Source: Roseburia sp. (GTDB taxonomy: Bacteria; Bacillota; Clostridia; Lachnospirales; Lachnospiraceae). Taken from it: a DNA stretch of 64,000 bases. Location: positions 62,001-126,000 of the forward strand of contig JALEKJ010000008.1 in assembly GCA_022771695.1 (NCBI GenBank). Reading direction: 5' to 3'. Positions 1 to 64,000 of this stretch are shown here, piece by piece. A model generated the notes under the pieces. That model saw nothing but the letters and a program-made list of their open reading frames with translations. It did no database searches and was not told the DNA's origin. Both the position numbers and the translations under genes were made by a program. The number at the start of each line of letters is the position of its first letter. The first letter of the stretch is position 1.

Positions 1-693
1 AACTACTATTTCTATGAGGTTGGTTACCGCTTAAGCACCAACAATTATACGACAAGCTACAACGACGAGCTTGGTATTTCTAAGATTCAGGAATATGCCA
101 GCATGTTTGGACTTGATGAGAAGACCGGCATTGAAATTGAGGAAGCGGAACCGCGCATAGCAGACGAGTTCCCTGTCATGGCTGCCATCGGTCAGAGTAA
201 TAACCGTTATACAACCGTACAGCTTTCCCGCTATGTGACCGCGGTTGCGAATGGTGGTACGGTATATAATTACACACTTTTGAATCGGGTAGAGGATTCC
301 GAGGGCAATGTCATTGCATCCTTTGAGCCGGAAGTGCGTAACACGGTAGATGTTTTAAATACTGCCGAATGGGATGCAATTCATTCCGGTATGCGTATGG
401 TTGTGGAGAATACCAGCGAATTTAATGGTTTCCCGATTGCGGCAGCAGGTAAAACCGGTACAGCACAGCAAAATCTAAATCGTGCTAACCACGCCCTTTT
501 TGTCGGTTATGCACCATATGATAATCCGGAAATATCTATCGCGACACGTATTGCATATGGATATACTTCACACAACGCAGCAGAGCTATCCAAAAATGTA
601 TTTGCTTATTACTTTAAGGTAGAAGATACGGATGCTCTTTTAAGTGGTCAGGCAGAAGAAATCGATTCTTCTTCCAATCAAATCAGTGACTAA
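1..693 (+). CDS. Penicillin-binding protein 2-type transpeptidase, C-terminal part (5' end outside window)
   Basis: The last 230 residues of a class B penicillin-binding protein, open from the first base of the window. The transpeptidase KTG box is visible as AAGKTGTAQQ near base 450; the SxxK and SxN motifs would lie upstream. Class B PBPs cross-link peptidoglycan stem peptides outside the membrane. It directly precedes minC, minD, minE and rodA, the usual place of the elongation PBP2 (mrdA) that works with RodA, so I infer the elongation-specific enzyme rather than a division or spore PBP. The stop lies 11 bases before the minC start, consistent with one transcript. Confidence 0.9.
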   Translation, partial: NYYFYEVGYRLSTNNYTTSYNDELGISKIQEYASMFGLDEKTGIEIEEAEPRIADEFPVMAAIGQSNNRYTTVQLSRYVTAVANGGTVYNYTLLNRVEDSEGNVIASFEPEVRNTVDVLNTAEWDAIHSGMRMVVENTSEFNGFPIAAAGKTGTAQQNLNRANHALFVGYAPYDNPEISIATRIAYGYTSHNAAELSKNVFAYYFKVEDTDALLSGQAEEIDSSSNQISD

Positions 694-704
694 TGGAGGC
701 AAAC

Positions 705-1379
705 ATGAGTCAGGCAGTTATCATTAAAAGCAGTAAATGTGGCATCAACTTGGTATTGGATGCCGGATTGCCGTTTCAAGAATTATTGGACGAAATATTG
801 AGTCGTTTCAAAGAATCAGAAAAGTTCTTTGCAAACGCATCCTTTGCCATTTCCTTTGAAGGAAGAGATCTGACCGACGAGGAAAAGTATCAGATTATTG
901 ATGCCATCATGGCAGAGACAAGTATCAAGATTCTTTGCATTATGGAAGAAGATGAGATACGGGATGCCATTATCCGGCAAAAGATGCAGGAGCAGGAGTT
1001 GCAACAACGTGCGGCAGAGGCAGAACAAAAAGTAAAAGGTTCGTTTTACTACGGAAGCCTTACCGAAGGTGAGCGTCTGGAAACTGCTGAGAGCATTGTG
1101 ATTATCGGAGATGTCCCACATGGTGCTTCTGTTGTATCACAATCTGACATCGTAGTATTAGGAGCATTAAAAGGAAGTGCTTATGCAGGCATGTCCGGCA
1201 ACCAGGACAGTTTTATCTCGGCGCTTGACTTTGCACCTGAAAGTTATAATATTGCAGGTATTTACGGGGAACCTGTGCATAAGAGCAAAAACTCCCTATT
1301 TTCCAAACGTAATAAGACTCCGCTGGCAATGATTGCAACTGCAAGCGCGGGTATTATTAGTGTCAGTCCGTTAAATTAG
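705..1379 (+). CDS. minC: Septum site-determining protein MinC
   Basis: MinC (224 residues) inhibits FtsZ polymerisation away from midcell and is recruited to the membrane by MinD. The C-terminal beta-helix domain is recognisable by IVIIGDVPHGASVVSQSDIV and VVLGALKGSAYAGMSG; the N-terminal part (about 1-95) is the FtsZ-binding domain, followed by a charged Q/E-rich linker. I chose ATG 705 because TGGAGG at 695-700 sits four bases ahead; an upstream in-frame ATG at 693 overlaps the stop of the previous gene and has no ribosome site. minD follows 33 bases downstream. Confidence 0.92.
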   Translation: MSQAVIIKSSKCGINLVLDAGLPFQELLDEILSRFKESEKFFANASFAISFEGRDLTDEEKYQIIDAIMAETSIKILCIMEEDEIRDAIIRQKMQEQELQQRAAEAEQKVKGSFYYGSLTEGERLETAESIVIIGDVPHGASVVSQSDIVVLGALKGSAYAGMSGNQDSFISALDFAPESYNIAGIYGEPVHKSKNSLFSKRNKTPLAMIATASAGIISVSPLN

Positions 1380-1412
1380 GGCTGAACAATATAAAAACAG
1401 GAGGTCTTCCAA

Positions 1413-2216
1413 ATGGGTGAAGTCATTACTTTTACCTCAGGAAAAGGCGGCGTTGGCAAGACGACTACAACAGCCAACGTTGGCGTAGGACTTTCACTGT
1501 TAGATAAAAAGGTGGTATTGGTGGATACCGATATCGGCTTAAGAAATCTTGATGTGGTCATGGGACTGGAAAATCGAATTCTCTACAATCTGGTCGATGT
1601 CTTGACCGGGAAATGCCGCTTAAAGCAGGCATTAATCCGGGATAAGCGTTATCCCAACCTATCGATGATTCCGTCCTCATGCTCCAATGAATGCAAAGAC
1701 AGCTTAAATTCAAAACAGATGACGATTTTGATTGAGGAGTTGCGTCAGGAGTTCGATTATATCTTAATCGACAGTCCGGCAGGAATTGACGCTGGTTTTC
1801 GTCTGGCAACCATTGGTGCTGACCGCATTATTGTAGTAACAACACCACAGATTGCAGCCATCCATGATGCAGACTGTGTGCTTCAGCTTTTGAAACGCCA
1901 AAAGGCAGAAAACTTAAATCTTTTGGTCAACTGTTTTCGCAGACAGATGGTGCGGGAAGGTAATATGCTTGATTTGCCGGATATCTGCGAGCTCTTAGAG
2001 ACAGAGCTTATCGGTGTCATCTTGGAGGATGAAGAGGTCATTATCTCACAGAACCATGGTGAGCCTGTGATAGGCACGCGTTCCATGGCATCAGGCTGTT
2101 ATCAGAATATTGTCCGCAGATTGGTGGGAGAGGAAATACCAATTCCTGATTATACAAGGCGAGGAAAACTTTTTTCCAAAGTATTTTGGGGAAATAGTTC
2201 CAGAAAGCTGGTGTAG
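1413..2216 (+). CDS. minD: Septum site-determining ATPase MinD
   Basis: MinD (267 residues) is a membrane-binding ParA-type ATPase that carries MinC to the membrane and is released by MinE. The deviant Walker A motif SGKGGVGKTTTTANVG begins at residue 9; a Walker B-like LIDSPAG follows near residue 117. The C-terminus contains a basic, hydrophobic stretch (GKLFSKVFWGNSS), the expected amphipathic membrane-targeting helix. CAGGAGG lies ahead of ATG 1413. minE starts 2 bases after the stop. Confidence 0.96.
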   Translation: MGEVITFTSGKGGVGKTTTTANVGVGLSLLDKKVVLVDTDIGLRNLDVVMGLENRILYNLVDVLTGKCRLKQALIRDKRYPNLSMIPSSCSNECKDSLNSKQMTILIEELRQEFDYILIDSPAGIDAGFRLATIGADRIIVVTTPQIAAIHDADCVLQLLKRQKAENLNLLVNCFRRQMVREGNMLDLPDICELLETELIGVILEDEEVIISQNHGEPVIGTRSMASGCYQNIVRRLVGEEIPIPDYTRRGKLFSKVFWGNSSRKLV

Positions 2217-2217
2217 C

Positions 2218-2409
2218 ATGTGTCATAAATCAGGGAAAAAGAATGTTGCCAAAGAACGTCTTAAGTTGATGATTGATGCACGTAAGAAACGTATTGACGA
2301 TGATACAATGAATCAAATCCGTCAGGAAATAGGTTCTGTTGTCACAAAATATGTCGATATTGAACCGGAAAACATAGAAATCAAAATTATTCTTAAGGAA
2401 TACAGATAA
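2218..2409 (+). CDS. minE: Cell division topological specificity factor MinE, unusually short
   Basis: MinE stimulates the MinD ATPase and confines MinCD to the poles. The core MinD-contact helix is clear (KNVAKERLKLMIDARKKR) and is followed by the dimer domain up to YVDIEPENIEIKIILKEYR. With the only plausible start, ATG 2218, the protein is 63 residues; typical MinE is 80-90. It lacks the hydrophobic N-terminal membrane-targeting segment and ends before the last beta strand. The same frame is open upstream inside minD but offers only a TTG at 2110 and no good ribosome site. rodA starts 2 bases downstream. Confidence 0.85.
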   Translation: MCHKSGKKNVAKERLKLMIDARKKRIDDDTMNQIRQEIGSVVTKYVDIEPENIEIKIILKEYR

Positions 2410-2410
2410 C

Positions 2411-3514
2411 ATGCCAAAACAATATAAACTAAAGAATTACAAGTTCACATTGATCATATTAGTAGCTGCCCTAAATATTTTAGGAATCATGCTTGTCGGA
2501 AGCGCAAGCCCTGGTGACCAGAAAAAGCAGCTCATTGGAATGCTGTCGGGGCTGGTTATCATGGCAATCGTGTCCTGTATTGATTATAACTTCATACTGC
2601 GTTTTTCGTGGTTGATTTACCTGTTTTCTGTTGCAATGCTGGTTCTTGTCATTGTAGCAGGCGAGGACAGCAAGGGTGCGCAGCGATGGTTTAAAATTGG
2701 AGGTTTTCAGTTTCAGCCATCTGAGCTAGTCAAGATTCTGATGATTCTGTTTTTTGCTTATTATTTTATGAAGCATGAGGAAAAAATCAACAGTATCAGA
2801 GTCTTATGCAGTTCCTTCCTTTTGGTTGGCATTTTGCTTGCACTTGTTTTAGCACAGCCAAACCTTTCAACGACAATTATCATGGCAATAATCTTTTGTG
2901 CAATGCTGTTTGTTGCAGGATTGAGCTATAAAATCGTTGTTGGTGTTCTGGCTATCTGTGTTCCCGCATTTTTAGTACTCATGACGTTAATTATTCAAGA
3001 CAGAGTTCCTTTCATCCGGAGCTATCAGATTGGCCGTATCATGGCATGGCTCTATCCGGAGGATTACCCGGATCTTGCCTACCAGCAGCAGAACTCGATT
3101 ATGGCAATCGGTTCCGGAATGCTCTGGGGCAAAGGACTGGGCAATACAGACCCGACATCTGTTAAAAACGGTAAGTTTATCTTGGAGCCGCAAAACGATT
3201 TTATTTTCGCAGTAGCAGGAGAAGAACTGGGATTTCTAGGTACTGCAGCGATTATAATTCTCTTGCTTTTCATCACGATTGAGTGTATATTTATTGCTAG
3301 AAAAGCAAAAGATGCCACAGGCAGATTAATCTGTTGCGGCATGGCTTCACTGATTGGCTTTCAGAGTATTGTCAACATCAGTGTTGCCAGTGGTTTACTA
3401 CCGAATACCGGTGTAACATTGCCATTTGTAAGTTATGGTCTTACTTCATTATGGTCATTATATATAGGTATCGGACTTGTCCTAAATGTTGGTCTGCAGC
3501 CTAAAAAATATTAA
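2411..3514 (+). CDS. rodA: Rod-shape-determining peptidoglycan glycosyltransferase RodA
   Basis: A SEDS-family polytopic membrane protein (367 residues, about ten hydrophobic segments) that polymerises lipid II into glycan strands together with a class B PBP, here most likely the one encoded at the start of the window. Family signatures visible are GAQRWFKIGGFQFQPSELVK (about residue 95) and the C-terminal LPNTGVTLPFVSYGLTSLWS. The gene could be ftsW by similarity alone, but the placement after pbp2 and minCDE favours rodA. AAGGA lies about 11 bases ahead of ATG 2411. Confidence 0.9.
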   Translation: MPKQYKLKNYKFTLIILVAALNILGIMLVGSASPGDQKKQLIGMLSGLVIMAIVSCIDYNFILRFSWLIYLFSVAMLVLVIVAGEDSKGAQRWFKIGGFQFQPSELVKILMILFFAYYFMKHEEKINSIRVLCSSFLLVGILLALVLAQPNLSTTIIMAIIFCAMLFVAGLSYKIVVGVLAICVPAFLVLMTLIIQDRVPFIRSYQIGRIMAWLYPEDYPDLAYQQQNSIMAIGSGMLWGKGLGNTDPTSVKNGKFILEPQNDFIFAVAGEELGFLGTAAIIILLLFITIECIFIARKAKDATGRLICCGMASLIGFQSIVNISVASGLLPNTGVTLPFVSYGLTSLWSLYIGIGLVLNVGLQPKKY

Positions 3515-3532
3515 CAGGGGGTACCCACAAAT

Positions 3533-3928
3533 ATGAACATTGGACTAATTGCACACGATTCAAAGAAAAAATTAATGCAAAATTTTTGCATTGCTTACAG
3601 AGGAATACTTGCGAAAAACGAGCTTTATGCAACCGGCACAACCGGAAGACTGATTGAGGAAGTAACCAATCTAAATATCCATAAGTACTTGGCTGGCCAT
3701 CTTGGCGGTGCTCAGCAGCTCGGGGCACAGATTGAGCACAACGAAATCGACCTCGTAATTTTCCTGCGAGATCCTTTGACACAGAAATCGCATGAGCCGG
3801 ATGTGCACAATGTGATTCGCATCTGCGATACACATAATATTCCGCTTGCAACGAATCTTGCAACTGCAGAATTGTTAATCAAATCATTAGACAGAGGAGA
3901 TTTAGAGTGGCGTGAAATGTACAAATAA
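3533..3928 (+). CDS. mgsA: Methylglyoxal synthase family protein; catalytic Asp replaced by Ala
   Basis: 131 residues with the full MgsA fold signature: [11 protein letters not shown] (His8, Asp9), ATGTTGRL phosphate loop, [10 protein letters not shown] and HEPDV (His87, Asp90). MgsA converts dihydroxyacetone phosphate to methylglyoxal, a bypass relieving sugar-phosphate stress. In the family the segment GGDQQ supplies the catalytic base (Asp71 in E. coli); here it reads GGAQQ, with Ala60 encoded by GCT at 3710-3712. All other ligands I can check are kept. A GGGGG ribosome site precedes ATG 3533. The 3' end overlaps the next gene by 17 bases. Whether the enzyme is active cannot be told from sequence. 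Confidence 0.88.
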
Positions 3929-4901
3929 ATGCATCACATTATTGCTTGCCGCTATGCTCGCAACAGGGCTGTGCGGCTGCAGTAACTCACAGTCGGATCT
4001 TGCTTTATCATACGATGTGTATCAGATGGCAGATTCCGTTGGTATATCTACGGCGACAAATGACAACGCTAAATCTTATTTTTCCAATCAGCTCTGTGTA
4101 TCAGAAGATATTTCCCTTGGAACAGATACAACAAATTCACAGGTGGCAGAAGGTGCCGGTACGTTCAATCTTGCTACCGGCGATGTTGTATATGCCAAGA
4201 ATCTCTACGAACGGTTGTATCCTGCCAGCACAACAAAAATACTGACAGCTTATATTGCCCTCAAATATTGTGAAGACTTAGATGCCTATGTCACGATTAG
4301 CGAAAGAGCCGTTAATCAGGCATCTGATTCGTCTGTCTGCAATTTGAAAGCAGGAGATATCGTGAAACTACGCGATCTTCTCTACGGACTTATGCTCCGA
4401 AGCGGTAATGATGCGGCGGTAGCGATTGCCGAATATGTCTCAGGAGATGTGGAATCCTTTGCAGAGCTTATGAATCAGGAGGCGGCTGCCATAGGCGCAA
4501 CACAGTCACATTTCGTAAATCCGAATGGTTTACCGGACGAAAACCACTATACAACTGTCTATGATATGTATTTAATTTTTGCAAGAGCACTGGAGAATCA
4601 GACATTCATTGATATCATCAGTACCAAATCCCATGATGTGGTCTATACAGATGCGAACGGCAAAGCAGTGGAGCGTACATGGGAGAATACGAATCAGTAT
4701 TTGACCGGTGCCACCAAAGCACCGGAAGGTTTTTCTGTAATTGGTGGGAAAACCGGAACAACCGGCGATGCAGGCTATTGTCTTGTACTGTACTCCTACA
4801 ATGCATCCGGTCAGCCAATTATATCAATTGTTTTTAAAGCAGACGGAAAATCCAACCTTTATTTGCTGATGAATGAGATGCTTTCGGGCTTTGCGAACTA
4901 A
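3912..4901 (+). CDS. D-alanyl-D-alanine carboxypeptidase, lipoprotein (peptidase S11)
   Basis: A 329-residue low-molecular-weight PBP that trims the terminal D-Ala from peptidoglycan stem peptides. The three active-site motifs are present: PASTTKIL (SxxK), LRSGNDAA (SxN) and [10 protein letters not shown] (KTG). The N-terminus is a signal peptide ending in a lipobox-like L20-C-G-C23, so I infer a lipid-anchored extracellular enzyme. Start is GTG 3912, inside the end of mgsA, with GGAG at about 3897. It lacks the extra C-terminal beta domain of PBP5. This is the last gene of the pbp2-min-rodA-mgsA run. Confidence 0.88.
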
Positions 4902-4958
4902 TCTTTTTCGGGCATCACTCCCAAGAAACACGGTATATTTTAACATAAATTACATGTT

Positions 4959-4989
4959 GTATTTTAATATAAAATACGGTTGTATTTTA
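4959..4989. promoter_or_regulatory. Palindrome plus direct repeat of GTATTTTA, putative operator
   Basis: A perfect 8-bp inverted repeat, GTATTTTA (4959-4966), 3-base spacer, TAAAATAC (4970-4977), followed by a third copy of GTATTTTA at 4982-4989 that overlaps the -35 box of the promoter just downstream. The arrangement looks like a repressor or activator site controlling the P-loop gene at 5087; the binding protein is unknown. Confidence 0.45.
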
Positions 4990-5008
4990 TGTGCATATAT
5001 ACTATAAT
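4980..5008 (+). promoter_or_regulatory. Sigma-A-type promoter for the P-loop gene
   Basis: TTGTAT (4980-4985), 17-base spacer, TATAAT (5003-5008). The spacer and perfect -10 make this a good candidate for the start of transcription of the gene at 5087. Confidence 0.6.
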
Positions 5009-5086
5009 TATTTTATAAAATCAGTTGCTTTTATACATATTAACGAATTGATATGCATAAAACAGTACTACTAGGAGGAAATGGCC

Positions 5087-5509
5087 ATGATAGAGATTAT
5101 TTCAGGTGAAAAGGGAAAAGGTAAGACAAAAGAATTATTAAGCAAAGTGAATGCTTCTGTTGCATCCGCGTCCGGTAATATTGTATACCTTGACAAAAGC
5201 CAGAAGCACATGTATGAATTGAATAATAAGGTTCGACTCATCAATGTTACCGATTATCCGATTGATAATTGTGATGAGTTTCTCGGTTTTATCTGTGGTA
5301 TCGTATCACAGGACAACGATCTTGAAGAGATGTACTTAGACAGCTTCCTTACCATTGCTTCCATCAGTTCCGATGAGCAGATTAATCATGCAATTCAGAA
5401 GTTGGATATCATCAGTGAAAAGTACAATGTTAAATTTATTTTGAGCGTATCTCGGGACGAATCGTTACTTCCGGAGTGCGCGAAAGCAAAAATCGTCATT
5501 TCCTTATAA
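5087..5509 (+). CDS. Small P-loop ATPase-like protein of unknown role
   Basis: 140 residues beginning with a Walker A motif, IISGEKGKGKTKELL, and containing little else recognisable; a short FILSVSRD strand near the end could be a Walker B equivalent but is not convincing. Such small proteins in Lachnospiraceae are sometimes labelled as PilT-like, which I do not think is supported. The ATG at 5087 is preferred over 5081 because AGGAGG (5073-5078) is 8 bases ahead of it. It is a single-gene unit with its own promoter, an upstream palindrome and a strong terminator, next to the sepF cluster. Function unknown. Confidence 0.75.
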   Translation: MIEIISGEKGKGKTKELLSKVNASVASASGNIVYLDKSQKHMYELNNKVRLINVTDYPIDNCDEFLGFICGIVSQDNDLEEMYLDSFLTIASISSDEQINHAIQKLDIISEKYNVKFILSVSRDESLLPECAKAKIVISL

Positions 5510-5520
5510 TTTTGATTTTA

Positions 5521-5550
5521 AAAGTGCTGTATTTCTACAGCACTTTTTTT
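5521..5550 (+). terminator. Rho-independent terminator
   Basis: An 11-bp perfect stem AAAGTGCTGTA / TACAGCACTTT (5521-5531 with 5536-5546) and a run of T. It ends the P-loop gene and, read on the other strand (stem preceded by A-rich DNA), may also stop the convergent DUF378 gene. Confidence 0.9.
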
Positions 5551-5566
5551 ATTCCCTAAAAAGGGA

Positions 5567-5779
5567 TTATGACTCCTCAATAGAGCGTATTCTGCCAAAC
5601 AGACTGATGAGATACAAACCGCCAAGTCCTACAATGGCATAAATGATCCGTGTAAACCAGGACATATCCCCGAAAATGAATGCTACTAAATCAAATCGGA
5701 AGAACCCGATTAAGCCCCAGTTGATTGCTCCAATAATTACTAATGTAAGCAATGTATAATCTAACCAATTTGTATTCAT
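5567..5779 (-). CDS. DUF378 family small membrane protein
   Basis: 70 residues with two hydrophobic helices (about 9-33 and 42-62) and the family-typical stretch LTLVIIGAINWGLIGFFRFD followed by LVAFIFG. DUF378 proteins are small inner-membrane proteins of unknown function. AGGAGG lies 7 bases ahead of the ATG (read on the minus strand). It is transcribed convergently to the P-loop gene and divergently from the HlyD-like gene. Confidence 0.85.
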   Translation of the reverse strand: MNTNWLDYTLLTLVIIGAINWGLIGFFRFDLVAFIFGDMSWFTRIIYAIVGLGGLYLISLFGRIRSIEES

Positions 5780-5842
5780 TTACATGCCTCCTTTTTTTCT
5801 AATAGTATCTTCTACTTGGAAGATATTTATGCATTGTTAGCG

Positions 5843-5871
5843 TTGTTTTCTGCTTTACAAAATGATAAAAT
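5843..5871 (+). promoter_or_regulatory. Sigma-A-type promoter for the HlyD-like/yggS/sepF operon
   Basis: TTGTTT (5843-5848), 17-base spacer, TAAAAT (5866-5871), about 36 bases upstream of the first start codon of the operon. Confidence 0.55.
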
Positions 5872-5906
5872 ATGAATATTGAATTTTTGAAAAGGTGGAT
5901 AATCTT

Positions 5907-7301
5907 TTGAGTAAAAATAAAAAGGTAGTAAAATACCGAAAACCTTTTAATCTCAATATAGGAGTCATTATTTTTATCATTATTTTTATTTATTTGATTT
6001 TTAATGTATTTTCCTATATGACTACAACACATATTTCTGTATATGAGGTAGAGCAGGGAACGATGGCGGCAAATAATATCTATCGCGGCTTGATTTTGCG
6101 AGAGGAACAGGTATATTATGCCAATTATTCAGGGGCTTTAAATTACTATGTAAAAGAAGGTTCCAAAGTCAGTTACAACAACCTTGTCTATTCCATTGAT
6201 GAAAATGGGGACGTATCCAAATTAATTAATTCGACCAGTCATGATGTCTCTGTACTGGATGCAAACGATCTTAATGAGATTGAAGAGAGTATCTATGATT
6301 TTCAGGCAGCTTACGACTCGCAGCATTATTATAATGTCTATGCATTTAAGGAGAACATTGACTCTTCCTTGAATGAGGCATTGAGCTTGAGCGCATTGAA
6401 CCAACTGGGAGATTATGCGGCAAGTGCACAGGCAAGCAATACATTTCATCCAATCACAGCGGATACGCATGGTGTTGTCGTGTACTATACGGACGGATAT
6501 GAGGATGTAAGAGTAGATACTTTTTCTGCACAAATGTTCAATGAGACATCGTATAGTCGTGTCAGCAATCAGAATGCTGTCAATATCACAATCGGTAATC
6601 CGGTGTACAAACTGATTACCAGCGAATATTGGAATATCGTGCTCCCTGTTCCTGCGGATGTGGCAGCCGAGTTAGCGGATGATGATACCTTACAACTACG
6701 TTTTGTAAAGGATGACAAGAAAACATATGCCACTTACACCTTAACGCAGATGGATGAACAGGATTATGTCATTCTCACTTTGCGCAACTCCATGATTCGC
6801 TATGCAAAAGAACGCTACATCGAAGTGGAACTTCTGCTAAAAGAGGAAACAGGACTTAAGATACCGAATTCCGCCATTACAGAAAAAGAGTTTTTCACGG
6901 TTCCGAAAGAATATTTCATGCGAGGTGGCGATTCGCAGAATGAAGGACTCTTAGTTGAGCGAACAGATAAAGACGGAAAGAAATACACGGAGTTTGTTGC
7001 ACCGACCATTTATTATGAGACAGAAAAATATTTCTATATTGACAGTGAAGATATATCTGCCGATGACTACATCATAAAACCGGATTCCAATGCTACTTAT
7101 ACCGTTGGAAGCAATACTGCCGTATTAAAAGGCGTTTATAATATCAATAAAGGGTATGCGGTATTCAAGCAGATTGATCTGCTATATCAAAATGAAGAAT
7201 ATTCCATTGTGCGCACCGGTACGACTTATGGTATTGCGCTGTATGACCACATAGCTTTAGATGGATCTAAGATCAAAGAAAACGAGTTAATCAAACAATA
7301 G
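5907..7301 (+). CDS. HlyD-like membrane-anchored adaptor protein, first gene of the sepF operon
   Basis: 464 residues with a basic N-terminus, one transmembrane helix (about residues 19-40, rich in Ile/Phe) and a long extracellular part. The segment just after the helix resembles the biotinyl-lipoyl-like hairpin of HlyD/membrane-fusion proteins (IYRGLILREEQVYYANYSG, then GSKVSYNNLVYSID). No partner transporter is nearby. I prefer TTG 5907 to GTG 5895 because AAAGGTGG (5891-5898) sits 8 bases ahead of it. Placement before yggS and sepF suggests an envelope or division role, but that is inference. Confidence 0.72.
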   Translation: MSKNKKVVKYRKPFNLNIGVIIFIIIFIYLIFNVFSYMTTTHISVYEVEQGTMAANNIYRGLILREEQVYYANYSGALNYYVKEGSKVSYNNLVYSIDENGDVSKLINSTSHDVSVLDANDLNEIEESIYDFQAAYDSQHYYNVYAFKENIDSSLNEALSLSALNQLGDYAASAQASNTFHPITADTHGVVVYYTDGYEDVRVDTFSAQMFNETSYSRVSNQNAVNITIGNPVYKLITSEYWNIVLPVPADVAAELADDDTLQLRFVKDDKKTYATYTLTQMDEQDYVILTLRNSMIRYAKERYIEVELLLKEETGLKIPNSAITEKEFFTVPKEYFMRGGDSQNEGLLVERTDKDGKKYTEFVAPTIYYETEKYFYIDSEDISADDYIIKPDSNATYTVGSNTAVLKGVYNINKGYAVFKQIDLLYQNEEYSIVRTGTTYGIALYDHIALDGSKIKENELIKQ

Positions 7302-7317
7302 TTTTTGGGAGGAGAAT

Positions 7318-8013
7318 ATGATAAAAGAAAATTTAGCTACCGTTGAACACAATATTGCAGAAGCATGCAAACGCGCAGGAAGAGCGCGGGAAGAAGTCAC
7401 ATTGATTGCTGTTAGCAAAACAAAACCGGTTTCGATGCTACAGGAAGTATATGATACCGGAATCCATGATTTTGGCGAAAATAAAGTGCAGGAGCTTTGT
7501 GAAAAGATTGACGAAATGCCTTCCGACATCAGGTGGCATATGATTGGGCATTTACAACGTAATAAAGTAAAATACATTGTTGACCGCGTTGCTTTAATTC
7601 ATTCCGTCGACACCTACCGTCTGGCAGAAGAGATTAATATTCAGGCAAAAAAGAAAAATATTATTGTTCCGATTCTTGTAGAAGTTAACATTGCTGGTGA
7701 AGAATCAAAGTTTGGTACTTCTGCGGAGGACGCCCTTCTTTTAGTGGAAGAGATTGCTCAATTGGAAAATATTCGTATCAAAGGTCTGATGACAATAGCA
7801 CCATATGTTGTGGATTCTGAAGAAAATCGCCTGTATTTCCGCAAAATAAAGCAATTATCTGTTGACATAACCAATAAAAACATACATAATGTATCTATGG
7901 AAATACTGTCTATGGGTATGACGGGGGATTATGCTGTTGCGATTGAGGAAGGCGCAACCATGGTTCGCGTCGGAACCGGTATTTTCGGTGAAAGAATATA
8001 TAAGAATAGTTAG
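7318..8013 (+). CDS. yggS: YggS/YlmE family pyridoxal-phosphate homeostasis protein
   Basis: 231 residues, a single-domain alanine-racemase-like barrel that binds PLP and influences PLP and amino acid balance without known catalysis. Signature segments are LIAVSKTKPV (PLP-lysine), DFGENKVQEL, WHMIGHLQRNK and LSMGMTGDYAVAIEEGATMV. A GGGAGGAG ribosome site precedes ATG 7318. In Gram-positive bacteria this gene regularly sits just before sepF, as here. Confidence 0.95.
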   Translation: MIKENLATVEHNIAEACKRAGRAREEVTLIAVSKTKPVSMLQEVYDTGIHDFGENKVQELCEKIDEMPSDIRWHMIGHLQRNKVKYIVDRVALIHSVDTYRLAEEINIQAKKKNIIVPILVEVNIAGEESKFGTSAEDALLLVEEIAQLENIRIKGLMTIAPYVVDSEENRLYFRKIKQLSVDITNKNIHNVSMEILSMGMTGDYAVAIEEGATMVRVGTGIFGERIYKNS

Positions 8014-8034
8014 ATAACATGGGAGCACAATAGA

Positions 8035-8577
8035 ATGGGAATCATGGATAAATTTTTAAACATCATGCGTCTTAATCCGGATGATGACGATGATTTTTAT
8101 AATGAGGATTATGACTATGATGATGACTATGAAGAAGAAGTAGCAAAACCCAAGTCTTCTTTTCGTAAAGAGAAGAAAACAGATGACTTTGAGGATGATT
8201 ACGATTCTGACAAGTCATATCACGAAAGGACGGTTAAGACAACACCGAAGGTTACACCGATTCGGCCGTCTAAGAAATCATCCGGTTCCGGTATGGAAGT
8301 ATGTGTCATTAAACCGACTTCTGTTGAGGATGCGCGGGAAATTACAGAAACGTTGCTTAACAATCGTACTGTTGTTTTGAATGTTGAAGGTCTTGATGTC
8401 GAAATTGCACAGCGAATCATCGACTTTACTTCCGGTTCCTGCTTCGCAATCAGCGGTAATCTGCAAAAGATTTCAAATTATATATTTATTATCACACCGG
8501 CATCCGTTGATATCTCAGGAGATTTCTTAAATCTGGTAGATACTTTCCAGGGCAGAGGAATTCAGACAGACTTTTAA
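8035..8577 (+). CDS. sepF: Cell division protein SepF
   Basis: SepF (180 residues) anchors and bundles FtsZ at the division ring. It has the short membrane-binding N-terminus (MGIMDKFLNIMRL), a very acidic Asp/Tyr/Glu-rich linker (about 15-60) and the conserved globular domain beginning VCVIKPTSVEDAREITETLL and including RIIDFTSGSCFAI. GGGAG at 8021-8025 is 9 bases ahead of ATG 8035. It lies between yggS and ylmH. Confidence 0.96.
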   Translation: MGIMDKFLNIMRLNPDDDDDFYNEDYDYDDDYEEEVAKPKSSFRKEKKTDDFEDDYDSDKSYHERTVKTTPKVTPIRPSKKSSGSGMEVCVIKPTSVEDAREITETLLNNRTVVLNVEGLDVEIAQRIIDFTSGSCFAISGNLQKISNYIFIITPASVDISGDFLNLVDTFQGRGIQTDF

Positions 8578-8579
8578 TT

Positions 8580-9428
8580 ATGAATGAACAGGAACTTTGT
8601 AAGAAAAGACTTATTGATTTATCCAAACAGGCGAATCGCAAGGGAATCGTCTTATTTAGCGATTTCCTTAATTTGAATGAATTGAATATATACCACCAGT
8701 CCGAGAGCCTCTTTGAGACAAAGACGGAGAGCTTTGGCGGTGTACCTTATGCAGAGCGTCAGATTATTGCTTTTATTCCTGATGCTCTTTATTTACGCGA
8801 CAGCAACGAGGAAAATGCTCGGATTGAAGGAGCCTTTGACTACTGTCGGGAGCAGGAGAAACATGATTTGCGTGTTTCTCACTGTTGCTATGAGTGGAAT
8901 TATCCGATTGCGGCACTTCGCATTGTTCCGGCGTATCCTAAATTTGCTGAAAAGCTGGGGCATAGAGATATCCTTGGGGCAATCATGAAGTTGGGAGTAG
9001 ACCGCAGTAAAATCGGTGATATTATCATCGATGACGGTGTCTATTATTTGCTCTGCGAGGAAAATATTGCAGACTATTTCAGAAAAAATCTTGATAAAAT
9101 TCGTCATACGATTGTCAAAATAGAAGAGTGCGCTCCGGATAAACTTACCATTACTCACGAGATGGAGGAAAAGGACGGCATCATCACTTCCAATCGTCTT
9201 GATTCAGTCATTGCATGTGTACACAAGCTTTCACGCAGCCAGGCATTAGAGTTGTTCCGTCAGGAAAAAGTCTTTGTAAACGGTAAAATGACCACAAACG
9301 CGACTTATTCCTGCCATACAGATGATATTATATCCGTACGGGGCTATGGACGTTTTATCTATTTAAGCGAGCATGGCGAAACCAATAAGGGGCGACTGAA
9401 ATTCAAATATAATCTATACAAGAACTGA
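8580..9428 (+). CDS. ylmH: YlmH-type S4-domain RNA-binding protein
   Basis: 282 residues; the C-terminus holds an S4 RNA-binding domain (ITSNRLDSVIACVHKLSR through VFVNGKMTTNATYSCHTDD). Homologues downstream of sepF are called YlmH and have been linked to ribosome rescue. The start is 2 bases after the sepF stop; there is no strong ribosome site, so translational coupling is likely. The frequent DivIVA gene does not follow here; aroB does. Confidence 0.9.
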   Translation: MNEQELCKKRLIDLSKQANRKGIVLFSDFLNLNELNIYHQSESLFETKTESFGGVPYAERQIIAFIPDALYLRDSNEENARIEGAFDYCREQEKHDLRVSHCCYEWNYPIAALRIVPAYPKFAEKLGHRDILGAIMKLGVDRSKIGDIIIDDGVYYLLCEENIADYFRKNLDKIRHTIVKIEECAPDKLTITHEMEEKDGIITSNRLDSVIACVHKLSRSQALELFRQEKVFVNGKMTTNATYSCHTDDIISVRGYGRFIYLSEHGETNKGRLKFKYNLYKN

Positions 9429-9472
9429 CACAGACAGATTCATTTTTTCTTGCTTGAAAGGAGAATACTACT

Positions 9473-10567
9473 ATGGCAAAGTCAATTCCCGTCACATCCG
9501 GTGGTACACAGATTTACAAAATTGAACTGACACAGGATTTTTCTGCTCTGTGCAATCATTTACAGAAGTTAGGCTATCAGAAAGAGCATAAAATCTGCAT
9601 TGTAACAGATTCACATGTGGAGCCGCTTTATGCCAAGGAGGTAAAAAAACACTTAAACAGCTCATTTGATTCTGTTTTCGTATACACCTTTGAAGCAGGG
9701 GAGCACAATAAGAACTTAGAAACAGTAAACGGTCTTTACGAATACCTGATTTTAAATCATTTTGACCGCAGAGATTTACTGGTTGCACTTGGCGGCGGCG
9801 TTGTCGGTGATTTAACCGGTTTTACAGCGGCTACTTATCTTCGCGGCATTGATTTTATTCAGGTGCCAACCACGCTTTTGTCACAGGTTGACAGCAGCAT
9901 CGGCGGCAAAACCGGTGTTGATTTTATGCAGTATAAGAATATGGTTGGGGCTTTTTATCAACCAAAGCTCGTCTATATCAATCTCTCTACGTTAAAATCA
10001 CTTCCGGAGCGCCAGCTTATCTCCGGTATGGGTGAAATCATCAAGCATGGTCTGATTAAGGACGGCGCATATTATCGCTGGCTTACCGAAAACCATGATG
10101 CAATTCTTAACTTAGAGCCTGGAACGATGGAAGAAATGGTTTACCGCAGTTGTAATATCAAGAGAGAAGTCGTAGAGAAGGATCCTACAGAAAAGGGAGA
10201 GCGTGCACTCCTTAATTTCGGACATACCATTGGACATGCCATCGAAAAACTCTGCGATTTTTCTCTTTATCATGGGGAATGTGTTGGACTTGGAATCTTA
10301 GCTGCAGCATATCTTTCGATGCAGCTTGGAAATATTACAGAGACAGAATTAGACGACATCCGAACATGTTTGATTGCTTTTGGATTTCAGACCAACATCA
10401 AAGGTCTGGTTCCACAGGATATTCTGGCAGCAACCAAATCAGATAAGAAGATGGTCGGCAATCAAGTAAAATTTATTTTGTTATCAAGCATCGGCAATGC
10501 ATATATTTATCGGGAGCTCTCAGATACCCAGATTTTAGATGGTATTTCACATGTATGTATGTCATGA
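9473..10567 (+). CDS. aroB: 3-dehydroquinate synthase
   Basis: 364 residues. AroB makes 3-dehydroquinate from DAHP, step two of the shikimate pathway, using NAD and a divalent metal. Visible signatures are LVALGGGVVGDLTGF, VPTTLLSQVDSSIGGKTGV, GEIIKHGLI (metal Glu/Lys region), LLNFGHTIGHAIE and YHGECV with metal histidines. GAAAGGAG precedes ATG 9473. It is the only aro gene in the window and appears inserted between ylmH and lspA. Confidence 0.97.
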   Translation: MAKSIPVTSGGTQIYKIELTQDFSALCNHLQKLGYQKEHKICIVTDSHVEPLYAKEVKKHLNSSFDSVFVYTFEAGEHNKNLETVNGLYEYLILNHFDRRDLLVALGGGVVGDLTGFTAATYLRGIDFIQVPTTLLSQVDSSIGGKTGVDFMQYKNMVGAFYQPKLVYINLSTLKSLPERQLISGMGEIIKHGLIKDGAYYRWLTENHDAILNLEPGTMEEMVYRSCNIKREVVEKDPTEKGERALLNFGHTIGHAIEKLCDFSLYHGECVGLGILAAAYLSMQLGNITETELDDIRTCLIAFGFQTNIKGLVPQDILAATKSDKKMVGNQVKFILLSSIGNAYIYRELSDTQILDGISHVCMS

Positions 10568-10602
10568 CTGATATTTTATAATTATGGAAGGACTTTTTGT
10601 TT

Positions 10603-11130
10603 ATGAAAGAACATTCTATACTTCGTAAGGGGCTGATTGGGCTCATAATATCCGCTTTGCTTATCTTTATTGACCAGTTGGCAAAAAATCTCGCTGTGGC
10701 GCATTTAAAGGGTCAAGAACCTATTGTGCTATGGAAAGGTGTCTTTGAGCTTCGTTATCTTGAAAACCGCGGGGCAGCATTCGGTATCTTACAGGATCAG
10801 CGCATGTTTTTCCTGATTCTTACCAGTTTAGTATTAATTTTAATTATCTATGTCTATCTCAAAAAGCTTCCGAATGAGCACCGTTTTTTGTGGCTTAACA
10901 TCATCGCCGTGCTGTTTTTTGCGGGTGCAATCGGCAATTTTATTGACCGTTTCATGCAGGATTATGTGGTGGATTTTTTCTACTTTTGTCTGATTGACTT
11001 TCCGATTTTCAATGTGGCTGATATTTATGTGACGGTTGCTGCATTTCTTTTGATTCTCTTGGGATTTTTTTATTATAAGGAAGAAGACTTTGAACGCATC
11101 TTTCCGTCCAAGAAAAAGGAGTCCGTATGA
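10603..11130 (+). CDS. lspA: Lipoprotein signal peptidase II
   Basis: 175 residues with four transmembrane helices. LspA cleaves the signal peptide of prolipoproteins. The two catalytic aspartates are in GNFIDRF and FNVADIYVTV; IFIDQLAKN and NRGAAFGIL are other family motifs. I start at ATG 10603, 10 bases after GGAAGGA, rather than the TTG at 10597. The stop overlaps the next start by four bases (ATGA), so the two genes are coupled. Confidence 0.96.
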   Translation: MKEHSILRKGLIGLIISALLIFIDQLAKNLAVAHLKGQEPIVLWKGVFELRYLENRGAAFGILQDQRMFFLILTSLVLILIIYVYLKKLPNEHRFLWLNIIAVLFFAGAIGNFIDRFMQDYVVDFFYFCLIDFPIFNVADIYVTVAAFLLILLGFFYYKEEDFERIFPSKKKESV

Positions 11131-12050
11131 ATATAGAAAGCTTTGAGGCAGGAATAGAATACGAAGGAGAGCGCTTAGACAAATACTTGAGCCTGATTTT
11201 TCAAGATACAGGTGCGCCCCCCTCGCGTTCTTTTTTTCAAAAGCTCATCAAGGAGAATCATGTCTGCGTCAACGATGTACCCCAGAAGGCTAATTATCGA
11301 CTAAAAGCTGACGATATGATTACGGTTGAGATTCCGGATGCCGTAGAAACGCCAATCCTGCCGGAGAATATCCCGTTAGATATTTTATATGAGGATGAAG
11401 ACCTTTTGATTGTCAACAAGCCAAAGGGAATGGTCGTACATCCATCTGCAGGTCATTATTCCGGTACATTAGTCAATGCAATCATGTATCATTGCCGTGA
11501 AAGCTTATCCGGTATCAATGGAGAGGTTCGACCGGGTATTGTACACCGGATTGATATGGATACCACCGGTTCATTGATTGTATGCAAAAATGATGCCAGT
11601 CATATTTTTATTGCGAAACAGATTAAAGAGCATTCTGTCAATCGTAGGTACCGCGGAATCGTATGTGGACGTGTAAAAGACGATGAGGGAACGATTGATG
11701 CGCCGATTGGACGTCATCCGATTGAACGAAAAAAGATGGCAATCAATGAGAAAAATGGTAAAAACGCCATCACAAATTACAAGGTGTTGGAGCGTTTTGA
11801 ACGTTATACCTACATGGAATTCAAACTGGAAACCGGAAGGACACACCAGATTCGTGTTCATATGGCAAGCATCGGTCATCCATTGCTTGGAGACACGCTG
11901 TATTCCAGCGGGAAAAGCCCTTATAAGCTTCAAGGACAGACCTTGCATGCCATGACAATCGGATTTGTTCACCCCACTAGCAGAGAGTATATGGAGGTAA
12001 GTGCACCTTTGCCGGAATATTTTGAGAAAATATTGAAAGATTTGCGATAA
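11127..12050 (+). CDS. rluD: RluD-type 23S rRNA pseudouridine synthase
   Basis: 307 residues: N-terminal S4 domain (about 15-75) and an RluA-family catalytic domain with the active-site aspartate in VHRIDMDTTGSLIVCK. The pairing of lspA with rluD (ylyB in Bacillus) is a conserved gene order. The exact uridines modified cannot be told from sequence. It overlaps the lspA stop by four bases. Confidence 0.93.
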   Translation: MNIESFEAGIEYEGERLDKYLSLIFQDTGAPPSRSFFQKLIKENHVCVNDVPQKANYRLKADDMITVEIPDAVETPILPENIPLDILYEDEDLLIVNKPKGMVVHPSAGHYSGTLVNAIMYHCRESLSGINGEVRPGIVHRIDMDTTGSLIVCKNDASHIFIAKQIKEHSVNRRYRGIVCGRVKDDEGTIDAPIGRHPIERKKMAINEKNGKNAITNYKVLERFERYTYMEFKLETGRTHQIRVHMASIGHPLLGDTLYSSGKSPYKLQGQTLHAMTIGFVHPTSREYMEVSAPLPEYFEKILKDLR

Positions 12051-12086
12051 TTTCAATTATTTCTTTTAATTTACATAAAAATGTAT

Positions 12087-12092
12087 TATAAT
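12087..12092 (+). promoter_or_regulatory. TATAAT -10 element upstream of the cytidylate-kinase-like gene
   Basis: A perfect TATAAT at 12087-12092; no good -35 at the standard distance (TTTACA at 12070-12075 is too close). If used, transcription would begin near 12099, after the upstream in-frame ATG at 12081, supporting ATG 12126 as the start of the next gene. Confidence 0.35.
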
Positions 12093-12125
12093 GACTATAT
12101 AGAAATTGTGAAAGGCGGGGTGACT

Positions 12126-12758
12126 ATGGGAAACAAGATTTATACCATCGGTAGAGAATTCGGCAGCGGGGGCAAGGATGTCGGAGAAAAATTGGCAGAG
12201 CGTCTTGGTATCAAGTTATACGATAAGGAATTGTTGCAGCATGCGGCAAAAGAAAGCGGTTTCTGCGAAGAAATTTTTGAAAATCATGATGAAAAGCCAA
12301 CCAACAGCTTTTTATATTCATTGGTTATGGATACATATTCCATGAATGGCTACAGTTCAACACCATTTTTGGATATGCCATTGAATCACAAGGTTTTTCT
12401 TGCACAGTTTGATGCAATTAAAAAGATTGCAGAAAAAGAATCCTGTGTTATTGTTGGGCGATGTGCAGACTATGCTTTGGCTGACAATCCGGACTGCATC
12501 AATGTTTTTATTCATGCAGACATGGACTTCCGCGTTAAAATGGTTTGTAAACGCGGTAATATGACCGAGAATAAGGCAAAAGATTTCATATTAAAACAGG
12601 ATAAGCAACGCGCAAGTTATTATAACTATTATACCAGCAAAAAATGGGGCGATTCCACCAGCTATAACCTCACATTAGATTCCAGTAAGCTTGGTATTAA
12701 TGGTTGTGTCGATATGATTTTAAAATTCCGTGAAATCATGGATGCACAGAAGAAATAA
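12126..12758 (+). CDS. Cytidylate kinase-like family protein
   Basis: 210 residues. Starts with IYTIGREFGSGGKDVGEKLA, a P-loop variant shared with cytidylate kinase and the Cmk-like family, followed by LYDKELLQHAA and CVIVGRCADYAL. True Cmk is elsewhere in such genomes, so the substrate is uncertain. GGCGGGG lies ahead of ATG 12126. Monocistronic, followed by a hairpin. Confidence 0.82.
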   Translation: MGNKIYTIGREFGSGGKDVGEKLAERLGIKLYDKELLQHAAKESGFCEEIFENHDEKPTNSFLYSLVMDTYSMNGYSSTPFLDMPLNHKVFLAQFDAIKKIAEKESCVIVGRCADYALADNPDCINVFIHADMDFRVKMVCKRGNMTENKAKDFILKQDKQRASYYNYYTSKKWGDSTSYNLTLDSSKLGINGCVDMILKFREIMDAQKK

Positions 12759-12780
12759 GTGATAAGATTGAATGAGCAAT

Positions 12781-12833
12781 GGCTTCTATACATACGGATT
12801 ACAAATATCTCTATATGTATAGAAGCCTTATTT
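12781..12833 (+). terminator. Probable terminator hairpin
   Basis: A 14-bp perfect stem (12781-12794 with 12814-12827, GGCTTCTATACATA and its complement), 19-base loop, followed by TTATTTA. The T tract is weak but the stem is long. It lies just after the kinase-like gene. Confidence 0.6.
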
Positions 12834-12836
12834 ATG

Positions 12837-12894
12837 CGTTAAAAGCATGTTTTGGGAATATATAACTATTCGTTAAACTTGTGTTTTGCGAATA
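12837..12894. repeat. Imperfect 24-bp direct repeat between convergent genes
   Basis: Copies at 12837-12860 and 12871-12894 match at 19 of 24 bases (CGTTAAA....TGTTTTG.GAATA), 34 bp apart. They lie between the ends of two convergent genes. I see no coding meaning; a protein-binding site or remnant is possible. Confidence 0.5.
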
Positions 12895-12967
12895 ACTAAA
12901 CGCCACTACAAAATCAAACTATTGCGATTGTAATGTGTATATATTTATTCTGCATCTTCAGGAGCTT

Positions 12968-13420
12968 TTAAGCGCAAATTTCCGCTGAATCCAAGATGAT
13001 TGTAAATGGACCGTCGTTGAGTAACTGTATCTTCATATCTGCCCCAAAGATACCTTTCTCGACGATGGGAACATTCTTTTTACATTCTGCAATAATATAT
13101 TCGTACATTTCATTTGCCATATCAGGCTTTCCGGCATTGATAAAAGATGGACGATTTCCTTTTTTGCAATCCGCATACAAAGTAAATTGTGAAATTAACA
13201 ACAAGCTCCCACTCACATCTGCAAGCGAAAGATTTGTCTTTCCATCTGCATCCTCAAAAATGCGTAAACCAAGCAGTTTTTTTGTCATTTTATCGGCAAT
13301 TTCCCTGGTATCTGAATCTGATACGCCAATGAGCACTAAAAATCCCTTTTCAATACTTCCTGTCACCTGTCCGTCAACCGTGCAGGATGCGGAGGTCACA
13401 CGTTGAATTACAAATTTCAT
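12968..13420 (-). CDS. dtd: D-aminoacyl-tRNA deacylase
   Basis: 150 residues, the family's usual length. Dtd removes D-amino acids (and glycine) mischarged on tRNA. Signatures are [36 protein letters not shown] (catalytic Thr in SQFTLY) and the cross-subunit NDGPFTI near the end. Single gene between two transcription units; its promoter must lie in 13421-13535. Confidence 0.97.
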
Positions 13421-13535
13421 ACTTACTACTCTCTCTCAAACTATATTTTAAGTTAATGACATGCATTGATTCTATAACGTACGCTTAAAAAGTATACCAT
13501 TTCCTATGTATAAAGTCTACCTGCATTATGCCGGC

Positions 13536-13585
13536 AAAAATCGGAGAATAAAAGCACTATAAACCGGTGTCTTTTATTCTCCGAT
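13536..13585 (-). terminator. Terminator of the chemoreceptor gene
   Basis: A 15-bp perfect stem (13540-13554 with 13571-13585) around a 16-base loop. Read on the minus strand it is followed by TTTTTG, placing it 18 bases after the chemoreceptor stop. Confidence 0.88.
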
Positions 13586-13602
13586 ATCATCTTTTTACGT
13601 CC

Positions 13603-15384
13603 CTATTCAATTACAAATATTGATATCTCTTCATTAAGACGTTTTGCTGTATCATCGCACTTATCAATCTCTCCGCTGACCTCATCTGTGCGGCACTTAA
13701 CATCGGCTGTCTTAGATGCAATATCGGTGGTACCCTGTGCTCCCTCATTCGTCGCATTTGCAATCTCATCCATTGCCTCAAGTACGCTGTCAATAGACGC
13801 CAATAGTTCCTCGGAGGTTGCACTGAAGTCACTGATAAGCGAATCAATTTCCTCCGCATCCTGATTATATGCAGTTGCAACTCCATCAAACATATCATAG
13901 CTTTCCACAACATCGGTAGCCACAAACTCTAGCAAGCGCTCTGCATCTTGCGACAGATTCTCAACCGCTGCTGTAACCTCCTCCGTTACACTCTGAATCT
14001 TAGATACTGTCTGTTTTGACTGTTCTGCCAGACCTCCAATCTCCGATGCAACAACCGCAAATCCTCTACCTGCTTCTCCTGCACGTGCAGCTTCAATAGA
14101 AGCATTTAATGCCAGCAAGTTTGTCTGTTCTGTAATCTCCATAATTGCAGAGGAAAGCACTTCTATTTCTTGTACTACTTTTGCTTCCTCCAATGCATGT
14201 GTCAGGCTCTCACTCAGTTCATTATGCATTTGACGGGCATGTTCTCTCTGGTTTCTGGTATCTTCCTGTACCTTGGCTGCACGCTCATGAATATCCACCG
14301 CCTGTTCGGCACCATCCTGTGAACGAAGTGCAATATTTTTAGCAGCAGCCTCGATTTCATGTGACATATTCTTAATCGTCTCTGAGGATGCTGCTGTTTC
14401 TTCCATTCCCGCCGCCAGTTGCTGTGTCGTAGCGGACACATCTTCAATATTTCCACTCAATACATACACATTGTCTTTCACACGGTCTACGATGCCATAA
14501 ATCTCATTTCCCTGATTCTTTACCTCACGAATCAGACCGCTCACCTGCACTTTCATGTTTTCCAATCCTTCTCCAAGGATTCCGAAATCATCCTTCCGAT
14601 TCGTCAAAAGGCTAGGAAGCGGCTCTGAGAAATTGCCTTTTGCCATCTCTCCAATATATTTTAATGAAGCCCGGAAAGATGTACTTAAATTGTTTCCAAT
14701 ATAAATACATAAACCTAACGTAATAACGAGTAGCACCATTTCAATTACAACTACCACCAATATTGTAGTCGAAATCTTTGCATTCAACTCTGCTGTCTTT
14801 TGAGCAACTGTTGTATCAATATAATCTGTATAGTTACCCGTTCCAATTACCCAGCCAAACGGTTCAAATGCCTTGCTGTAGGAGCGTTTTGGTGACGGTT
14901 CTGTCTCTCCTGCCTTCGGGAATACATAATCCGTAAAACCTCCGTCCGGCTCCTGACCGACGCGAATAATTTCCCGAACCATTTCATAGCCGGCAGCATC
15001 CTTCGTCTCCAAACGATTCGTCCCTTCCGTCTCGCCTCCAAGCAATACCACGCAGTCCCCTTCATAAGTATCTGCCCAGAAATAACCTGCTTCCCCATAA
15101 CGCAGGTCACGAAGCAAAGTTGCGCCCATGTCTGTTGCTTCCTGTAAAGAACACTCCCCATTCTCATACCTGTTATAGACTGCATCTAGCATAGAGATTG
15201 CATTTTCCACCTGTTCTTTGATGTTCTGATCATAATCGGTACGAATACTTGTCTCAAGAATTTCCGTAGCATCATTTCTCAATGCTCTCAATTCTAAGAT
15301 TGTAACACCTCCCAGTGTCATCAATCCAATAAACGTAATGATTGCCATCAGTATCATCTTTACCTTTACGCTAATGTTCCTCAT
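13603..15384 (-). CDS. Methyl-accepting chemotaxis protein with a single-Cache sensor domain
   Basis: 593 residues. TM1 at about 10-30, an extracellular single-Cache domain ([40 protein letters not shown]), TM2 at about 205-228, a HAMP-like linker and a cytoplasmic signalling coiled coil whose tip reads [19 protein letters not shown], which contacts CheW and CheA. The ligand is unknown; Cache domains of this type often bind small carboxylates. No C-terminal CheR-tethering pentapeptide is seen. GGAGGAGGGG precedes the ATG. No other chemotaxis gene is in the window. Confidence 0.95.
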
Positions 15385-15552
15385 GTTCCCCTCCTCCTAC
15401 ATTTTTTAATGATATGCTAGTACCATTATACCATTTGCTTACCTGTTGGTCTACCCATTAAAATTTTTATATTTTATATAAACTGCGCAAAGATTTGTAT
15501 AAATTCGCGTTAAAATATAGTATAATAAAAGCAGTTTTGGAGGCTTTCACAC

Positions 15553-16275
15553 ATGAAATTACAGCAGTTATACAGTCATACACGAAAGGCACTGGATGAT
15601 TACCAATTAATCGAGGCTGGTGATAAAATTGCCGTCGCCATCTCGGGCGGCAAAGACTCTCTCACTCTTCTTTATGCATTGAGCGGCTTGCGGCGTTTCT
15701 ACCCGAAGCCTTTTGAATTAGAGGCAGTCACTGTTGATTTGGGATATGAAGGATTTCACCTTGAAGCAATTCAAAAACTCTGTGACGAGCTGGAGGTTCC
15801 TTATCATATTGTTTATACAGAAATTGCAAAAATTCTCTTTGAGAAACGGCAGGAAAGCTCTCCCTGTTCTCTATGTGCTAAAATGCGCAAAGGAGCTCTT
15901 AATAATGCACTGAAAGACCTTGGCTGCAATAAAGTTGCATACGCACATCATATGGATGACGTGATTGAGACAGCCTTTCTCTCTATGATTTTTGAAGGAC
16001 GTTTCTACTCATTTCCTCCTAAAACTTACTTAGAGGATTCTAATCTTACTGTCATCCGTCCAATGATTTACGTTTCCGAAGCTGAAGTAAAGGGTTTTCA
16101 GAACAAATATCAATTACCTGTTGTTAAGAATCCGTGCCCGGCAGACGGCAATACCAAGCGCGAATATGTCAAACAACTGATACGCCAGATGAATTTTGAT
16201 CATCCGGGTGTTAAATCCAGACTATTTCACGCAATCCAGAATGGAAATATTCCCGACTGGTCAATAGACATATAA
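15553..16275 (+). CDS. TtcA-family tRNA 2-thiocytidine biosynthesis protein
   Basis: 240 residues with the PP-loop AVAISGGKDSLTLLYAL (ATP pyrophosphatase), the CxxC pair SSPCSLCAKMR and a further cysteine in KNPCPADGNTKREY, the layout of TtcA enzymes that hold a 4Fe-4S cluster and thiolate a tRNA base. AHHMDDVIET is a second family motif. TTTTGGAGG precedes ATG 15553. A TATAAT at 15521-15526 is a likely -10 element. Precise tRNA target is inferred only from the family. Confidence 0.88.
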   Translation: MKLQQLYSHTRKALDDYQLIEAGDKIAVAISGGKDSLTLLYALSGLRRFYPKPFELEAVTVDLGYEGFHLEAIQKLCDELEVPYHIVYTEIAKILFEKRQESSPCSLCAKMRKGALNNALKDLGCNKVAYAHHMDDVIETAFLSMIFEGRFYSFPPKTYLEDSNLTVIRPMIYVSEAEVKGFQNKYQLPVVKNPCPADGNTKREYVKQLIRQMNFDHPGVKSRLFHAIQNGNIPDWSIDI

Positions 16276-16329
16276 AAATTCCTTGTTATATTATTTCCAC
16301 AGGTTATACACATAAAAGAAAGGCTTATT

Positions 16330-17379
16330 ATGAAAGAAAAAGCTTATTACGAAAATGTAAATGTGAAAAATGAATTAAAGCTCCGCAAGATGTTAGAAAC
16401 GTTACCCGCATTTTGCAAGCAATTTTTTATCGGCATCGAGCCAACAACTGCATCTCGAACACGTCTTGCGTATGCATACGACATCGGGTGCTTTTTTGAT
16501 TACTTACATGAAGTTAATCCAATTTGCCAGCGTATGGAGATTCGTGACTTTCCGCTTTCTATCTTAGATCAAATTACACCGATGGATATTGAGGAGTATC
16601 TTTTTTATTTAAAATACTATGAAAAAGATGGCGTGGCACACACCAATGATGAGCGCGGTATCAAACGTAAGCTCGCTTCTCTCCGTTCCTTTTATCGTTA
16701 TTTTTATAAAAATGAGCTAATACAGAACGATCCGGCTGTTAAGGTTGATATGCCCAAAATTCATGAAAAAGCGATTGTTCGTCTGGATATCGATGAGGTC
16801 TCAAGGTTGTTAGACGAAGTAGAATCCGGAGAAAATCTTACAGCCAGACAGCAAAAATATCACGAGAAGACAAAAAAACGTGATCTTGCTATGATGACTC
16901 TTCTGCTTGGCACCGGCATCCGAGTCTCGGAATGTGTTGGACTTGATATGGAAGATGTTGATTTCCGCAATAACGGCATCAAAATTCATCGCAAAGGTGG
17001 TGCAGAGGTTATTGTTTACTTCGGCGAAGAAGTTCGTGAAACATTGCTTGACTATATGGTAGAACGCCAGAAAATCACTGCTGAAGACGGAAGTATCAAT
17101 GCGCTCTTTCTCTCCTTGCAGAATCGTCGTATCAATGTGCGTTCTGTTGAAAATTTAGTTAAGAAATATTCCAAACTTGTCACAAATTTAAAGCATATTA
17201 CACCACATAAGCTCAGAAGCACCTATGGTACATCACTCTACCGTGAGACCGGTGATATTTATTTGGTTGCAGATGTTCTCGGTCATAAAGATGTCAATAC
17301 GACAAGAAAACACTATGCAGCCATCGATGACGACCGGAGACGCAGTGCTGCGAAATATGTAAAGTTAAGAGATGTATAA
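16330..17379 (+). CDS. Tyrosine recombinase (XerC/XerD-like)
   Basis: 349 residues with an N-terminal SAM-like core-binding domain and a complete catalytic set: Arg in LLGTGIRVSECVGL, Lys in HRKGG, HxxR in TPHKLRSTYG, His in LGHKDVNTTRKHY and the nucleophile Tyr in the same segment. Such enzymes resolve chromosome dimers or move elements. There is no excisionase, attachment site or cargo around it, and it lies beside housekeeping genes close to lexA, so I favour a chromosomal Xer-like function. AAAGG precedes ATG 16330. Confidence 0.88.
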   Translation: MKEKAYYENVNVKNELKLRKMLETLPAFCKQFFIGIEPTTASRTRLAYAYDIGCFFDYLHEVNPICQRMEIRDFPLSILDQITPMDIEEYLFYLKYYEKDGVAHTNDERGIKRKLASLRSFYRYFYKNELIQNDPAVKVDMPKIHEKAIVRLDIDEVSRLLDEVESGENLTARQQKYHEKTKKRDLAMMTLLLGTGIRVSECVGLDMEDVDFRNNGIKIHRKGGAEVIVYFGEEVRETLLDYMVERQKITAEDGSINALFLSLQNRRINVRSVENLVKKYSKLVTNLKHITPHKLRSTYGTSLYRETGDIYLVADVLGHKDVNTTRKHYAAIDDDRRRSAAKYVKLRDV

Positions 17380-17402
17380 AAATAAGAAAAAATTTCCCAT
17401 CA

Positions 17403-17456
17403 CATAAAAATACCCCTAAAGTAGATTTGGGTTATTATCCATGTCTACTTTGGAGG
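17403..17456 (-). terminator. Terminator of plsC-like gene, probably bidirectional
   Basis: Arms at 17413-17425 and 17444-17456 share the 8-bp core AAAGTAGA/TCTACTTT with partial pairing beyond it; on the minus strand the stem is followed by TATTTTTATG. It separates the convergent recombinase and acyltransferase genes. Confidence 0.65.
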
Positions 17457-17466
17457 TATCATATCA

Positions 17467-18201
17467 TTATGCCGGAGCACTTTCCGTTCTCAATACTTCA
17501 TCAATTTTCTCTTGGATGCGGGAACGTACTATATCTGCAATTTCCTGTGTTTTCAGATGTCCATATTCTTCAAAAAGAATCGGTTTTAAATAATGTACCT
17601 GTGTTGTGACAGGTCCAAAATTAAAGCTGTTAAAAACCTTATAAGAATCAATTAATGCAACAGGAATAATCGGTGCTTTCGTCTTTAGCGCAATCTTAAA
17701 ACTGCCTGCTTTAAACCCACAAACTTCATTACGATTATTAAACTCGTATCCCCCTTCCGGGAATAGAATGTAACGCTTTCCGTTTTTCACGTCTTCTGAA
17801 ACCTCATTAATAATGGTAAGCGCCTGTCTGACATCTTTCTTATCCAATCTCTTTCCTTGTACCAAATCTATAAATTCACGCACAAGAATTGTATTGGATT
17901 TCGCTTTGTCCATGACAAGGGAGCAAGGATTCTTATGTGTATAGATAATACCAAGTGCATCATACTTTCCCTGATGATTTGGATACATCATATATCCGCC
18001 TTCTTCCGGAAGATTCACTGTTCCGAATGCTTTGGTACGGATTCCACCGGACAGCTTCATCAAACGTATTACATATCGGGCAAGATCATATCTCTCTTCT
18101 TCCGAATATTTTTCAGGATGATCTGCTTCTCTGCGCATCTTAGGAATCAAATAAGGCGCGCGAAAGAGATTCATTATGATTACATATATAAACTTTATCA
18201 T
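17467..18201 (-). CDS. plsC: 1-acyl-sn-glycerol-3-phosphate acyltransferase
   Basis: 244 residues. PlsC adds the second acyl chain to make phosphatidic acid at the membrane. The HX4D motif is in YPNHQGKYDALG, the glycerol-phosphate-binding motif in LFPEGGYEF, and the third block in KAPIIPVALIDSYKV. A hydrophobic N-terminus (residues 1-18) is a likely membrane anchor. It has its own promoter (18294-18322). Confidence 0.9.
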   Translation of the reverse strand: MIKFIYVIIMNLFRAPYLIPKMRREADHPEKYSEEERYDLARYVIRLMKLSGGIRTKAFGTVNLPEEGGYMMYPNHQGKYDALGIIYTHKNPCSLVMDKAKSNTILVREFIDLVQGKRLDKKDVRQALTIINEVSEDVKNGKRYILFPEGGYEFNNRNEVCGFKAGSFKIALKTKAPIIPVALIDSYKVFNSFNFGPVTTQVHYLKPILFEEYGHLKTQEIADIVRSRIQEKIDEVLRTESAPA

Positions 18202-18293
18202 TCCAAATAATTATCCTCCGTATATATTGCAGTGCTTATATAAAGTCGTCTGCAGGCATCTTACTTGGCTCTGGCAGTTTTAGCACTTTGTAT

Positions 18294-18322
18294 ATTATAC
18301 CGTATTTTTAGCAAAAAAACAA
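18294..18322 (-). promoter_or_regulatory. Sigma-A-type promoter for plsC
   Basis: On the minus strand TTGTTT (18317-18322), 17-base spacer, TATAAT (18294-18299), about 95 bases before the plsC start. Confidence 0.65.
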
Positions 18323-18343
18323 CTGACCGGAGGAGATGGTTCG

Positions 18344-18676
18344 TTACTCTAAGTACTCATCTGAATAATATGGAATTGTAAGATACTGTCCGGAATGGAT
18401 AGCATTATCGGCAATGTGATTAATCTCGCAGATTTCCTCGATATAATCATTCACGCTTGCGTATTCGTCTGTCATATAATTACTTGCAATATTCCAAAGC
18501 GTATCACCCTTCTGAACCTGGATACTTGTATAATATTTATAAGAGGTTTCTGCCGGCGCTGCCTGTGCCTTTGTAGAACCAAACACGATACAGCCGATAA
18601 TAGCAACTGTCATAACAAATATAATAGTTAATAACGTAAATTGTTGTTTCTTTGCCGCTGCTCTTCTGCTACTCAT
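18344..18676 (-). CDS. LysM-domain protein, YneA-like SOS cell division inhibitor candidate
   Basis: 110 residues: basic N-terminus (SSRRAAAKKQQ), one transmembrane helix (about 14-36) and an extracellular LysM domain (VQKGDTLWNIASNYM ... IHSGQYLTIPYY). In Bacillus, YneA has this layout, is divergent from lexA and delays division during the SOS response. Here the gene is also divergent from lexA and its promoter overlaps LexA-type boxes. Start at 18676 is chosen for AGGAGG 9 bases ahead; an earlier in-frame ATG at 18787 would put the SOS boxes inside the coding region. Name by analogy, so no symbol given. Confidence 0.85.
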   Translation of the reverse strand: MSSRRAAAKKQQFTLLTIIFVMTVAIIGCIVFGSTKAQAAPAETSYKYYTSIQVQKGDTLWNIASNYMTDEYASVNDYIEEICEINHIADNAIHSGQYLTIPYYSDEYLE

Positions 18677-18694
18677 AAACATCAACCTCCTAAA

Positions 18695-18794
18695 CGAACA
18701 TTTGTCGAACATTTGTTGCGAACATTTGTTTTGCATGTGTTTATCATAATACCAGAACGAATGTTTGTCAAGCATAAAATCGAACAAATTTTCG
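18695..18794. promoter_or_regulatory. Cluster of LexA (SOS) boxes between the yneA-like gene and lexA
   Basis: Three tandem copies of CGAACATTTGT (18695-18705, 18706-18716, 18719-18729), then GAACGAATGTTT (18755-18766) and CGAACAAATTTTCG (18781-18794). All resemble the Gram-positive LexA site CGAAC-N4-GTTCG. The fourth lies in the spacer of the yneA-like promoter, the fifth just upstream of its -35 and towards lexA, and the three tandem copies in the yneA-like leader. Confidence 0.85.
18743..18771 (-). promoter_or_regulatory. Strong sigma-A promoter of the yneA-like gene
   Basis: On the minus strand TTGACA (18766-18771), 17-base spacer, TATGAT (18743-18748). A LexA-type box (18755-18766) fills most of the spacer, so LexA binding should block polymerase. 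Confidence 0.85.
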
Positions 18795-18804
18795 GAATAT
18801 ATGT

Positions 18805-18833
18805 TTGCATTTTTCTTTCCTCTATGTTACACT
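18805..18833 (+). promoter_or_regulatory. Probable lexA promoter
   Basis: TTGCAT (18805-18810), 17-base spacer, TACACT (18828-18833), directly downstream of the last SOS box, fitting autoregulation. Confidence 0.5.
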
Positions 18834-18885
18834 ATTATCAGTGATTAACAGGATTACGATACGATATTAATTAGGAGGTACTTAC

Positions 18886-19503
18886 ATGGCATATGGCAAG
18901 ATTAGTAATAAGCAGAGAGAAATATTAGAATATATCAAACAGGAAATTTTAAATAAGGGTTATCCGCCTGCAGTGCGTGAGATTTGCGAGGCAGTCGACC
19001 TAAAGTCTACCTCTTCCGTACATTCCCATCTGGAAACACTCGAGAAGAATGGCTATATCCGACGCGACCCGACAAAGCCCCGTGCAATCGAGATTATCGA
19101 TGACAACTTTAATCTTACCAGACGTGAAGTAACGAATGTGCCTATTATTGGTAATGTTGCAGCCGGACAGCCACTTTTAGCTGTTGAGAATATCGAAAAC
19201 TACTTTCCAATTCCGGTAGAGTTTTTGCCGAATGCTGAGACATTTATGCTGAATGTCAAAGGTGAAAGTATGATTAATGTCGGCATTTACGATGGAGATC
19301 AGATTCTGGTTCAGAAGCAGTCTGATGCCCGCAACGGTGATATCGTGGTTGCATTGGTTGATGATTCTGCAACGGTTAAGACTTTTTACAAGGAGAACGG
19401 ACATTTTCGTCTGCAGCCTGAAAATGATACAATGGACCCGATTATTGTAGAGGATTGCCAGATTTTAGGGAAAGTTTTCGGCGTGTTCCGCCTCTTCTCC
19501 TAA
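18886..19503 (+). CDS. lexA: SOS-response repressor LexA
   Basis: 205 residues. N-terminal winged helix ([20 protein letters not shown]), self-cleavage site Ala93-Gly94 in [11 protein letters not shown], catalytic Ser128 (KGESMINVG) and Lys165 (ATVKTFY). LexA represses DNA damage genes until RecA filaments trigger cleavage. TAGGAGG precedes ATG 18886. It is divergent from the LysM gene and most likely controls both through the box cluster. Confidence 0.98.
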
Positions 19504-19546
19504 TAGTAACATCCTTATACGCACTAGGACACAGTTCTATATTACA

Positions 19547-19588
19547 CAGAAAAGGTATCATGACATACTGATCATGATACCTTTTCTG
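19547..19588. terminator. Long hairpin between lexA and rsfS, likely bidirectional terminator
   Basis: A 17-bp perfect stem (19547-19563 with 19572-19588) and 8-base loop, with the T/A runs inside the stem. It separates convergent genes. Confidence 0.75.
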
Positions 19589-19642
19589 CAATAAGGGATT
19601 TCTTTCTATCATATAAAAGCACTGCACACACAGATACGCAAT

Positions 19643-19990
19643 CTATAACTCTGTTACATCTACTTCTTTGCCATCTCTCCAGATACGCTCCAAGTCATAG
19701 AACAGACGGTCTTCTTTGGAGAAAATATGAACGATGATATCGCCATAATCCATCAAAATCCATGTAGAATTGGAATTTCCCTCTACCTGTTTTACTTTTA
19801 GTCCTGCTTTGTAAAGAGCTTCATCACAAGCGTCACGCATTGCCTGAATCTGATTTTGGTTTGTTCCATTTGCAATAATAAAATAATCTGCAATCGGAGA
19901 TATCTCACGGATATCGATTACTTTTACATCCTCCGCTTTGCGATCTTCTAATGCGGCTACTGCCACTTTGCAATACTCGTTTGATGTCAT
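19643..19990 (-). CDS. rsfS: Ribosome silencing factor RsfS
   Basis: 115 residues, Iojap family. RsfS binds ribosomal protein L14 and prevents subunit joining in starvation. Signatures: DIREISPIADYFIIANG and WILMDYGDIIVHIFSKEDRLFYDLERIW. AGGAAA precedes the ATG. It is the last gene of a conserved run obg-yhbY-nadD-yqeK-rsfS. Confidence 0.96.
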   Translation of the reverse strand: MTSNEYCKVAVAALEDRKAEDVKVIDIREISPIADYFIIANGTNQNQIQAMRDACDEALYKAGLKVKQVEGNSNSTWILMDYGDIIVHIFSKEDRLFYDLERIWRDGKEVDVTEL

Positions 19991-20013
19991 ATTTGTTTCC
20001 TGCCTTTCATAAA

Positions 20014-20595
20014 TTATAGGTTTTTATCTATCAGATATTGTTCGTAATAATCGTAAGTCATTTTTGTCATAGGATCAACAGAACCTCCTCTGCTGGATAA
20101 ATATTTTAAGGTATCCCGCAAAATTTCTGCCATACAAGCATCTAAATCCTGAAATGCAAGCTTACGCACATAGGAAAGATTTGGTGCCTTGTCCCGTCCC
20201 GGTTCAATATAATCTGCAATATAAATAATTTTATCCAGAGGACTCATATCCGGTTCTCCGGTCGTATGCACCTTTATCGCATGTAAAATCTGCGGGGATT
20301 TCACATCATATTCCGTCTCGGCCAAATACGCACCTAATTTGGCATGCAACAGATATGGGCTTTCGTATTCCACCGGCGTAATCAGGATATCATTCTTTTC
20401 ACACATTTTGATTTTCTCATCGTTTGGGATACATTTCGCGCAATCATGCAGCAAGCCGGCAAGCATCGCCTGCTCTATCGAATATTCATGTGCCATCGCA
20501 AGACACCCAGCCGTATACATCACACCCTTCGTGTGCTCATAACGGCATTTATCCAGTTCCTTTTTCAGTTTTTTTCGAATCTCATTTAATTCCAT
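20014..20595 (-). CDS. yqeK: YqeK-type HD-domain nucleotide hydrolase
   Basis: 193 residues with an HD metal site: H in RYEHTKGVMYTA, LLHDCAKC and the later HAIKVHTTGEPDMS and IIYIADYIEPGR. The family hydrolyses Ap4A symmetrically to ADP. Fixed position between nadD and rsfS. The ribosome site (ACAGG) is weak. Confidence 0.93.
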   Translation of the reverse strand: MELNEIRKKLKKELDKCRYEHTKGVMYTAGCLAMAHEYSIEQAMLAGLLHDCAKCIPNDEKIKMCEKNDILITPVEYESPYLLHAKLGAYLAETEYDVKSPQILHAIKVHTTGEPDMSPLDKIIYIADYIEPGRDKAPNLSYVRKLAFQDLDACMAEILRDTLKYLSSRGGSVDPMTKMTYDYYEQYLIDKNL

Positions 20596-20636
20596 AACAT
20601 GACCTGTACCTATATTGTTATCTGCGCAAAAAAGTG

Positions 20637-21272
20637 CTACTTTTCTGACTTACAACCATAAAGCCCATTCTCACAAATATATTTCCATACGGGGGCCGGA
20701 AGCAGCTCGGGTTTCTCCCTGCAATCAGCCAACTGTCGTCGCAACGTCGTGGATGAAATGTTTGTGCGTCCGCCCTGTATCGGATATATCTCCGCCTCAA
20801 AAAGTTCTTTCAAAGACAAAATCTTCTGCTCAATCTGAACAATATCCATATCATCACGTACTGCCGCCAGAATAATTGCTTTTTTGCAAATAATTTCAGG
20901 ATGACGCCATTTTTCGAGATAGTCAAGTGAGTCGGCTCCCATTATAAAATAAAACTGTGTGATCGGATACTGTTTTGCCAACTTTGACAATGTCAGATAG
21001 GTATAGCTGGTTTCCTTTGCATCCACTTCAACGCGTGAAAGCTTATAATAGGGATAATCTGCAATTGCAAGAGCAACCATCTCCAAACGCACTTCGGCAG
21101 GTGTCATATCGGCTTCGCGCTTATTTGGAGAATGGCCTGCCGGAATAAACCAAATTTCGTCTAAACGAAATTCTGCTCTTGCATATTCCGCTATATTCAA
21201 ATGACCTTGATGAATCGGGTCAAATGAACCACCCAGAATTCCGATTTTCTTGCAATCATAACACCTTTCCAT
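20637..21272 (-). CDS. nadD: Nicotinate-nucleotide adenylyltransferase
   Basis: 211 residues. NadD makes deamido-NAD from nicotinate mononucleotide and ATP. The nucleotidyltransferase motif is IGILGGSFDPIHQGHLNIAE; the C-terminal ISSTTLR is the second ATP-binding motif. ATG at 21272 has GAGGAAA five bases ahead and is preferred over the GTG at 21290. With nadB and nadC near 52 kb the window covers much of de novo NAD synthesis. Confidence 0.96.
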   Translation of the reverse strand: MERCYDCKKIGILGGSFDPIHQGHLNIAEYARAEFRLDEIWFIPAGHSPNKREADMTPAEVRLEMVALAIADYPYYKLSRVEVDAKETSYTYLTLSKLAKQYPITQFYFIMGADSLDYLEKWRHPEIICKKAIILAAVRDDMDIVQIEQKILSLKELFEAEIYPIQGGRTNISSTTLRRQLADCREKPELLPAPVWKYICENGLYGCKSEK

Positions 21273-21304
21273 TACACTTTCCTCGAACACTCCTACTGTT
21301 TTTC

Positions 21305-21601
21305 TTATCTTGGAAGTTCAAATTTTGAATTCTTTTTTGCTTGACGGAAAAGAATAATCTTCTTACCGATGACTTTCACGACATCAGAGCGTGTACGCTC
21401 TGCAATCACGTCTGCAATCTCGCGAGGGTCATCTGCACAGTTTTTCAGAACAGAGATTTTAATTAATTCTCTCTTCTCTAATGCCTCGTCTAACGCAGTG
21501 ATAAGCTCGGGGGTCAGACTTGCCTTTCCAATTTGGAAAATCGGATTTAAGGTACTTGCTTCGCCGCCAAGGTATGCCCGCTGCTTACTTGTCAATTCCA
21601 T
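21305..21601 (-). CDS. yhbY: YhbY family RNA-binding protein
   Basis: 98 residues forming a single CRM domain (LTSKQRAYLGGEASTLNPIF, then QIGKASLTPELITALDEALE). YhbY associates with pre-50S ribosomal particles. AAAGGA precedes the ATG. Co-directional with obg upstream and nadD downstream. Confidence 0.95.
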   Translation of the reverse strand: MELTSKQRAYLGGEASTLNPIFQIGKASLTPELITALDEALEKRELIKISVLKNCADDPREIADVIAERTRSDVVKVIGKKIILFRQAKKNSKFELPR

Positions 21602-21675
21602 AATCTATAATCCTTTCCTACCGATATAATCGGTATGTTTCCTAGTTTTTCTGTAAATATACCGTTCTCATCAGT

Positions 21676-22965
<1,290 letters not shown>

Positions 22966-23000
22966 CTACCTCAATTCAAAAAATCGCATAACATACAATA

Positions 23001-23048
23001 AGACCCGGCTATTTTCAGGCATCAAAATGTCTGTGCATAGTCGGGTCT
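23001..23048 (-). terminator. Hairpin after rpmA, partial terminator
   Basis: 12-bp stem with one G-T pair (23001-23012 with 23037-23048; AGACCCGGCTAT), loop of 24 bases, followed on the minus strand by TATTG. No strong T tract, so partial read-through into obg is plausible. Confidence 0.5.
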
Positions 23049-23058
23049 ACAGTGCATC

Positions 23059-23343
23059 TTATTCAGCTACTGGATATACGGAAGCCTGTTTCTTATCTCT
23101 TCCTTTTCTCTCGAATCTTAAGATACCATCTGTTAAAGCGAATAATGTGTCATCTCCGCCGATGCCTACGTTAACGCCCGGATGAATCTTAGTTCCACGC
23201 TGTCTGTATAAAATGTTACCAGCCTTAACGAACTGTCCGTCTGCTCTTTTTGCTCCTAATCTCTTGGATTCGGAATCACGGCCGTTCTTTGTAGAACCAA
23301 CTCCCTTTTTATGAGCAAAAAACTGAAGGTTCATATTCAACAT
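23059..23343 (-). CDS. rpmA: 50S ribosomal protein L27 with cleavable N-terminal extension
   Basis: 94 residues. Begins [17 protein letters not shown]: the first nine residues are the Firmicutes extension removed between Phe9 and Ala10 by the protease Prp, encoded immediately upstream. The mature N-terminus reaches the peptidyl-transferase centre. GGGAGG is 8 bases ahead of the ATG. Confidence 0.98.
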
Positions 23344-23346
23344 GTC

Positions 23347-23673
23347 TTACACCTCCCTGAATTCTAAAACGATAAACTCGTTCCCATAATTGTTTTGTAT
23401 TCCTTGTAAGCCTAAAACCAATGACTTCATAAGTAAGTCCGCGTCATGTCCCGCAGGTGATTCAAAGCGAACCGCTATCTCCCCCGGCACCTCTGCGTCC
23501 GTCTCGAATTTTTCTGAAGTATACAATTCCAGAGCGTTCACGGTATTGATAACCAGTGCTGAGATTCCCGCACACACAATATCCTCGCCCTCATCCGCAT
23601 ATTCAGCATGTCCTAAACATGTAAAACCGAGATACTTTCCGTCATGATTTTTGAAAACCGTTATCTTTGTCAT
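23347..23673 (-). CDS. prp: Ribosomal-processing cysteine protease Prp
   Basis: 108 residues. Catalytic His22 (LGHAEYADEGEDI) and Cys34 (VCAGISALV) are present. Prp trims the L27 extension, needed for ribosome assembly in Firmicutes. It lies between rplU and rpmA with a 3-base gap to rpmA, the standard arrangement. Confidence 0.97.
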   Translation of the reverse strand: MTKITVFKNHDGKYLGFTCLGHAEYADEGEDIVCAGISALVINTVNALELYTSEKFETDAEVPGEIAVRFESPAGHDADLLMKSLVLGLQGIQNNYGNEFIVLEFREV

Positions 23674-23707
23674 AACAATTTCCCATCTTTTCTAAAAAAA
23701 GATTTGA

Positions 23708-24013
23708 TTACGCATTGATTTTCTCAATCTTAACCTGTGTGAACGCCTGTCTGTGGCCGTTCTTCTTGTGATAGCCAGTCTTTCTCTTGTACTTGTAAAC
23801 GATAACCTTCTTACCGCGACCCTCTTTTACTACAGAAGCCTCTACAGATGCGTTAGCTACATCAGAACCAACTTTGATTCCATTGTCAGATACAGCTAAA
23901 ACCTGATCGAAAGTTACTTTCTCACCAGCCTCAACACCAAGTTTTTCAATGGTAATGATATCGCCTTCGGATACTTTGTACTGTTTACCACCTGTTGCTA
24001 TAATTGCGTACAT
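23708..24013 (-). CDS. rplU: 50S ribosomal protein L21
   Basis: 101 residues, [20 protein letters not shown] to [11 protein letters not shown], normal family length; [20 protein letters not shown] is the RNA-binding end. Start at 24013 follows AGGAGG; the frame is open much further upstream but that part is leader, not protein. First gene of rplU-prp-rpmA. Confidence 0.98.
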
Positions 24014-24098
24014 ATGGCACCTCCTATTATCATTACTCGCCAGTTGTGGTGCTGTTCCGTAAATGAACAGACTTTTAGACCTCACTGTGCGGCATACT
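24014..24098 (-). ncRNA. Probable L21 leader (ribosomal protein autoregulatory element)
   Basis: The 5' leader of rplU contains the hairpin CTGTTC/GAACAG (24052-24057 with 24065-24070) followed by ACCACAACTGGCGAG, which I recognise from memory as part of the conserved Firmicutes L21 leader. It starts about at the predicted transcription start. The family binds L21 to repress its operon. Confidence 0.65.
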
Positions 24099-24103
24099 TC
24101 GTT

Positions 24104-24132
24104 ATCATAGCACACGCAAATTATTACGTCAA
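24104..24132 (-). promoter_or_regulatory. Strong sigma-A promoter of rplU-prp-rpmA
   Basis: On the minus strand TTGACG (24127-24132), 17-base spacer, TATGAT (24104-24109). Confidence 0.85.
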
Positions 24133-24185
24133 CTACTTTTTGGAAAATATTTTCCTTTTCCAATATTAAACGAAATACATGACTA

Positions 24186-25031
24186 TTATAAAACAAGCAC
24201 TGCATTCAGACAATCATTTTTCAAAGCATTTTCAAGTTCCGCACAAAAGTCCGGGATGTATAATTTCAGATAATCTTCCATTTCTTCATCCACATCCGAA
24301 AGACATAGGACTATGTTAGAAAGCTCCTGCAAAAGGGATTGCTCTAACGTACCTGCTTCCAGTTCATGTATGATATTTATCCTTAATCTCTCACATTCCT
24401 GCTTTGTGTAAGAAAGCGTGCTAATCTTTCGCTCTGCAAGCCTGCAGCCTAACATATTTTTCATCACAAGAGCCGGAACATTGACAAAAGCTTCCGTGAA
24501 ATCAAACAGGCAGGAAGACGTTAGAAAAGTAATATATTCTTCCGGCACCTCTTTTAAAAATTTCTGTTCCAGCAAAATGACATGCAGATATGCATAAATC
24601 AAGTCAATCCCGCACATGACGGTAGGAAAATGCACCAGAACCGGATAATCAAGCGTCAACAGGTGTTCCTGTGGGCAGAAATGAAAATCATATTGAACAA
24701 AAAATTTTGGCATACCCTCCAGCACGGTTTCTCGATAAGCCTGATTGCCATAGTCATGAAACTCCGGCAAAATTGCATGATACAGTTCTTTTGCCCGCTT
24801 TACCTTTTCCATTACAAATTGTTTTCCCGCTCGGTAGACCGCCTTTGCAGATAAACCTTTTTCCCCAAACAAACCGTTGCTCTGACTCTGCTCATATTCT
24901 TCAATACAATAAATCACCGCTCCCATCAACTGCTCTGCAACTGCATAAGGAACCGAAGTGCTTTCCTTAGACGTGTACTGTGCAGTCAGTTCTGCTACGA
25001 TTGGTACGAGTTCTTCCATTTGATAATTCAT
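24186..25031 (-). CDS. Conserved protein of unknown function (possibly DUF6179)
   Basis: 281 residues, mostly helical, no signal peptide or membrane helix and no catalytic motif I can name. From memory it resembles the clostridial DUF6179 family. AGAGAGGA is 6 bases ahead of ATG 25031. It is 54 bases downstream of a second unknown gene with which it seems to form a two-gene unit; the pair sits between the RNase E/G operon and rplU. Confidence 0.7.
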
Positions 25032-25085
25032 TTGAAATCCTCTCTTTCTTACACTGTGCGACGAAATACCGCAAAAGAGAACCGC

Positions 25086-25619
25086 CTACGAGTTCAATTC
25101 ATTTAAAACCTGTAAATACAACTCTTTATTCCATCGTGTCACATCATCAAAATGCTCATATTCTCCTCTGCCACAGCTTCCAATAAACCCCTGATAGCCT
25201 GCACGTATTGCCTCTGCAAAATTCTTAAGGCAAGTTCCCTCCAAATAGTCAAAATCTCCCGCACAGATATCATCGAACTGCTCCCGCATGAAGTTTAGCA
25301 ACTCCTCATCTGTCAACTGCTCCAACGCTTCCGTCTTGAACTCATAAAAAATCTCTTGCAATCTCGTCAGTGAATCTCGATAATTCTCCTGATTCAAATA
25401 CGAAGAATCGCAAAATACCTGAATAAGCTGCGGCAGAATTCCTTCCCCAAACTCTACGCGTTCCTGCTTTTTTAATATATCCATGCGTTCATTCACCAAA
25501 AGTGCTGCGTCTTCCTCTGTCAACACAAGTCCGAATTGTTCTGTATAGTCGTTTGTTTCTTTTAGCGCTTTGATTTGATTTTCTTTTACAACCGCAAGCA
25601 TCCACTCTGCATTCCCCAT
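25086..25619 (-). CDS. Conserved protein of unknown function (possibly DUF6323), partner of next gene
   Basis: 177 residues, acidic, helical; contains FGLVLTEEDAALLVNERM and TDEELLNFMREQFDDICAG. I associate this with DUF6323 from memory. Start at 25619 has GGAGG five bases ahead, better than the ATG at 25631 that begins inside that site. Encoded before the 281-residue protein; function unknown. Confidence 0.7.
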   Translation of the reverse strand: MGNAEWMLAVVKENQIKALKETNDYTEQFGLVLTEEDAALLVNERMDILKKQERVEFGEGILPQLIQVFCDSSYLNQENYRDSLTRLQEIFYEFKTEALEQLTDEELLNFMREQFDDICAGDFDYLEGTCLKNFAEAIRAGYQGFIGSCGRGEYEHFDDVTRWNKELYLQVLNELNS

Positions 25620-25743
25620 TGTTACCTCCATCCTTTTACAAATAATATCTTTTTCTCATATATGTGGAATGCCATTGTACTCTCAGGTTAATCAGACTAC
25701 AAGTCTTGAAAAAATAACGATTTTGTGGTAATATAAGAATGCG

Positions 25744-25780
25744 AAAAGGGATGAAAATAATCATTTTCATCCCTTTTTGT
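25744..25780 (-). terminator. Terminator of the RNase E/G operon
   Basis: 14-bp perfect stem AAAAGGGATGAAAA (25744-25757) with its complement (25764-25777), 6-base loop, T runs on both strands. Confidence 0.85.
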
Positions 25781-25799
25781 TATAAGCTAATATTCATTA

Positions 25800-27164
25800 T
25801 TAAAACATTTCCCTTAACGACTTCCTAACTTTCTTCCTCGTCACTTCCACGAGTCCAAGCTTTGTGATATCAATCAGTTGTGTCGGCACCGGGTCCCGCT
25901 TTAATGTAGCTCGAAAGGTACTCATCAATTCCGCTTCTGCCTCTTTTGACGTCAGGTTTATAAAATCCACAATCACGATTCCGGAAATATTACGCAGACG
26001 AAGCTGCCTTGTAATCTCTACTGCGGCCTCTTTATTTATCTTCAGAAAATTCTCTTGTACCTCTTTTTTCGCTATATTTTTGCCAGTATTGACATCGATG
26101 ACCGTCAGCGCTTCTGTCGGCTGAATGATAAGATATGCGCCCGATTTCAACCATACACGTTCCTTCAAAGCATCCTCCAGGTTTGATGCGACACTGTAAA
26201 GCGCAGACAAAGATATCGATGAATCTTCATGATAACGAATTCGTACGCCACCTTCTGTCATAATCTCATTCACAGGGACAGACACACTGCCACCTGTCAT
26301 AAGCTTTTCTTCCGGAATATGGTACCTCGCACAAACCTTTTCAAATATTTCTCTGTTGTCCGTCACAATCTCTTCTAACTTATCCTGACGCAAATCGTTT
26401 AAGTGTTTCATGTAACCTGCTTCTGCCTGATATAACAGGCTGTAGCAGGTCTTGTAGCGTGCCGTTTCCAATAGCTTTGTATACACTTGCTTTAATGCTG
26501 CAATCTCAGACACAACCACGTCATCCGGCACCTCCGCAGCATTCGTGCGGATAATAAGCCCACATGCTAAAGTGGCAGTCAAGTTGCAAGATTCTGTGTC
26601 ATTAGTACTATTCGTTGCAGTTTCTCCTGCAATTTTCGCTGTTTTTTGAACAATTTCATCCTTGGACTCTAATATACCTTTTTCTGTCCCGCAGAGCCTC
26701 TGCAATAGCTCCTGATAATGCTTTCTCAAATCTTTCGAAAGCTTACTTGATACGCTAAGCTTATGATTTCCACTTGTGAGGACTGCATACTTTCCGGTCA
26801 GGTTCAGGTTCGTCGTAACCGTTGGTTCTTTTGTCTTTAAGGCTTCGCGTGATACCTGAACAAGAAGTTCCTCCCCTGCTACCAGAGCCTTTTTCCCCGA
26901 AAGCTTCTTTGTAAAAACCGGATGTTTCAGGTCTTCTAAGGGCAGATAGCAGGTCTGCTCCGGTGAAATCTTGACAAAGGCAGCATTCAAATTCTTAACG
27001 ACATTCTCAACTCTTCCGATATAGATATTTCCAAGTATTGCCACCTGTTCCTCTGAAATCCGTTCCGGCAATACTTCAATCATTTTCTTATTACTATCAT
27101 AAAGGGCAGAAATGCGATATTCCTGCCCCTTAAAAGTCTCCTTCGTGATGATATAACGATTCAT
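25800..27164 (-). CDS. Ribonuclease E/G family protein without zinc link
   Basis: 454 residues: S1 domain (ILGNIYIGRVENVVKNLNA), then the RNase H-like/DNase I-like catalytic core with acidic residues in LTVIDVNTGKN and GIVIVDFINL. The protein stops right after VEVTRKKVRKSLREMF, so the CPxC zinc-link motif that normally follows and joins dimers is absent. It cuts single-stranded RNA, inferred from family. ATG 27164 has GGAG eight bases ahead; an upstream open extension overlaps the previous gene and is not convincing. Confidence 0.88.
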   Translation of the reverse strand: MNRYIITKETFKGQEYRISALYDSNKKMIEVLPERISEEQVAILGNIYIGRVENVVKNLNAAFVKISPEQTCYLPLEDLKHPVFTKKLSGKKALVAGEELLVQVSREALKTKEPTVTTNLNLTGKYAVLTSGNHKLSVSSKLSKDLRKHYQELLQRLCGTEKGILESKDEIVQKTAKIAGETATNSTNDTESCNLTATLACGLIIRTNAAEVPDDVVVSEIAALKQVYTKLLETARYKTCYSLLYQAEAGYMKHLNDLRQDKLEEIVTDNREIFEKVCARYHIPEEKLMTGGSVSVPVNEIMTEGGVRIRYHEDSSISLSALYSVASNLEDALKERVWLKSGAYLIIQPTEALTVIDVNTGKNIAKKEVQENFLKINKEAAVEITRQLRLRNISGIVIVDFINLTSKEAEAELMSTFRATLKRDPVPTQLIDITKLGLVEVTRKKVRKSLREMF

Positions 27165-27222
27165 ACAGACTTCTCCATTCATTTGCCATTCTGCGAAGTT
27201 AACTACACCCGCCGATGCGAAA

Positions 27223-27960
27223 TCACTTAATCTTAGTACCCATTTTACCAAGAGAAATATATCCCTTTCCTTCTGAAGCGGAGGCATAGACATCTCTTCT
27301 GTGAATCTGAATAGCATTTGCATCATAGGTAAGCCCCAAAGCTTCAAATAAGGCTTCCACAACAAGCTCCGGCTTTAAATTGTCCGAGCTTCCGGTGGAG
27401 AGCATCAGATAAAACGAGGGAACACTTACACTGTCCTCACGCACCTTCGATTCCACCTTAAAATCATAAACCAGTTGCTTTAAGTCCATGACCTTTTCGC
27501 TCTTTTTTGTCTTCTTTGTAATCAGGACCTCCGAACGTCTTGTGAAAAAATTTTCAATACCTTCTGCAAATTGTTCTACCTCCACCGGTGCCTCATAGCC
27601 TTCCTTAAAGTAGAGGTCATAGTCCGCCGCAGCAACGATAGACATTGCCGTTTTTGCATTGTCCGGAAGTTGCACATAATCCACAATCTCCACGCCTTCC
27701 ACCATTGTGTCATTCAATGCACGTAAAGCGTCCTCGGTAGAAAGGGTAGAATTAACTTCAATATCCAAATATTCGCCGTCACTGGTAATTCCTACACCAA
27801 GCGGCGATGCAAACGACATAATCTGATGCGGAGAAAAGCCCTCCGAATAACAGATATCAATCTCTGCGCGGCGCATTGCCTTCTGGAAATAACGCATGAT
27901 ATCCAAGTGTCCGATGAACTTCATCACGCCATACTTGCGAAACTTGATTCTAATCTTCAT
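27223..27960 (-). CDS. Radical SAM-associated protein (TIGR03936/DUF2344 family)
   Basis: 245 residues; starts MKIRIKFRKYGVMKFIGHLD and contains EIDICYSEGFSPHQIMSFA, both typical of the family. It nearly always accompanies the large radical SAM protein encoded just upstream and RNase E/G downstream. Its role is unknown, perhaps RNA modification. ATG 27960 has AGGAGG 8 bases ahead and overlaps the upstream stop by 11 bases, so the two are translated together. Confidence 0.9.
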   Translation of the reverse strand: MKIRIKFRKYGVMKFIGHLDIMRYFQKAMRRAEIDICYSEGFSPHQIMSFASPLGVGITSDGEYLDIEVNSTLSTEDALRALNDTMVEGVEIVDYVQLPDNAKTAMSIVAAADYDLYFKEGYEAPVEVEQFAEGIENFFTRRSEVLITKKTKKSEKVMDLKQLVYDFKVESKVREDSVSVPSFYLMLSTGSSDNLKPELVVEALFEALGLTYDANAIQIHRRDVYASASEGKGYISLGKMGTKIK

Positions 27961-29812
27961 AGCAGACACCTCCTCCGAATTTTTTTACACCACAACCGGA
28001 ACAACGCATACGGCAGTTCGGTGTCACAGATTCTGCCATCGCATTCTTCCACTCACGCTGCAAAAATTCCTTGCTCACACCGGTATCGATGAAATCCCAT
28101 GGGAACAGTTCGTCTAAGGAACGCTCCCGCATCGTATAGAAATCCGGATCAATGCCACATGCCGCGAATGCATCCAGCCAGCGCTTATAGTCAAAGAACT
28201 CCGACCACGCATCAAAGATACCGCCGTTTTTGTAAACCTCCAAAATCGCTTTTCCCACGCGCCTGTCACCGCGTGCCAAAACTCCCTCTAAAACAGTCAC
28301 ATCCGCCTCATGCCAGTTGTACTTGATGCTCTTGCGGTTCAACTGCTCCTTTACTGCATCATTCACAATCTTGGCTCTGCCGATGTAATCCTCCGGCGGA
28401 TACATACGCGCCCACTGGAACGGGGTAAACGGCTTTGGTACAAAGAACGAGGTACTGATGGTAATCTGGCATTTTCCATTCCGTTTTTCTTTGGGGACCG
28501 TCTCATAGTAACGGACAGCCGTCTCATTTGCAAGCTCCGCAATCGCACGCATGTCCTCCTCGGTCTCTGTCGGAAGTCCAAGCATAAAGTAGAACTTTAC
28601 CTTATTCCAACCACCCTCGAATGCCTGCGTGGCACCGTTTAAAATCACTTCTTCTGTCAATCCCTTATTGATAACATCACGCAATCTCTGAGAGCCTGCC
28701 TCCGGTGCAAACGTCAGGCTACTCTTTTTTACATCCTGCACCTTGCTCATGACATCCAGAGAAAAAGCATCAATGCGCAAAGACGGAAGCGATATATTGA
28801 CACGCTTTTTATTGCACTCTTCAATCAAAAAGTCAATCAATTCTTCTAGCTGCGAATAATCGGAAGAACTTAAAGAACTGAGCGAAATCTCTTCATGTCC
28901 GGTGGACTTTAACATCGCCATCGCAAGTTCTTTTAGGCGCTCCACATGTTTTTCTCGCACCGGACGATACACCATACCTGCCTGACAAAAACGACAGCCG
29001 CGAATACAGCCGCGCTGAATCTCCAACACGACACGATCCTGTGTCGCCTTGATAAAAGGAACCACCGGCTTTTCCGGATAGACTGCTTCTGTCATGTCAA
29101 GCACCAACTGCTTTGTAATGACAGACGGAATATCATCTACAATCGGCGCAAAGCTTTTTAATGTCCCGTCTTCATTGTAGACCGGCTCGTAGAGAGACGG
29201 CACATAGATGCCCGGAATCTTTGCGGCTTCGTGTAAAAACTCGGCGCGGGAATTTCCGTCTGAACGCATCTTTTTGTATAGTTCAAAAAGCGCATCATAC
29301 TGAATCTCGCCCTCACCCATATAGAACAAATCAAAGAAATCGGCAATCGGCTCCGGATTATAAGTACACGGACCACCGCCGATGACAATCGGGCAATCCT
29401 CACCACGTTCTGCGGAAAGAAGCGGAATCTGGCTTAAATCCAGTATCTGCAAGATGTTGGTATAGCACATCTCATACTGAATGGTAATACCGAGAAAATC
29501 CATATTCTTCACCGGTTCCTGTGACTCCAAGCCAAAAAGCGGAATCTGCTCTTCCTTCATAATCCGGTGTAAATCCGGCCATGGGGAATAGACACGCTCA
29601 CACCACACATCTTCTCTCTTATTGAACATATCATATAAAATCTGAATGCCCAGGTGCGACATTCCGATTTCATATACATCCGGAAAGCACATCGCAAAAC
29701 GAATTGCAACCTCGTCCTTATTCTTCTTAACGCTGTTCAACTCATTTCCGATATAGCGCGCCGGTTTATCAATCTTCATTAATATCTCATCGGATAACGC
29801 TAATTTTGTCAT
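27950..29812 (-). CDS. Radical SAM protein with B12-binding-like domain (TIGR03960 family)
   Basis: 620 residues. The 4Fe-4S cluster cysteines are in QRGCIRGCRFCQAG; the N-terminal third resembles a cobalamin-binding domain (YEIGMSHLGIQILYDMF), and GLPTETEEDMRAI is typical of these enzymes. Substrate unknown. Cysteines near the C-terminus (NCRMRCSGCGVKKFGGG) may bind another cluster or zinc. Start 29812 is chosen for AAAGG 8 bases ahead. Confidence 0.92.
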   Translation of the reverse strand: MTKLALSDEILMKIDKPARYIGNELNSVKKNKDEVAIRFAMCFPDVYEIGMSHLGIQILYDMFNKREDVWCERVYSPWPDLHRIMKEEQIPLFGLESQEPVKNMDFLGITIQYEMCYTNILQILDLSQIPLLSAERGEDCPIVIGGGPCTYNPEPIADFFDLFYMGEGEIQYDALFELYKKMRSDGNSRAEFLHEAAKIPGIYVPSLYEPVYNEDGTLKSFAPIVDDIPSVITKQLVLDMTEAVYPEKPVVPFIKATQDRVVLEIQRGCIRGCRFCQAGMVYRPVREKHVERLKELAMAMLKSTGHEEISLSSLSSSDYSQLEELIDFLIEECNKKRVNISLPSLRIDAFSLDVMSKVQDVKKSSLTFAPEAGSQRLRDVINKGLTEEVILNGATQAFEGGWNKVKFYFMLGLPTETEEDMRAIAELANETAVRYYETVPKEKRNGKCQITISTSFFVPKPFTPFQWARMYPPEDYIGRAKIVNDAVKEQLNRKSIKYNWHEADVTVLEGVLARGDRRVGKAILEVYKNGGIFDAWSEFFDYKRWLDAFAACGIDPDFYTMRERSLDELFPWDFIDTGVSKEFLQREWKNAMAESVTPNCRMRCSGCGVKKFGGGVCYED

Positions 29813-29878
29813 GTTTTCTACCTTTCTTTTAAAATCCCTGCAAGATTGTATGATACCGATTCTTTTTGGGCATGTCAA

Positions 29879-30994
29879 TCATTTTCCTGTATTCAAAGTC
29901 ACCTGCTTTTTCTTTTGGGAAAAGCACTTTCCGAAGAGTTTCTGCAGCGGCTGTATCAACAGCAGATCGAACACCATGCCGCCGACCAGAGAAATCACCA
30001 AAGTTAGCACTATCGCAAGCAGGCATCCGCCGATAACGCCGCCACTCATGACATTCACCTTTAACACCTGTTTTACCACGACATGAAGCACGGCCCAGTG
30101 AATCAGCAGAATCGCAAAGCTGTAACGGCTGACGAACTGCAACAACAGCCCCTTCTTCTCCCAGTGTGTTGCAAGACGTTTCAATTCCAAAAACAGCGCT
30201 GAGGCAAACAACATCATCGTCGGCGCGTTATTATAGACGTAATCGTCATACCAGCCAAGGTTGAAAAAAATATAGCAGGTAATCAAAAACGATGCTATAC
30301 CACCTGCAATCAAAATATTCTCCGCCCTCTTGCAGCACCGCTCCGCCATGTAATATCCCAACAGGAATACGCCGACATAGGAATCAACCACCCCCGAAAG
30401 ATGCGCATCCTTACCAAATAGTGGCAGATAGGTATCCAACGCATTGACCAAAAAGATTACCACAATCACACCTGCAAATATCTCATCCGGAATATTCTGC
30501 ACAAGATACCGCAAAAACGGCGTCAACACATACAACCATAAAATCACATAAATCAACCAAAAGTGAGGTGCTTCCACCGGAGGTCCAATCAAAATCCGTT
30601 TCAAAAAAGTAAGCCAATAATTTGGATAAAGGCACTGTATTCCCTCCTTGGCACAGACATATATGATGTAATATACCAAAAACGGGATTGCCACCTTTGA
30701 AAAACGCTTCACAAAAAAATCACCTATACGTTCATTCTTAATCGGCAAAAGCAAAGCACCGCTCACCATGATAAAGAGCAGATTACAGGACAAAAACACA
30801 AAATGAAATACCTCTGCAATTTGAAAGGGAATCGTCCCCGGTGCTAATTGCGTTCTTGCCAATTCTAAGGTATGAACACAGACTACAAACACGGTTGCAA
30901 GCAGACGCACATAGTCAATATAGATTTTTCGTTCTGCACTCCACGCATTGCCAAGCAGCTTATATCGCAACTTTTCTTTAAAAGTAATATTCAC
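29879..30994 (-). CDS. Membrane acyltransferase (acyltransferase_3 family)
   Basis: 371 residues with about ten transmembrane helices. IYIDYVRLLATVFVVCVHT contains the Arg and His typical of this family of O-acetyl/acyl transferases that modify exported sugars or envelope components. No glycan gene is nearby, so the substrate is open. The stop is 66 bases before the radical SAM start. Confidence 0.88.
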   Translation of the reverse strand: MNITFKEKLRYKLLGNAWSAERKIYIDYVRLLATVFVVCVHTLELARTQLAPGTIPFQIAEVFHFVFLSCNLLFIMVSGALLLPIKNERIGDFFVKRFSKVAIPFLVYYIIYVCAKEGIQCLYPNYWLTFLKRILIGPPVEAPHFWLIYVILWLYVLTPFLRYLVQNIPDEIFAGVIVVIFLVNALDTYLPLFGKDAHLSGVVDSYVGVFLLGYYMAERCCKRAENILIAGGIASFLITCYIFFNLGWYDDYVYNNAPTMMLFASALFLELKRLATHWEKKGLLLQFVSRYSFAILLIHWAVLHVVVKQVLKVNVMSGGVIGGCLLAIVLTLVISLVGGMVFDLLLIQPLQKLFGKCFSQKKKQVTLNTGK

Positions 30995-31083
30995 GCTTCA
31001 TCCTCGCTATCATTTTTACATGCTAACAGAATAACACAGTTTTGTGCAAAAAGAAAGAATCAGTACTGCTGGTCCGATTACAT

Positions 31084-31123
31084 AAAAAAGGATGCTTTCT
31101 ATGAAACTTTCATAAAAGCATCC
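31084..31123 (-). terminator. Terminator of the histidine operon
   Basis: Stem GGATGCTTT..ATGAA paired with TTCAT..AAGCATCC and a minus-strand T run (TTTTTTATG), 12 bases after the hisIE stop. Confidence 0.9.
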
Positions 31124-31134
31124 TCTGTCACTCG

Positions 31135-32415
31135 CTATCTCTGTGACAACTCCTGTGTGATATCTTCCCATGTCACACCCTTTTCTGCCATAAGCACCAT
31201 CATATGGTACAGGAAATCCGAGATTTCATATTTGATTTCTTCCGGCTCCGGATTCTTGGCGGCAATGACAATCTCTGTCGCCTCCTCACCGACTTTCTTT
31301 AAAATCTTGTCAATTCCCTTATCAAAAAGGTAATTGGTATAAGACCCCTCCTTTGGATTTGCCTTGCGGTCTAAAATAATTCCATAGACATCTTCTAAGA
31401 CCTTAAGCGGGTTCTTCTCCACATATTCCTTCTTCACAATCTCATTGAAGAAGCAGGTCGGATTGCCGGTATGACAAGCCACGCCAACCTGTGATACCTT
31501 CGCTAAAATCGTGTCAAAATCGCAGTCTGCGGTCAGAGATTTCACGTATTGAATATGTCCTGAGGTCATCCCCTTGGTCCAAAGTTCATTTCTACTCCGG
31601 CTGAAATAGGTCATACGTCCGGTATTCACCGTCGTATCAAACGCTTCTTCATTCATGTACGCCAGCATCAGCACTTCATCCGTACGGTAATCCTGCACGA
31701 CAACAGGTACCATGCCATCGGAATTCTTCTTAAAATCCATCCACTTAAGCGCAGGCTCAAAGTTGTCCATCTTAATACCCGCTGCGGAAAGCTGTGACTT
31801 TATTTCCATAATATCGGTCTGCGGGTCATTTATAAAATTACCTGCGATTCCTCTGGTGTTCTTGCGCTTTAACACCTCGATAATCTTCTCATAATCACAG
31901 GTGTCAAAGTTTACCACATACGGGACATCCGTAATATTTTCAATAGCATCCAGTACATTTGTATTTAAAACCAGCAGTTCGTGAAAATTCTCACGCATCT
32001 CATCCTGATGCTTGAAAATAAAATCAACATTCTCAACCGATACAAGGATACGATCCTTGCCGAAACGCTTGCTGGCTTCCTCCGCAATCTCCATACTGCC
32101 CTGTTTGGCACCATTTACGATGACCTGAATACAGCCGGCATAGATGAACTTCTTAATGTCCTCTAAACGGTTGATGTTGCCACCGGCGCAGACTTTTATC
32201 TCTACATTGCGGTTAATGTTCTTAATCGTATGAATATTTTTCTCATGTTCCTCATCATCATCGGATAAGTCAAAAATGATGATTTTATCAATTCCATTGT
32301 CGTTGTAAAGACGCGCAAGCTCGATGACATCCTCCAACGGAGTAAAATCATCCATCGACTTTACTGCCTGCCCATTCTTCAAGTAAATCGTTGCAACAAT
32401 ATTCTTATGTTCCAT
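31135..32415 (-). CDS. hisIE: HisIE with an N-terminal degenerate HisA/HisF-like barrel
   Basis: 426 residues in three parts. 1-215: a HisA/HisF-like half-barrel protein ([34 protein letters not shown]); the catalytic Asp of HisA/HisF appears replaced by Tyr in IYLKNG and the second by Glu in VSVENVD. About 225-325: phosphoribosyl-AMP cyclohydrolase ([34 protein letters not shown]). About 335-426: phosphoribosyl-ATP pyrophosphohydrolase ([14 protein letters not shown]). These do steps 2 and 3 of histidine synthesis. Start 32415 is set by the GxGR-like family N-terminus; AAAGG is 12 bases ahead. Last gene of the operon. Confidence 0.92.
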
Positions 32416-32434
32416 AATACTTCTATACCTTTCT

Positions 32435-33022
32435 CTATAGGCTTCCCTTCGTAGACAGCACATCTGTAATGCGCGGGTCCATGGAAGTTGCCTCATCTAA
32501 TGCCCTTGCAAAAGCCTTGAACATGGCTTCTATCATGTGGTGGTTATTCCCACCTGAGATTACTTTCACGTGCAGATTCATCCCAGCGGCGTAAGAAATC
32601 GCATAAAAAAATTCTTTGACCATCTCTGTATCCATATCACCAACCTTCGGCGTGGTAAATTCGCCATCAAAAGCAAGATATGGTCTGCCGGACAAATCAA
32701 TGGCGCAGAGTACGAGCGTCTCATCCATCGGCAAAATACAGCTTCCGTAACGCTTTATTCCCTTCTTATTACCGATTGCTTCCTTAATCGCGCTTCCGAG
32801 CACGATACCGGTATCCTCAATCGTATGGTGGCAATCCACCTCCAAATCCCCCTCTGCCTTCACGCCAAGGTCAAAAAAACCATGCCTGGAGAATCCCTCC
32901 AGCATATGATTAAAAAATCCGATTCCGGTATGTATTTCACTCTTCCCTGTTCCATCTAAGTTCAAGCTTAATGTAATGTTTGTCTCTTTTGTCTTACGCA
33001 CACACTCTGCGGTTCGATTCAT
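32435..33022 (-). CDS. hisB: Imidazoleglycerol-phosphate dehydratase
   Basis: 195 residues, the normal monofunctional length. Manganese-binding histidines are in [20 protein letters not shown] and [16 protein letters not shown]. Catalyses the sixth committed step region of histidine synthesis (IGP to imidazole-acetol phosphate). Start 33022 gives the standard N-terminus; the ribosome site is weak. Confidence 0.96.
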
Positions 33023-33099
33023 CCCAACACCTATGCCTTTCCGTTTGCTCTGCAACAAGCACCTTTCTATTATAGTACGAGTTTCATAAAATTAAAATA

Positions 33100-34392
33100 C
33101 TACTTTTCAAATCGTACACGAATGGAGTTTGCATGAGCCGTAAGCTTCTCACATTCTGCAAACTGCACGATATCCTTATATACAGGCTCCAATGCTTCTC
33201 TGGAATAGGAAATGATACTGGATTTCTTGATAAAGTCATCCACACCAAGCGGTGAGAAAAACTTCGCCGTACCGTTCGTCGGAAGTACATGATTCGGGCC
33301 TGCAAAATAGTCTCCCAAAGGCTCACTGGAATACTCACCGATAAAAATCGCACCTGCATTACGGATTTTTGTCATCACTTCAAACGCATTTTCCGTTACA
33401 ATTTCCAAGTGTTCGGATGCAATCTCGTTTGCCGCCGCAATCGCATCCTCCATCGTATCCGCAACGAGAATATAGCCATAATTCTCCAAAGACTTTGTGA
33501 TAATCTCTTTTCTGGAAAGCTCTGCGACAAATTTGTCCACTTCCACAGAAACCTGCTCCGCTAACTTCTGGCTTGTCGTAATCAAAATTGCGGAAGCCAT
33601 CTCGTCGTGTTCTGCCTGTGATAAAAGATCGGCAGCCACAAATCTCGGATTTGCCGTTTCATCCGCAAGCACTAAGATTTCGCTCGGACCGGCGATAGAA
33701 TCAATGCTGACGTAGCCAAAGACAGCCTTCTTTGCCAATGCGACATAGATATTGCCCGGACCTACAATCTTATCGACTTTCGGAACACTCTCCGTTCCGA
33801 ATGCCAGTGCTGCAATCGCCTGCGCACCGCCAACCTTATAGATTGCATCTACTCCGGCTTCTTTTGCTGCTACAAGCGTGGACGGATAAACCTTTCCGTC
33901 CGCTCCCGGCGGTGTTGTCATCACAATTCTTCTGACACCCGCCACTTTTGCAGGAATCACATTCATAAGTACCGAAGATGGGTAAACAGCTTTTCCGCCC
34001 GGCACATAAACGCCAACCGTATCAAGTGGTGTCACCTTCTGCCCGAGAATGATACCGGACTCTTCCGAATCAAACCAGGAAAACTGGCGCTGCTTTGCAT
34101 GATAATCGCGAATATTCACCAATGCTTTTCGAATAACATCCAAAAGTTTTGGGTCTACCTGTTCGTATGCCTCTGCAATCTCTTCTTCCGTCACTAGAAT
34201 ATTTCCCGCATTAATATCAGCGCCGTCAAAACGCTTCGTATACTCAAATATTGCCGCGTCGCGCCGCTCCCGCACCTGAGTAATAATATCGTTCACACGT
34301 CCCTCAAATTCACCATAGGAATTCGGGCTGCGCTTTAACAGATTTTCTAAAATATTGTTTCTCGTTTCTTCCGTTAATTTTAAAATTCTCAT
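33100..34392 (-). CDS. hisD: Histidinol dehydrogenase
   Basis: 430 residues. HisD oxidises L-histidinol twice with NAD to histidine. Signatures: GVYVPGGKAVYPSSVLMN, DKIVGPGNIYVALAKK, DSIAGPSEILVLAD, LSQAEHDE and AGPNHVLPTNG. AGAGGGA precedes ATG 34392. Between hisG and hisB. Confidence 0.98.
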   Translation of the reverse strand: MRILKLTEETRNNILENLLKRSPNSYGEFEGRVNDIITQVRERRDAAIFEYTKRFDGADINAGNILVTEEEIAEAYEQVDPKLLDVIRKALVNIRDYHAKQRQFSWFDSEESGIILGQKVTPLDTVGVYVPGGKAVYPSSVLMNVIPAKVAGVRRIVMTTPPGADGKVYPSTLVAAKEAGVDAIYKVGGAQAIAALAFGTESVPKVDKIVGPGNIYVALAKKAVFGYVSIDSIAGPSEILVLADETANPRFVAADLLSQAEHDEMASAILITTSQKLAEQVSVEVDKFVAELSRKEIITKSLENYGYILVADTMEDAIAAANEIASEHLEIVTENAFEVMTKIRNAGAIFIGEYSSEPLGDYFAGPNHVLPTNGTAKFFSPLGVDDFIKKSSIISYSREALEPVYKDIVQFAECEKLTAHANSIRVRFEK

Positions 34393-34435
34393 ATCAATTC
34401 CCTCTTTATGCATTCAGCCGCGTGATCATAGCTGT

Positions 34436-35089
34436 TTATTGTTCGTTCAACACCGTTTTCAAATCTGAAATCAGCTTTGTAATCCGCTCGTTTTCCATCT
34501 TCATGCTCACTTGATTGACTACCATACGCGCCGAAAGCGGACAAACCTCTTCCAACACGACAAGACCGTTCTCCCGAAGCGTTGAACCTGTCTCCACAAT
34601 ATCACAAATCACTTCAGACAAACCGACAATCGGAGCCAGCTCAATAGAACCGTTCAGTTTGATTATCTCTACCGTCTGGTGTTTCTTATTGTAGAAATAG
34701 TCCTTCGCAATATGCGGATACTTGGTTGCCACACGTATTAGTTCGTGATGCTGTAAAAGCTCTCCTGCGCTCTCCGGTCCACAGATACACATCCGGCACT
34801 TACCAAAGCCAAGGTCTAGTACCTCATAGATATTGCGACCTTCCTCTAAAATCGTATCCTTTCCGACAATTCCAATGTCCGCTGCACCGTACTCCACGTA
34901 AGTCGGCACATCCGGTCCTTTTGCAAGGAAAAAGCGGAGTTTTAACTCCTCATTTACGAATATCAGTTTTCGCGTATCTTTATCCTTCATCTCCTCACAG
35001 GTGATGCCAATCTGTTCAAACAATTCCAATGTCTTTTTCGCAAGCCTGCCCTTGCCCAAGGCAAAGGTAAGGTATCTCATATCTTCCAT
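34436..35089 (-). CDS. hisG: ATP phosphoribosyltransferase, short form
   Basis: 217 residues: the short HisG lacking the C-terminal regulatory domain, so it needs HisZ, encoded 44 bases upstream. It begins LTFALGKGRLAKKTLELFEQ and has ADIGIVGKDTI and the PRPP loop VETGSTLREN. First step of the pathway, feedback-inhibited through HisZ. AAAGGA is 7 bases ahead of ATG 35089. Confidence 0.97.
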   Translation of the reverse strand: MEDMRYLTFALGKGRLAKKTLELFEQIGITCEEMKDKDTRKLIFVNEELKLRFFLAKGPDVPTYVEYGAADIGIVGKDTILEEGRNIYEVLDLGFGKCRMCICGPESAGELLQHHELIRVATKYPHIAKDYFYNKKHQTVEIIKLNGSIELAPIVGLSEVICDIVETGSTLRENGLVVLEEVCPLSARMVVNQVSMKMENERITKLISDLKTVLNEQ

Positions 35090-35133
35090 CTTAGATTCCT
35101 TTCTGCCATTGATGATACTTTCCATACATACTG

Positions 35134-36318
35134 CTATATAAAACGCACTTCCGTGATATTGTTTCGCGCAGCATACGCAAGATAGTCGTCCTTGCTTTTT
35201 TTCGCATCACGCAGAATCAATTCCACCGCACGCCCGTTTTCACGCAGCTCCTTTGCATGACGAATCGCCTCGGTGCGTCCCTGCGACTCATATACGATAA
35301 GGAGCGTCTGCTTTTCAAACGGTATCTCAATCTTCTGTCTGGAAAGCGCTGCCATCAACTGGTCAATAACAATCGCAAAACCGATGGATGCGGAATCCTT
35401 ACCAAAATAGGTAAGAAGCTTATCATAACGTCCGCCCTTTACAATCGCCTCACCGCTGCCAAACGTATATCCCGCAAAAATGATACCGGTATAGTACTGA
35501 TAATTACTGATGATACCAAGCTCAAAAGAGACATAGCGTGAAATATCATACACCTCAAGAATCCTGTGAAGTTCTTCCAAGTCATCAATCGCTTTTTCAA
35601 TTCTCGGATATTCCTTCGCATATGCTTTTGCTTCCAGAAGTTCATCGGTACCGGTATAGAGATTTCCGAGCATACCAAACAATTTTCTTAAATCAGAATT
35701 TAAATTCAAGGTTTCCACGAACTCTTCCACACCGAAAAAATTCTTGTTTGAAATCAATTCACGCAGTTCATCTTCCTGTTCCCCTAAAAGTCCGGCAGCA
35801 TCCATTAAGCCACGGAAAAAGTCTGCGTGTCCGACACTGATTTGAAACTCTTTCAAACCGGCAGTTTTCAAACAGGAAACTACCATGGAAAGCATCTCCG
35901 CATCCGCATCCACGGAAGAATCCCCTAAAAGCTCTGCGCCAAGCTGAGTACTCTCTTTTAATCTGCCTTGATAACTGCTATTGTTAATAAAGGTATTCCC
36001 CATATAGCAGAGACGAATCGGCATATCCTCCTCCCCAAAATACTTCGCCGCACAGCGCGCAATGGAGGGCGTGATATCCGGTCGCAACACCAGCGTATTT
36101 CCTTCGCGATCAAAAAATTTATATAAATCTCTGGAGGGTGTCGTACCAATCTCTCTTCCAAAAATATCAAAAAACTCAAAGGTAGGTGTCTGGATTGGAT
36201 GATACCCGTATCTCACAAGCATCTGATATAAACTGTCCTGTAAAATCAGCTTTTTTGCGCATTCATCATTATAGATATCTCTGACACCTTCCGGAGTATG
36301 TAACAACTGTCTTCTCAT
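35134..36318 (-). CDS. hisZ: ATP phosphoribosyltransferase regulatory subunit HisZ
   Basis: 394 residues, a class II histidyl-tRNA synthetase paralogue: TPEGVRDIYNDE, LVLRPDITPSIARCAAKYF, and YYTGIIFAGYTFGSGEAIV. It lacks aminoacylation and anticodon functions and activates short HisG, sensing histidine. GGGGAG precedes the ATG. First gene of the operon. Confidence 0.95.
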   Translation of the reverse strand: MRRQLLHTPEGVRDIYNDECAKKLILQDSLYQMLVRYGYHPIQTPTFEFFDIFGREIGTTPSRDLYKFFDREGNTLVLRPDITPSIARCAAKYFGEEDMPIRLCYMGNTFINNSSYQGRLKESTQLGAELLGDSSVDADAEMLSMVVSCLKTAGLKEFQISVGHADFFRGLMDAAGLLGEQEDELRELISNKNFFGVEEFVETLNLNSDLRKLFGMLGNLYTGTDELLEAKAYAKEYPRIEKAIDDLEELHRILEVYDISRYVSFELGIISNYQYYTGIIFAGYTFGSGEAIVKGGRYDKLLTYFGKDSASIGFAIVIDQLMAALSRQKIEIPFEKQTLLIVYESQGRTEAIRHAKELRENGRAVELILRDAKKSKDDYLAYAARNNITEVRFI

Positions 36319-36365
36319 AGCTTCTCCCCTTCATCCACGAAGTCTGCTTTATAATATTCACCATT

Positions 36366-36403
36366 CACTTTAGTGTGCTAATTTGGTAATGTGCTACTAA
36401 GTG
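36366..36403 (-). promoter_or_regulatory. Putative his operator
   Basis: Between promoter and hisZ lies an interrupted inverted repeat CACTTTAGTGTGCTA (36366-36380) / TGTGCTACTAAGTG (36390-36403), which on the minus strand also holds two TAGCACA copies 17 bp apart. It covers the predicted transcription start. The regulator is unknown; no T-box features are present. Confidence 0.5.
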
Positions 36404-36414
36404 AAACTCTGTTA

Positions 36415-36443
36415 ATTATATGAAATAAAAGAACCGTTGTCAA
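36415..36443 (-). promoter_or_regulatory. Consensus sigma-A promoter of the histidine operon
   Basis: On the minus strand a perfect TTGACA (36438-36443), 17-base spacer, perfect TATAAT (36415-36420). The -35 overlaps the last codons of recU. Confidence 0.9.
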
Positions 36444-36973
36444 TCCCTTGCAAGTAAATCTTTTTGCAGTGTATCCAGATAAGGCACTAAAACCCCTTTT
36501 CCTTTCGGCAGAAAGTACTCCGGCTCCAGTTCATCATACCGAAAACTTTTTCGCCCGCCCTCTTTTGCCCGATTCCAGAACTCCAGCAATTTGGTGAGCC
36601 TCAGATAATAAAATTCATCCCGATGGGTATAGCTGACAAGGAAAAAAGCGACACCGCCCTGTTTCTCGAAGTTCTCCATAAACATCACCTGATGCTCGTG
36701 GATATTGTGAAGCGGGAATGTGTCCGTATTACATTCTTTGGCATCAAAGCATACCGGTATTCCCTGTACCGCTCCAATATAGTCAACCGTACTTTTCTGA
36801 TCAAAATAGGCCAATGTGATGTGCCTTGTCTCTTTATCGATATTAATCGGAGTAATCGGCGTCGGAACCTTCTGAATGAGGGCAAGACCGTTCTCCAGAT
36901 ATTTTTCATTGGTTCGATTAATAAATTCTTCTAAGGTAGAACCTCTCAATCCTCTTGAATTCCAGGTCGCCAT
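36440..36973 (-). CDS. recU: Holliday junction resolvase RecU
   Basis: 177 residues. RecU cleaves four-way DNA junctions and modulates RecA. Visible family core: STVDYIGAVQGIPVCFDAKE with the metal-binding Asp, Asp and Glu/Lys, preceded by Glu in RGSTLEEFI; MATWNSRGLRG is the usual start. AGGAGG is five bases ahead of ATG 36973. It has its own promoter (37006-37034). Confidence 0.95.
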   Translation of the reverse strand: MATWNSRGLRGSTLEEFINRTNEKYLENGLALIQKVPTPITPINIDKETRHITLAYFDQKSTVDYIGAVQGIPVCFDAKECNTDTFPLHNIHEHQVMFMENFEKQGGVAFFLVSYTHRDEFYYLRLTKLLEFWNRAKEGGRKSFRYDELEPEYFLPKGKGVLVPYLDTLQKDLLARD

Positions 36974-37005
36974 ACATACCTCCTGCACCGTTTATCATTT
37001 CTATC

Positions 37006-37034
37006 ATTATAAGTGATTCTCCAAGGTGAAACAA
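37006..37034 (-). promoter_or_regulatory. Sigma-A promoter of recU
   Basis: Minus strand TTGTTT (37029-37034), 17-base spacer, TATAAT (37006-37011). The -35 box is 14 bases from that of the divergent regulator gene. Confidence 0.75.
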
Positions 37035-37048
37035 CCAAAATATTCTCT

Positions 37049-37077
37049 TTGTAAAAAACAGACTTCTATGCTATACT
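37049..37077 (+). promoter_or_regulatory. Sigma-A promoter of the DtxR-like gene
   Basis: TTGTAA (37049-37054), 17-base spacer, TATACT (37072-37077). Confidence 0.75.
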
Positions 37078-37127
37078 TGAAAATTATAGAGAAGGATTTT
37101 ACTTTTTTCACGGGAGGTACATACCGG

Positions 37128-37505
37128 ATGGTCATGAACGAATCTACTGAAAATTACCTGGAAACCATATTAGTACTAAATCATAGATTGGGCAATGTGC
37201 GTTCTGTAGACATTGCAAATGAAATGAATTTCAAAAAACCCAGCGTCAGTGTTGCCATGAAAAATCTGCGCGAAAACGGCTATATCACCGTCAGTCCGGA
37301 GGGCTACATCCATCTCACGGAAACCGGTCTTGAGGTAGCTGAGAAAATTTATGAGAGGCATACGATTCTTTCCAACTGGCTCATGATGCTCGGTGTAGAC
37401 CCGCGAATCGCAGCGGAAGACGCCTGCAAAATCGAGCATGATGTCAGCGCCGAAAGCTTTGAGGCAATCAAGCGTCATATCAACGCCAGTTCCGGGAAGA
37501 TATGA
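37128..37505 (+). CDS. DtxR-family metal-dependent transcriptional regulator
   Basis: 125 residues: winged helix (SVDIANEMNFKKPSVSVAMKNLRENGYI) plus metal-binding/dimer domain (YERHTILSNWLMMLG, EDACKIEHDVS). The CxxEH of the DtxR primary site is kept; the position of DtxR Met10/MntR Asp8 appears to be Asn (STENYLETI), and ancillary-site residues seem missing, so metal choice is uncertain (iron or manganese). No SH3-like third domain. ATG 37128 follows GGGAGG by 10 bases. Not next to a transporter. Confidence 0.88.
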   Translation: MVMNESTENYLETILVLNHRLGNVRSVDIANEMNFKKPSVSVAMKNLRENGYITVSPEGYIHLTETGLEVAEKIYERHTILSNWLMMLGVDPRIAAEDACKIEHDVSAESFEAIKRHINASSGKI

Positions 37506-37511
37506 TTACAT

Positions 37512-37580
37512 AAGTAAAACAAAAAGGAGAGGTATCTTTGATTGATGTGTGATGTGATACCTCTCCTTTTTATTTTACTT
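37512..37580. terminator. Strong bidirectional terminator
   Basis: 16-bp perfect stem AAAAAGGAGAGGTATC (37521-37536) with 37556-37571, extended outward by AAGTAAAA/TTTTACTT after one mismatch; A/T runs on both sides. Separates convergent genes. Confidence 0.92.
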
Positions 37581-38546
37581 ATCCAAATATCTGAGAACGC
37601 GTTCAAATTCCACGCCGCAAGGCGCTATCACCTCTCTGCCATCCGCAAATACCATCCAGTATGCATGAAGCATCTGAGAATTAATCTGAAGCTCCTTACG
37701 GAAACGTTCATTCACATTCTTATCACCGTACTTCACATCTCCGACAATCGGATGCCCGATGGATGCCAAATGTGCGCGAATCTGATGGGAACGACCGGTA
37801 ATCAGATGAACCTCAAGTTCCGAATAACCATGTTTTACCTGAAGCGGTACATATTCCGTCTCAATCGGCAAAAACGTTTCCTCAGTGCCAATTTGCGGCC
37901 TATCCGCATAAATCGTCACCTTATTACTGCGCTCATCCTTTAAAAGCCATCCCTTGATGTAGGAATTCTTCTGCACCTCGCCTTTTACGATACAGCGATA
38001 ATATTTCTGAACGGTACGCTCTTTGAGTGCCTGTGACATCTCCTGCAAGCCCTTTAAAGTCTTTCCTGCAACCAGAAGCCCCGAGGTATTGCGGTCGAGG
38101 CGATTGCAGACGGACGGCTTAAAAGTGCGCATCATCTCCTCCGTCAACTCTCCTTTTTCTATCAGATAACTTATGATATGTTCGTTAGCAGATACATCTG
38201 TAGACTTCGCCTTCTGTGATAGCATTCCCGAAGGTTTGTTGACAATCAGAACATCTTCATCTTCATAGACAACAGGCAACGCACGAAGTCCCTTTAAATG
38301 TTCATAGGCAGCAGCCACTTCTTCCTTTCCGGTAAACTTCTCAAAGGTTTCATCGGACAAGAACAGCTTTACCACATCTCCGCCTATAAGCTTTTCTGTG
38401 CCATCCGCCTTTTTTCCATTTAAAGTAATATTCTTTTTCCGAAGCATTTTATAGACAAAGCTGTTTGGTGCGCCTACAAGAAGCTTCTTTAAGTACTTGT
38501 CAAAACGCTGTCCAGCTTCATTACTGTTAATTTGAAATTCTCGCAT
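37575..38546 (-). CDS. RluA-family 23S rRNA pseudouridine synthase (RluC-like)
   Basis: 323 residues; N-terminal S4 domain (AGQRFDKYLKKLLVGAP) and catalytic domain with the active Asp in VCNRLDRNTSGLLVAGKT and TGRSHQIRAHLASIGHPIVG. RluC and RluD are difficult to separate by sequence alone. Second of three pseudouridine synthases in the window. Six bases after the upstream radical SAM stop, so likely cotranscribed. Confidence 0.92.
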   Translation of the reverse strand: MREFQINSNEAGQRFDKYLKKLLVGAPNSFVYKMLRKKNITLNGKKADGTEKLIGGDVVKLFLSDETFEKFTGKEEVAAAYEHLKGLRALPVVYEDEDVLIVNKPSGMLSQKAKSTDVSANEHIISYLIEKGELTEEMMRTFKPSVCNRLDRNTSGLLVAGKTLKGLQEMSQALKERTVQKYYRCIVKGEVQKNSYIKGWLLKDERSNKVTIYADRPQIGTEETFLPIETEYVPLQVKHGYSELEVHLITGRSHQIRAHLASIGHPIVGDVKYGDKNVNERFRKELQINSQMLHAYWMVFADGREVIAPCGVEFERVLRYLDK

Positions 38547-38552
38547 AATTTC

Positions 38553-40514
38553 CTACTTTCCGGACTTCTTCTTGTGCACGTTGCGAATTGTCTTTTTCTT
38601 AGCAAAACCAGACGCGCTGCCGGTTGACTTTCCGTTCTTTCCTATGCCGGCTTTCCCAGTGTTGTTTTTCTTTCCGTAACGACTGTGCTCGACATCCTGA
38701 CTCTTTCCATATCCGATATTTCTCGGACGTACCAGACATTTCTTATCAAAACCGATTAAATCCGTACGCCCTGCTTTTGTCAAAGCCTCCACAACAAGGT
38801 CATAGTTCTTTGGATTGCGATACTGGATTAGCGCACGCTGCATCGCCTTTTCATGTGGATTGACTGCCACATAGACCGGCTCCATGGTACGCGGGTCAAG
38901 CCCCGTATAATACATACAGGTCGAAATCGTTGACGGGGTCGGATAGAAGTCCTGTACCTGCTCCGGCATATACCCCAAATCACGCAGGAACTCTGCCAGT
39001 TCAACCGCTTCCTTTAAGGTGGAACCCGGATGAGAGGACATCAGATAAGGCACCAGGTATTGCTTTTTGCCAAGCTTCTCATTCATATCCTTATAGGCTT
39101 TTGTGAACTTCCGGTAGACTTCCACACTAGGCTTACCCATCTTCTCCAAGACTGCGTTGGAAATATGCTCCGGAGCCACCTTTAGTTGTCCGCTGACGTG
39201 GTGTTCACAGAGTTCACGTAAAAAGGTTTTATCTTCATCATAAATCAGATAATCAAACCGGATACCGGAACGAATAAAGACCTTCTTAACGTTCGGCAGT
39301 TCACGTAATTTTCTTAGGAGGTTCAAGTAATCCTTATGATCTACTTTAAGGTTCTGGCATGGCTTCGGGAACAGACACTGCTTGTTCGGGCACACGCCCT
39401 TGGTCATCTGCTTGTCGCACGCCGGTGCCCTAAAGTTTGCCGTAGGTCCACCAACATCATGAATATACCCCTTAAAATCCGGCTCCCAGACCATCTTCTT
39501 CGCTTCAGCGATAATCGACTCGTGGCTTCTGGTCTGGATGATTCTTCCCTGATGGAAGGTCAAAGCACAGAAACTGCAGCCGCCATAGCAGCCACGATTG
39601 CTTACCAGTGAGAAACGTACCTCCTCAATCGCAGGTACACCTCCTGCCGCCTCATAGCTCGGATGATAGGTGCGCTGGTACGGCAATGCATAGACCTGAT
39701 CCATTTCGCTCTGGGTCAATGGCTTTGCCGGCGGATTCTGCACGACGAACAGCTTGCCGTCATATGTTTCGAACAAACGCTTTGCCACAAACGGGTCAGT
39801 ATTGCAGTATTGTGTGTAAAAGCTTTTCGCGTATTCCTTCTTGTCTGCCAGCAATGCTTCATAATGCGGCAGTTCAATCGCATCATAAATATCCTCGCGC
39901 TTTCTCGTCTTATAAACCGTTCCGTTAATAAACGTGATATCGCGCACATCAAGCCCGCTGTTTAACGCATCGGCAATCTCTACAATGCTGTGCTCCCCCA
40001 TTCCGTATGATATGATATCAGCACCGGAATCCAAAAGAATGGAGCGTTTGAGCTTATTAGACCAGTAATCATAATGTGCCAGCCGGCGCAGACTTGCCTC
40101 GATACCTCCAATGATAATCGGCTTCTGCTTATAAAGCTTGCGAATCAGGTTGCAGTATACAATCGTAGCATAATCCGGACGTTTGCCCATCACTCCCCCC
40201 GGTGTAAATGCATCTGTGGCTCTCCTCTTTTTCGAGACAGAATAATGATTCACCATAGAATCCATATTTCCTGCGGACACTAAGAAACCAAGACGCGGCT
40301 CTCCTAAAATATTGATGGACTCCGCATCCCGCCAGTCAGGCTGTGCGATGATACCGACCTTATATCCGTGCGCCTCTAACAATCTTGAGATAATTGCATG
40401 ACCAAAGGAAGGATGATCGACATAAGCATCCCCACACACATAGACAAAGTCGAGCTGCTTAATTCCCTGTTCCTCCATGTCAGCCCTACTGATTGGCAAA
40501 AATCCGTTGCTCAT
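38553..40514 (-). CDS. YgiQ-family radical SAM protein
   Basis: 653 residues. N-terminal domain beginning [19 protein letters not shown], radical SAM cluster motif [20 protein letters not shown], and a basic, Lys/Gly/Ser-rich tail (about 610-653) suggesting nucleic acid contact. Function unknown. Follows the RsuA-type gene by one base and precedes the RluC-like gene, a grouping that hints at RNA modification. Confidence 0.93.
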
Positions 40515-40515
40515 C

Positions 40516-41295
40516 TCATTTCTCCCTTTTCTTCTCTAAAATACATTGCTTTAACTCAGAAAGTTCTTCCTCGCTTAATGCCCGATACTCTCCCGGTGCT
40601 AAGTCCCCCGGTAGCCTCAGACTTCCCATGGAAAGGCGCTTTAAGTAGACAACCTCTTTCCCGACCGCCTCAAACATCCGCTTGACCTGATGAAATCTGC
40701 CTTCCGTGATAGTAAGACGAATTTCCGATATCACATTTTCTTCCTGCGCTTCATTGCATGTGCCATCGTCCATGTGCCCGTCATTGATAATGACAAGCTT
40801 TGCAGGCTTTGTCAGCTTGTCCTCTCCAATATCAACCCCTTTTTCAAAAAGGTTGACATCATCCACCGTAACCGTTCCTCTGACTTTTGCATAATAAGTC
40901 TTTTCCACGTGCTTTGTAGGACTGAGCAATTCATGTGCCAATGCGCCGTCGTTGGTAATAAGAAGCAACCCTTCCGTATCAATATCCAATCTGCCAACCG
41001 GAAAAAGGTCTTTTCGCACCGTATCCGTCAGATAATCCATGACCGTCTGATGCACATTATCCTCGGTTGCCGAGACGCATCCTGCAGGTTTATGAAAAAG
41101 ATAGTATTCAAATGCTGCATAGTGAAGTTTTTCCCCACGTAAGCATACCTCATCCTTCCATTCGTCAATCTTTTTCTCCGGCTTTATGGCAATCGCGCCA
41201 TTTACCGTAATCTGTTTTGCTTTGATTAATTTCTTCACTTCGCTGCGCGTACCCACGCCCAGCTCCGTCAGATACCTATCCAACCGAAGTGCCAT
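40516..41295 (-). CDS. RsuA/RluB-type rRNA pseudouridine synthase
   Basis: 259 residues, S4 domain ([20 protein letters not shown]) and catalytic domain with [19 protein letters not shown] and [17 protein letters not shown]. It converts a uridine of 16S or 23S rRNA to pseudouridine. ATG 41295 has AGGAG 8 bases ahead; the longer upstream frame overlaps the M23 gene and lacks a ribosome site. Confidence 0.93.
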
Positions 41296-41350
41296 ACACC
41301 TGTCTCCTGCCATTCTATTTTCTACACTCTGATATCTGCAATACGATATC

Positions 41351-42184
41351 TCAGCGAACGTCTGAGCTCCCGTCAAGATACCGCAGCATCGGATATGAAT
41401 TGACGGAAAATTCCTTGCCGTCTGCATCGTTCAGATAGATGCCCACATGCAAATGCACATCAAACATACCGGTCGTTCCCGGCATATCACTATAACCGGT
41501 GTCTCCCATATATCCTAAAAACGTGCCCGCTTCCACACGCTCCCCTATTTCAAACTCCTCGGCATACTCTGCCAGATGTGCATAGTAAAAATACGCACCG
41601 GAATCGCTGCGGATACCAATCCGATATCCTCCGAGACGCAGCCAGCCGATATTCTCCACAACACCGTCCGTCATGCTGTAAATCGGATAAATGCCTCTTT
41701 GATTCAGCGATGCCATGATATCACAGCCTTCATGACCTCTGTCGCCACCAAACGTACGACTCTGCATCCAACTGTCCGAAAATGTCACTTTCGCTTCCGG
41801 ATGCGAAGCGACTGCACCTACCGGAAAGCGTTCTAAATCATTCCAGACGGCATACACATATCCACAAATCTCATGGAAATCGTCATAGCGATATCTCTCA
41901 ACAAAAGCGATATCCTCCCGCAACATCTTTGTATCTGTTACAAGTCCGTCTGTCGCAAAGTACATGGTAAGAAGCTCCGCGAAATCCTTCGTATCGTTGG
42001 ATTCCTGCCAAAAAGCCTCTAAAACATCTACCGGAATCTGATGATTTCGCAGATTCCGGTAGGCGGTCTCATAAGAAAAACAGTTTATCTGAAGTGTCCT
42101 CTCTTCGATGGCTCCTATCAAAAATACATGAAGCAGAACCACGATGCTAAACAGAAGTAAGATACGGATACTTCTCAGATTCAT
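41351..42184 (-). CDS. Membrane-anchored M23 (LytM-type) peptidase
   Basis: 277 residues: one N-terminal signal anchor (about 5-26), a helical middle region and an M23 zinc metallopeptidase domain with GDRGHEGCDIMA (HxxxD) and VHLHVGIYL (HxH), so the active site is complete. These cut peptide bridges of peptidoglycan. 17 bases after pepD; no division or spore gene next to it tells which process it serves. Confidence 0.88.
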   Translation of the reverse strand: MNLRSIRILLLFSIVVLLHVFLIGAIEERTLQINCFSYETAYRNLRNHQIPVDVLEAFWQESNDTKDFAELLTMYFATDGLVTDTKMLREDIAFVERYRYDDFHEICGYVYAVWNDLERFPVGAVASHPEAKVTFSDSWMQSRTFGGDRGHEGCDIMASLNQRGIYPIYSMTDGVVENIGWLRLGGYRIGIRSDSGAYFYYAHLAEYAEEFEIGERVEAGTFLGYMGDTGYSDMPGTTGMFDVHLHVGIYLNDADGKEFSVNSYPMLRYLDGSSDVR

Positions 42185-42201
42185 GCTTGCCCTTCTTTTT
42201 A

Positions 42202-43665
42202 TTATTTACATCTTTTTAAAAATTCTTTTAGCAGTTTCCATACTTTTTCCGTGGAGGAAATGCTTAAACGTTCCTTCGGTGTATGGATGTCATAATTGTT
42301 CGGTCCAAAGGATACGCAGTCCAAATCTGCAATCTTACCGGACAAGAGACCACACTCAAGACCGGCGTGGATTGCCTCAAATACCGGTTCCTCATCAAAC
42401 AGCTCCTTATACACGGCACTGATAGTATCACGGATTTCGGAATCCGCCTTATACTCCCATGCAGGATAATCGCCGTTCGTTTCGACCTCGCCGCCTAAAA
42501 ACTCAACCAAATGTGTGATTCGGTCAAGCAGCTCCTCTTTACGAGATGATACACTGCTTCGCACAGAAGTAGTCGTCACAAGCGCATCCTCTTTTAAAGC
42601 AAGGATTCCCATATTCAAAGAAGTCTCTACCAATCCCGGTATCACACGGCTCATATGCTGTACGCCGTCCGGAACCTGTCTTAAGTAGAAAATCACTTTC
42701 GACATCGCACTATAGGATAAAATCTCTGCTTCCTTCTCGGCGCCTGCTACTGTCTGGATACAGATACCCTCATCCGAAGCTGCAAACTCATTTTTCAGAA
42801 TTTTCTCAATTTCGGCAATATAAGAAAGAAATTCCTCCTTTTTCTCTGCAGGAATCAAAAGCACTGCCGTATGCTCACGCGGAATCGCATTGTCTTTTAA
42901 CCCGCCTGCCATGGTAATGATGCCGACTTCCATGCGGTCTGTCAGATATTTTAATACTCTGCCCATCACAATGTTTGCATTTGCATGCTCTTTGTCGATT
43001 TCCGAACCGGAATGTCCACCTTCAAGACCTGTAATCGTGATTGCCATTTCAAGACCCTTCTGTGCCATACGCGTCACAGGAAGAGACACCTCTACCGTCA
43101 TACCGCCCGCACAGCTTGTCAAAAAATGCCCCTCAACATCCGAGTCGATATTCAAAAGCTTATGGCCTTTTAACATGGACAAATCAATAACCTCTGCACC
43201 GAGCATGCCAATTTCTTCGTCTACCGTAATCACAACCTCGAGACGCGGATGCGCAATTTCCGGTGAGTCCATAATTGCAAGCGCATATGCCACAGCAATA
43301 CCGTCATCGCCGCCAAGAGTTGTGCCTCTTGCTTTTAGGAAATCATCCTCTACATACAAATCTAAGCCATCTTTTTCAAAGTCGATATTGCAATCATTCT
43401 CTTTCTCACAAACCATATCCATATGTCCCTGGATAATAATCGGCTCTGTATTTTCATAGCCGGCAGTTGCCTCCTGAATAATGACAACATTGTTTGCCTC
43501 ATCCTGATAGTGTTCTAACCCATGCTCTTTTGCAAAAGAAACCAGATAGTCACTAATCTGCTTTGTATTCCTAGAACCGTGCGGAATCGCACTGATTTCC
43601 TCAAAATAATCAAATACTCTCTGTGATTCCAAGTTTCGTCCTTTTAATTCTGTTAAGTTACTCAT
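42202..43665 (-). CDS. pepD: Aminoacyl-histidine dipeptidase (M20 family)
   Basis: 487 residues. A cytosolic zinc dipeptidase (PepD) with broad specificity for Xaa-His dipeptides. Metal-site motifs: IIQGHMDMVCEKEND, GTTLGGDDGIAVAYAL and VTVDEEIGMLGAE; IHAGLECGLLSGK near the C-terminus. AGGAGG is 5 bases ahead of the ATG at 43665. Only 31 bases separate it from the divergent YlbJ-like gene. Confidence 0.95.
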   Translation of the reverse strand: MSNLTELKGRNLESQRVFDYFEEISAIPHGSRNTKQISDYLVSFAKEHGLEHYQDEANNVVIIQEATAGYENTEPIIIQGHMDMVCEKENDCNIDFEKDGLDLYVEDDFLKARGTTLGGDDGIAVAYALAIMDSPEIAHPRLEVVITVDEEIGMLGAEVIDLSMLKGHKLLNIDSDVEGHFLTSCAGGMTVEVSLPVTRMAQKGLEMAITITGLEGGHSGSEIDKEHANANIVMGRVLKYLTDRMEVGIITMAGGLKDNAIPREHTAVLLIPAEKKEEFLSYIAEIEKILKNEFAASDEGICIQTVAGAEKEAEILSYSAMSKVIFYLRQVPDGVQHMSRVIPGLVETSLNMGILALKEDALVTTTSVRSSVSSRKEELLDRITHLVEFLGGEVETNGDYPAWEYKADSEIRDTISAVYKELFDEEPVFEAIHAGLECGLLSGKIADLDCVSFGPNNYDIHTPKERLSISSTEKVWKLLKEFLKRCK

Positions 43666-43696
43666 ATAATACCTCCTGCTTTTCATATATTGTAGT

Positions 43697-44653
43697 ATGA
43701 AAAAGAAATTAATATTCTTATCTCTCGTTATATTTACCGGCTATATCCTTATATTTCCCAAAGACGCGGTTTCCGCCGCTTCCTGCGGTCTTGTCCTCTG
43801 GTATGAGCAAGTTCTGCCTACGCTGCTCCCCTTTGCCATCGTCTCAAATATACTGATTTCTTCCGGATATCTTGAATATCTTATAAAACCGTTCTCACCG
43901 CTTATCAGATTCCTTCTTCCGGTAAGTGACAACGGTGCATTCGTCGCGCTGTCCGGCTTTCTCTTTGGCTTCCCGATGGGGAGCAAAAACTGTGCCGAAC
44001 TTCTAAAGCGCGGTCAGATAGAAAAAAAAGAAGCGGATATTCTGTTTATCATCACGAACAATATCAGTCCGGTTTTTATCAGCAGCTTTATTTTAAACCA
44101 ACAGTTAAAGATGCCTTCTCGAACTGTCGCAAGCTATCTCATACTATATTTGCCACCACTTTTGATTGGGAAACTGATTCTACATAAGAATCGGAAAGAA
44201 TCCTCCTTAGATACACTTAATCCCATTCATGCAGTCGCAAAAAGACCGGCATCCAGATCTCAAATGAATTTTAAAATCATAGATGCCGGCATCATGAACG
44301 GTTTTGAAACATTGACCAGACTCGGTGGTTATATTATGCTGTTTTCCATGATTGCTTCCATTCTTCAGAAACTACCGTTCTCTGCAAACCTGAAACTCAT
44401 ATTTACAGGCATCACAGAAATCACCAATGGCATCTATCTGATTCCGAAAACAATAACACATGCTGACAGCCAATATATTCTCGCTATGGCTTTTACTGCC
44501 TTTGGCGGACTATCCGGAATTGCCCAGACAAGTTCGATGATTAAAGATACTACACTCTCCTTACGCACCTACTGTCAGATGAAAGTCTGGCTTATGATAT
44601 CCTCAGGAATACTCGCATGGCTTGTTACGCTCTGTTTTCCAATATCATCCTAA
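43697..44653 (+). CDS. YlbJ-like nucleoside-recognition/gate membrane protein
   Basis: 318 residues, about eight transmembrane helices. Sequences such as LWYEQVLPTLLPFAIVSNIL, FLFGFPMGSKNCAELLKRG and TNNISPVFISSFILN match the sporulation integral membrane protein YlbJ group with gate domains. Whether the host sporulates is not shown here. There is no visible ribosome site before ATG 43697; a TATATT at 43686-43691 suggests a possible leaderless transcript. Its stop overlaps the next convergent gene by 9 bases. Confidence 0.8.
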   Translation: MKKKLIFLSLVIFTGYILIFPKDAVSAASCGLVLWYEQVLPTLLPFAIVSNILISSGYLEYLIKPFSPLIRFLLPVSDNGAFVALSGFLFGFPMGSKNCAELLKRGQIEKKEADILFIITNNISPVFISSFILNQQLKMPSRTVASYLILYLPPLLIGKLILHKNRKESSLDTLNPIHAVAKRPASRSQMNFKIIDAGIMNGFETLTRLGGYIMLFSMIASILQKLPFSANLKLIFTGITEITNGIYLIPKTITHADSQYILAMAFTAFGGLSGIAQTSSMIKDTTLSLRTYCQMKVWLMISSGILAWLVTLCFPISS

Positions 44654-45265
44654 CATATCAGACGTAATCTCTACCTTCGGAAGCTCCTCTGTCATTGACT
44701 CTGCGCTCTTAGCAATCGGCTCCTCCGCTGTCGGATTAAGTTCTGCACGATTTGCCGTAACAATATCCAAGAATCCCTGTAAAGAGCTCACATAAGAATC
44801 GTGGCGGGCCTTGGCGGTCTCCATGGAGTGAGAAATAGTATTCTCGAGATTACGGAGAATATCATCCGTATACTGCATTGCCCCCATGCGAATGTTATTG
44901 GCATCATTGGTCGCATTGTCCAGAATTTCCTGTGCCTGCTTTGTCGCAATCATGACAACCTCGTTCGCCTGCGCATATGCCTGTTGCATAATCTGATGCT
45001 CACTGACAAGCTCGTCTGTCTTAACCTGCGCCTGTGCGATAATCGCATCTGCCTTCGCCTGCGCATCCGCTAAGATTGCTTCTTTATTACTGATAATCTT
45101 CTGATAACGCTTGATTTCTTCCGGAGTCTTTACCCGGAGTTCATTTAAAAGTTCTTCCATCTCTTCACGATTTACGATAATCTTGGAAGAAGAAAATGTC
45201 TGAGGTTTACAGTTGTCAATATACTCCTCAATCTCCTCTATGATCTGTTCGATTCTGCTTGCCAT
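44645..45265 (-). CDS. Coiled-coil protein resembling V-ATPase subunit E/H or DivIVA
   Basis: 206 residues, almost wholly coiled coil (about 50-170), rich in Ala/Gln/Glu (ADAQAKADAIIAQAQVKTDE). It starts MASRIEQIIEEIEEYIDNC and ends in an acidic tail. Often annotated as ATPase subunit by composition only; no ATPase gene is nearby. Upstream of coaD in the same direction with a good ribosome site (AAGGAG). Function unknown; a scaffold role is inference. Confidence 0.7.
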   Translation of the reverse strand: MASRIEQIIEEIEEYIDNCKPQTFSSSKIIVNREEMEELLNELRVKTPEEIKRYQKIISNKEAILADAQAKADAIIAQAQVKTDELVSEHQIMQQAYAQANEVVMIATKQAQEILDNATNDANNIRMGAMQYTDDILRNLENTISHSMETAKARHDSYVSSLQGFLDIVTANRAELNPTAEEPIAKSAESMTEELPKVEITSDMLG

Positions 45266-45297
45266 AAAACTCTCCTTGTAATAGATATTTCAAATGG

Positions 45298-45777
45298 TTA
45301 TTTTTTGTACTTATCATAGATTCTATCAATAAACTGTGTCGGAACAAATTTTGAGATATCCCCGCCGTAAGAAGCAAACTCCTTCACAATCGTAGAGCTT
45401 AAATAGGAATACTGCAGACTCGTCGTGAGAAAAATCGTCTCAACATTCGGATTCTCCACATGATTCGTCTGCGCAATCTGAAGCTCATACTCAAAATCTG
45501 TCACCGCACGAAGGCCACGTACAATAATTGTCGCACCAATCTCATCCATATAATCTACCAATAGCCCATCAAAAGATGCAACTGTGACATTCGGCATAGA
45601 ATCCGTCATCTCTTTTATCATACTAACACGTTCCTCAAGAGAAAACAACGAATTTTTTGCACTGTTATTCAATACTCCAACCACCAGCTCGTCCACAATT
45701 TGAGAAGCACGCCGAATGATATCGACATGTCCGAGGGTAAGAGGGTCAAAACTTCCAGGGTAAATCGCTTTTTTCAT
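45298..45777 (-). CDS. coaD: Phosphopantetheine adenylyltransferase
   Basis: 159 residues, normal length. Catalyses the fourth step of coenzyme A synthesis. Nucleotidyltransferase motif [18 protein letters not shown] and [17 protein letters not shown] are present. AGGAGG precedes the ATG. Paired with rsmD upstream as in many Firmicutes. Confidence 0.98.
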
Positions 45778-45808
45778 AAGTTACCTCCTGCATTCTGCAA
45801 AAGTGCTG

Positions 45809-46360
45809 CTACTGCTTTCTGATAAAAGCATGCGCGTTCGTCTTATATGTCTTTATTTTATGCAGCGTAAATCCAAATTCTTCCAGATAGTCAAAGGTTG
45901 TTTCCAGGGAAGCTTCCACAATAATCGTCGTATCTTCTTTTACCAACGAAGATGTTGCAAGATACCGAAGAACCTCTTTTTCTAACTCCTGATTGTAAGG
46001 CGGGTCCATAAAGATAATGTCAAACTGATACTTTCTTTCCATCGCCCGCAATGCACTGAGTACATCAGATGGATATACCTTGCAATCTTTCTCAAACTTC
46101 GTAAACCGAATATTATCTTCAATACAGGCAACCTGCTTTTTCCCATTATCTACGAAAACAGCATATCTGGCACCGCGGCTTAATGCCTCAAGTCCTATCT
46201 GTCCACTTCCGGCAAATAAATCCAAGAAGTAACTTCCCGGCACTTCGCCCTGTATCATATTAAAAAGAGTCTCCTTGATTCGGTCCGTGGTAGGTCTGGT
46301 TTCCATTCCTTCTACGGCCTTTAAAGGCAGGCTTCGCGCCGTTCCTGCTATGATTCGCAT
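45809..46360 (-). CDS. rsmD: 16S rRNA (guanine966-N2)-methyltransferase RsmD
   Basis: 183 residues: MRIIAGTARSLPL start, SAM-binding FLDLFAGSGQIGLEALSRGA and catalytic DIIFMDPPYN. ATG 46360 follows GGAGG and lies 13 bases inside the end of cinA, so the genes are coupled. Confidence 0.96.
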   Translation of the reverse strand: MRIIAGTARSLPLKAVEGMETRPTTDRIKETLFNMIQGEVPGSYFLDLFAGSGQIGLEALSRGARYAVFVDNGKKQVACIEDNIRFTKFEKDCKVYPSDVLSALRAMERKYQFDIIFMDPPYNQELEKEVLRYLATSSLVKEDTTIIVEASLETTFDYLEEFGFTLHKIKTYKTNAHAFIRKQ

Positions 46361-46851
46361 ATAGTTCCTCCATCTTCTTCTAACATCTGCTTTAACAACA
46401 GCAATGCACATCGCGTCGCAGAAGTGCGCACTGCCATACGGTCACCATCAAATAAATGGCGTTCAACCACTGTCTTTCCCTTTACATGGCATCCGATATA
46501 GACAAGCCCCACCGGACATTCCGGTGTGCCGCCGTCCGGCCCGGCAACCCCGGTAACAGAAACTGCCACATCACATCCTGCTGTTCTCGCTGCCGATTCT
46601 GCCATATCATATGCAGTCTCGCTGCTCACCACGCCAAAACGCTCAATCGTCTCTTCCGACACGCCAATCATTTTAACTTTTGCAGCGTTTGAATAAGTGA
46701 CATATCCCTGCTCAAAGAACTCAGATATTCCCGGAACATTCACAAGTGTTGATGCAATCATTCCGCCAGTTGCCGATTCCGCGGTTGTAAGCTTATATTG
46801 ATATTTTTTTAACAATTCGTAAATAGAATATTCCAAAGACTCTTTTTGCAC
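46348..46851 (-). CDS. CinA-type nicotinamide-nucleotide amidase (PncC)
   Basis: 167 residues: the C-terminal CinA domain alone (LTTAESATGGMIASTLVNVP; VTGVAGPDGGTPECPVG). It deamidates NMN to nicotinate mononucleotide, recycling pyridine nucleotides. Start is GTG, overlapping the pgsA stop by one base, with AAGGA 9 bases ahead. Confidence 0.92.
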   Translation of the reverse strand: MQKESLEYSIYELLKKYQYKLTTAESATGGMIASTLVNVPGISEFFEQGYVTYSNAAKVKMIGVSEETIERFGVVSSETAYDMAESAARTAGCDVAVSVTGVAGPDGGTPECPVGLVYIGCHVKGKTVVERHLFDGDRMAVRTSATRCALLLLKQMLEEDGGTICES

Positions 46852-47399
46852 TATTTCTGATCCTTTAATACATCCTTATTCTTCACCACATAATCCACCA
46901 GAGATACCACTGTTAAAATCAGGGCAATATAGGTAAGCACTGTTCCTAACACCTGAAATACAGGATGTGGAATATTTAAAATCAATACGATCACCATCAA
47001 CATCTGGAATACGGTCTTGAACTTGCCCCAATAGCTTGCTGCAATTACCACACCGTTATCAGAGGCAATCAATCTGAATCCGCTGATAATAAACTCTCTT
47101 GAAATAATGATGATAACAATCCAAGCTGCGAGCTGTCCGGTTTCAATCAGACAAATCATTGCCGAGCAGACAAGAAGCTTATCCGCCAACGGGTCCATAA
47201 ACTTTCCAAAATTCGTCACAAGATTATATTTTCTTGCAATCTTGCCATCGAGCATATCCGTAAGACTTGCTACGATAAAGATTGCTACCGCAATATAATT
47301 ACCATAACCCTCAAAGTAAGGTGCCATCATAAAAAATACAAAAAAAGGAATCATGATAACTCTTAATATTGTCAACTTATTTGGTAAATTCATACTCAT
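46851..47399 (-). CDS. pgsA: CDP-diacylglycerol-glycerol-3-phosphate 3-phosphatidyltransferase
   Basis: 182 residues, several membrane helices. The CDP-alcohol phosphotransferase motif is complete in DGKIARKYNLVTNFGKFMD followed by PLAD. Makes phosphatidylglycerol phosphate. Overlaps rimO by 4 bases (ATGA-type) and cinA by one. GGAG is 7 bases ahead of ATG 47399. Confidence 0.96.
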   Translation of the reverse strand: MSMNLPNKLTILRVIMIPFFVFFMMAPYFEGYGNYIAVAIFIVASLTDMLDGKIARKYNLVTNFGKFMDPLADKLLVCSAMICLIETGQLAAWIVIIIISREFIISGFRLIASDNGVVIAASYWGKFKTVFQMLMVIVLILNIPHPVFQVLGTVLTYIALILTVVSLVDYVVKNKDVLKDQK

Positions 47400-48718
47400 A
47401 ACAGTTCTCCTATCAAATCATACTCATATGCTCCGGTCACGCGTACTTTCGCGATATCTCCGGTCATCAATTCTTCGTCAGTGTTAATAAAAATATAGCC
47501 ATCCACATCCGGCGCATCGCGGTAAGTACGTCCGATGTACGCGTTCTCGTCCGCCACCTTGCCTTCAATGAATACGAACAGTTCCCTGCCCTTCATCTCT
47601 TCATTCTTGTCAAAAATAATTTCTTCCTGCAGTTCCATGACATCTGCCTGCCATTCCTGCTTTAATTCCTCATCAATCTGATCCGGGAACTCGGCAGCAG
47701 GTGTCCCCTCTTCCGGCGAATACGTAAATGCACCGAGACGGTCAAATTCCATATCGTTGATGAACTGCATCAACTCTTCGTGCATTTCCTGTGTCTCGCC
47801 CGGGAATCCACAAATCAATGTCGTGCGCAGGGTAATATCCGGAATCCGCTCTCTAAGATTGGTAATAATACGCACCAAATCTGCATTGCTGGTTCTTCTT
47901 CCCATGCGCTTTAGCATGGTATCATTCGCATGCTGAATCGGCAAGTCCAGATAATGGCAAACTTTCTCATTGCGTATCATCGCATCAATCAACCCATCGT
48001 AAATCTCTTCCGGATAGCAATACATAATTCGTATCCAGAAAAGTCCCGGAATCTTATTCAGCTCATCCAGCAAGCGATGCAGTGACTTCTCACCATATAA
48101 ATCAACACCGTAAAGAGTCGTCTCCTGCGCAACGAGAATCAACTCTTTCGCGCCGCCCGCCACAAGGTCTTTTGCCTGTTCTATCAAATCTTCCATCGGC
48201 ACGCTGCGGTAGTTGCCTCGAATATACGGTATAATACAGTAAGTACAGCGCTTGTTACAGCCCTCTGCAATTTTCAAATATGCAAAATGTCCTCCGGTCG
48301 TAACCGTACGCTTTGTACGGATACTCGGAAGCCCTTCCAACGTCTTAAAGTTCTCGTAGAAATTTCCTTCCAATGCACAGTGAACCGCATTAACGATGTC
48401 CTCATAAGAGTTCGTTCCCAGAATGGCATCCACTTCCGGAATTTCTTTTTTAATTTCATCCTGATAGCGCTGTGCCAGACATCCGGTAACAATCAATGCC
48501 TTTAGGTTGCCGTCTTTTTTGTGCTCCGCCATCTCTAAAATCGTGTTGATGCTTTCTTCTTTGGCATCATTGATAAAACAACAACTGTTGACGATGATGA
48601 TGTCTGCTTCGTATTCATCATCCGTCATCTCTATCCCATCGTCCCGCAACATACCAAGCATGAACTCTGTGTCTACGAGATTCTTGTCACATCCAAGGGA
48701 AATAAACAATAACTTCAT
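47396..48718 (-). CDS. rimO: Ribosomal protein S12 methylthiotransferase RimO
   Basis: 440 residues. N-terminal UPF0004 domain with cysteines in SLGCDKNLVD and VNSCCFINDA, radical SAM CxxxCxxC in EGCNKRCTYCIIPYIRG, and a C-terminal TRAM domain. RimO adds a methylthio group to Asp88 of S12. ATG 48718 gives the standard N-terminus. First gene of rimO-pgsA-cinA-rsmD-coaD. Confidence 0.96.
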   Translation of the reverse strand: MKLLFISLGCDKNLVDTEFMLGMLRDDGIEMTDDEYEADIIIVNSCCFINDAKEESINTILEMAEHKKDGNLKALIVTGCLAQRYQDEIKKEIPEVDAILGTNSYEDIVNAVHCALEGNFYENFKTLEGLPSIRTKRTVTTGGHFAYLKIAEGCNKRCTYCIIPYIRGNYRSVPMEDLIEQAKDLVAGGAKELILVAQETTLYGVDLYGEKSLHRLLDELNKIPGLFWIRIMYCYPEEIYDGLIDAMIRNEKVCHYLDLPIQHANDTMLKRMGRRTSNADLVRIITNLRERIPDITLRTTLICGFPGETQEMHEELMQFINDMEFDRLGAFTYSPEEGTPAAEFPDQIDEELKQEWQADVMELQEEIIFDKNEEMKGRELFVFIEGKVADENAYIGRTYRDAPDVDGYIFINTDEELMTGDIAKVRVTGAYEYDLIGELL

Positions 48719-48777
48719 ATTTCTCTCTTTCCTTACCAAGAGCCATTCATAAAGCATATGGCTCGTTGTTTATAAAG

Positions 48778-48808
48778 CCAAAAAGGATGATAAAACCTAT
48801 CATCCTTT
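48778..48808 (-). terminator. Terminator of the yicC-remA-gmk-rpoZ operon
   Basis: 11-bp perfect stem (48782-48792 with 48798-48808), 5-base loop, followed on the minus strand by TTTTTGG, 26 bases after rpoZ. Confidence 0.88.
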
Positions 48809-48833
48809 CTACATACTAATGTCTCAAAAAATC

Positions 48834-49082
48834 CTATTCCTCTACCTCGGCAGCTTCAGGAATAATCTTAACTTTCCCTTCATAAAGTTCCTCTACTGCT
48901 ACGGAAAGCGGCTTCGGACATACAATCTTATCTGCCATCGGCTCATCGCCTGCAATAATCTGACGTGCTCTCTTGGCAGTTGCGATTACGATGGAATAAC
49001 GGCTGTTAACAACCGGTTCCTCACCGATTTCTACGTCATTATTTACGACTTTCATTAGTTCTACATAAGATGGATGTATCAT
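48834..49082 (-). CDS. rpoZ: RNA polymerase omega subunit
   Basis: 82 residues: MIHPSYVELMKVV, NSRYSIVIATAKRARQII and KPLSVAVEELYEGKV are typical of Firmicutes omega. Small subunit that stabilises beta-prime. AAAGGAG precedes the ATG. Follows gmk, as in most Firmicutes. Confidence 0.95.
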   Translation of the reverse strand: MIHPSYVELMKVVNNDVEIGEEPVVNSRYSIVIATAKRARQIIAGDEPMADKIVCPKPLSVAVEELYEGKVKIIPEAAEVEE

Positions 49083-49106
49083 AATATTCTCCTTTCATAC
49101 GCCTAT

Positions 49107-49742
49107 TTAGCGTTTAAAGCCTTTCAGCTCATCTCTCATAGTATTGATTGCTTCTATATTACGTGATACGCGATAATGCTCATTCTGAATAAGTTCATGA
49201 ACCTCTTCCACACATTCATCAAGCACATCATTATTCACTAAGTAATCATATTCTTCAATGCCTTCTGCCTCTTCTAAGGCTCTGGCAAGCCTGGACTCTA
49301 TCACGTCCATCGTCTCTGTGCCACGCCCTATCAGACGCTTCTTAAGTTCATCAGCGCTCGGCGGTGTTACAAACAAAAGCAAAGTGTCCGGGAAACGCTT
49401 TTTCACCTTCAGCGCCCCCTGAATCTCAATCTCTAAGATGACATCCTTTCCGGCATTGAGCTGCTCTTCCACATACGCCTTCGGTGTACCGTAATAGTTT
49501 CCGACATACTGCGCATACTCAATCAGTGCTTCATCCGCAATCATCTGTTCAAATTCTTCCCGGCTCTTAAAAAAATATTCCACACCATCCGTCTCACCGC
49601 ACCGTGGTGCTCTGGTCGTCGCAGAAACAGACAATGCATATTGCTCGCTGTACTTTTTCATAAGCTCCTTCATAATCGTGCCTTTGCCGGCACCGGAAAA
49701 GCCGGATACGACTGTTAAAATTCCTTTATTCCTTTGCGTCAT
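49107..49742 (-). CDS. gmk: Guanylate kinase
   Basis: 211 residues. Walker A VVSGFSGAGKGTIMKEL, then SVSATTRAPRCGETDGVEYF (GMP binding) and EIEIQGALKVKKRFPD. Phosphorylates GMP to GDP. Start 49742, with AGAGG 6 bases ahead, lies 17 bases inside the remA end; an upstream ATG extension is less likely. Confidence 0.97.
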   Translation of the reverse strand: MTQRNKGILTVVSGFSGAGKGTIMKELMKKYSEQYALSVSATTRAPRCGETDGVEYFFKSREEFEQMIADEALIEYAQYVGNYYGTPKAYVEEQLNAGKDVILEIEIQGALKVKKRFPDTLLLFVTPPSADELKKRLIGRGTETMDVIESRLARALEEAEGIEEYDYLVNNDVLDECVEEVHELIQNEHYRVSRNIEAINTMRDELKGFKR

Positions 49743-49995
49743 CACAAACCTCTGTGGCATTACCATTAAATCTGCCGGCAAGCGTTTCCGGCTGTAATGC
49801 AGATAATATTATTGTATGATTTTCTGTAAATATGACACTTTTGGTCCTTCTCCCCTGTGTTGCATCAATCAAACATTCCTGTTCCTTGCCTCTTTGAATA
49901 AGACGCTTCGCAGGTGCCGAATCGGAGGAAATGATACTTACGACCTTGTCTGTATTTACCATATTGCCAAAGCCGATATTGATTAACTTCGCCAT
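49726..49995 (-). CDS. remA: RemA/DUF370 family DNA-binding regulator
   Basis: 89 residues: LINIGFGNMVNTDKVVSIIS, SAPAKRLIQRGKEQ and LIDATQGRRTKSVIF are family marks. In Bacillus subtilis RemA activates biofilm matrix genes. Its place between yicC and gmk is conserved. Role in this organism unknown. Confidence 0.94.
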   Translation of the reverse strand: MAKLINIGFGNMVNTDKVVSIISSDSAPAKRLIQRGKEQECLIDATQGRRTKSVIFTENHTIILSALQPETLAGRFNGNATEVCDDAKE

Positions 49996-50004
49996 ACCTC
50001 ACAC

Positions 50005-50883
50005 CTACTCAATATTCTGAATTTGTTCACGTACTTTTTCAATATCCGTTTTTAAATTGATACCTGTATCAGAAATTTTGAGGTCATTCGCCTTGGAAAG
50101 AATCGTATTCGCCTCACGGTTCATCTCCTGTGCGATAAAATCCAGTTTTCTACCCATACCGCCACCGGCATTCAACGTATCCATCGTGCTCTGAATATGG
50201 CTTCTAAGGCGTACAGTCTCTTCGTCAACACATATCTTATCCGCAAAAATCGTAACCTCCATTGCGATTCTGGCATCATCAATCTGCTTATCGCCTAAAA
50301 GCTCCTGTACTTTTTCCTCCAGACGTTGTCTGTATTCCTGCAACATCTGCGGAGACCGCTCTTCAATGTAATCGACATAAGCGAGCATGCCCTTCAATTT
50401 TTCAATTAAGTCGCTGCGAAGGCGTTCGCCCTCTGCAATCCTGCTCTCCACGAACTGTTCAGCAGCACTTCTGATTGTCCGCTCTAATCCTGCCCAGAGT
50501 TCCTTCTCGTCGACATTCTGCTCTTCCATTGTAAATACTTCAGGGTATCTGGACAATGCGCTCACACGAATATCGTTCTCAATTCCAAATTTCTCCGACA
50601 TCTGCTGTAAGTATACCAGATACTGTGCTGCGACATCCTCATTGTATTTTAATGCAAAGTTGTCTTCCGTATAATCCTCATAAGATATGAACACATCTAC
50701 CTTACCGCGCTCAATATACTCCTTTAACAGATTGCGGATTGCACTCTCAAAGAAGTTGAGTTTCTTCGGCATCTTAATATTCACATCCAGATAGCGATGA
50801 TTCACAGACTTAATCTCTACCGTAAACTTACGGTTACCGTCCGCCATCTCACAGCGTCCGAAACCGGTCATACTCTTAATCAT
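50005..50883 (-). CDS. yicC: YicC/YloC-family endoribonuclease
   Basis: 292 residues: MIKSMTGFGRCEM start, EIKSVNHRYLDVNIKMPKKL, and a C-terminal IAQEMNREANTILSKANDLK with TDIEKVREQIQNIE. The family has endoribonuclease activity. ATG 50883 follows AGGAG; longer upstream frame is not supported. First gene of yicC-remA-gmk-rpoZ. Confidence 0.95.
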   Translation of the reverse strand: MIKSMTGFGRCEMADGNRKFTVEIKSVNHRYLDVNIKMPKKLNFFESAIRNLLKEYIERGKVDVFISYEDYTEDNFALKYNEDVAAQYLVYLQQMSEKFGIENDIRVSALSRYPEVFTMEEQNVDEKELWAGLERTIRSAAEQFVESRIAEGERLRSDLIEKLKGMLAYVDYIEERSPQMLQEYRQRLEEKVQELLGDKQIDDARIAMEVTIFADKICVDEETVRLRSHIQSTMDTLNAGGGMGRKLDFIAQEMNREANTILSKANDLKISDTGINLKTDIEKVREQIQNIE

Positions 50884-50963
50884 GAGTTTTCTCCTAATAT
50901 GCATAACATTGCGCTTCGCCGGACTGACCATAGTGTCCGACGCTAATTCGATTTATTATAAAA

Positions 50964-51518
50964 CTATTTTAAAGGGAAGTCAAGGTTTTCATATGGTAGG
51001 AGTTCTGCCAAGAAACTCTTATCTCGCAGTGCATCTTCAATCTCGTCCAAGATTTCTTCGCTCTCTGCCGCAATCTTGTGAAAATGATATCCGGATGTCA
51101 CATTCAAAAGCGGCGTGGATTTTCCTGTCTTAAGGTCACTTACAAACTTCTGCACATCTCGGCGGTTGCGAATATTTAGAGACGCTTCCAGTTTCCCGTA
51201 CGCCTTATGATTCACCACAACATTCAAAATGCTCCCGCCAAGGTCAACAATCGTCGTCAGTTCCTCCTCCACCTGCTCATCCGTGTGGCACACTTTAATC
51301 AACCGTACGGCCTGCTTCGGCTCAGCCAGAAAATATCCTCTTGCCGTAGAGACAATCGGGTATCCCTCTGTTCGCAACAGTGCAATGTCCTGCACAACAA
51401 CCTGTCGGCTGACTCCCGTTTCCTTTCCCAGCTGTGTTCCCGACAACGGAGTGTCCGATTCACGCATCAGAAACAATATTCTTTTTCTTCTGTCTGTACC
51501 GGTCAGTTCCTTTACCAT
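50964..51518 (-). CDS. niaR: Niacin-responsive NAD repressor NiaR
   Basis: 184 residues: winged helix (GTQLGKETGVSRQVVVQDIA) and 3H domain with its histidines in CHTDEQVEEEL, VVNHKAYGKLE and TSGYHFHKI. NiaR binds nicotinic acid with a metal and represses NAD synthesis genes. It follows nadB-nadC in the same direction, and repeats upstream of nadB are candidate sites. Confidence 0.93.
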   Translation of the reverse strand: MVKELTGTDRRKRILFLMRESDTPLSGTQLGKETGVSRQVVVQDIALLRTEGYPIVSTARGYFLAEPKQAVRLIKVCHTDEQVEEELTTIVDLGGSILNVVVNHKAYGKLEASLNIRNRRDVQKFVSDLKTGKSTPLLNVTSGYHFHKIAAESEEILDEIEDALRDKSFLAELLPYENLDFPLK

Positions 51519-51568
51519 GCCGTTCTTCCTTTCTCGCTTCTGTCTTATTATAAGCCCGTTGCTCTATT

Positions 51569-52426
51569 CTACGCCTCCAACACACGCAAATGTTTCAAGC
51601 TGATATCCATAATCGGTGCCGAATGTGTCAAAGCTCCACTGGACACATAATCGACACCAAGCTTTGTGATTGTCTGGATATTTTCTTTTGTAATGTTACC
51701 GGAGCATTCCGTCTCTGCTCTACCGTCAATGATACGGATTGCCTCTGCCATCTCATCCGGTGTCATGTTGTCTAACATGATGATGTCTGCTCCCGCCTCG
51801 ACAGCTTCCTTTACCATGTCAAGATTTTCGGTCTCAACCTCAATCTTGCGCACGAACGGCGCATATGCTTTTGCTGCCGCAATGGCTTCCTTTACACCGC
51901 CTGCCGCATCAATATGGTTGTCCTTTAATAAAACACCATCAGAAAGATTGTATCTATGATTGTGACCGCCACCGATACGCACGGCATACTTTTCAAACAC
52001 ACGCATCCCCGGTGTCGTCTTTCTCGTATCTAAAAGCTGCGTCTTAGAACCCTCTAAAAGCTTTGCTACACTGTTTGTGTAGGTGGCGATTCCGGAAAGA
52101 CGCTGTAAGTAATTGAGTGCCGTGCGCTCACCGGACAAAAGGACTCGAATATCACCGGTTACAACTGCAAGCAACTGACCCTTTTTTACTTCCTCGCCAT
52201 CTTTTACTTTGAATTCTACTGTAGTCTGCGGATCAAGCATGGTAAATACACGCTCAAATATCTGCAATCCCGCGATAATGCCGTCCTCTTTACAAATCAA
52301 CTGCACATCGCCCTTCTTATACTCCGGCATCACTGCGTTCGTGGATACATCCTCACTGCTGATATCCTCCTCTAATGCCATTTTGATATATTTGTCAGCA
52401 ACAAGCTGCATGGTAATTGGATTCAT
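51569..52426 (-). CDS. nadC: Nicotinate-nucleotide pyrophosphorylase (carboxylating)
   Basis: 285 residues. Converts quinolinate and PRPP to nicotinate mononucleotide. Signatures: LDTRKTTPGMRVFEKYAVRI, GGGHNHRYNLSDGVLLKDNH, and VDYVSSGALTHSAPIMDISL. GGGAG is 8 bases ahead of ATG 52426, which lies 32 bases inside nadB. Confidence 0.97.
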   Translation of the reverse strand: MNPITMQLVADKYIKMALEEDISSEDVSTNAVMPEYKKGDVQLICKEDGIIAGLQIFERVFTMLDPQTTVEFKVKDGEEVKKGQLLAVVTGDIRVLLSGERTALNYLQRLSGIATYTNSVAKLLEGSKTQLLDTRKTTPGMRVFEKYAVRIGGGHNHRYNLSDGVLLKDNHIDAAGGVKEAIAAAKAYAPFVRKIEVETENLDMVKEAVEAGADIIMLDNMTPDEMAEAIRIIDGRAETECSGNITKENIQTITKLGVDYVSSGALTHSAPIMDISLKHLRVLEA

Positions 52427-53609
52427 GTTCTTTTCTCCCTTTCTGTGTGAATTCTATCTGCGCGGCTGCCCGTTTTGCAAATACCAGACTCTCTAAGAGA
52501 CTGTTGCTTGCGAGACGATTCTTGCCGTGAACACCGTTACAACTGGTTTCACCCACCGCATACAGATGCGGCATGGTTGTCATGGAACGACTGTCTACAT
52601 GCACACCGCCCATAAAATAGTGCTGTGCTGGTACGATTGGCACCGGTTCCTTTAAGATGTCATAGCCCTCTTGTAAGCAGCGCTCATAAATATTGGGGAA
52701 ATGACTCTTTATCGTATCCTCGGACACATTTTCGAAGGAAAGATACTCATAAGCCGTTCCTTCCTTCTCCATTTCCTCGTGAATTGCCTTTGTCACGACA
52801 TCCCTTGGAAGCAGTTCATCGACAAAGCGTTCTCCCTTATGATTTAAAAGAATCGCGCCTTCTCCTCTTGCAGATTCCGATATCAAAAAGCTTCGCCCCG
52901 GTTTCTCACTGTAAAGGCAAGTCGGATGTATCTGCACATAATCCATGTGTTCCAACTCCACACCGTGCTTTTTTGCTATTTGACATGCGTCTCCGGTCAA
53001 CAACGGGTAGTTTGTCGAATGCTCGTAAAGTCCGCCGATACCTCCGGTCGCCATCACGACGTCCTTTGCATGTATATGTAATGTTTCTCCATCTTTTGTC
53101 TTTGCAACAATGCCCTGACAGACATTGCCTTCTGTGAGAATATCTGTCATCGTCGTATACTCACAGATTATAACATTCGACAGCTTTTGTACATGCGACA
53201 ACAGGGTCGTTGTAATCTCCTTGCCGGTGATATCCTTATGAAAGCAGATACGTGCCCGCGAATGTGCGCCCTCTCTGGTATATGCCAGTGTTCCATCCGG
53301 ATTTTTCTCAAAACGCACACCAAGCGTCAAAAGTTCATCAATCACCGCGCGGCTGCCGCGAATCATGATATCAACACTTTCTTTGCGATTTTCATAATGT
53401 CCTGCCCGCATCGTGTCCTCAAAGTAGGCATCGTAGTCCTCCTCATCATGCAGCACACAGATACCACCTTGGGCCAGCATCGAATCACAGCTAGCGAGGT
53501 CTTCTTTGGAGAGCATTAAAATCTTTTTGTCCGCTCCCAGATGCAATGCTGTATACAAGCCAGCCACACCACAGCCGGCAATCACAACATCATAGTATAA
53601 ATTCTTCAT
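52395..53609 (-). CDS. nadB: L-aspartate oxidase, short form
   Basis: 404 residues. FAD-binding VVIAGCGVAGLYTALHLG, DSMLAQGGICVLH, EHMDYVQIHPTCLY and KNRLASNSLLESLVFAKRAA identify NadB, which oxidises aspartate to iminoaspartate. The C-terminal helical domain of the long (about 530-residue) enzymes is missing, common among clostridia. No nadA neighbour although NadA must use its product. GAGGG precedes the ATG. Confidence 0.92.
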   Translation of the reverse strand: MKNLYYDVVIAGCGVAGLYTALHLGADKKILMLSKEDLASCDSMLAQGGICVLHDEEDYDAYFEDTMRAGHYENRKESVDIMIRGSRAVIDELLTLGVRFEKNPDGTLAYTREGAHSRARICFHKDITGKEITTTLLSHVQKLSNVIICEYTTMTDILTEGNVCQGIVAKTKDGETLHIHAKDVVMATGGIGGLYEHSTNYPLLTGDACQIAKKHGVELEHMDYVQIHPTCLYSEKPGRSFLISESARGEGAILLNHKGERFVDELLPRDVVTKAIHEEMEKEGTAYEYLSFENVSEDTIKSHFPNIYERCLQEGYDILKEPVPIVPAQHYFMGGVHVDSRSMTTMPHLYAVGETSCNGVHGKNRLASNSLLESLVFAKRAAAQIEFTQKGRKEHESNYHAACC

Positions 53610-53619
53610 AGTTTCCCTC

Positions 53620-53644
53620 TTTTACATGTTCATTTTACATGTTC
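53620..53644 (-). promoter_or_regulatory. Tandem direct repeats upstream of nadB, putative NiaR site
   Basis: Two identical 12-bp copies of TTTTACATGTTC (53620-53631 and 53633-53644), 13 bp apart, between promoter and start codon. Position and linkage to niaR suggest repressor binding; identity of the binder is inferred. Confidence 0.55.
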
Positions 53645-53663
53645 TTTGCAACGAATTTACACG

Positions 53664-53692
53664 AGTATAACACATATCTTTACATCTGACAA
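53664..53692 (-). promoter_or_regulatory. Sigma-A promoter of nadB-nadC-niaR
   Basis: Minus strand TTGTCA (53687-53692), 17-base spacer, TATACT (53664-53669). A 7-bp palindrome ACATCTG/CAGATGT (53682-53701) overlaps the -35. Confidence 0.75.
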
Positions 53693-53714
53693 GACAGATG
53701 TTGTGACAACACAC

Positions 53715-53767
53715 AAAAACGCTCATTTTCTTCCCATGCATAACTGCCGGTAAAAAATGAGCGTTTC
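53715..53767 (-). terminator. Terminator of the rhamnose operon
   Basis: 12-bp perfect stem (53718-53729 with 53754-53765; AACGCTCATTTT), 24-base loop, minus-strand TTTTTG, 14 bases after fucO. Confidence 0.88.
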
Positions 53768-53780
53768 TAATATAAAAATT

Positions 53781-54929
53781 TTAAATCAGGCTCTTATAAA
53801 GTGCAGTGATGTCTTCCACACTTGTCTCCTTCGGATTGCCCGGTCTGCACGCATCGTCATAAGCAGACTGCGCGAGGAACGGAATATCCTCTTCTTTTAC
53901 GATCTCTTTTAAATCCTGAGGGATTCCAACATCTATGGAAAGCTGTCTGACTGCATCAATGGCAGCCTTTCTGTATTCCTCCTGGGACATTTCATCAACG
54001 CCTTCCACTCCCATAGCTCTTGCAATCTCGCGATACTTTTCGCCGGTTGCCTCCGCATTATACTCCATAACCGTCGGAAGTATGATTGCATTTGCAATTC
54101 CGTGTGGTGTATCGTAAAGAGCACCGAGCGGATGTGCCATAGAATGAACGATTCCAAGTCCGACATTGGAGAATCCCATACCTGCAACATACTGTCCAAG
54201 TGCCATGTCCTCTCTGCCTTCCGGCGTGTTTGCCACTGCACCTCTTAACGAGCGCGCGATAATCTCGATTGCCTTGAGATGGAACATATCAGACAGTTCC
54301 CATGCTCCGGCGGTAATATATCCTTCGATTGCATGTGTCAATGCATCCATACCGGTCGCTGCAGTAAGTCCCTTTGGCATAGAGGACATCATCTCCGGAT
54401 CAACAAATGCTACCACCGGAATATCCTTCGGATCAACACAAACCATCTTGCGATTCTTCTCGGCATCTGTGATGACATAGTTAATGGTTACCTCTGCCGC
54501 GGTACCGGCAGTTGTCGGAACTGCAAAAATCGGAACGGATTTATTCTTGGTAGGTGCAACACCCTCCAAGCTTACCACGTCTGCAAAATCCGGATTGGCA
54601 ATGATGATGCCGATTGCCTTTGCCGTATCCATAGAAGAACCACCGCCGATTGCAACAATATAATCTGCACCGGATGCCTGAAAAGCAGCCACACCGGTCT
54701 GTACATTCTCGATGGTCGGATTTGGCTTAATATTCGAATATACTTCATAAGCGAGTCCGGCTTCATCTAACACATCCAAAACCTTCTTGGTTACCCCGAA
54801 TTTGATAAGGTCCGGATCAGAGCATACAAAAGCTTTTCCAAAGCCTCTTCCCTTCGCCTCTGTTGCGATTTCTCTGATTGCACCTGCCCCATGATAGGAG
54901 GTCTCGTTCAACACAAATCTGTTTGCCAT
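53781..54929 (-). CDS. fucO: Lactaldehyde reductase (iron-dependent alcohol dehydrogenase)
   Basis: 382 residues, the same length as E. coli FucO. Reduces L-lactaldehyde to 1,2-propanediol with NADH, regenerating NAD during anaerobic rhamnose use. Motifs: AIGGGSSMDTAK, iron ligands in ATGMDALTHAIEGY, and HSMAHPLGALYDTPHGIANA. AAGGAG is 9 bases ahead of ATG 54929. Last gene of rhaB-rhaA-rhaD-fucO; a general alcohol dehydrogenase is possible, but context supports this role. Confidence 0.93.
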   Translation of the reverse strand: MANRFVLNETSYHGAGAIREIATEAKGRGFGKAFVCSDPDLIKFGVTKKVLDVLDEAGLAYEVYSNIKPNPTIENVQTGVAAFQASGADYIVAIGGGSSMDTAKAIGIIIANPDFADVVSLEGVAPTKNKSVPIFAVPTTAGTAAEVTINYVITDAEKNRKMVCVDPKDIPVVAFVDPEMMSSMPKGLTAATGMDALTHAIEGYITAGAWELSDMFHLKAIEIIARSLRGAVANTPEGREDMALGQYVAGMGFSNVGLGIVHSMAHPLGALYDTPHGIANAIILPTVMEYNAEATGEKYREIARAMGVEGVDEMSQEEYRKAAIDAVRQLSIDVGIPQDLKEIVKEEDIPFLAQSAYDDACRPGNPKETSVEDITALYKSLI

Positions 54930-55024
54930 AGTATTCTTCTCCTTTTCCTTTTTTATGTAAAACAAGGAACAATTCCCGGTTCCATTTACTTCTCACAGTG
55001 CTTTCTAATTATAGCACTTTTTTC

Positions 55025-55855
55025 CTATTTTTCATACAAAAATTTCTCCGGCAAATTCACCTTGAAGTCTACTGCCAAATCACGGAAATTCTGCGGCGTG
55101 ATGGTCTGCAGCTTATCCGGACGGATGGAAAGCATCTTCACCAAAATTTCTGCTGATTTTTCTACCGTATGCATCAGTCCAAAAGTCAGGTCAAAGTCCT
55201 CTCCGGAGCAGAACATACCGTGATGCGCCCAGATTGCCACATCATATTTTTTCATCAGTTCACTGGTTGCAACCGCGATATCGCGTCCACCCGGAACCAT
55301 CCAGCCTACCACACCGATTCCGTCAGGGAATACCACCGGACACTCGGTTGCCATCTCCCAAAGTTCTCTGGTGAAAACTTCATCCTTTAGCGGAAGCACA
55401 AAGGTAAGTGCTATCACGTTTGTGGTATGTGCATGATATATGACGCGATGCATGCCGTTTGTCGCCGCTTTTTTCACTTCATGATTCATCAGGTGGCTTG
55501 GCAGTTCACTGGTCGGTCTTCCACCGTTTACCAGTCCCCAGCAGATGCGATAGTTTTCTCCTTTTTCATCCAGTTCAATGATACAGGTACTGTCTGCAGG
55601 GTCTAAGATTACATTTCGGAAAAATTTACCGCTTCCGGTTACCATGAAATATTCACCGGCAAGCCCCGGTACACTTGTACCGATTTCACGCCATTCTCCT
55701 TTTTCTGAAAAAAACGGCTCCACCTCTCTTACTTCCTCCGGCTTCATACGGTAAGACAAATTCCCACCGTTTCTCTCATGCCAGCCCTGTTCCCAGCCAT
55801 CATTACACATACGGATAAATCCCTGTACAAATTTTACATCTAAAATCGTGTTCAT
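55025..55855 (-). CDS. rhaD: Rhamnulose-1-phosphate aldolase
   Basis: 276 residues. Class II zinc aldolase splitting L-rhamnulose-1-phosphate to DHAP and L-lactaldehyde. NGGRPTSELPSHL has the catalytic Glu, and IYHAHTTN plus WAHHGMFCSGE the zinc histidines; GWHERNGGNLSYR is the N-terminal phosphate-binding region. AGGAGG is 6 bases ahead of ATG 55855. Confidence 0.96.
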   Translation of the reverse strand: MNTILDVKFVQGFIRMCNDGWEQGWHERNGGNLSYRMKPEEVREVEPFFSEKGEWREIGTSVPGLAGEYFMVTGSGKFFRNVILDPADSTCIIELDEKGENYRICWGLVNGGRPTSELPSHLMNHEVKKAATNGMHRVIYHAHTTNVIALTFVLPLKDEVFTRELWEMATECPVVFPDGIGVVGWMVPGGRDIAVATSELMKKYDVAIWAHHGMFCSGEDFDLTFGLMHTVEKSAEILVKMLSIRPDKLQTITPQNFRDLAVDFKVNLPEKFLYEK

Positions 55856-55865
55856 TTTTTCCTCC

Positions 55866-57122
55866 TTACGCACGTTTGCGCAAAACCTCATCCTCATATT
55901 TCTTTACTTCCGAAAACCAGTCATGCTCTGTCGTACCGCATGCGATGCAGTATTCTTCCCACACATCACCAAACGGAAGCATTTTCACCTCTTCCTGACG
56001 CACCATCAGCTCTGTCCAGTTTGCAGCATCCTGAAGTTGCTGTAAAGCTGCATTTGGTGTGCAGAGTGCAGACAACAGCGCTTTCTGCCAGCTGCGGAAA
56101 CCGACCGTCCATGCACTGATACGGTTGATGCTCGCATCAAAATAGTCTAACGCCATATTTACACGGTCAATAGCTTCACATCTTACAATTTCCTTTGCCA
56201 TCTCCTTTGTCTCGTCATCAAATAAGACTACATGATCGGAATCCCATCTGACCGGACGTGTGATGTGCAACGCGATTTCCGGGAAAAATGCAAGCAGTGC
56301 CGGAATCTTATCTGAGACAACCTCGGTCGGATGATAATGACCGTTGTCCATGAGCGGCAGACAACCTTCGTGTGTTGCTGCAAAAGAGAGCGCAAACTCG
56401 CCGGAACCTACGGTATAGGACTCCACACCGATGCCGAATACCTTGGATTCTACGCACGGTTTTACCAGCTTGGGATCATGCGGCTCTGCAATGATTTCCT
56501 CAATCGATGCCTTATAGCGCGCTCTCGGTCCTAAGCGGTCCGCCGGGATGTCCTTTGCACCGTCTCCTGTCCAGATATTCATAACACATGGAACGCCCGT
56601 CTCCTTCGCAAAATATTCGGAAATGCGGATGCATGCTTTTCCGTGTTCAATCCAGAATCTTCTTGTCTCATCATCCGGAGAAGATAAGGTCAGACCATCC
56701 TTTATCTTCTCATGAGAGAAAAAGGTCGGATTAAAGTCAATTCCCATATTTCTTTCTTTTGCAAATTCCACCCATTTTTTAAAATGCTTTGGCTCTAGCT
56801 TGTCGCGGTCTGCAAATTCTCCGTCCTCGAATATCGCATAGCATGCATGCAGGTTCAGTTTTTTTCTGCCCGGCGTAGACTTGATGACCATGTCCATATC
56901 CGCCATCAGTTCCTCAGGTGTCCGCGCTTTGCCCGGATAGTTTCCCGTCGTCTGGATACCGCCGGTCAGAGGACCGTCATGGTCGAATCCGGTCACATCA
57001 TCGCCCTGCCAGCAGTGAAGAGACACCGGAATTTCTTTTAACTTTGCAATTGCAGCATCCGTATCGACGCCAAGCTTTGCGTAACATTCTTTTGCGTATG
57101 CATAACGCTCTTTCTGAGTCAT
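55866..57122 (-). CDS. rhaA: L-rhamnose isomerase
   Basis: 418 residues, family-typical length. Converts L-rhamnose to L-rhamnulose with manganese. LHCWQGDDVTGFD, GIDFNPTFFSHEK, MDNGHYHPTE and HITRPVRWDSDHVV are characteristic. GGAG lies 7 bases ahead of the ATG. 12 bases downstream of rhaB. Confidence 0.97.
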   Translation of the reverse strand: MTQKERYAYAKECYAKLGVDTDAAIAKLKEIPVSLHCWQGDDVTGFDHDGPLTGGIQTTGNYPGKARTPEELMADMDMVIKSTPGRKKLNLHACYAIFEDGEFADRDKLEPKHFKKWVEFAKERNMGIDFNPTFFSHEKIKDGLTLSSPDDETRRFWIEHGKACIRISEYFAKETGVPCVMNIWTGDGAKDIPADRLGPRARYKASIEEIIAEPHDPKLVKPCVESKVFGIGVESYTVGSGEFALSFAATHEGCLPLMDNGHYHPTEVVSDKIPALLAFFPEIALHITRPVRWDSDHVVLFDDETKEMAKEIVRCEAIDRVNMALDYFDASINRISAWTVGFRSWQKALLSALCTPNAALQQLQDAANWTELMVRQEEVKMLPFGDVWEEYCIACGTTEHDWFSEVKKYEDEVLRKRA

Positions 57123-57134
57123 AATTCTTCTCCT

Positions 57135-58547
57135 TTATCTATTTTCTGCTTCGTATGTCTTCACATCAAAGGATGCAAACACACAGGCTCTCGCCTCACT
57201 TAAGTTCTGAAATACGCCGTCTTTTATCATCTGTGCCATAATATTTCCAATTGCTGTCGCTTCCCCCGGTCCGGCGTAGACCGTCTTTCCGGTTGCAGCC
57301 GCCGTCAATTGATTTAGGTAAGCTGCATTGGAGCCACCACCGATAATATGGATTCCGGCATAACTTTTTTTCGTATTCTGTTCAAGTTCTTTTACGGTTC
57401 TGCCATAGCATTCTGCAAGACTCTGATAGATGACTGCCGCAATTTCTCCGGTCGTCTGTGGCACCTGCTTGCCATGCTTTTTGCAGTAATCGCGAATCGC
57501 CTCCGTCATATTTTCCGGTGCCAAAAAGCAATCGTCATTGACATCCACTCTCGCCGGGAAATTCCTGCACTCCTCCGCCATCACACAGAGCTCGGCAAAA
57601 GAATATGCATCTTTTAATTCGTGGCGCACAGATTGAATCATCCAAAGTCCCATGATATTTTTCAGATAGCGAAACCGATATTCATATCCGCCCTCATTGG
57701 TAAAATTTGCCGATCGACTCTTTTCATCGCAAAGCGCAGTATCATTTTCCACACCCATCAAAGACCACGTGCCGGAACTGATATACAGACCGTCGCCGTT
57801 TACCACCGGCATTGCCATCACCGCGGAGGCAGTATCATGGCTTGCACAGAGTACAACCTTACAGTCAAATCCGACTGCATCACGGATTTCTTTTTTCAGG
57901 CTTCCAACCTCCGTTCCCGGAAGCTGCACCGGCAAGAATATCTCCTCGGGATATCCAAGTTTACGAATCAGTTCTTTATCCCACTGCTTCGTCTCAGGAT
58001 TCATCAACTGTGTAGAGGTCGCATTGGTGTATTCCGAGACCTTGTTTCCGGTCAATAGGTATTGAAAATAATCCGGCAGCATCAAAAATGTCTTTGCCCG
58101 GTTCAAAAGCCCGGTTTCTTTTTCCTTTACCGCCATTAACTGATAGATGGTATTGAACATCTGCTTCTGAATACCGGTTTTTTTGTACAACTCGGCTTCC
58201 GGAATGATTTCATAGACTTTTTCATCCATACCGTCTGTGCGGCTGTCTCGGTAACCATAGGTGTCGCCAAGCACCTCATCTCTTTCATCCAGCAGTACAT
58301 AGTCCACTGCCCAGGTATCAATCGACATGCTTGCCGGAATTTTTCCAAGCTCTTTGCATTTTTTCATTCCGTTTACGATTTCCCGGAACAAATGCTTTGT
58401 ATCCCAGAGCAGTTTACCGTCCACATGCTGCATACCGTTTTCAAAGCGATAGACCTCCTCTAACAGCATCTTACCGTCCTGTAGGGACGCCAGCATATGT
58501 CTGCCGCTGGATGCCCCGATATCAACTGCAAGATAATATTTTTGCAT
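57135..58547 (-). CDS. rhaB: Rhamnulokinase
   Basis: 470 residues, FGGY carbohydrate kinase. LAVDIGASSGRHMLASLQDG (phosphate loop), SIDTWAVDYVLLD, GDGLYISSGTWSLMG and HIIGGGSNAAYLNQL (ATP site). Phosphorylates L-rhamnulose. First operon gene; AAAGGAG precedes ATG 58547. Divergent from the AraC regulator. Confidence 0.96.
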   Translation of the reverse strand: MQKYYLAVDIGASSGRHMLASLQDGKMLLEEVYRFENGMQHVDGKLLWDTKHLFREIVNGMKKCKELGKIPASMSIDTWAVDYVLLDERDEVLGDTYGYRDSRTDGMDEKVYEIIPEAELYKKTGIQKQMFNTIYQLMAVKEKETGLLNRAKTFLMLPDYFQYLLTGNKVSEYTNATSTQLMNPETKQWDKELIRKLGYPEEIFLPVQLPGTEVGSLKKEIRDAVGFDCKVVLCASHDTASAVMAMPVVNGDGLYISSGTWSLMGVENDTALCDEKSRSANFTNEGGYEYRFRYLKNIMGLWMIQSVRHELKDAYSFAELCVMAEECRNFPARVDVNDDCFLAPENMTEAIRDYCKKHGKQVPQTTGEIAAVIYQSLAECYGRTVKELEQNTKKSYAGIHIIGGGSNAAYLNQLTAAATGKTVYAGPGEATAIGNIMAQMIKDGVFQNLSEARACVFASFDVKTYEAENR

Positions 58548-58587
58548 ACCCCTCTCCTTTCCTGTTCCCGTCCTCTTTTCTATGCTT

Positions 58588-58616
58588 ATCATACAAAAAA
58601 TTCCGATACATTTTTA
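58588..58616 (-). promoter_or_regulatory. Activator-type promoter of rhaB-rhaA-rhaD-fucO
   Basis: Minus strand TATGAT at 58588-58593; at 17 bases the -35 position (58611-58616) reads TAAAAA, a poor match. A weak -35 overlapped by repeats fits an AraC-type activated promoter. Confidence 0.5.
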
Positions 58617-58643
58617 GGTCTTTGTCATCCAAAAAATAGGACC
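58615..58643 (-). promoter_or_regulatory. Putative AraC-family operator
   Basis: TAGGTC at 58615-58620 and TAGGACC at 58637-58643, starting 22 bp (two helical turns) apart; together they also form an inverted AGGTC/GGACCT pair. It overlaps and extends beyond the rhaB -35. Confidence 0.45.
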
Positions 58644-58663
58644 TTATTTGCAGTTGTTTTCAT

Positions 58664-58691
58664 TTGCCTTAATGTGCTAGAATAATATAAA
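58664..58691 (+). promoter_or_regulatory. Possible promoter of the AraC regulator gene
   Basis: TTGCCT (58664-58669), 16-base spacer, TATAAA (58686-58691). Confidence 0.4.
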
Positions 58692-58756
58692 AAAAGTTCT
58701 GCTTGTCCAAAGTTTCATACTATGGTGCACTTCACACAAAATGAGAGGAAAAGTAT

Positions 58757-59737
58757 ATGCAACAGGAATTATTAGAACAGCTTCAAAAAATTACAGAAGA
58801 AGAAAAGCGCATTCTCGACGGGGAATTAGATATTCGCAAAGAACTCTATACTTCCAAAAAGGATTTTGTCATTGACAGCAAAAAGCTGTTGGAGAAAGGA
58901 CGCTTGATTGAGATTCGACCACATACCAGATTTGCGCATTTTCCGAAGCACCGCCACAACTATGTAGAGATGGTTTATATGTGCAGCGGCAACACCACCC
59001 ATATCATCAACGGAACCGAAACCATCGTTTTAAACGAGGGGGACCTGCTCTTCTTAAATCAGAATGTCACACAGGAAATCCTGCCCGCAGGCAAAGACGA
59101 TATCGCTGTCAATTTCATCATTCTTCCGGAGTTTTTTGACCGCACAATTTCGATGATTGAGCGCGAAAATGTACTGCGCGATTTTTTGCTTTCTACGCTA
59201 TCTGCAGATAATTCCACTTCCTCTTACCTGCATTTTCAGGCGAAAGACATTCTTCCCGTGCAGAACCTGTTGGAGAATATGATTTGGACGATTATCTGCC
59301 GCAAATCCGGCACCAACACCATCAACCAGACGACCATGGGACTTTTGTTTCTAAATCTGTCGCTGTTCGCCGACAATATCAATCAGAACAATCCGAACCA
59401 ATATGAGCAAAATCTTGTCTTTTCTGTCTTGAAATATATTGAGACACATTATAAAAACGGAACCTTAGAGGATATCTCCACAGAATTAAAGCAGCCGACG
59501 TATTACGTCAGCCGCTTGTTAAAAAAACATACAAATGCGAATTTCAAAGAACTCTTACAACAAAGAAAGCTCCAACAGGCAGCGTATCTGCTCACGCAGA
59601 CACCGCTTACCGTTGAAGCTGTTATGGAAGCAATCGGTTATGATAACAGCAGCTATTTTTACCGGAAATTCCGTGAAAAATACGGCTGTTCTCCGAGAAA
59701 TTATCGCAGTTCGCTTTCCAATTCTTCCAAAATGTGA
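58757..59737 (+). CDS. AraC-family regulator of rhamnose genes
   Basis: 326 residues: N-terminal cupin sensor (HTRFAHFPKHRHNYVEMVYM, about 50-120), helical linker and two C-terminal helix-turn-helix motifs (TLEDISTELKQPTYYVSRLL; VEAVMEAIGYDNSSYFYRKF). Divergent from rhaB and therefore probably the rhamnose-responsive activator, though not clearly RhaS or RhaR. GAGAGG is ahead of ATG 58757. The last 37 bases overlap the convergent next gene. Confidence 0.9.
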   Translation: MQQELLEQLQKITEEEKRILDGELDIRKELYTSKKDFVIDSKKLLEKGRLIEIRPHTRFAHFPKHRHNYVEMVYMCSGNTTHIINGTETIVLNEGDLLFLNQNVTQEILPAGKDDIAVNFIILPEFFDRTISMIERENVLRDFLLSTLSADNSTSSYLHFQAKDILPVQNLLENMIWTIICRKSGTNTINQTTMGLLFLNLSLFADNINQNNPNQYEQNLVFSVLKYIETHYKNGTLEDISTELKQPTYYVSRLLKKHTNANFKELLQQRKLQQAAYLLTQTPLTVEAVMEAIGYDNSSYFYRKFREKYGCSPRNYRSSLSNSSKM

Positions 59738-60444
59738 ATCATATCGCGAATATTTCCCTGCTCTCTTACTCTTTTCTGCAGGTATTTTTTCAAAGTAAGA
59801 TAACTGATTTTTTCCGGAATCAGTCCATCCGCAACACCCGGATACTGTTCTTTTAAGTTATCAATCAGCGTTTTTACAATCTGTTTATTCAAAATTTCGT
59901 CGTAATGCGTTTGGCATTCATCAAATACCAGTGTAATCAGCTCCTCATACGTTGCCTCGTCTATGTTCTCCACATTCTTCTGCACAAGAATCTTATCGTA
60001 ACACTTGATACAGATTTCGTTTTTCTCCAGTTCCACACTGTCGCGAATGCGAAGTAACGGGACAAGCATACCGGTTTCTTTTACAAGTTCTTTTCGCTTT
60101 CGGTTTACAAAATCTGTTTTCAGCCCTTCGATAAAACACGGCACCAGTTCACTGCCAAATTCAATCACCAGAGGCTCCGCAAACATATTGTTGCGGATTT
60201 CTTTTTCCAACACCAAATCATTGTCTTCTACCACTCGATTCTCCGCAATTCCCAAAAGCTGATTTGCGCTAATTTGTAAAATATGGCAGATTCCTTCAAC
60301 CAGAGAAATATCCGGCATTCCCACTCCGCGTTCCCACTTGCTGACTGCCTGCGGCGTTACCCCGAGTCTCGAGGCAAATTCCTCCTGCGTCATTCCCTGG
60401 TTTTGTCTGCTCTGGCTGATTACCGCTCCTATTTCATGTCCCAT
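59701..60444 (-). CDS. XRE-type HTH regulator fused to a FlhA C-terminal-like domain
   Basis: 247 residues. 5-60: Xre helix-turn-helix (MTQEEFASRLGVTPQAVSKW). 90-160 resembles the first part of the FlhA cytoplasmic domain (IEFGSELVPCF; MLVPLLRIRDSVELEKNEI). 175-245 matches the FlhA C-terminal part (HYDEILNKQIVKTLIDNLKE; LIPEKISYLTLKKYLQ; NIRDMIHILEELES). The middle FlhA subdomain seems deleted and there is no membrane region. FlhA is the flagellar export gate, whose cytoplasmic part binds chaperone-substrate pairs. GGAGG precedes the start. Regulated genes unknown. Confidence 0.82.
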   Translation of the reverse strand: MGHEIGAVISQSRQNQGMTQEEFASRLGVTPQAVSKWERGVGMPDISLVEGICHILQISANQLLGIAENRVVEDNDLVLEKEIRNNMFAEPLVIEFGSELVPCFIEGLKTDFVNRKRKELVKETGMLVPLLRIRDSVELEKNEICIKCYDKILVQKNVENIDEATYEELITLVFDECQTHYDEILNKQIVKTLIDNLKEQYPGVADGLIPEKISYLTLKKYLQKRVREQGNIRDMIHILEELESELR

Positions 60445-60562
60445 AATGTCCTCCATTCTAAGCCGCGTCTTTTTCTGCAGAAATGCGTCTTCCTTTTGGC
60501 AGTTATACTGTAACGCATATATGGCTATTTGTAAAACAACGGGACGTTTTCAATCCACTCAA

Positions 60563-60611
60563 CAAAAAGGTTCCAAACGGCATCTAAAAAAATGCCATTC
60601 AGAACCTCTTT
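60563..60611 (-). terminator. Terminator of pepF
   Basis: Interrupted stem GGTTC..GGCAT / ATGCC..GAACC with the minus-strand run TTTTTG, directly after the pepF stop. Confidence 0.75.
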
Positions 60612-60615
60612 CGTA

Positions 60616-62412
60616 TTAAACTAATGTTTCCATCTCATCTAACACTTCACCGAACACATTCAACGCATTCTGGATTGGAGTTGCCTCCTCCATATTGATG
60701 CCAACCATCTTCAACAATTCTACCGGTGATTTCGAGCAGCCGCCGGACAAGAATTCTTTGTAGCGTTCCACTGCCGGAGCACCTTTCTCCAGAATCTCAT
60801 GCGCAATTGCCACCGCCGCAGAAAAACTGGTTGCATACTGATATACATAGAAATTGTAATAGAAATGAGGAATTCTTGCCCACTCGTAAGCAATCTCCGG
60901 ATCCGATATCATATCCGGTCCATAGTATTTCTCATTCAGTTCATGATACAGTGCACAGAGGTTTTCCGCAGTCAGACTCTCTCCATCCTCTACCATCTTA
61001 TTGGAACGCATCTCATACTCCGCAAACATTGTCTGACGGTATACCGTTCCTTTAAAGCTGTCCAGATAATGGTTCAGCAAATATGCACGCTCTTTCTTAT
61101 CGGTCGTATTTGCAAGCAGATACTCCATCAGCAGAATCTCGTTACAGGTTGATGCCACCTCAGCAACGAAAATCTTATAGCCGGCATAGATGTACGGCTG
61201 TTTTTCATTCGAATAATAAGAATGCATTGCATGTCCCATCTCATGTGCCAAAGTAAACATATTATCCAGTGTATCATTGTGATTCAAAAGGACATATGGA
61301 TGTGCGCCATAAGCACCTGCAGAGTATGCTCCACTGCGTTTGCCCTCGTTCTCATAGACATCAATCCAACGGTTCTCAAAGCCCTCTTTTACCTTTGCGA
61401 CATACTCCTCGCCAAGCGGTGCCAATGCTTTTAAGACTGTCTCCTTTGCCTCTTCAAACGGAATCTTCTTCGCCACATCCGCAATCATCGGCGTATAGAT
61501 ATCATACATATGAAGTTCGTCCACACCGAGGCACTTCTTGCGCAGTCTCACATAACGGTGCATCTTGTCCATGTTCTTATTTACCGTATCAACAAGATTA
61601 TAATATACCTTGGATGGTACGTTGTTGGAATCTACGGCAGCCTCCAACGTAGAAGGATAGTTTCTTGCCTTTGCCGCAAAAATCTGCTGTTTTACCTGTC
61701 CGTTATATAGACCCGCCAAAGTATTGGCAAACTGCTTATAAACGCCATAAAATTTCTCGAAAGCTTCCTTTCTGACACGACGGTCTGCAGACTCCTCAAA
61801 CGGTACAAAGTTTCCATGCGAAAGACGTGCCTGCTCGCCGTTTTCATCGGTAATCTCCGGAAATACCAAATCTGCGTTGCTCAAGATGGAGAATACCTGT
61901 TCCGGCACCTGTGCCATCTCTCCCGTCATCGCCACTAACTTTTCAAGCTCCGCGGTAAGGCTGTGTGCCTTGCGGCGCTGAATCTCGCCAATCTGGATAC
62001 GATAAAGTTCTAATTCCGGCTTTTCCTTCATAAACTGCTCAATCACAGCCTCATCTGTAGCCAAAATCTCCGGCACAACAAACGCCGTACGGCTGTTAAG
62101 GTCTGTCACAAGCGCGTACATTTTCTGTGCCATTGCCTGATGTGTGGTATTTTTCTGGTCCTGATCATAAAGACGTTCCGCATAGCTAAACGCCAGTTCT
62201 AACTTTTCCTCTACCGCTGCAGACTTTTCCAATACTGTCAAAAGATTCTCTGCAGATGCAGTTACCTTTCCCTCAAACTGCTCAATCTCAGAGACCATGG
62301 TGTTGCTGGTTTCAAGCTGTTTCTCCCAATCTTCCTTTGACGCAAACATCGCGCTCAAATCCCATGTATATTCTTCTTTTACTTCACTTCTTTTTGGTAA
62401 TTCTTTTGCCAT
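60616..62412 (-). CDS. pepF: Oligoendopeptidase F
   Basis: 598 residues, M3B zinc metallopeptidase that degrades peptides of about 7-17 residues in the cytosol. Zinc motif LAHEMGHAMHSYYS (HExxH) with the downstream Glu in EVASTCNEILLMEYL; FVPFEESADRRVRKEAFEKF is a family mark. GGAGG precedes the ATG. Single gene with a hairpin-bearing leader. Confidence 0.97.
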   Translation of the reverse strand: MAKELPKRSEVKEEYTWDLSAMFASKEDWEKQLETSNTMVSEIEQFEGKVTASAENLLTVLEKSAAVEEKLELAFSYAERLYDQDQKNTTHQAMAQKMYALVTDLNSRTAFVVPEILATDEAVIEQFMKEKPELELYRIQIGEIQRRKAHSLTAELEKLVAMTGEMAQVPEQVFSILSNADLVFPEITDENGEQARLSHGNFVPFEESADRRVRKEAFEKFYGVYKQFANTLAGLYNGQVKQQIFAAKARNYPSTLEAAVDSNNVPSKVYYNLVDTVNKNMDKMHRYVRLRKKCLGVDELHMYDIYTPMIADVAKKIPFEEAKETVLKALAPLGEEYVAKVKEGFENRWIDVYENEGKRSGAYSAGAYGAHPYVLLNHNDTLDNMFTLAHEMGHAMHSYYSNEKQPYIYAGYKIFVAEVASTCNEILLMEYLLANTTDKKERAYLLNHYLDSFKGTVYRQTMFAEYEMRSNKMVEDGESLTAENLCALYHELNEKYYGPDMISDPEIAYEWARIPHFYYNFYVYQYATSFSAAVAIAHEILEKGAPAVERYKEFLSGGCSKSPVELLKMVGINMEEATPIQNALNVFGEVLDEMETLV

Positions 62413-62430
62413 AATAGCCTCCCTGTCATT

Positions 62431-62464
62431 AAAAATAGAGGAAATCCCGGGCGGAATCCCCTCT
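62431..62464 (-). promoter_or_regulatory. Terminator-like hairpin in the pepF leader
   Basis: 12-bp stem including G-T pairs (62437-62448 with 62453-62464), GCCC-type loop, followed on the minus strand by ATTTTTAA and then the pepF ribosome site. It begins about where transcription should start, so it is either a 5'-terminal stabilising hairpin or an attenuator. Confidence 0.55.
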
Positions 62465-62467
62465 AAT

Positions 62468-62496
62468 AATGTACCCTCTTGGTCCTAAAATGTAAA
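62468..62496 (-). promoter_or_regulatory. Probable pepF promoter
   Basis: Minus strand TTTACA (62491-62496), 17-base spacer, TACATT (62468-62473). Confidence 0.55.
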
Positions 62497-62546
62497 GTGA
62501 AAGCTTTGATAATACAGAAAGATTTTCAATTAGCGAGCCGCACGCC

Positions 62547-62575
62547 TTGCGTTCTCTCCGTCAATCAACTATAAT
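62547..62575 (+). promoter_or_regulatory. Sigma-A promoter of rqcH
   Basis: TTGCGT (62547-62552), 17-base spacer, perfect TATAAT (62570-62575), 47 bases before the start codon. Confidence 0.75.
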
Positions 62576-62622
62576 AGATTCACTGTACATCCAGCAAATA
62601 AGCTGATAAAGGAGACACGAAC

Positions 62623-64000
62623 ATGGCTTTGGACGGATTAGTCATATCCAATTTAGTATATGAATTAAACAATACCATTTTAAATGCAAAAATCAGCAAA
62701 ATTGCGCAGCCGGAAAACGACGAACTGCTCTTTACCCTAAAGGGAACAAACGGGCAGTTCCGCCTTGCAATGTCCGCAAGCGCTTCCCTGCCTTTTTTAT
62801 ATCTGACCGATAATAATAAACCGAGTCCGATGACGGCACCGAATTTCTGCATGGTATTAAGAAAGCATGTCGGCAACGGTCGCATCACGCGTATCTACCA
62901 ACCGCATATGGAACGTATCATCAACTTTGAGATTGAGCATCTCGACGAGATGGGCGATTTGTGCACCAAGACGCTGATTGTCGAACTGATGGGCAAACAC
63001 AGTAACATTATCTTCTGCAACTCGGAGGGCATGATTATCGACAGTATTAAGCATGTTTCTGCCATGATGAGTTCCATCCGCGAGGTCCTTCCGGGACGCA
63101 CCTACTGTATTCCTGCCACCCAGGATGACAAGTTAAATCCGATTGAGGCGACCGAGGAAGCTTTCATGGAAAGTGTTATGACCAAACCGACATCGATTAC
63201 AAAAGCAATCTATACCTCTTTTACCGGAATCAGCCCTGTGATTGCCACCGAAATCTGTTATCGCGCCTCCATCGATGGTGATATGCCGGTAGATTCCCTG
63301 GATGCAGACGGCAAAAAGCATCTTTTCAACAATTTTAGCTGGCTGATGGAGGATGTAGCAAATCATAACTACTGCCCGAATATTGTTACCCGCGGCAAAG
63401 AACCGGTTGACTTTTCCTGTTTCAAGCTGTCGGAGTATACGGACAACCTGAATCGCGGTACACAGAGTACTGATGCATCGTTAAAGCCTGAAGACATCTA
63501 CACGATGACAGAATATGACTCAATTTCACACGTTCTTGAAGAATATTACGCTTCCAAAAATGTCTACACACGTATTCGTCAAAAATCTGTAGATTTGCGT
63601 AAGATTGTAAGTACCGCATTAGACCGTAATCGCAAGAAGTTCCAGTTGCAGGAAAAGCAGTTAAAAGATACGGAAAAACGCGATAAATATAAAGTCTATG
63701 GCGAGCTCATCCACACCTACGGCTACGGACTTGCCGAAGGTGCAAAGGAATTGGAAGCACTCAACTATTACACAAACGAGCTGGTTAGGATTCCACTCGA
63801 TCCCACCTTAGATGCCAAGACAAACGCTCAGAAATATTTCGATAAGTATAACAAATTAAAGCGCACCTATGAGGCGCTGACAGATTTAATTGAAGAAACG
63901 CGTGCAGAAATCGAGCACCTTGAAAGCATTTCTACATCACTCGATATCGCGCTCACCGAAGATGATTTGGTTCAGATTAAGGAAGAACTAGTGGAATTCG
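62623..64000 (+). CDS. rqcH: NFACT-family ribosome quality control protein RqcH, 5' part (runs off window)
   Basis: 459 codons without a stop up to the window end. MALDGLVISNLVYELNNTIL is the typical N-terminus of NFACT proteins (also called fibronectin-binding protein). NFACT-N is at about 1-240, a helix-hairpin-helix near 190-215 (TGISPVIATEICYRAS) and a coiled coil from about 300. RqcH tags stalled nascent chains on 50S subunits with poly-alanine. AAAGGAG lies ahead of ATG 62623. Divergent from pepF. Confidence 0.93.
   Translation, partial: MALDGLVISNLVYELNNTILNAKISKIAQPENDELLFTLKGTNGQFRLAMSASASLPFLYLTDNNKPSPMTAPNFCMVLRKHVGNGRITRIYQPHMERIINFEIEHLDEMGDLCTKTLIVELMGKHSNIIFCNSEGMIIDSIKHVSAMMSSIREVLPGRTYCIPATQDDKLNPIEATEEAFMESVMTKPTSITKAIYTSFTGISPVIATEICYRASIDGDMPVDSLDADGKKHLFNNFSWLMEDVANHNYCPNIVTRGKEPVDFSCFKLSEYTDNLNRGTQSTDASLKPEDIYTMTEYDSISHVLEEYYASKNVYTRIRQKSVDLRKIVSTALDRNRKKFQLQEKQLKDTEKRDKYKVYGELIHTYGYGLAEGAKELEALNYYTNELVRIPLDPTLDAKTNAQKYFDKYNKLKRTYEALTDLIEETRAEIEHLESISTSLDIALTEDDLVQIKEELVEF

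Follow-up and report, generated by a model that had tools for sequence, protein, structure and literature searches.

How a DNA-binding domain came to be joined to part of a flagellar export gate, and what such a protein might do, is the question raised by one gene in the window, the 64,000-nucleotide stretch of a Roseburia sp. contig analyzed here. As judged by alignment and a single-chain structure model, its product consists of an Xre-type helix-turn-helix (HTH) domain followed by a cut-down FlhA cytoplasmic domain comprising the linker helix, D1 and most of D3. An earlier note on this DNA had described an Xre-type domain followed by FlhA-like segments, with the middle subdomain missing and no membrane part, and alignment and model agree; its broader view, that part of the FlhA export gate has been made into a soluble, regulator-like protein, is likewise borne out by domains and fold. 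Upstream of the ATG at 60444, which follows a GGAGG (60450-60454) by 5 nucleotides, there is a further in-frame ATG at 60456 that would yield a protein of 251 residues. The parts of the gene, with residues numbered in the 251-residue form, are as follows.

59701..60444, minus strand: HTH-FlhA fusion gene, 247 amino acids plus stop
60250..60438, minus strand: Xre/Cro-CI type HTH domain, residues 7-69
60184..60222, minus strand: linker helix, residues 79-91, matching the FlhA linker over its C-terminal part (about 350 onward in Salmonella)
59974..60180, minus strand: FlhA-like D1, first part, residues 93-161, with FGSELVP at the place of the GYXLI motif, and an IRD motif
59953..59973, minus strand: short loop in place of D2, residues 162-168, from alignment and model
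59893..59952, minus strand: FlhA-like D1, second part, residues 169-188, from alignment and model
59704..59892, minus strand: FlhA-like D3, residues 189-251, lacking the last roughly 17-20 residues, with D4 absent

The first domain is of the HTH_3 type by which Xre/Cro-CI HTH regulators are recognized, and it is similar in fold and sequence to those of the one-component regulators SinR, ImmR, P22 c2 and C.BclI, a likeness that extends to a short-dyad box at the fusion's own promoter. Regulators of this class are known to carry ligand, peptide or protease domains as effectors, whereas the effector half of the fusion is derived from a secretion gate. The fusion is best filed as a variant of the Xre one-component regulators and not as an FlhA.

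The second half is homologous to the cytoplasmic domain of the FlhA export gate (FHIPEP, PF00771), being alike in fold and sequence across the linker helix, D1 and most of D3. Residues 1-71 constitute the HTH, and the FlhA match starts only at the linker, so that no counterpart of the N-terminal membrane domain was found. Model residue 78 pairs with Salmonella FlhA 348-351 in five of the structure entries, and the resemblance to FlhA, which the earlier note had expected of the fold, continues in the model as far as Salmonella 566-567, where the match stops. The end of D3 in FlhA numbering is our assumption, as in part are the D1-D4 boundaries in that numbering. The linker helix reads ExEIxxNLxAEPL as a consensus of 40 aligned fusions, and the GYXLI motif is that defined in the portion of PMC9431611 available to us. 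When aligned with the full FlhA of the same genome and with variants that keep D2, the fusion has about 7 residues where FlhA has roughly 50, and in the predicted structure this loop lies between a strand (155-161) and a helix (169-183). Thus, FlhA has a membrane domain, D2 and D4, all of which the fusion lacks while being joined to a DNA-binding domain; neither alignment nor model contains the full D1-D4 set, and the score against the NCBIfam FlhA equivalog is 68.8 bits, compared with a cut-off of 772.1. The fusion differs in the same way from the injectisome gates SctV, MxiA, YscV and CdsV (YscV subdomain boundaries are from the accessible part of PMC9163089), and its sequence is nearer to FlhA. 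Chance similarity to FlhA is ruled out by the domain and profile matches together with the matches between model and structures.

What has been kept and what has been lost bear directly on function. According to the available text of PMC5932034, flagellar chaperones bind FlhA in the cleft between D1 and D2, where Asp456 and Leu461 are essential, and the excerpt of PMC8166844 likewise describes a chaperone-docking dimple. The hydrophobic dimple formed by Asp456, Phe459 and Leu461 has no counterpart in the fusion, the corresponding columns being deleted. In the FlhA ring, linker residues 351, 354 and 356 contact D1 and D3 of the neighboring subunit (PMC8166844, same excerpt), and the SctV ring requires SD3 and SD4 (PMC9163089, same part). 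Because the linker, D1 and D3 are retained and D2 is lost, the surviving portion would be mainly packing surface, with most of the chaperone dock gone.

Sister forms that keep D2 also exist (L132, L133, L134, L193 and L194) but are rarer than the D2-less fusion, with which they share the HTH-linker-D1-D3 order. L132, L133 and L134, of 300-318 residues, contain the HTH, linker, D1, a degenerate D2 and D3, and their dock positions read Glu-Pro-Val followed by Trp, Tyr or Leu in the alignment; by eye, L193 has Glu-Ala-Val-Tyr and L194 Glu-Pro-Val-Trp. Thus the dock's Glu, which the fusion lacks, stands at the place of Asp456 in all five, with an aromatic residue three places on in four (L193 and L194 by eye). 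A related CAAC/GTTG box is visible by eye at L132, L133 and L193, and less exactly at L134. Four of the five D2-keeping forms also adjoin a FliD_C-like gene:

L133:11088-11864, L132:8361-9134, L193:359-1129 and L194:188-961: FliD_C-like genes beside the D2-keeping form

Four of six genomes in the genus to which L132 and L133 belong have the D2-keeping variant, the remaining two being 81% and 67% complete, and in all four carriers the neighboring gene, encoding 257-259 residues, lies upstream on the same strand. Pfam assigns FliD_C to the two neighbors tested, which the other two match by phmmer. As these four carriers represent one lineage, they count as one event. The D2-keeping form is also found in three genomes of the family sample (G600, G774 and G749). 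A FliD_C-like gene 4.4 kb from a further locus (L102) was judged a chance neighbor, because the window's genome by itself contains four places with a FliD_C match.

A scan of contigs from about 85,000 species with a single peptide pattern recovered 47 loci, 45 of them belonging to the fusion family and two encoding full FlhA (L129 and L131). The HTH is visible in 43 of the 45; the other two (L113 and L130) start at a contig end. Lachnospiraceae or its genera are named in the labels of 35 (Roseburia, Agathobacter, Acetatifactor, Parablautia muri, Butyrivibrio and Lachnoclostridium), and the labels of ten are wider or different (L086, L091, L093, L098, L104, L118, L119, L121, L122 and L127). Parablautia muri D42-62 and Butyrivibrio MC2013 are among the carriers. 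Within the samples scanned, the family is seen almost only in Lachnospiraceae, where it is patchy: 12 of 62 genus genomes have the fusion, each together with a full FlhA, as do 13 of the 396 genomes of the family sample (requested at at least 90% complete) in the D2-less form, one of them partially. Strong matches among 392 genomes of the order come from the fusion's own genome, G338, G434, G386 and, partially, G227, all of the same family. Among the matches listed for 398 genomes of the phylum, beyond which scores fall below about 91 bits, the window's genome has the sole full-length match; a few short frames there, of for example 335-429 residues, were taken for cut FlhA. A mobile origin finds no echo in a viral-contig scan, which returned no close relatives of the fusion.

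Of the 47 loci, 39 were aligned with the window protein; omitted were L092 (split frame), L113, L127 and L130 (at contig ends), L116 and L128 (with internal deletions) and the two full FlhA proteins. In a quick tree of 76 rows, 44 fusions and three D2-keeping variants separate from 29 FlhA sequences with an SH-aLRT value of 99, in an analysis that gave several warnings of long branches meeting; the fusion branches are longer than those of FlhA. The family apparently has a single origin. Values of dN/dS lie between 0.085 and 0.21 in seven fusion pairs, with a saturated dS of 2.1 for the pair that includes the window, and point to a conserved family under purifying selection. These values, the intact frame and a full FlhA encoded elsewhere in the same genome rule out a broken FlhA remnant.

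The strongest result is a candidate operator at the promoter of the fusion gene, which comprises the following elements.

60560..60563, minus strand: third half-site GTTG, 10 bp upstream of the dyad
60537..60549, minus strand: candidate operator dyad AAAC-N5-GTTG, conserved across fusion promoters
60530..60535, minus strand: -35 element TTTACA
60507..60512, minus strand: -10 element TACAGT, 17 bp from the -35 element

Most fusion promoters share the arrangement GTTK-N10-MAAC-N5-GTTG-N-TTTAC, which overlaps into the -35 element: its TTTAC is the beginning of that element, and a -10 consensus TA[TC][AG]AT follows 17 bp further on. The promoter set numbered 39, L120 also being left out because of a contig end, and 37 entered the column counts, in which the third half-site, GTT[GT], has T at -12 in 35 and G at -14 in 30. 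When the 39 were scored out of 12 for [A/C/G]AAC-N5-GTTG-N-TTTAC, 25 scored 12, six scored 11, two scored 10, four scored 9 and two scored 7; shuffled promoters reach at least 10 in under 1% of cases and 11 in 0.06%, and attain the level of the two lowest. The sequence MAAC-N5-GTTG-N-TTTAC occurs exactly once in the window's genome, at 60531-60549 in the fusion gene's own promoter, and with up to one mismatch there are six sites, the same as for the reversed pattern. Across 39 of the 48 fusion genomes, exact copies number 30, of which 25 are at the fusion promoter (14 genomes lack one there) and five lie elsewhere, no more than the six found with the reversed control. Three of these five are inside open reading frames (ORFs) and two fall between ORFs of at least 80 residues, one just past the end of a gene and the other amid ribosomal protein genes.

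The earlier note had also proposed control of flagellar genes, which the promoter evidence does not support; weaker or different targets may exist. No strong box was found at flagellar promoters in the genome scans, and the 70-kb flhA contig has four sites (1+3+0+0) with at most two mismatches where 3.4 are expected. A 20-kb piece of that contig has three near-matches against 0.84 expected, a number reached by 15 of 200 shuffles, and the stretch with a FliD_C match has one against 0.43; six exact dyads in the 81 kb of flhA contig and FliD_C stretch together are all inside ORFs. With the exact box at the gene's own promoter and other copies at control level, the pattern is read as dedicated autoregulation. 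The gene is very probably autoregulated, and there is good reason, from promoter conservation, to expect that the protein binds the box and sets its own level. Taking the -10 element at -12 to -7, the dyad is centered at about -43, a position compatible with a repressor as well as with a CI-like activator, and so the sign of autoregulation could be either.

Evidence for a flagellar connection comes chiefly from the company that the fusion keeps. FHIPEP matches are present in 57 of the 62 genus genomes, and in all 30 with completeness of 90% or more and contamination of 5% or less. For 36 of the 45 fusion loci (including L113 and L130), the genomes were searched for FlhA, the other nine being counted among the genus genomes, and it was found in 34, five of which have it only as contig-cut pieces. 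Of the remaining two, G470 lacks a FlhA match but has FliP, which was sought in four genomes, and G479 has neither. Simply adding these 36 genomes to the 12 genus genomes gives FlhA in 46 of 48 fusion genomes, and FliP in one more. Many fusion genomes without flagellar or export genes, the outcome that the earlier note had named as speaking against it, were thus not seen in this survey. In the family sample, FlhA accompanies the D2-less fusion in 12 of 13 genomes, compared with about 202 of 396 overall (hypergeometric 0.0019, kinship ignored); the exception, G665, has its match at the same place and of the same size as G470. This company may stem partly from shared ancestry.

Around the gene itself, no flagellar neighborhood is apparent. 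When 1,017 ORFs from 64 partly overlapping fusion loci (1.07 Mb) were compared with 39 proteins of the genome's own flagellar contigs, no flagellar structural or export gene emerged; the only ORFs to resemble any of the 39 were the fusions, one type of ATPase and proteins with receiver or kinase domains. No conserved operon was seen across the 12 genus loci, four of which lie at a common location (c2/c6/c5 genes, read by eye as pepF, nadB and nadC) while the rest differ. Neighbor clusters recurring in at least three of 43 loci were inspected visually, and the recurrence of ABC-ATPase and response-regulator genes among them was judged loose clustering. In the window, a gene at 58757-59737 converges on the fusion gene with a 3′ overlap of 37 bp; we take it to encode an AraC-type regulator whose neighbors are presumably rhamnose-use genes.

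The explanation preferred here, which appears about evenly balanced between right and wrong, is an autoregulated DNA-binding protein of the Xre family that stands alone and has a cut-down FlhA cytoplasmic domain as its C-terminal half. Because the retained parts (the linker, which contacts D1 and D3 of the next subunit, and D3) are those that pack FlhA subunits side by side, this half would most likely oligomerize the protein, dock it on the FlhA ring, or both. Oligomerization is probable, docking on the ring may occur, and some connection with the export gate is plausible. DNA binding, and hence the level of the fusion protein, would in that case track the gate's state of assembly, a step that is offered tentatively and is somewhat less secure than the proposal as a whole; with no copy of the box at flagellar promoters, that level may be the only output. 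Against gate packing stand the absence of D4, which SctV rings also need, and the shortening of D3. Against the preferred explanation generally stand the promoters that lack an exact box, two of them no better than 7 of 12, the patchiness of the trait, the absence of a flagellar neighborhood, and G479, which is without FlhA and FliP. A bolder version, in which linker helix, D1 and D3 dock in the FlhA ring where a neighbor's linker sits once the hook is finished, so that capture and release would set the free DNA-binding pool and report gate state directly, the protein having arisen once in Lachnospiraceae from the FlhA cytoplasmic domain through a D2-keeping, chaperone-docking form, seems unlikely.

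Conceivably, the FlhA piece was captured merely as a sturdy oligomerization or ligand-binding fold with no working flagellar link. The lack of flagellar neighbors and of boxes at flagellar promoters, the longer fusion branches and the loss of the known chaperone dock would all suit such a capture; against it stand the frequency of FlhA in fusion genomes (46/48 overall, 12/13 in the family sample) and the FliD_C-like gene beside the D2-keeping branch in every carrier of one genus, and on balance it is rather doubtful, if a serious contender. It is improbable that the protein works mainly at the gate, capping, seeding or blocking the ring as a soluble mimic of FlhA while its HTH just holds the amount constant: retention of the linker helix, D1 and D3 speaks for this, as does a box that in 39 genomes does not exceed control levels away from the gene's own promoter (and is exact once in its own genome), yet there is no membrane part or D4, binding is putative, and a DNA-binding domain devoted purely to self-control would be unusual. 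The earlier note had suggested a regulator that could sense export state or free chaperones and adjust flagellar or adhesion genes, which for chaperones would work through the FlhA dock. FlhA-C is indeed a chaperone dock (PMC5932034, as above), and the D2-keeping sisters retain its Glu and, in four of five, the aromatic residue. However, the dock is the D1-D2 cleft, the whole of D2 has shrunk to about 7 residues in the window protein, only the rarer sisters keep it, and flagellar promoters lack the box; chaperone sensing is unlikely for the window's form, and as an account of the fusion it is very improbable indeed.

Known couplings of flagellar assembly to transcription work through exported anti-sigma factors or chaperones. 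If the preferred explanation is true, a regulator derived from the gate would represent a different principle, here in motile gut Lachnospiraceae. Even without a flagellar link, the fusion would show plainly how a secretion-gate domain can become the effector half of a regulator, and the candidate operator already defined makes it readily testable. No paper naming an HTH-FlhA fusion was found in a literature search that was thin in subscription journals, and protein databases may well list the architecture; the terms “helix-turn-helix” and “transcriptional regulator” are absent from the portion of the Roseburia/Eubacterium motility-gene annotation paper that was available (PMC3720852).

Several variant forms were also observed. 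Internal deletions remove much of D1 from the fusion gene at L116:9776-10381 and join the HTH nearly straight to D3 at L128:4907-5332. Further Xre-type genes adjoin the fusion gene at L117, L118, L099 and L113, as if locally duplicated, and one genome (G451, contigs C2 and C70) contains two short FlhA-like frames, of 251 and 246 residues. In addition, D1-only proteins of about 100 residues without an HTH are encoded at L137:7336-7635, L138:7492-7797, L139:3459-3761 and L140:3767-4072; they match the fusion model with E values of 7e-7 to 3e-9, their host genomes also carry the fusion, and two of their genes stand, by eye, in a run with an apparent sensor kinase and a LysM gene.
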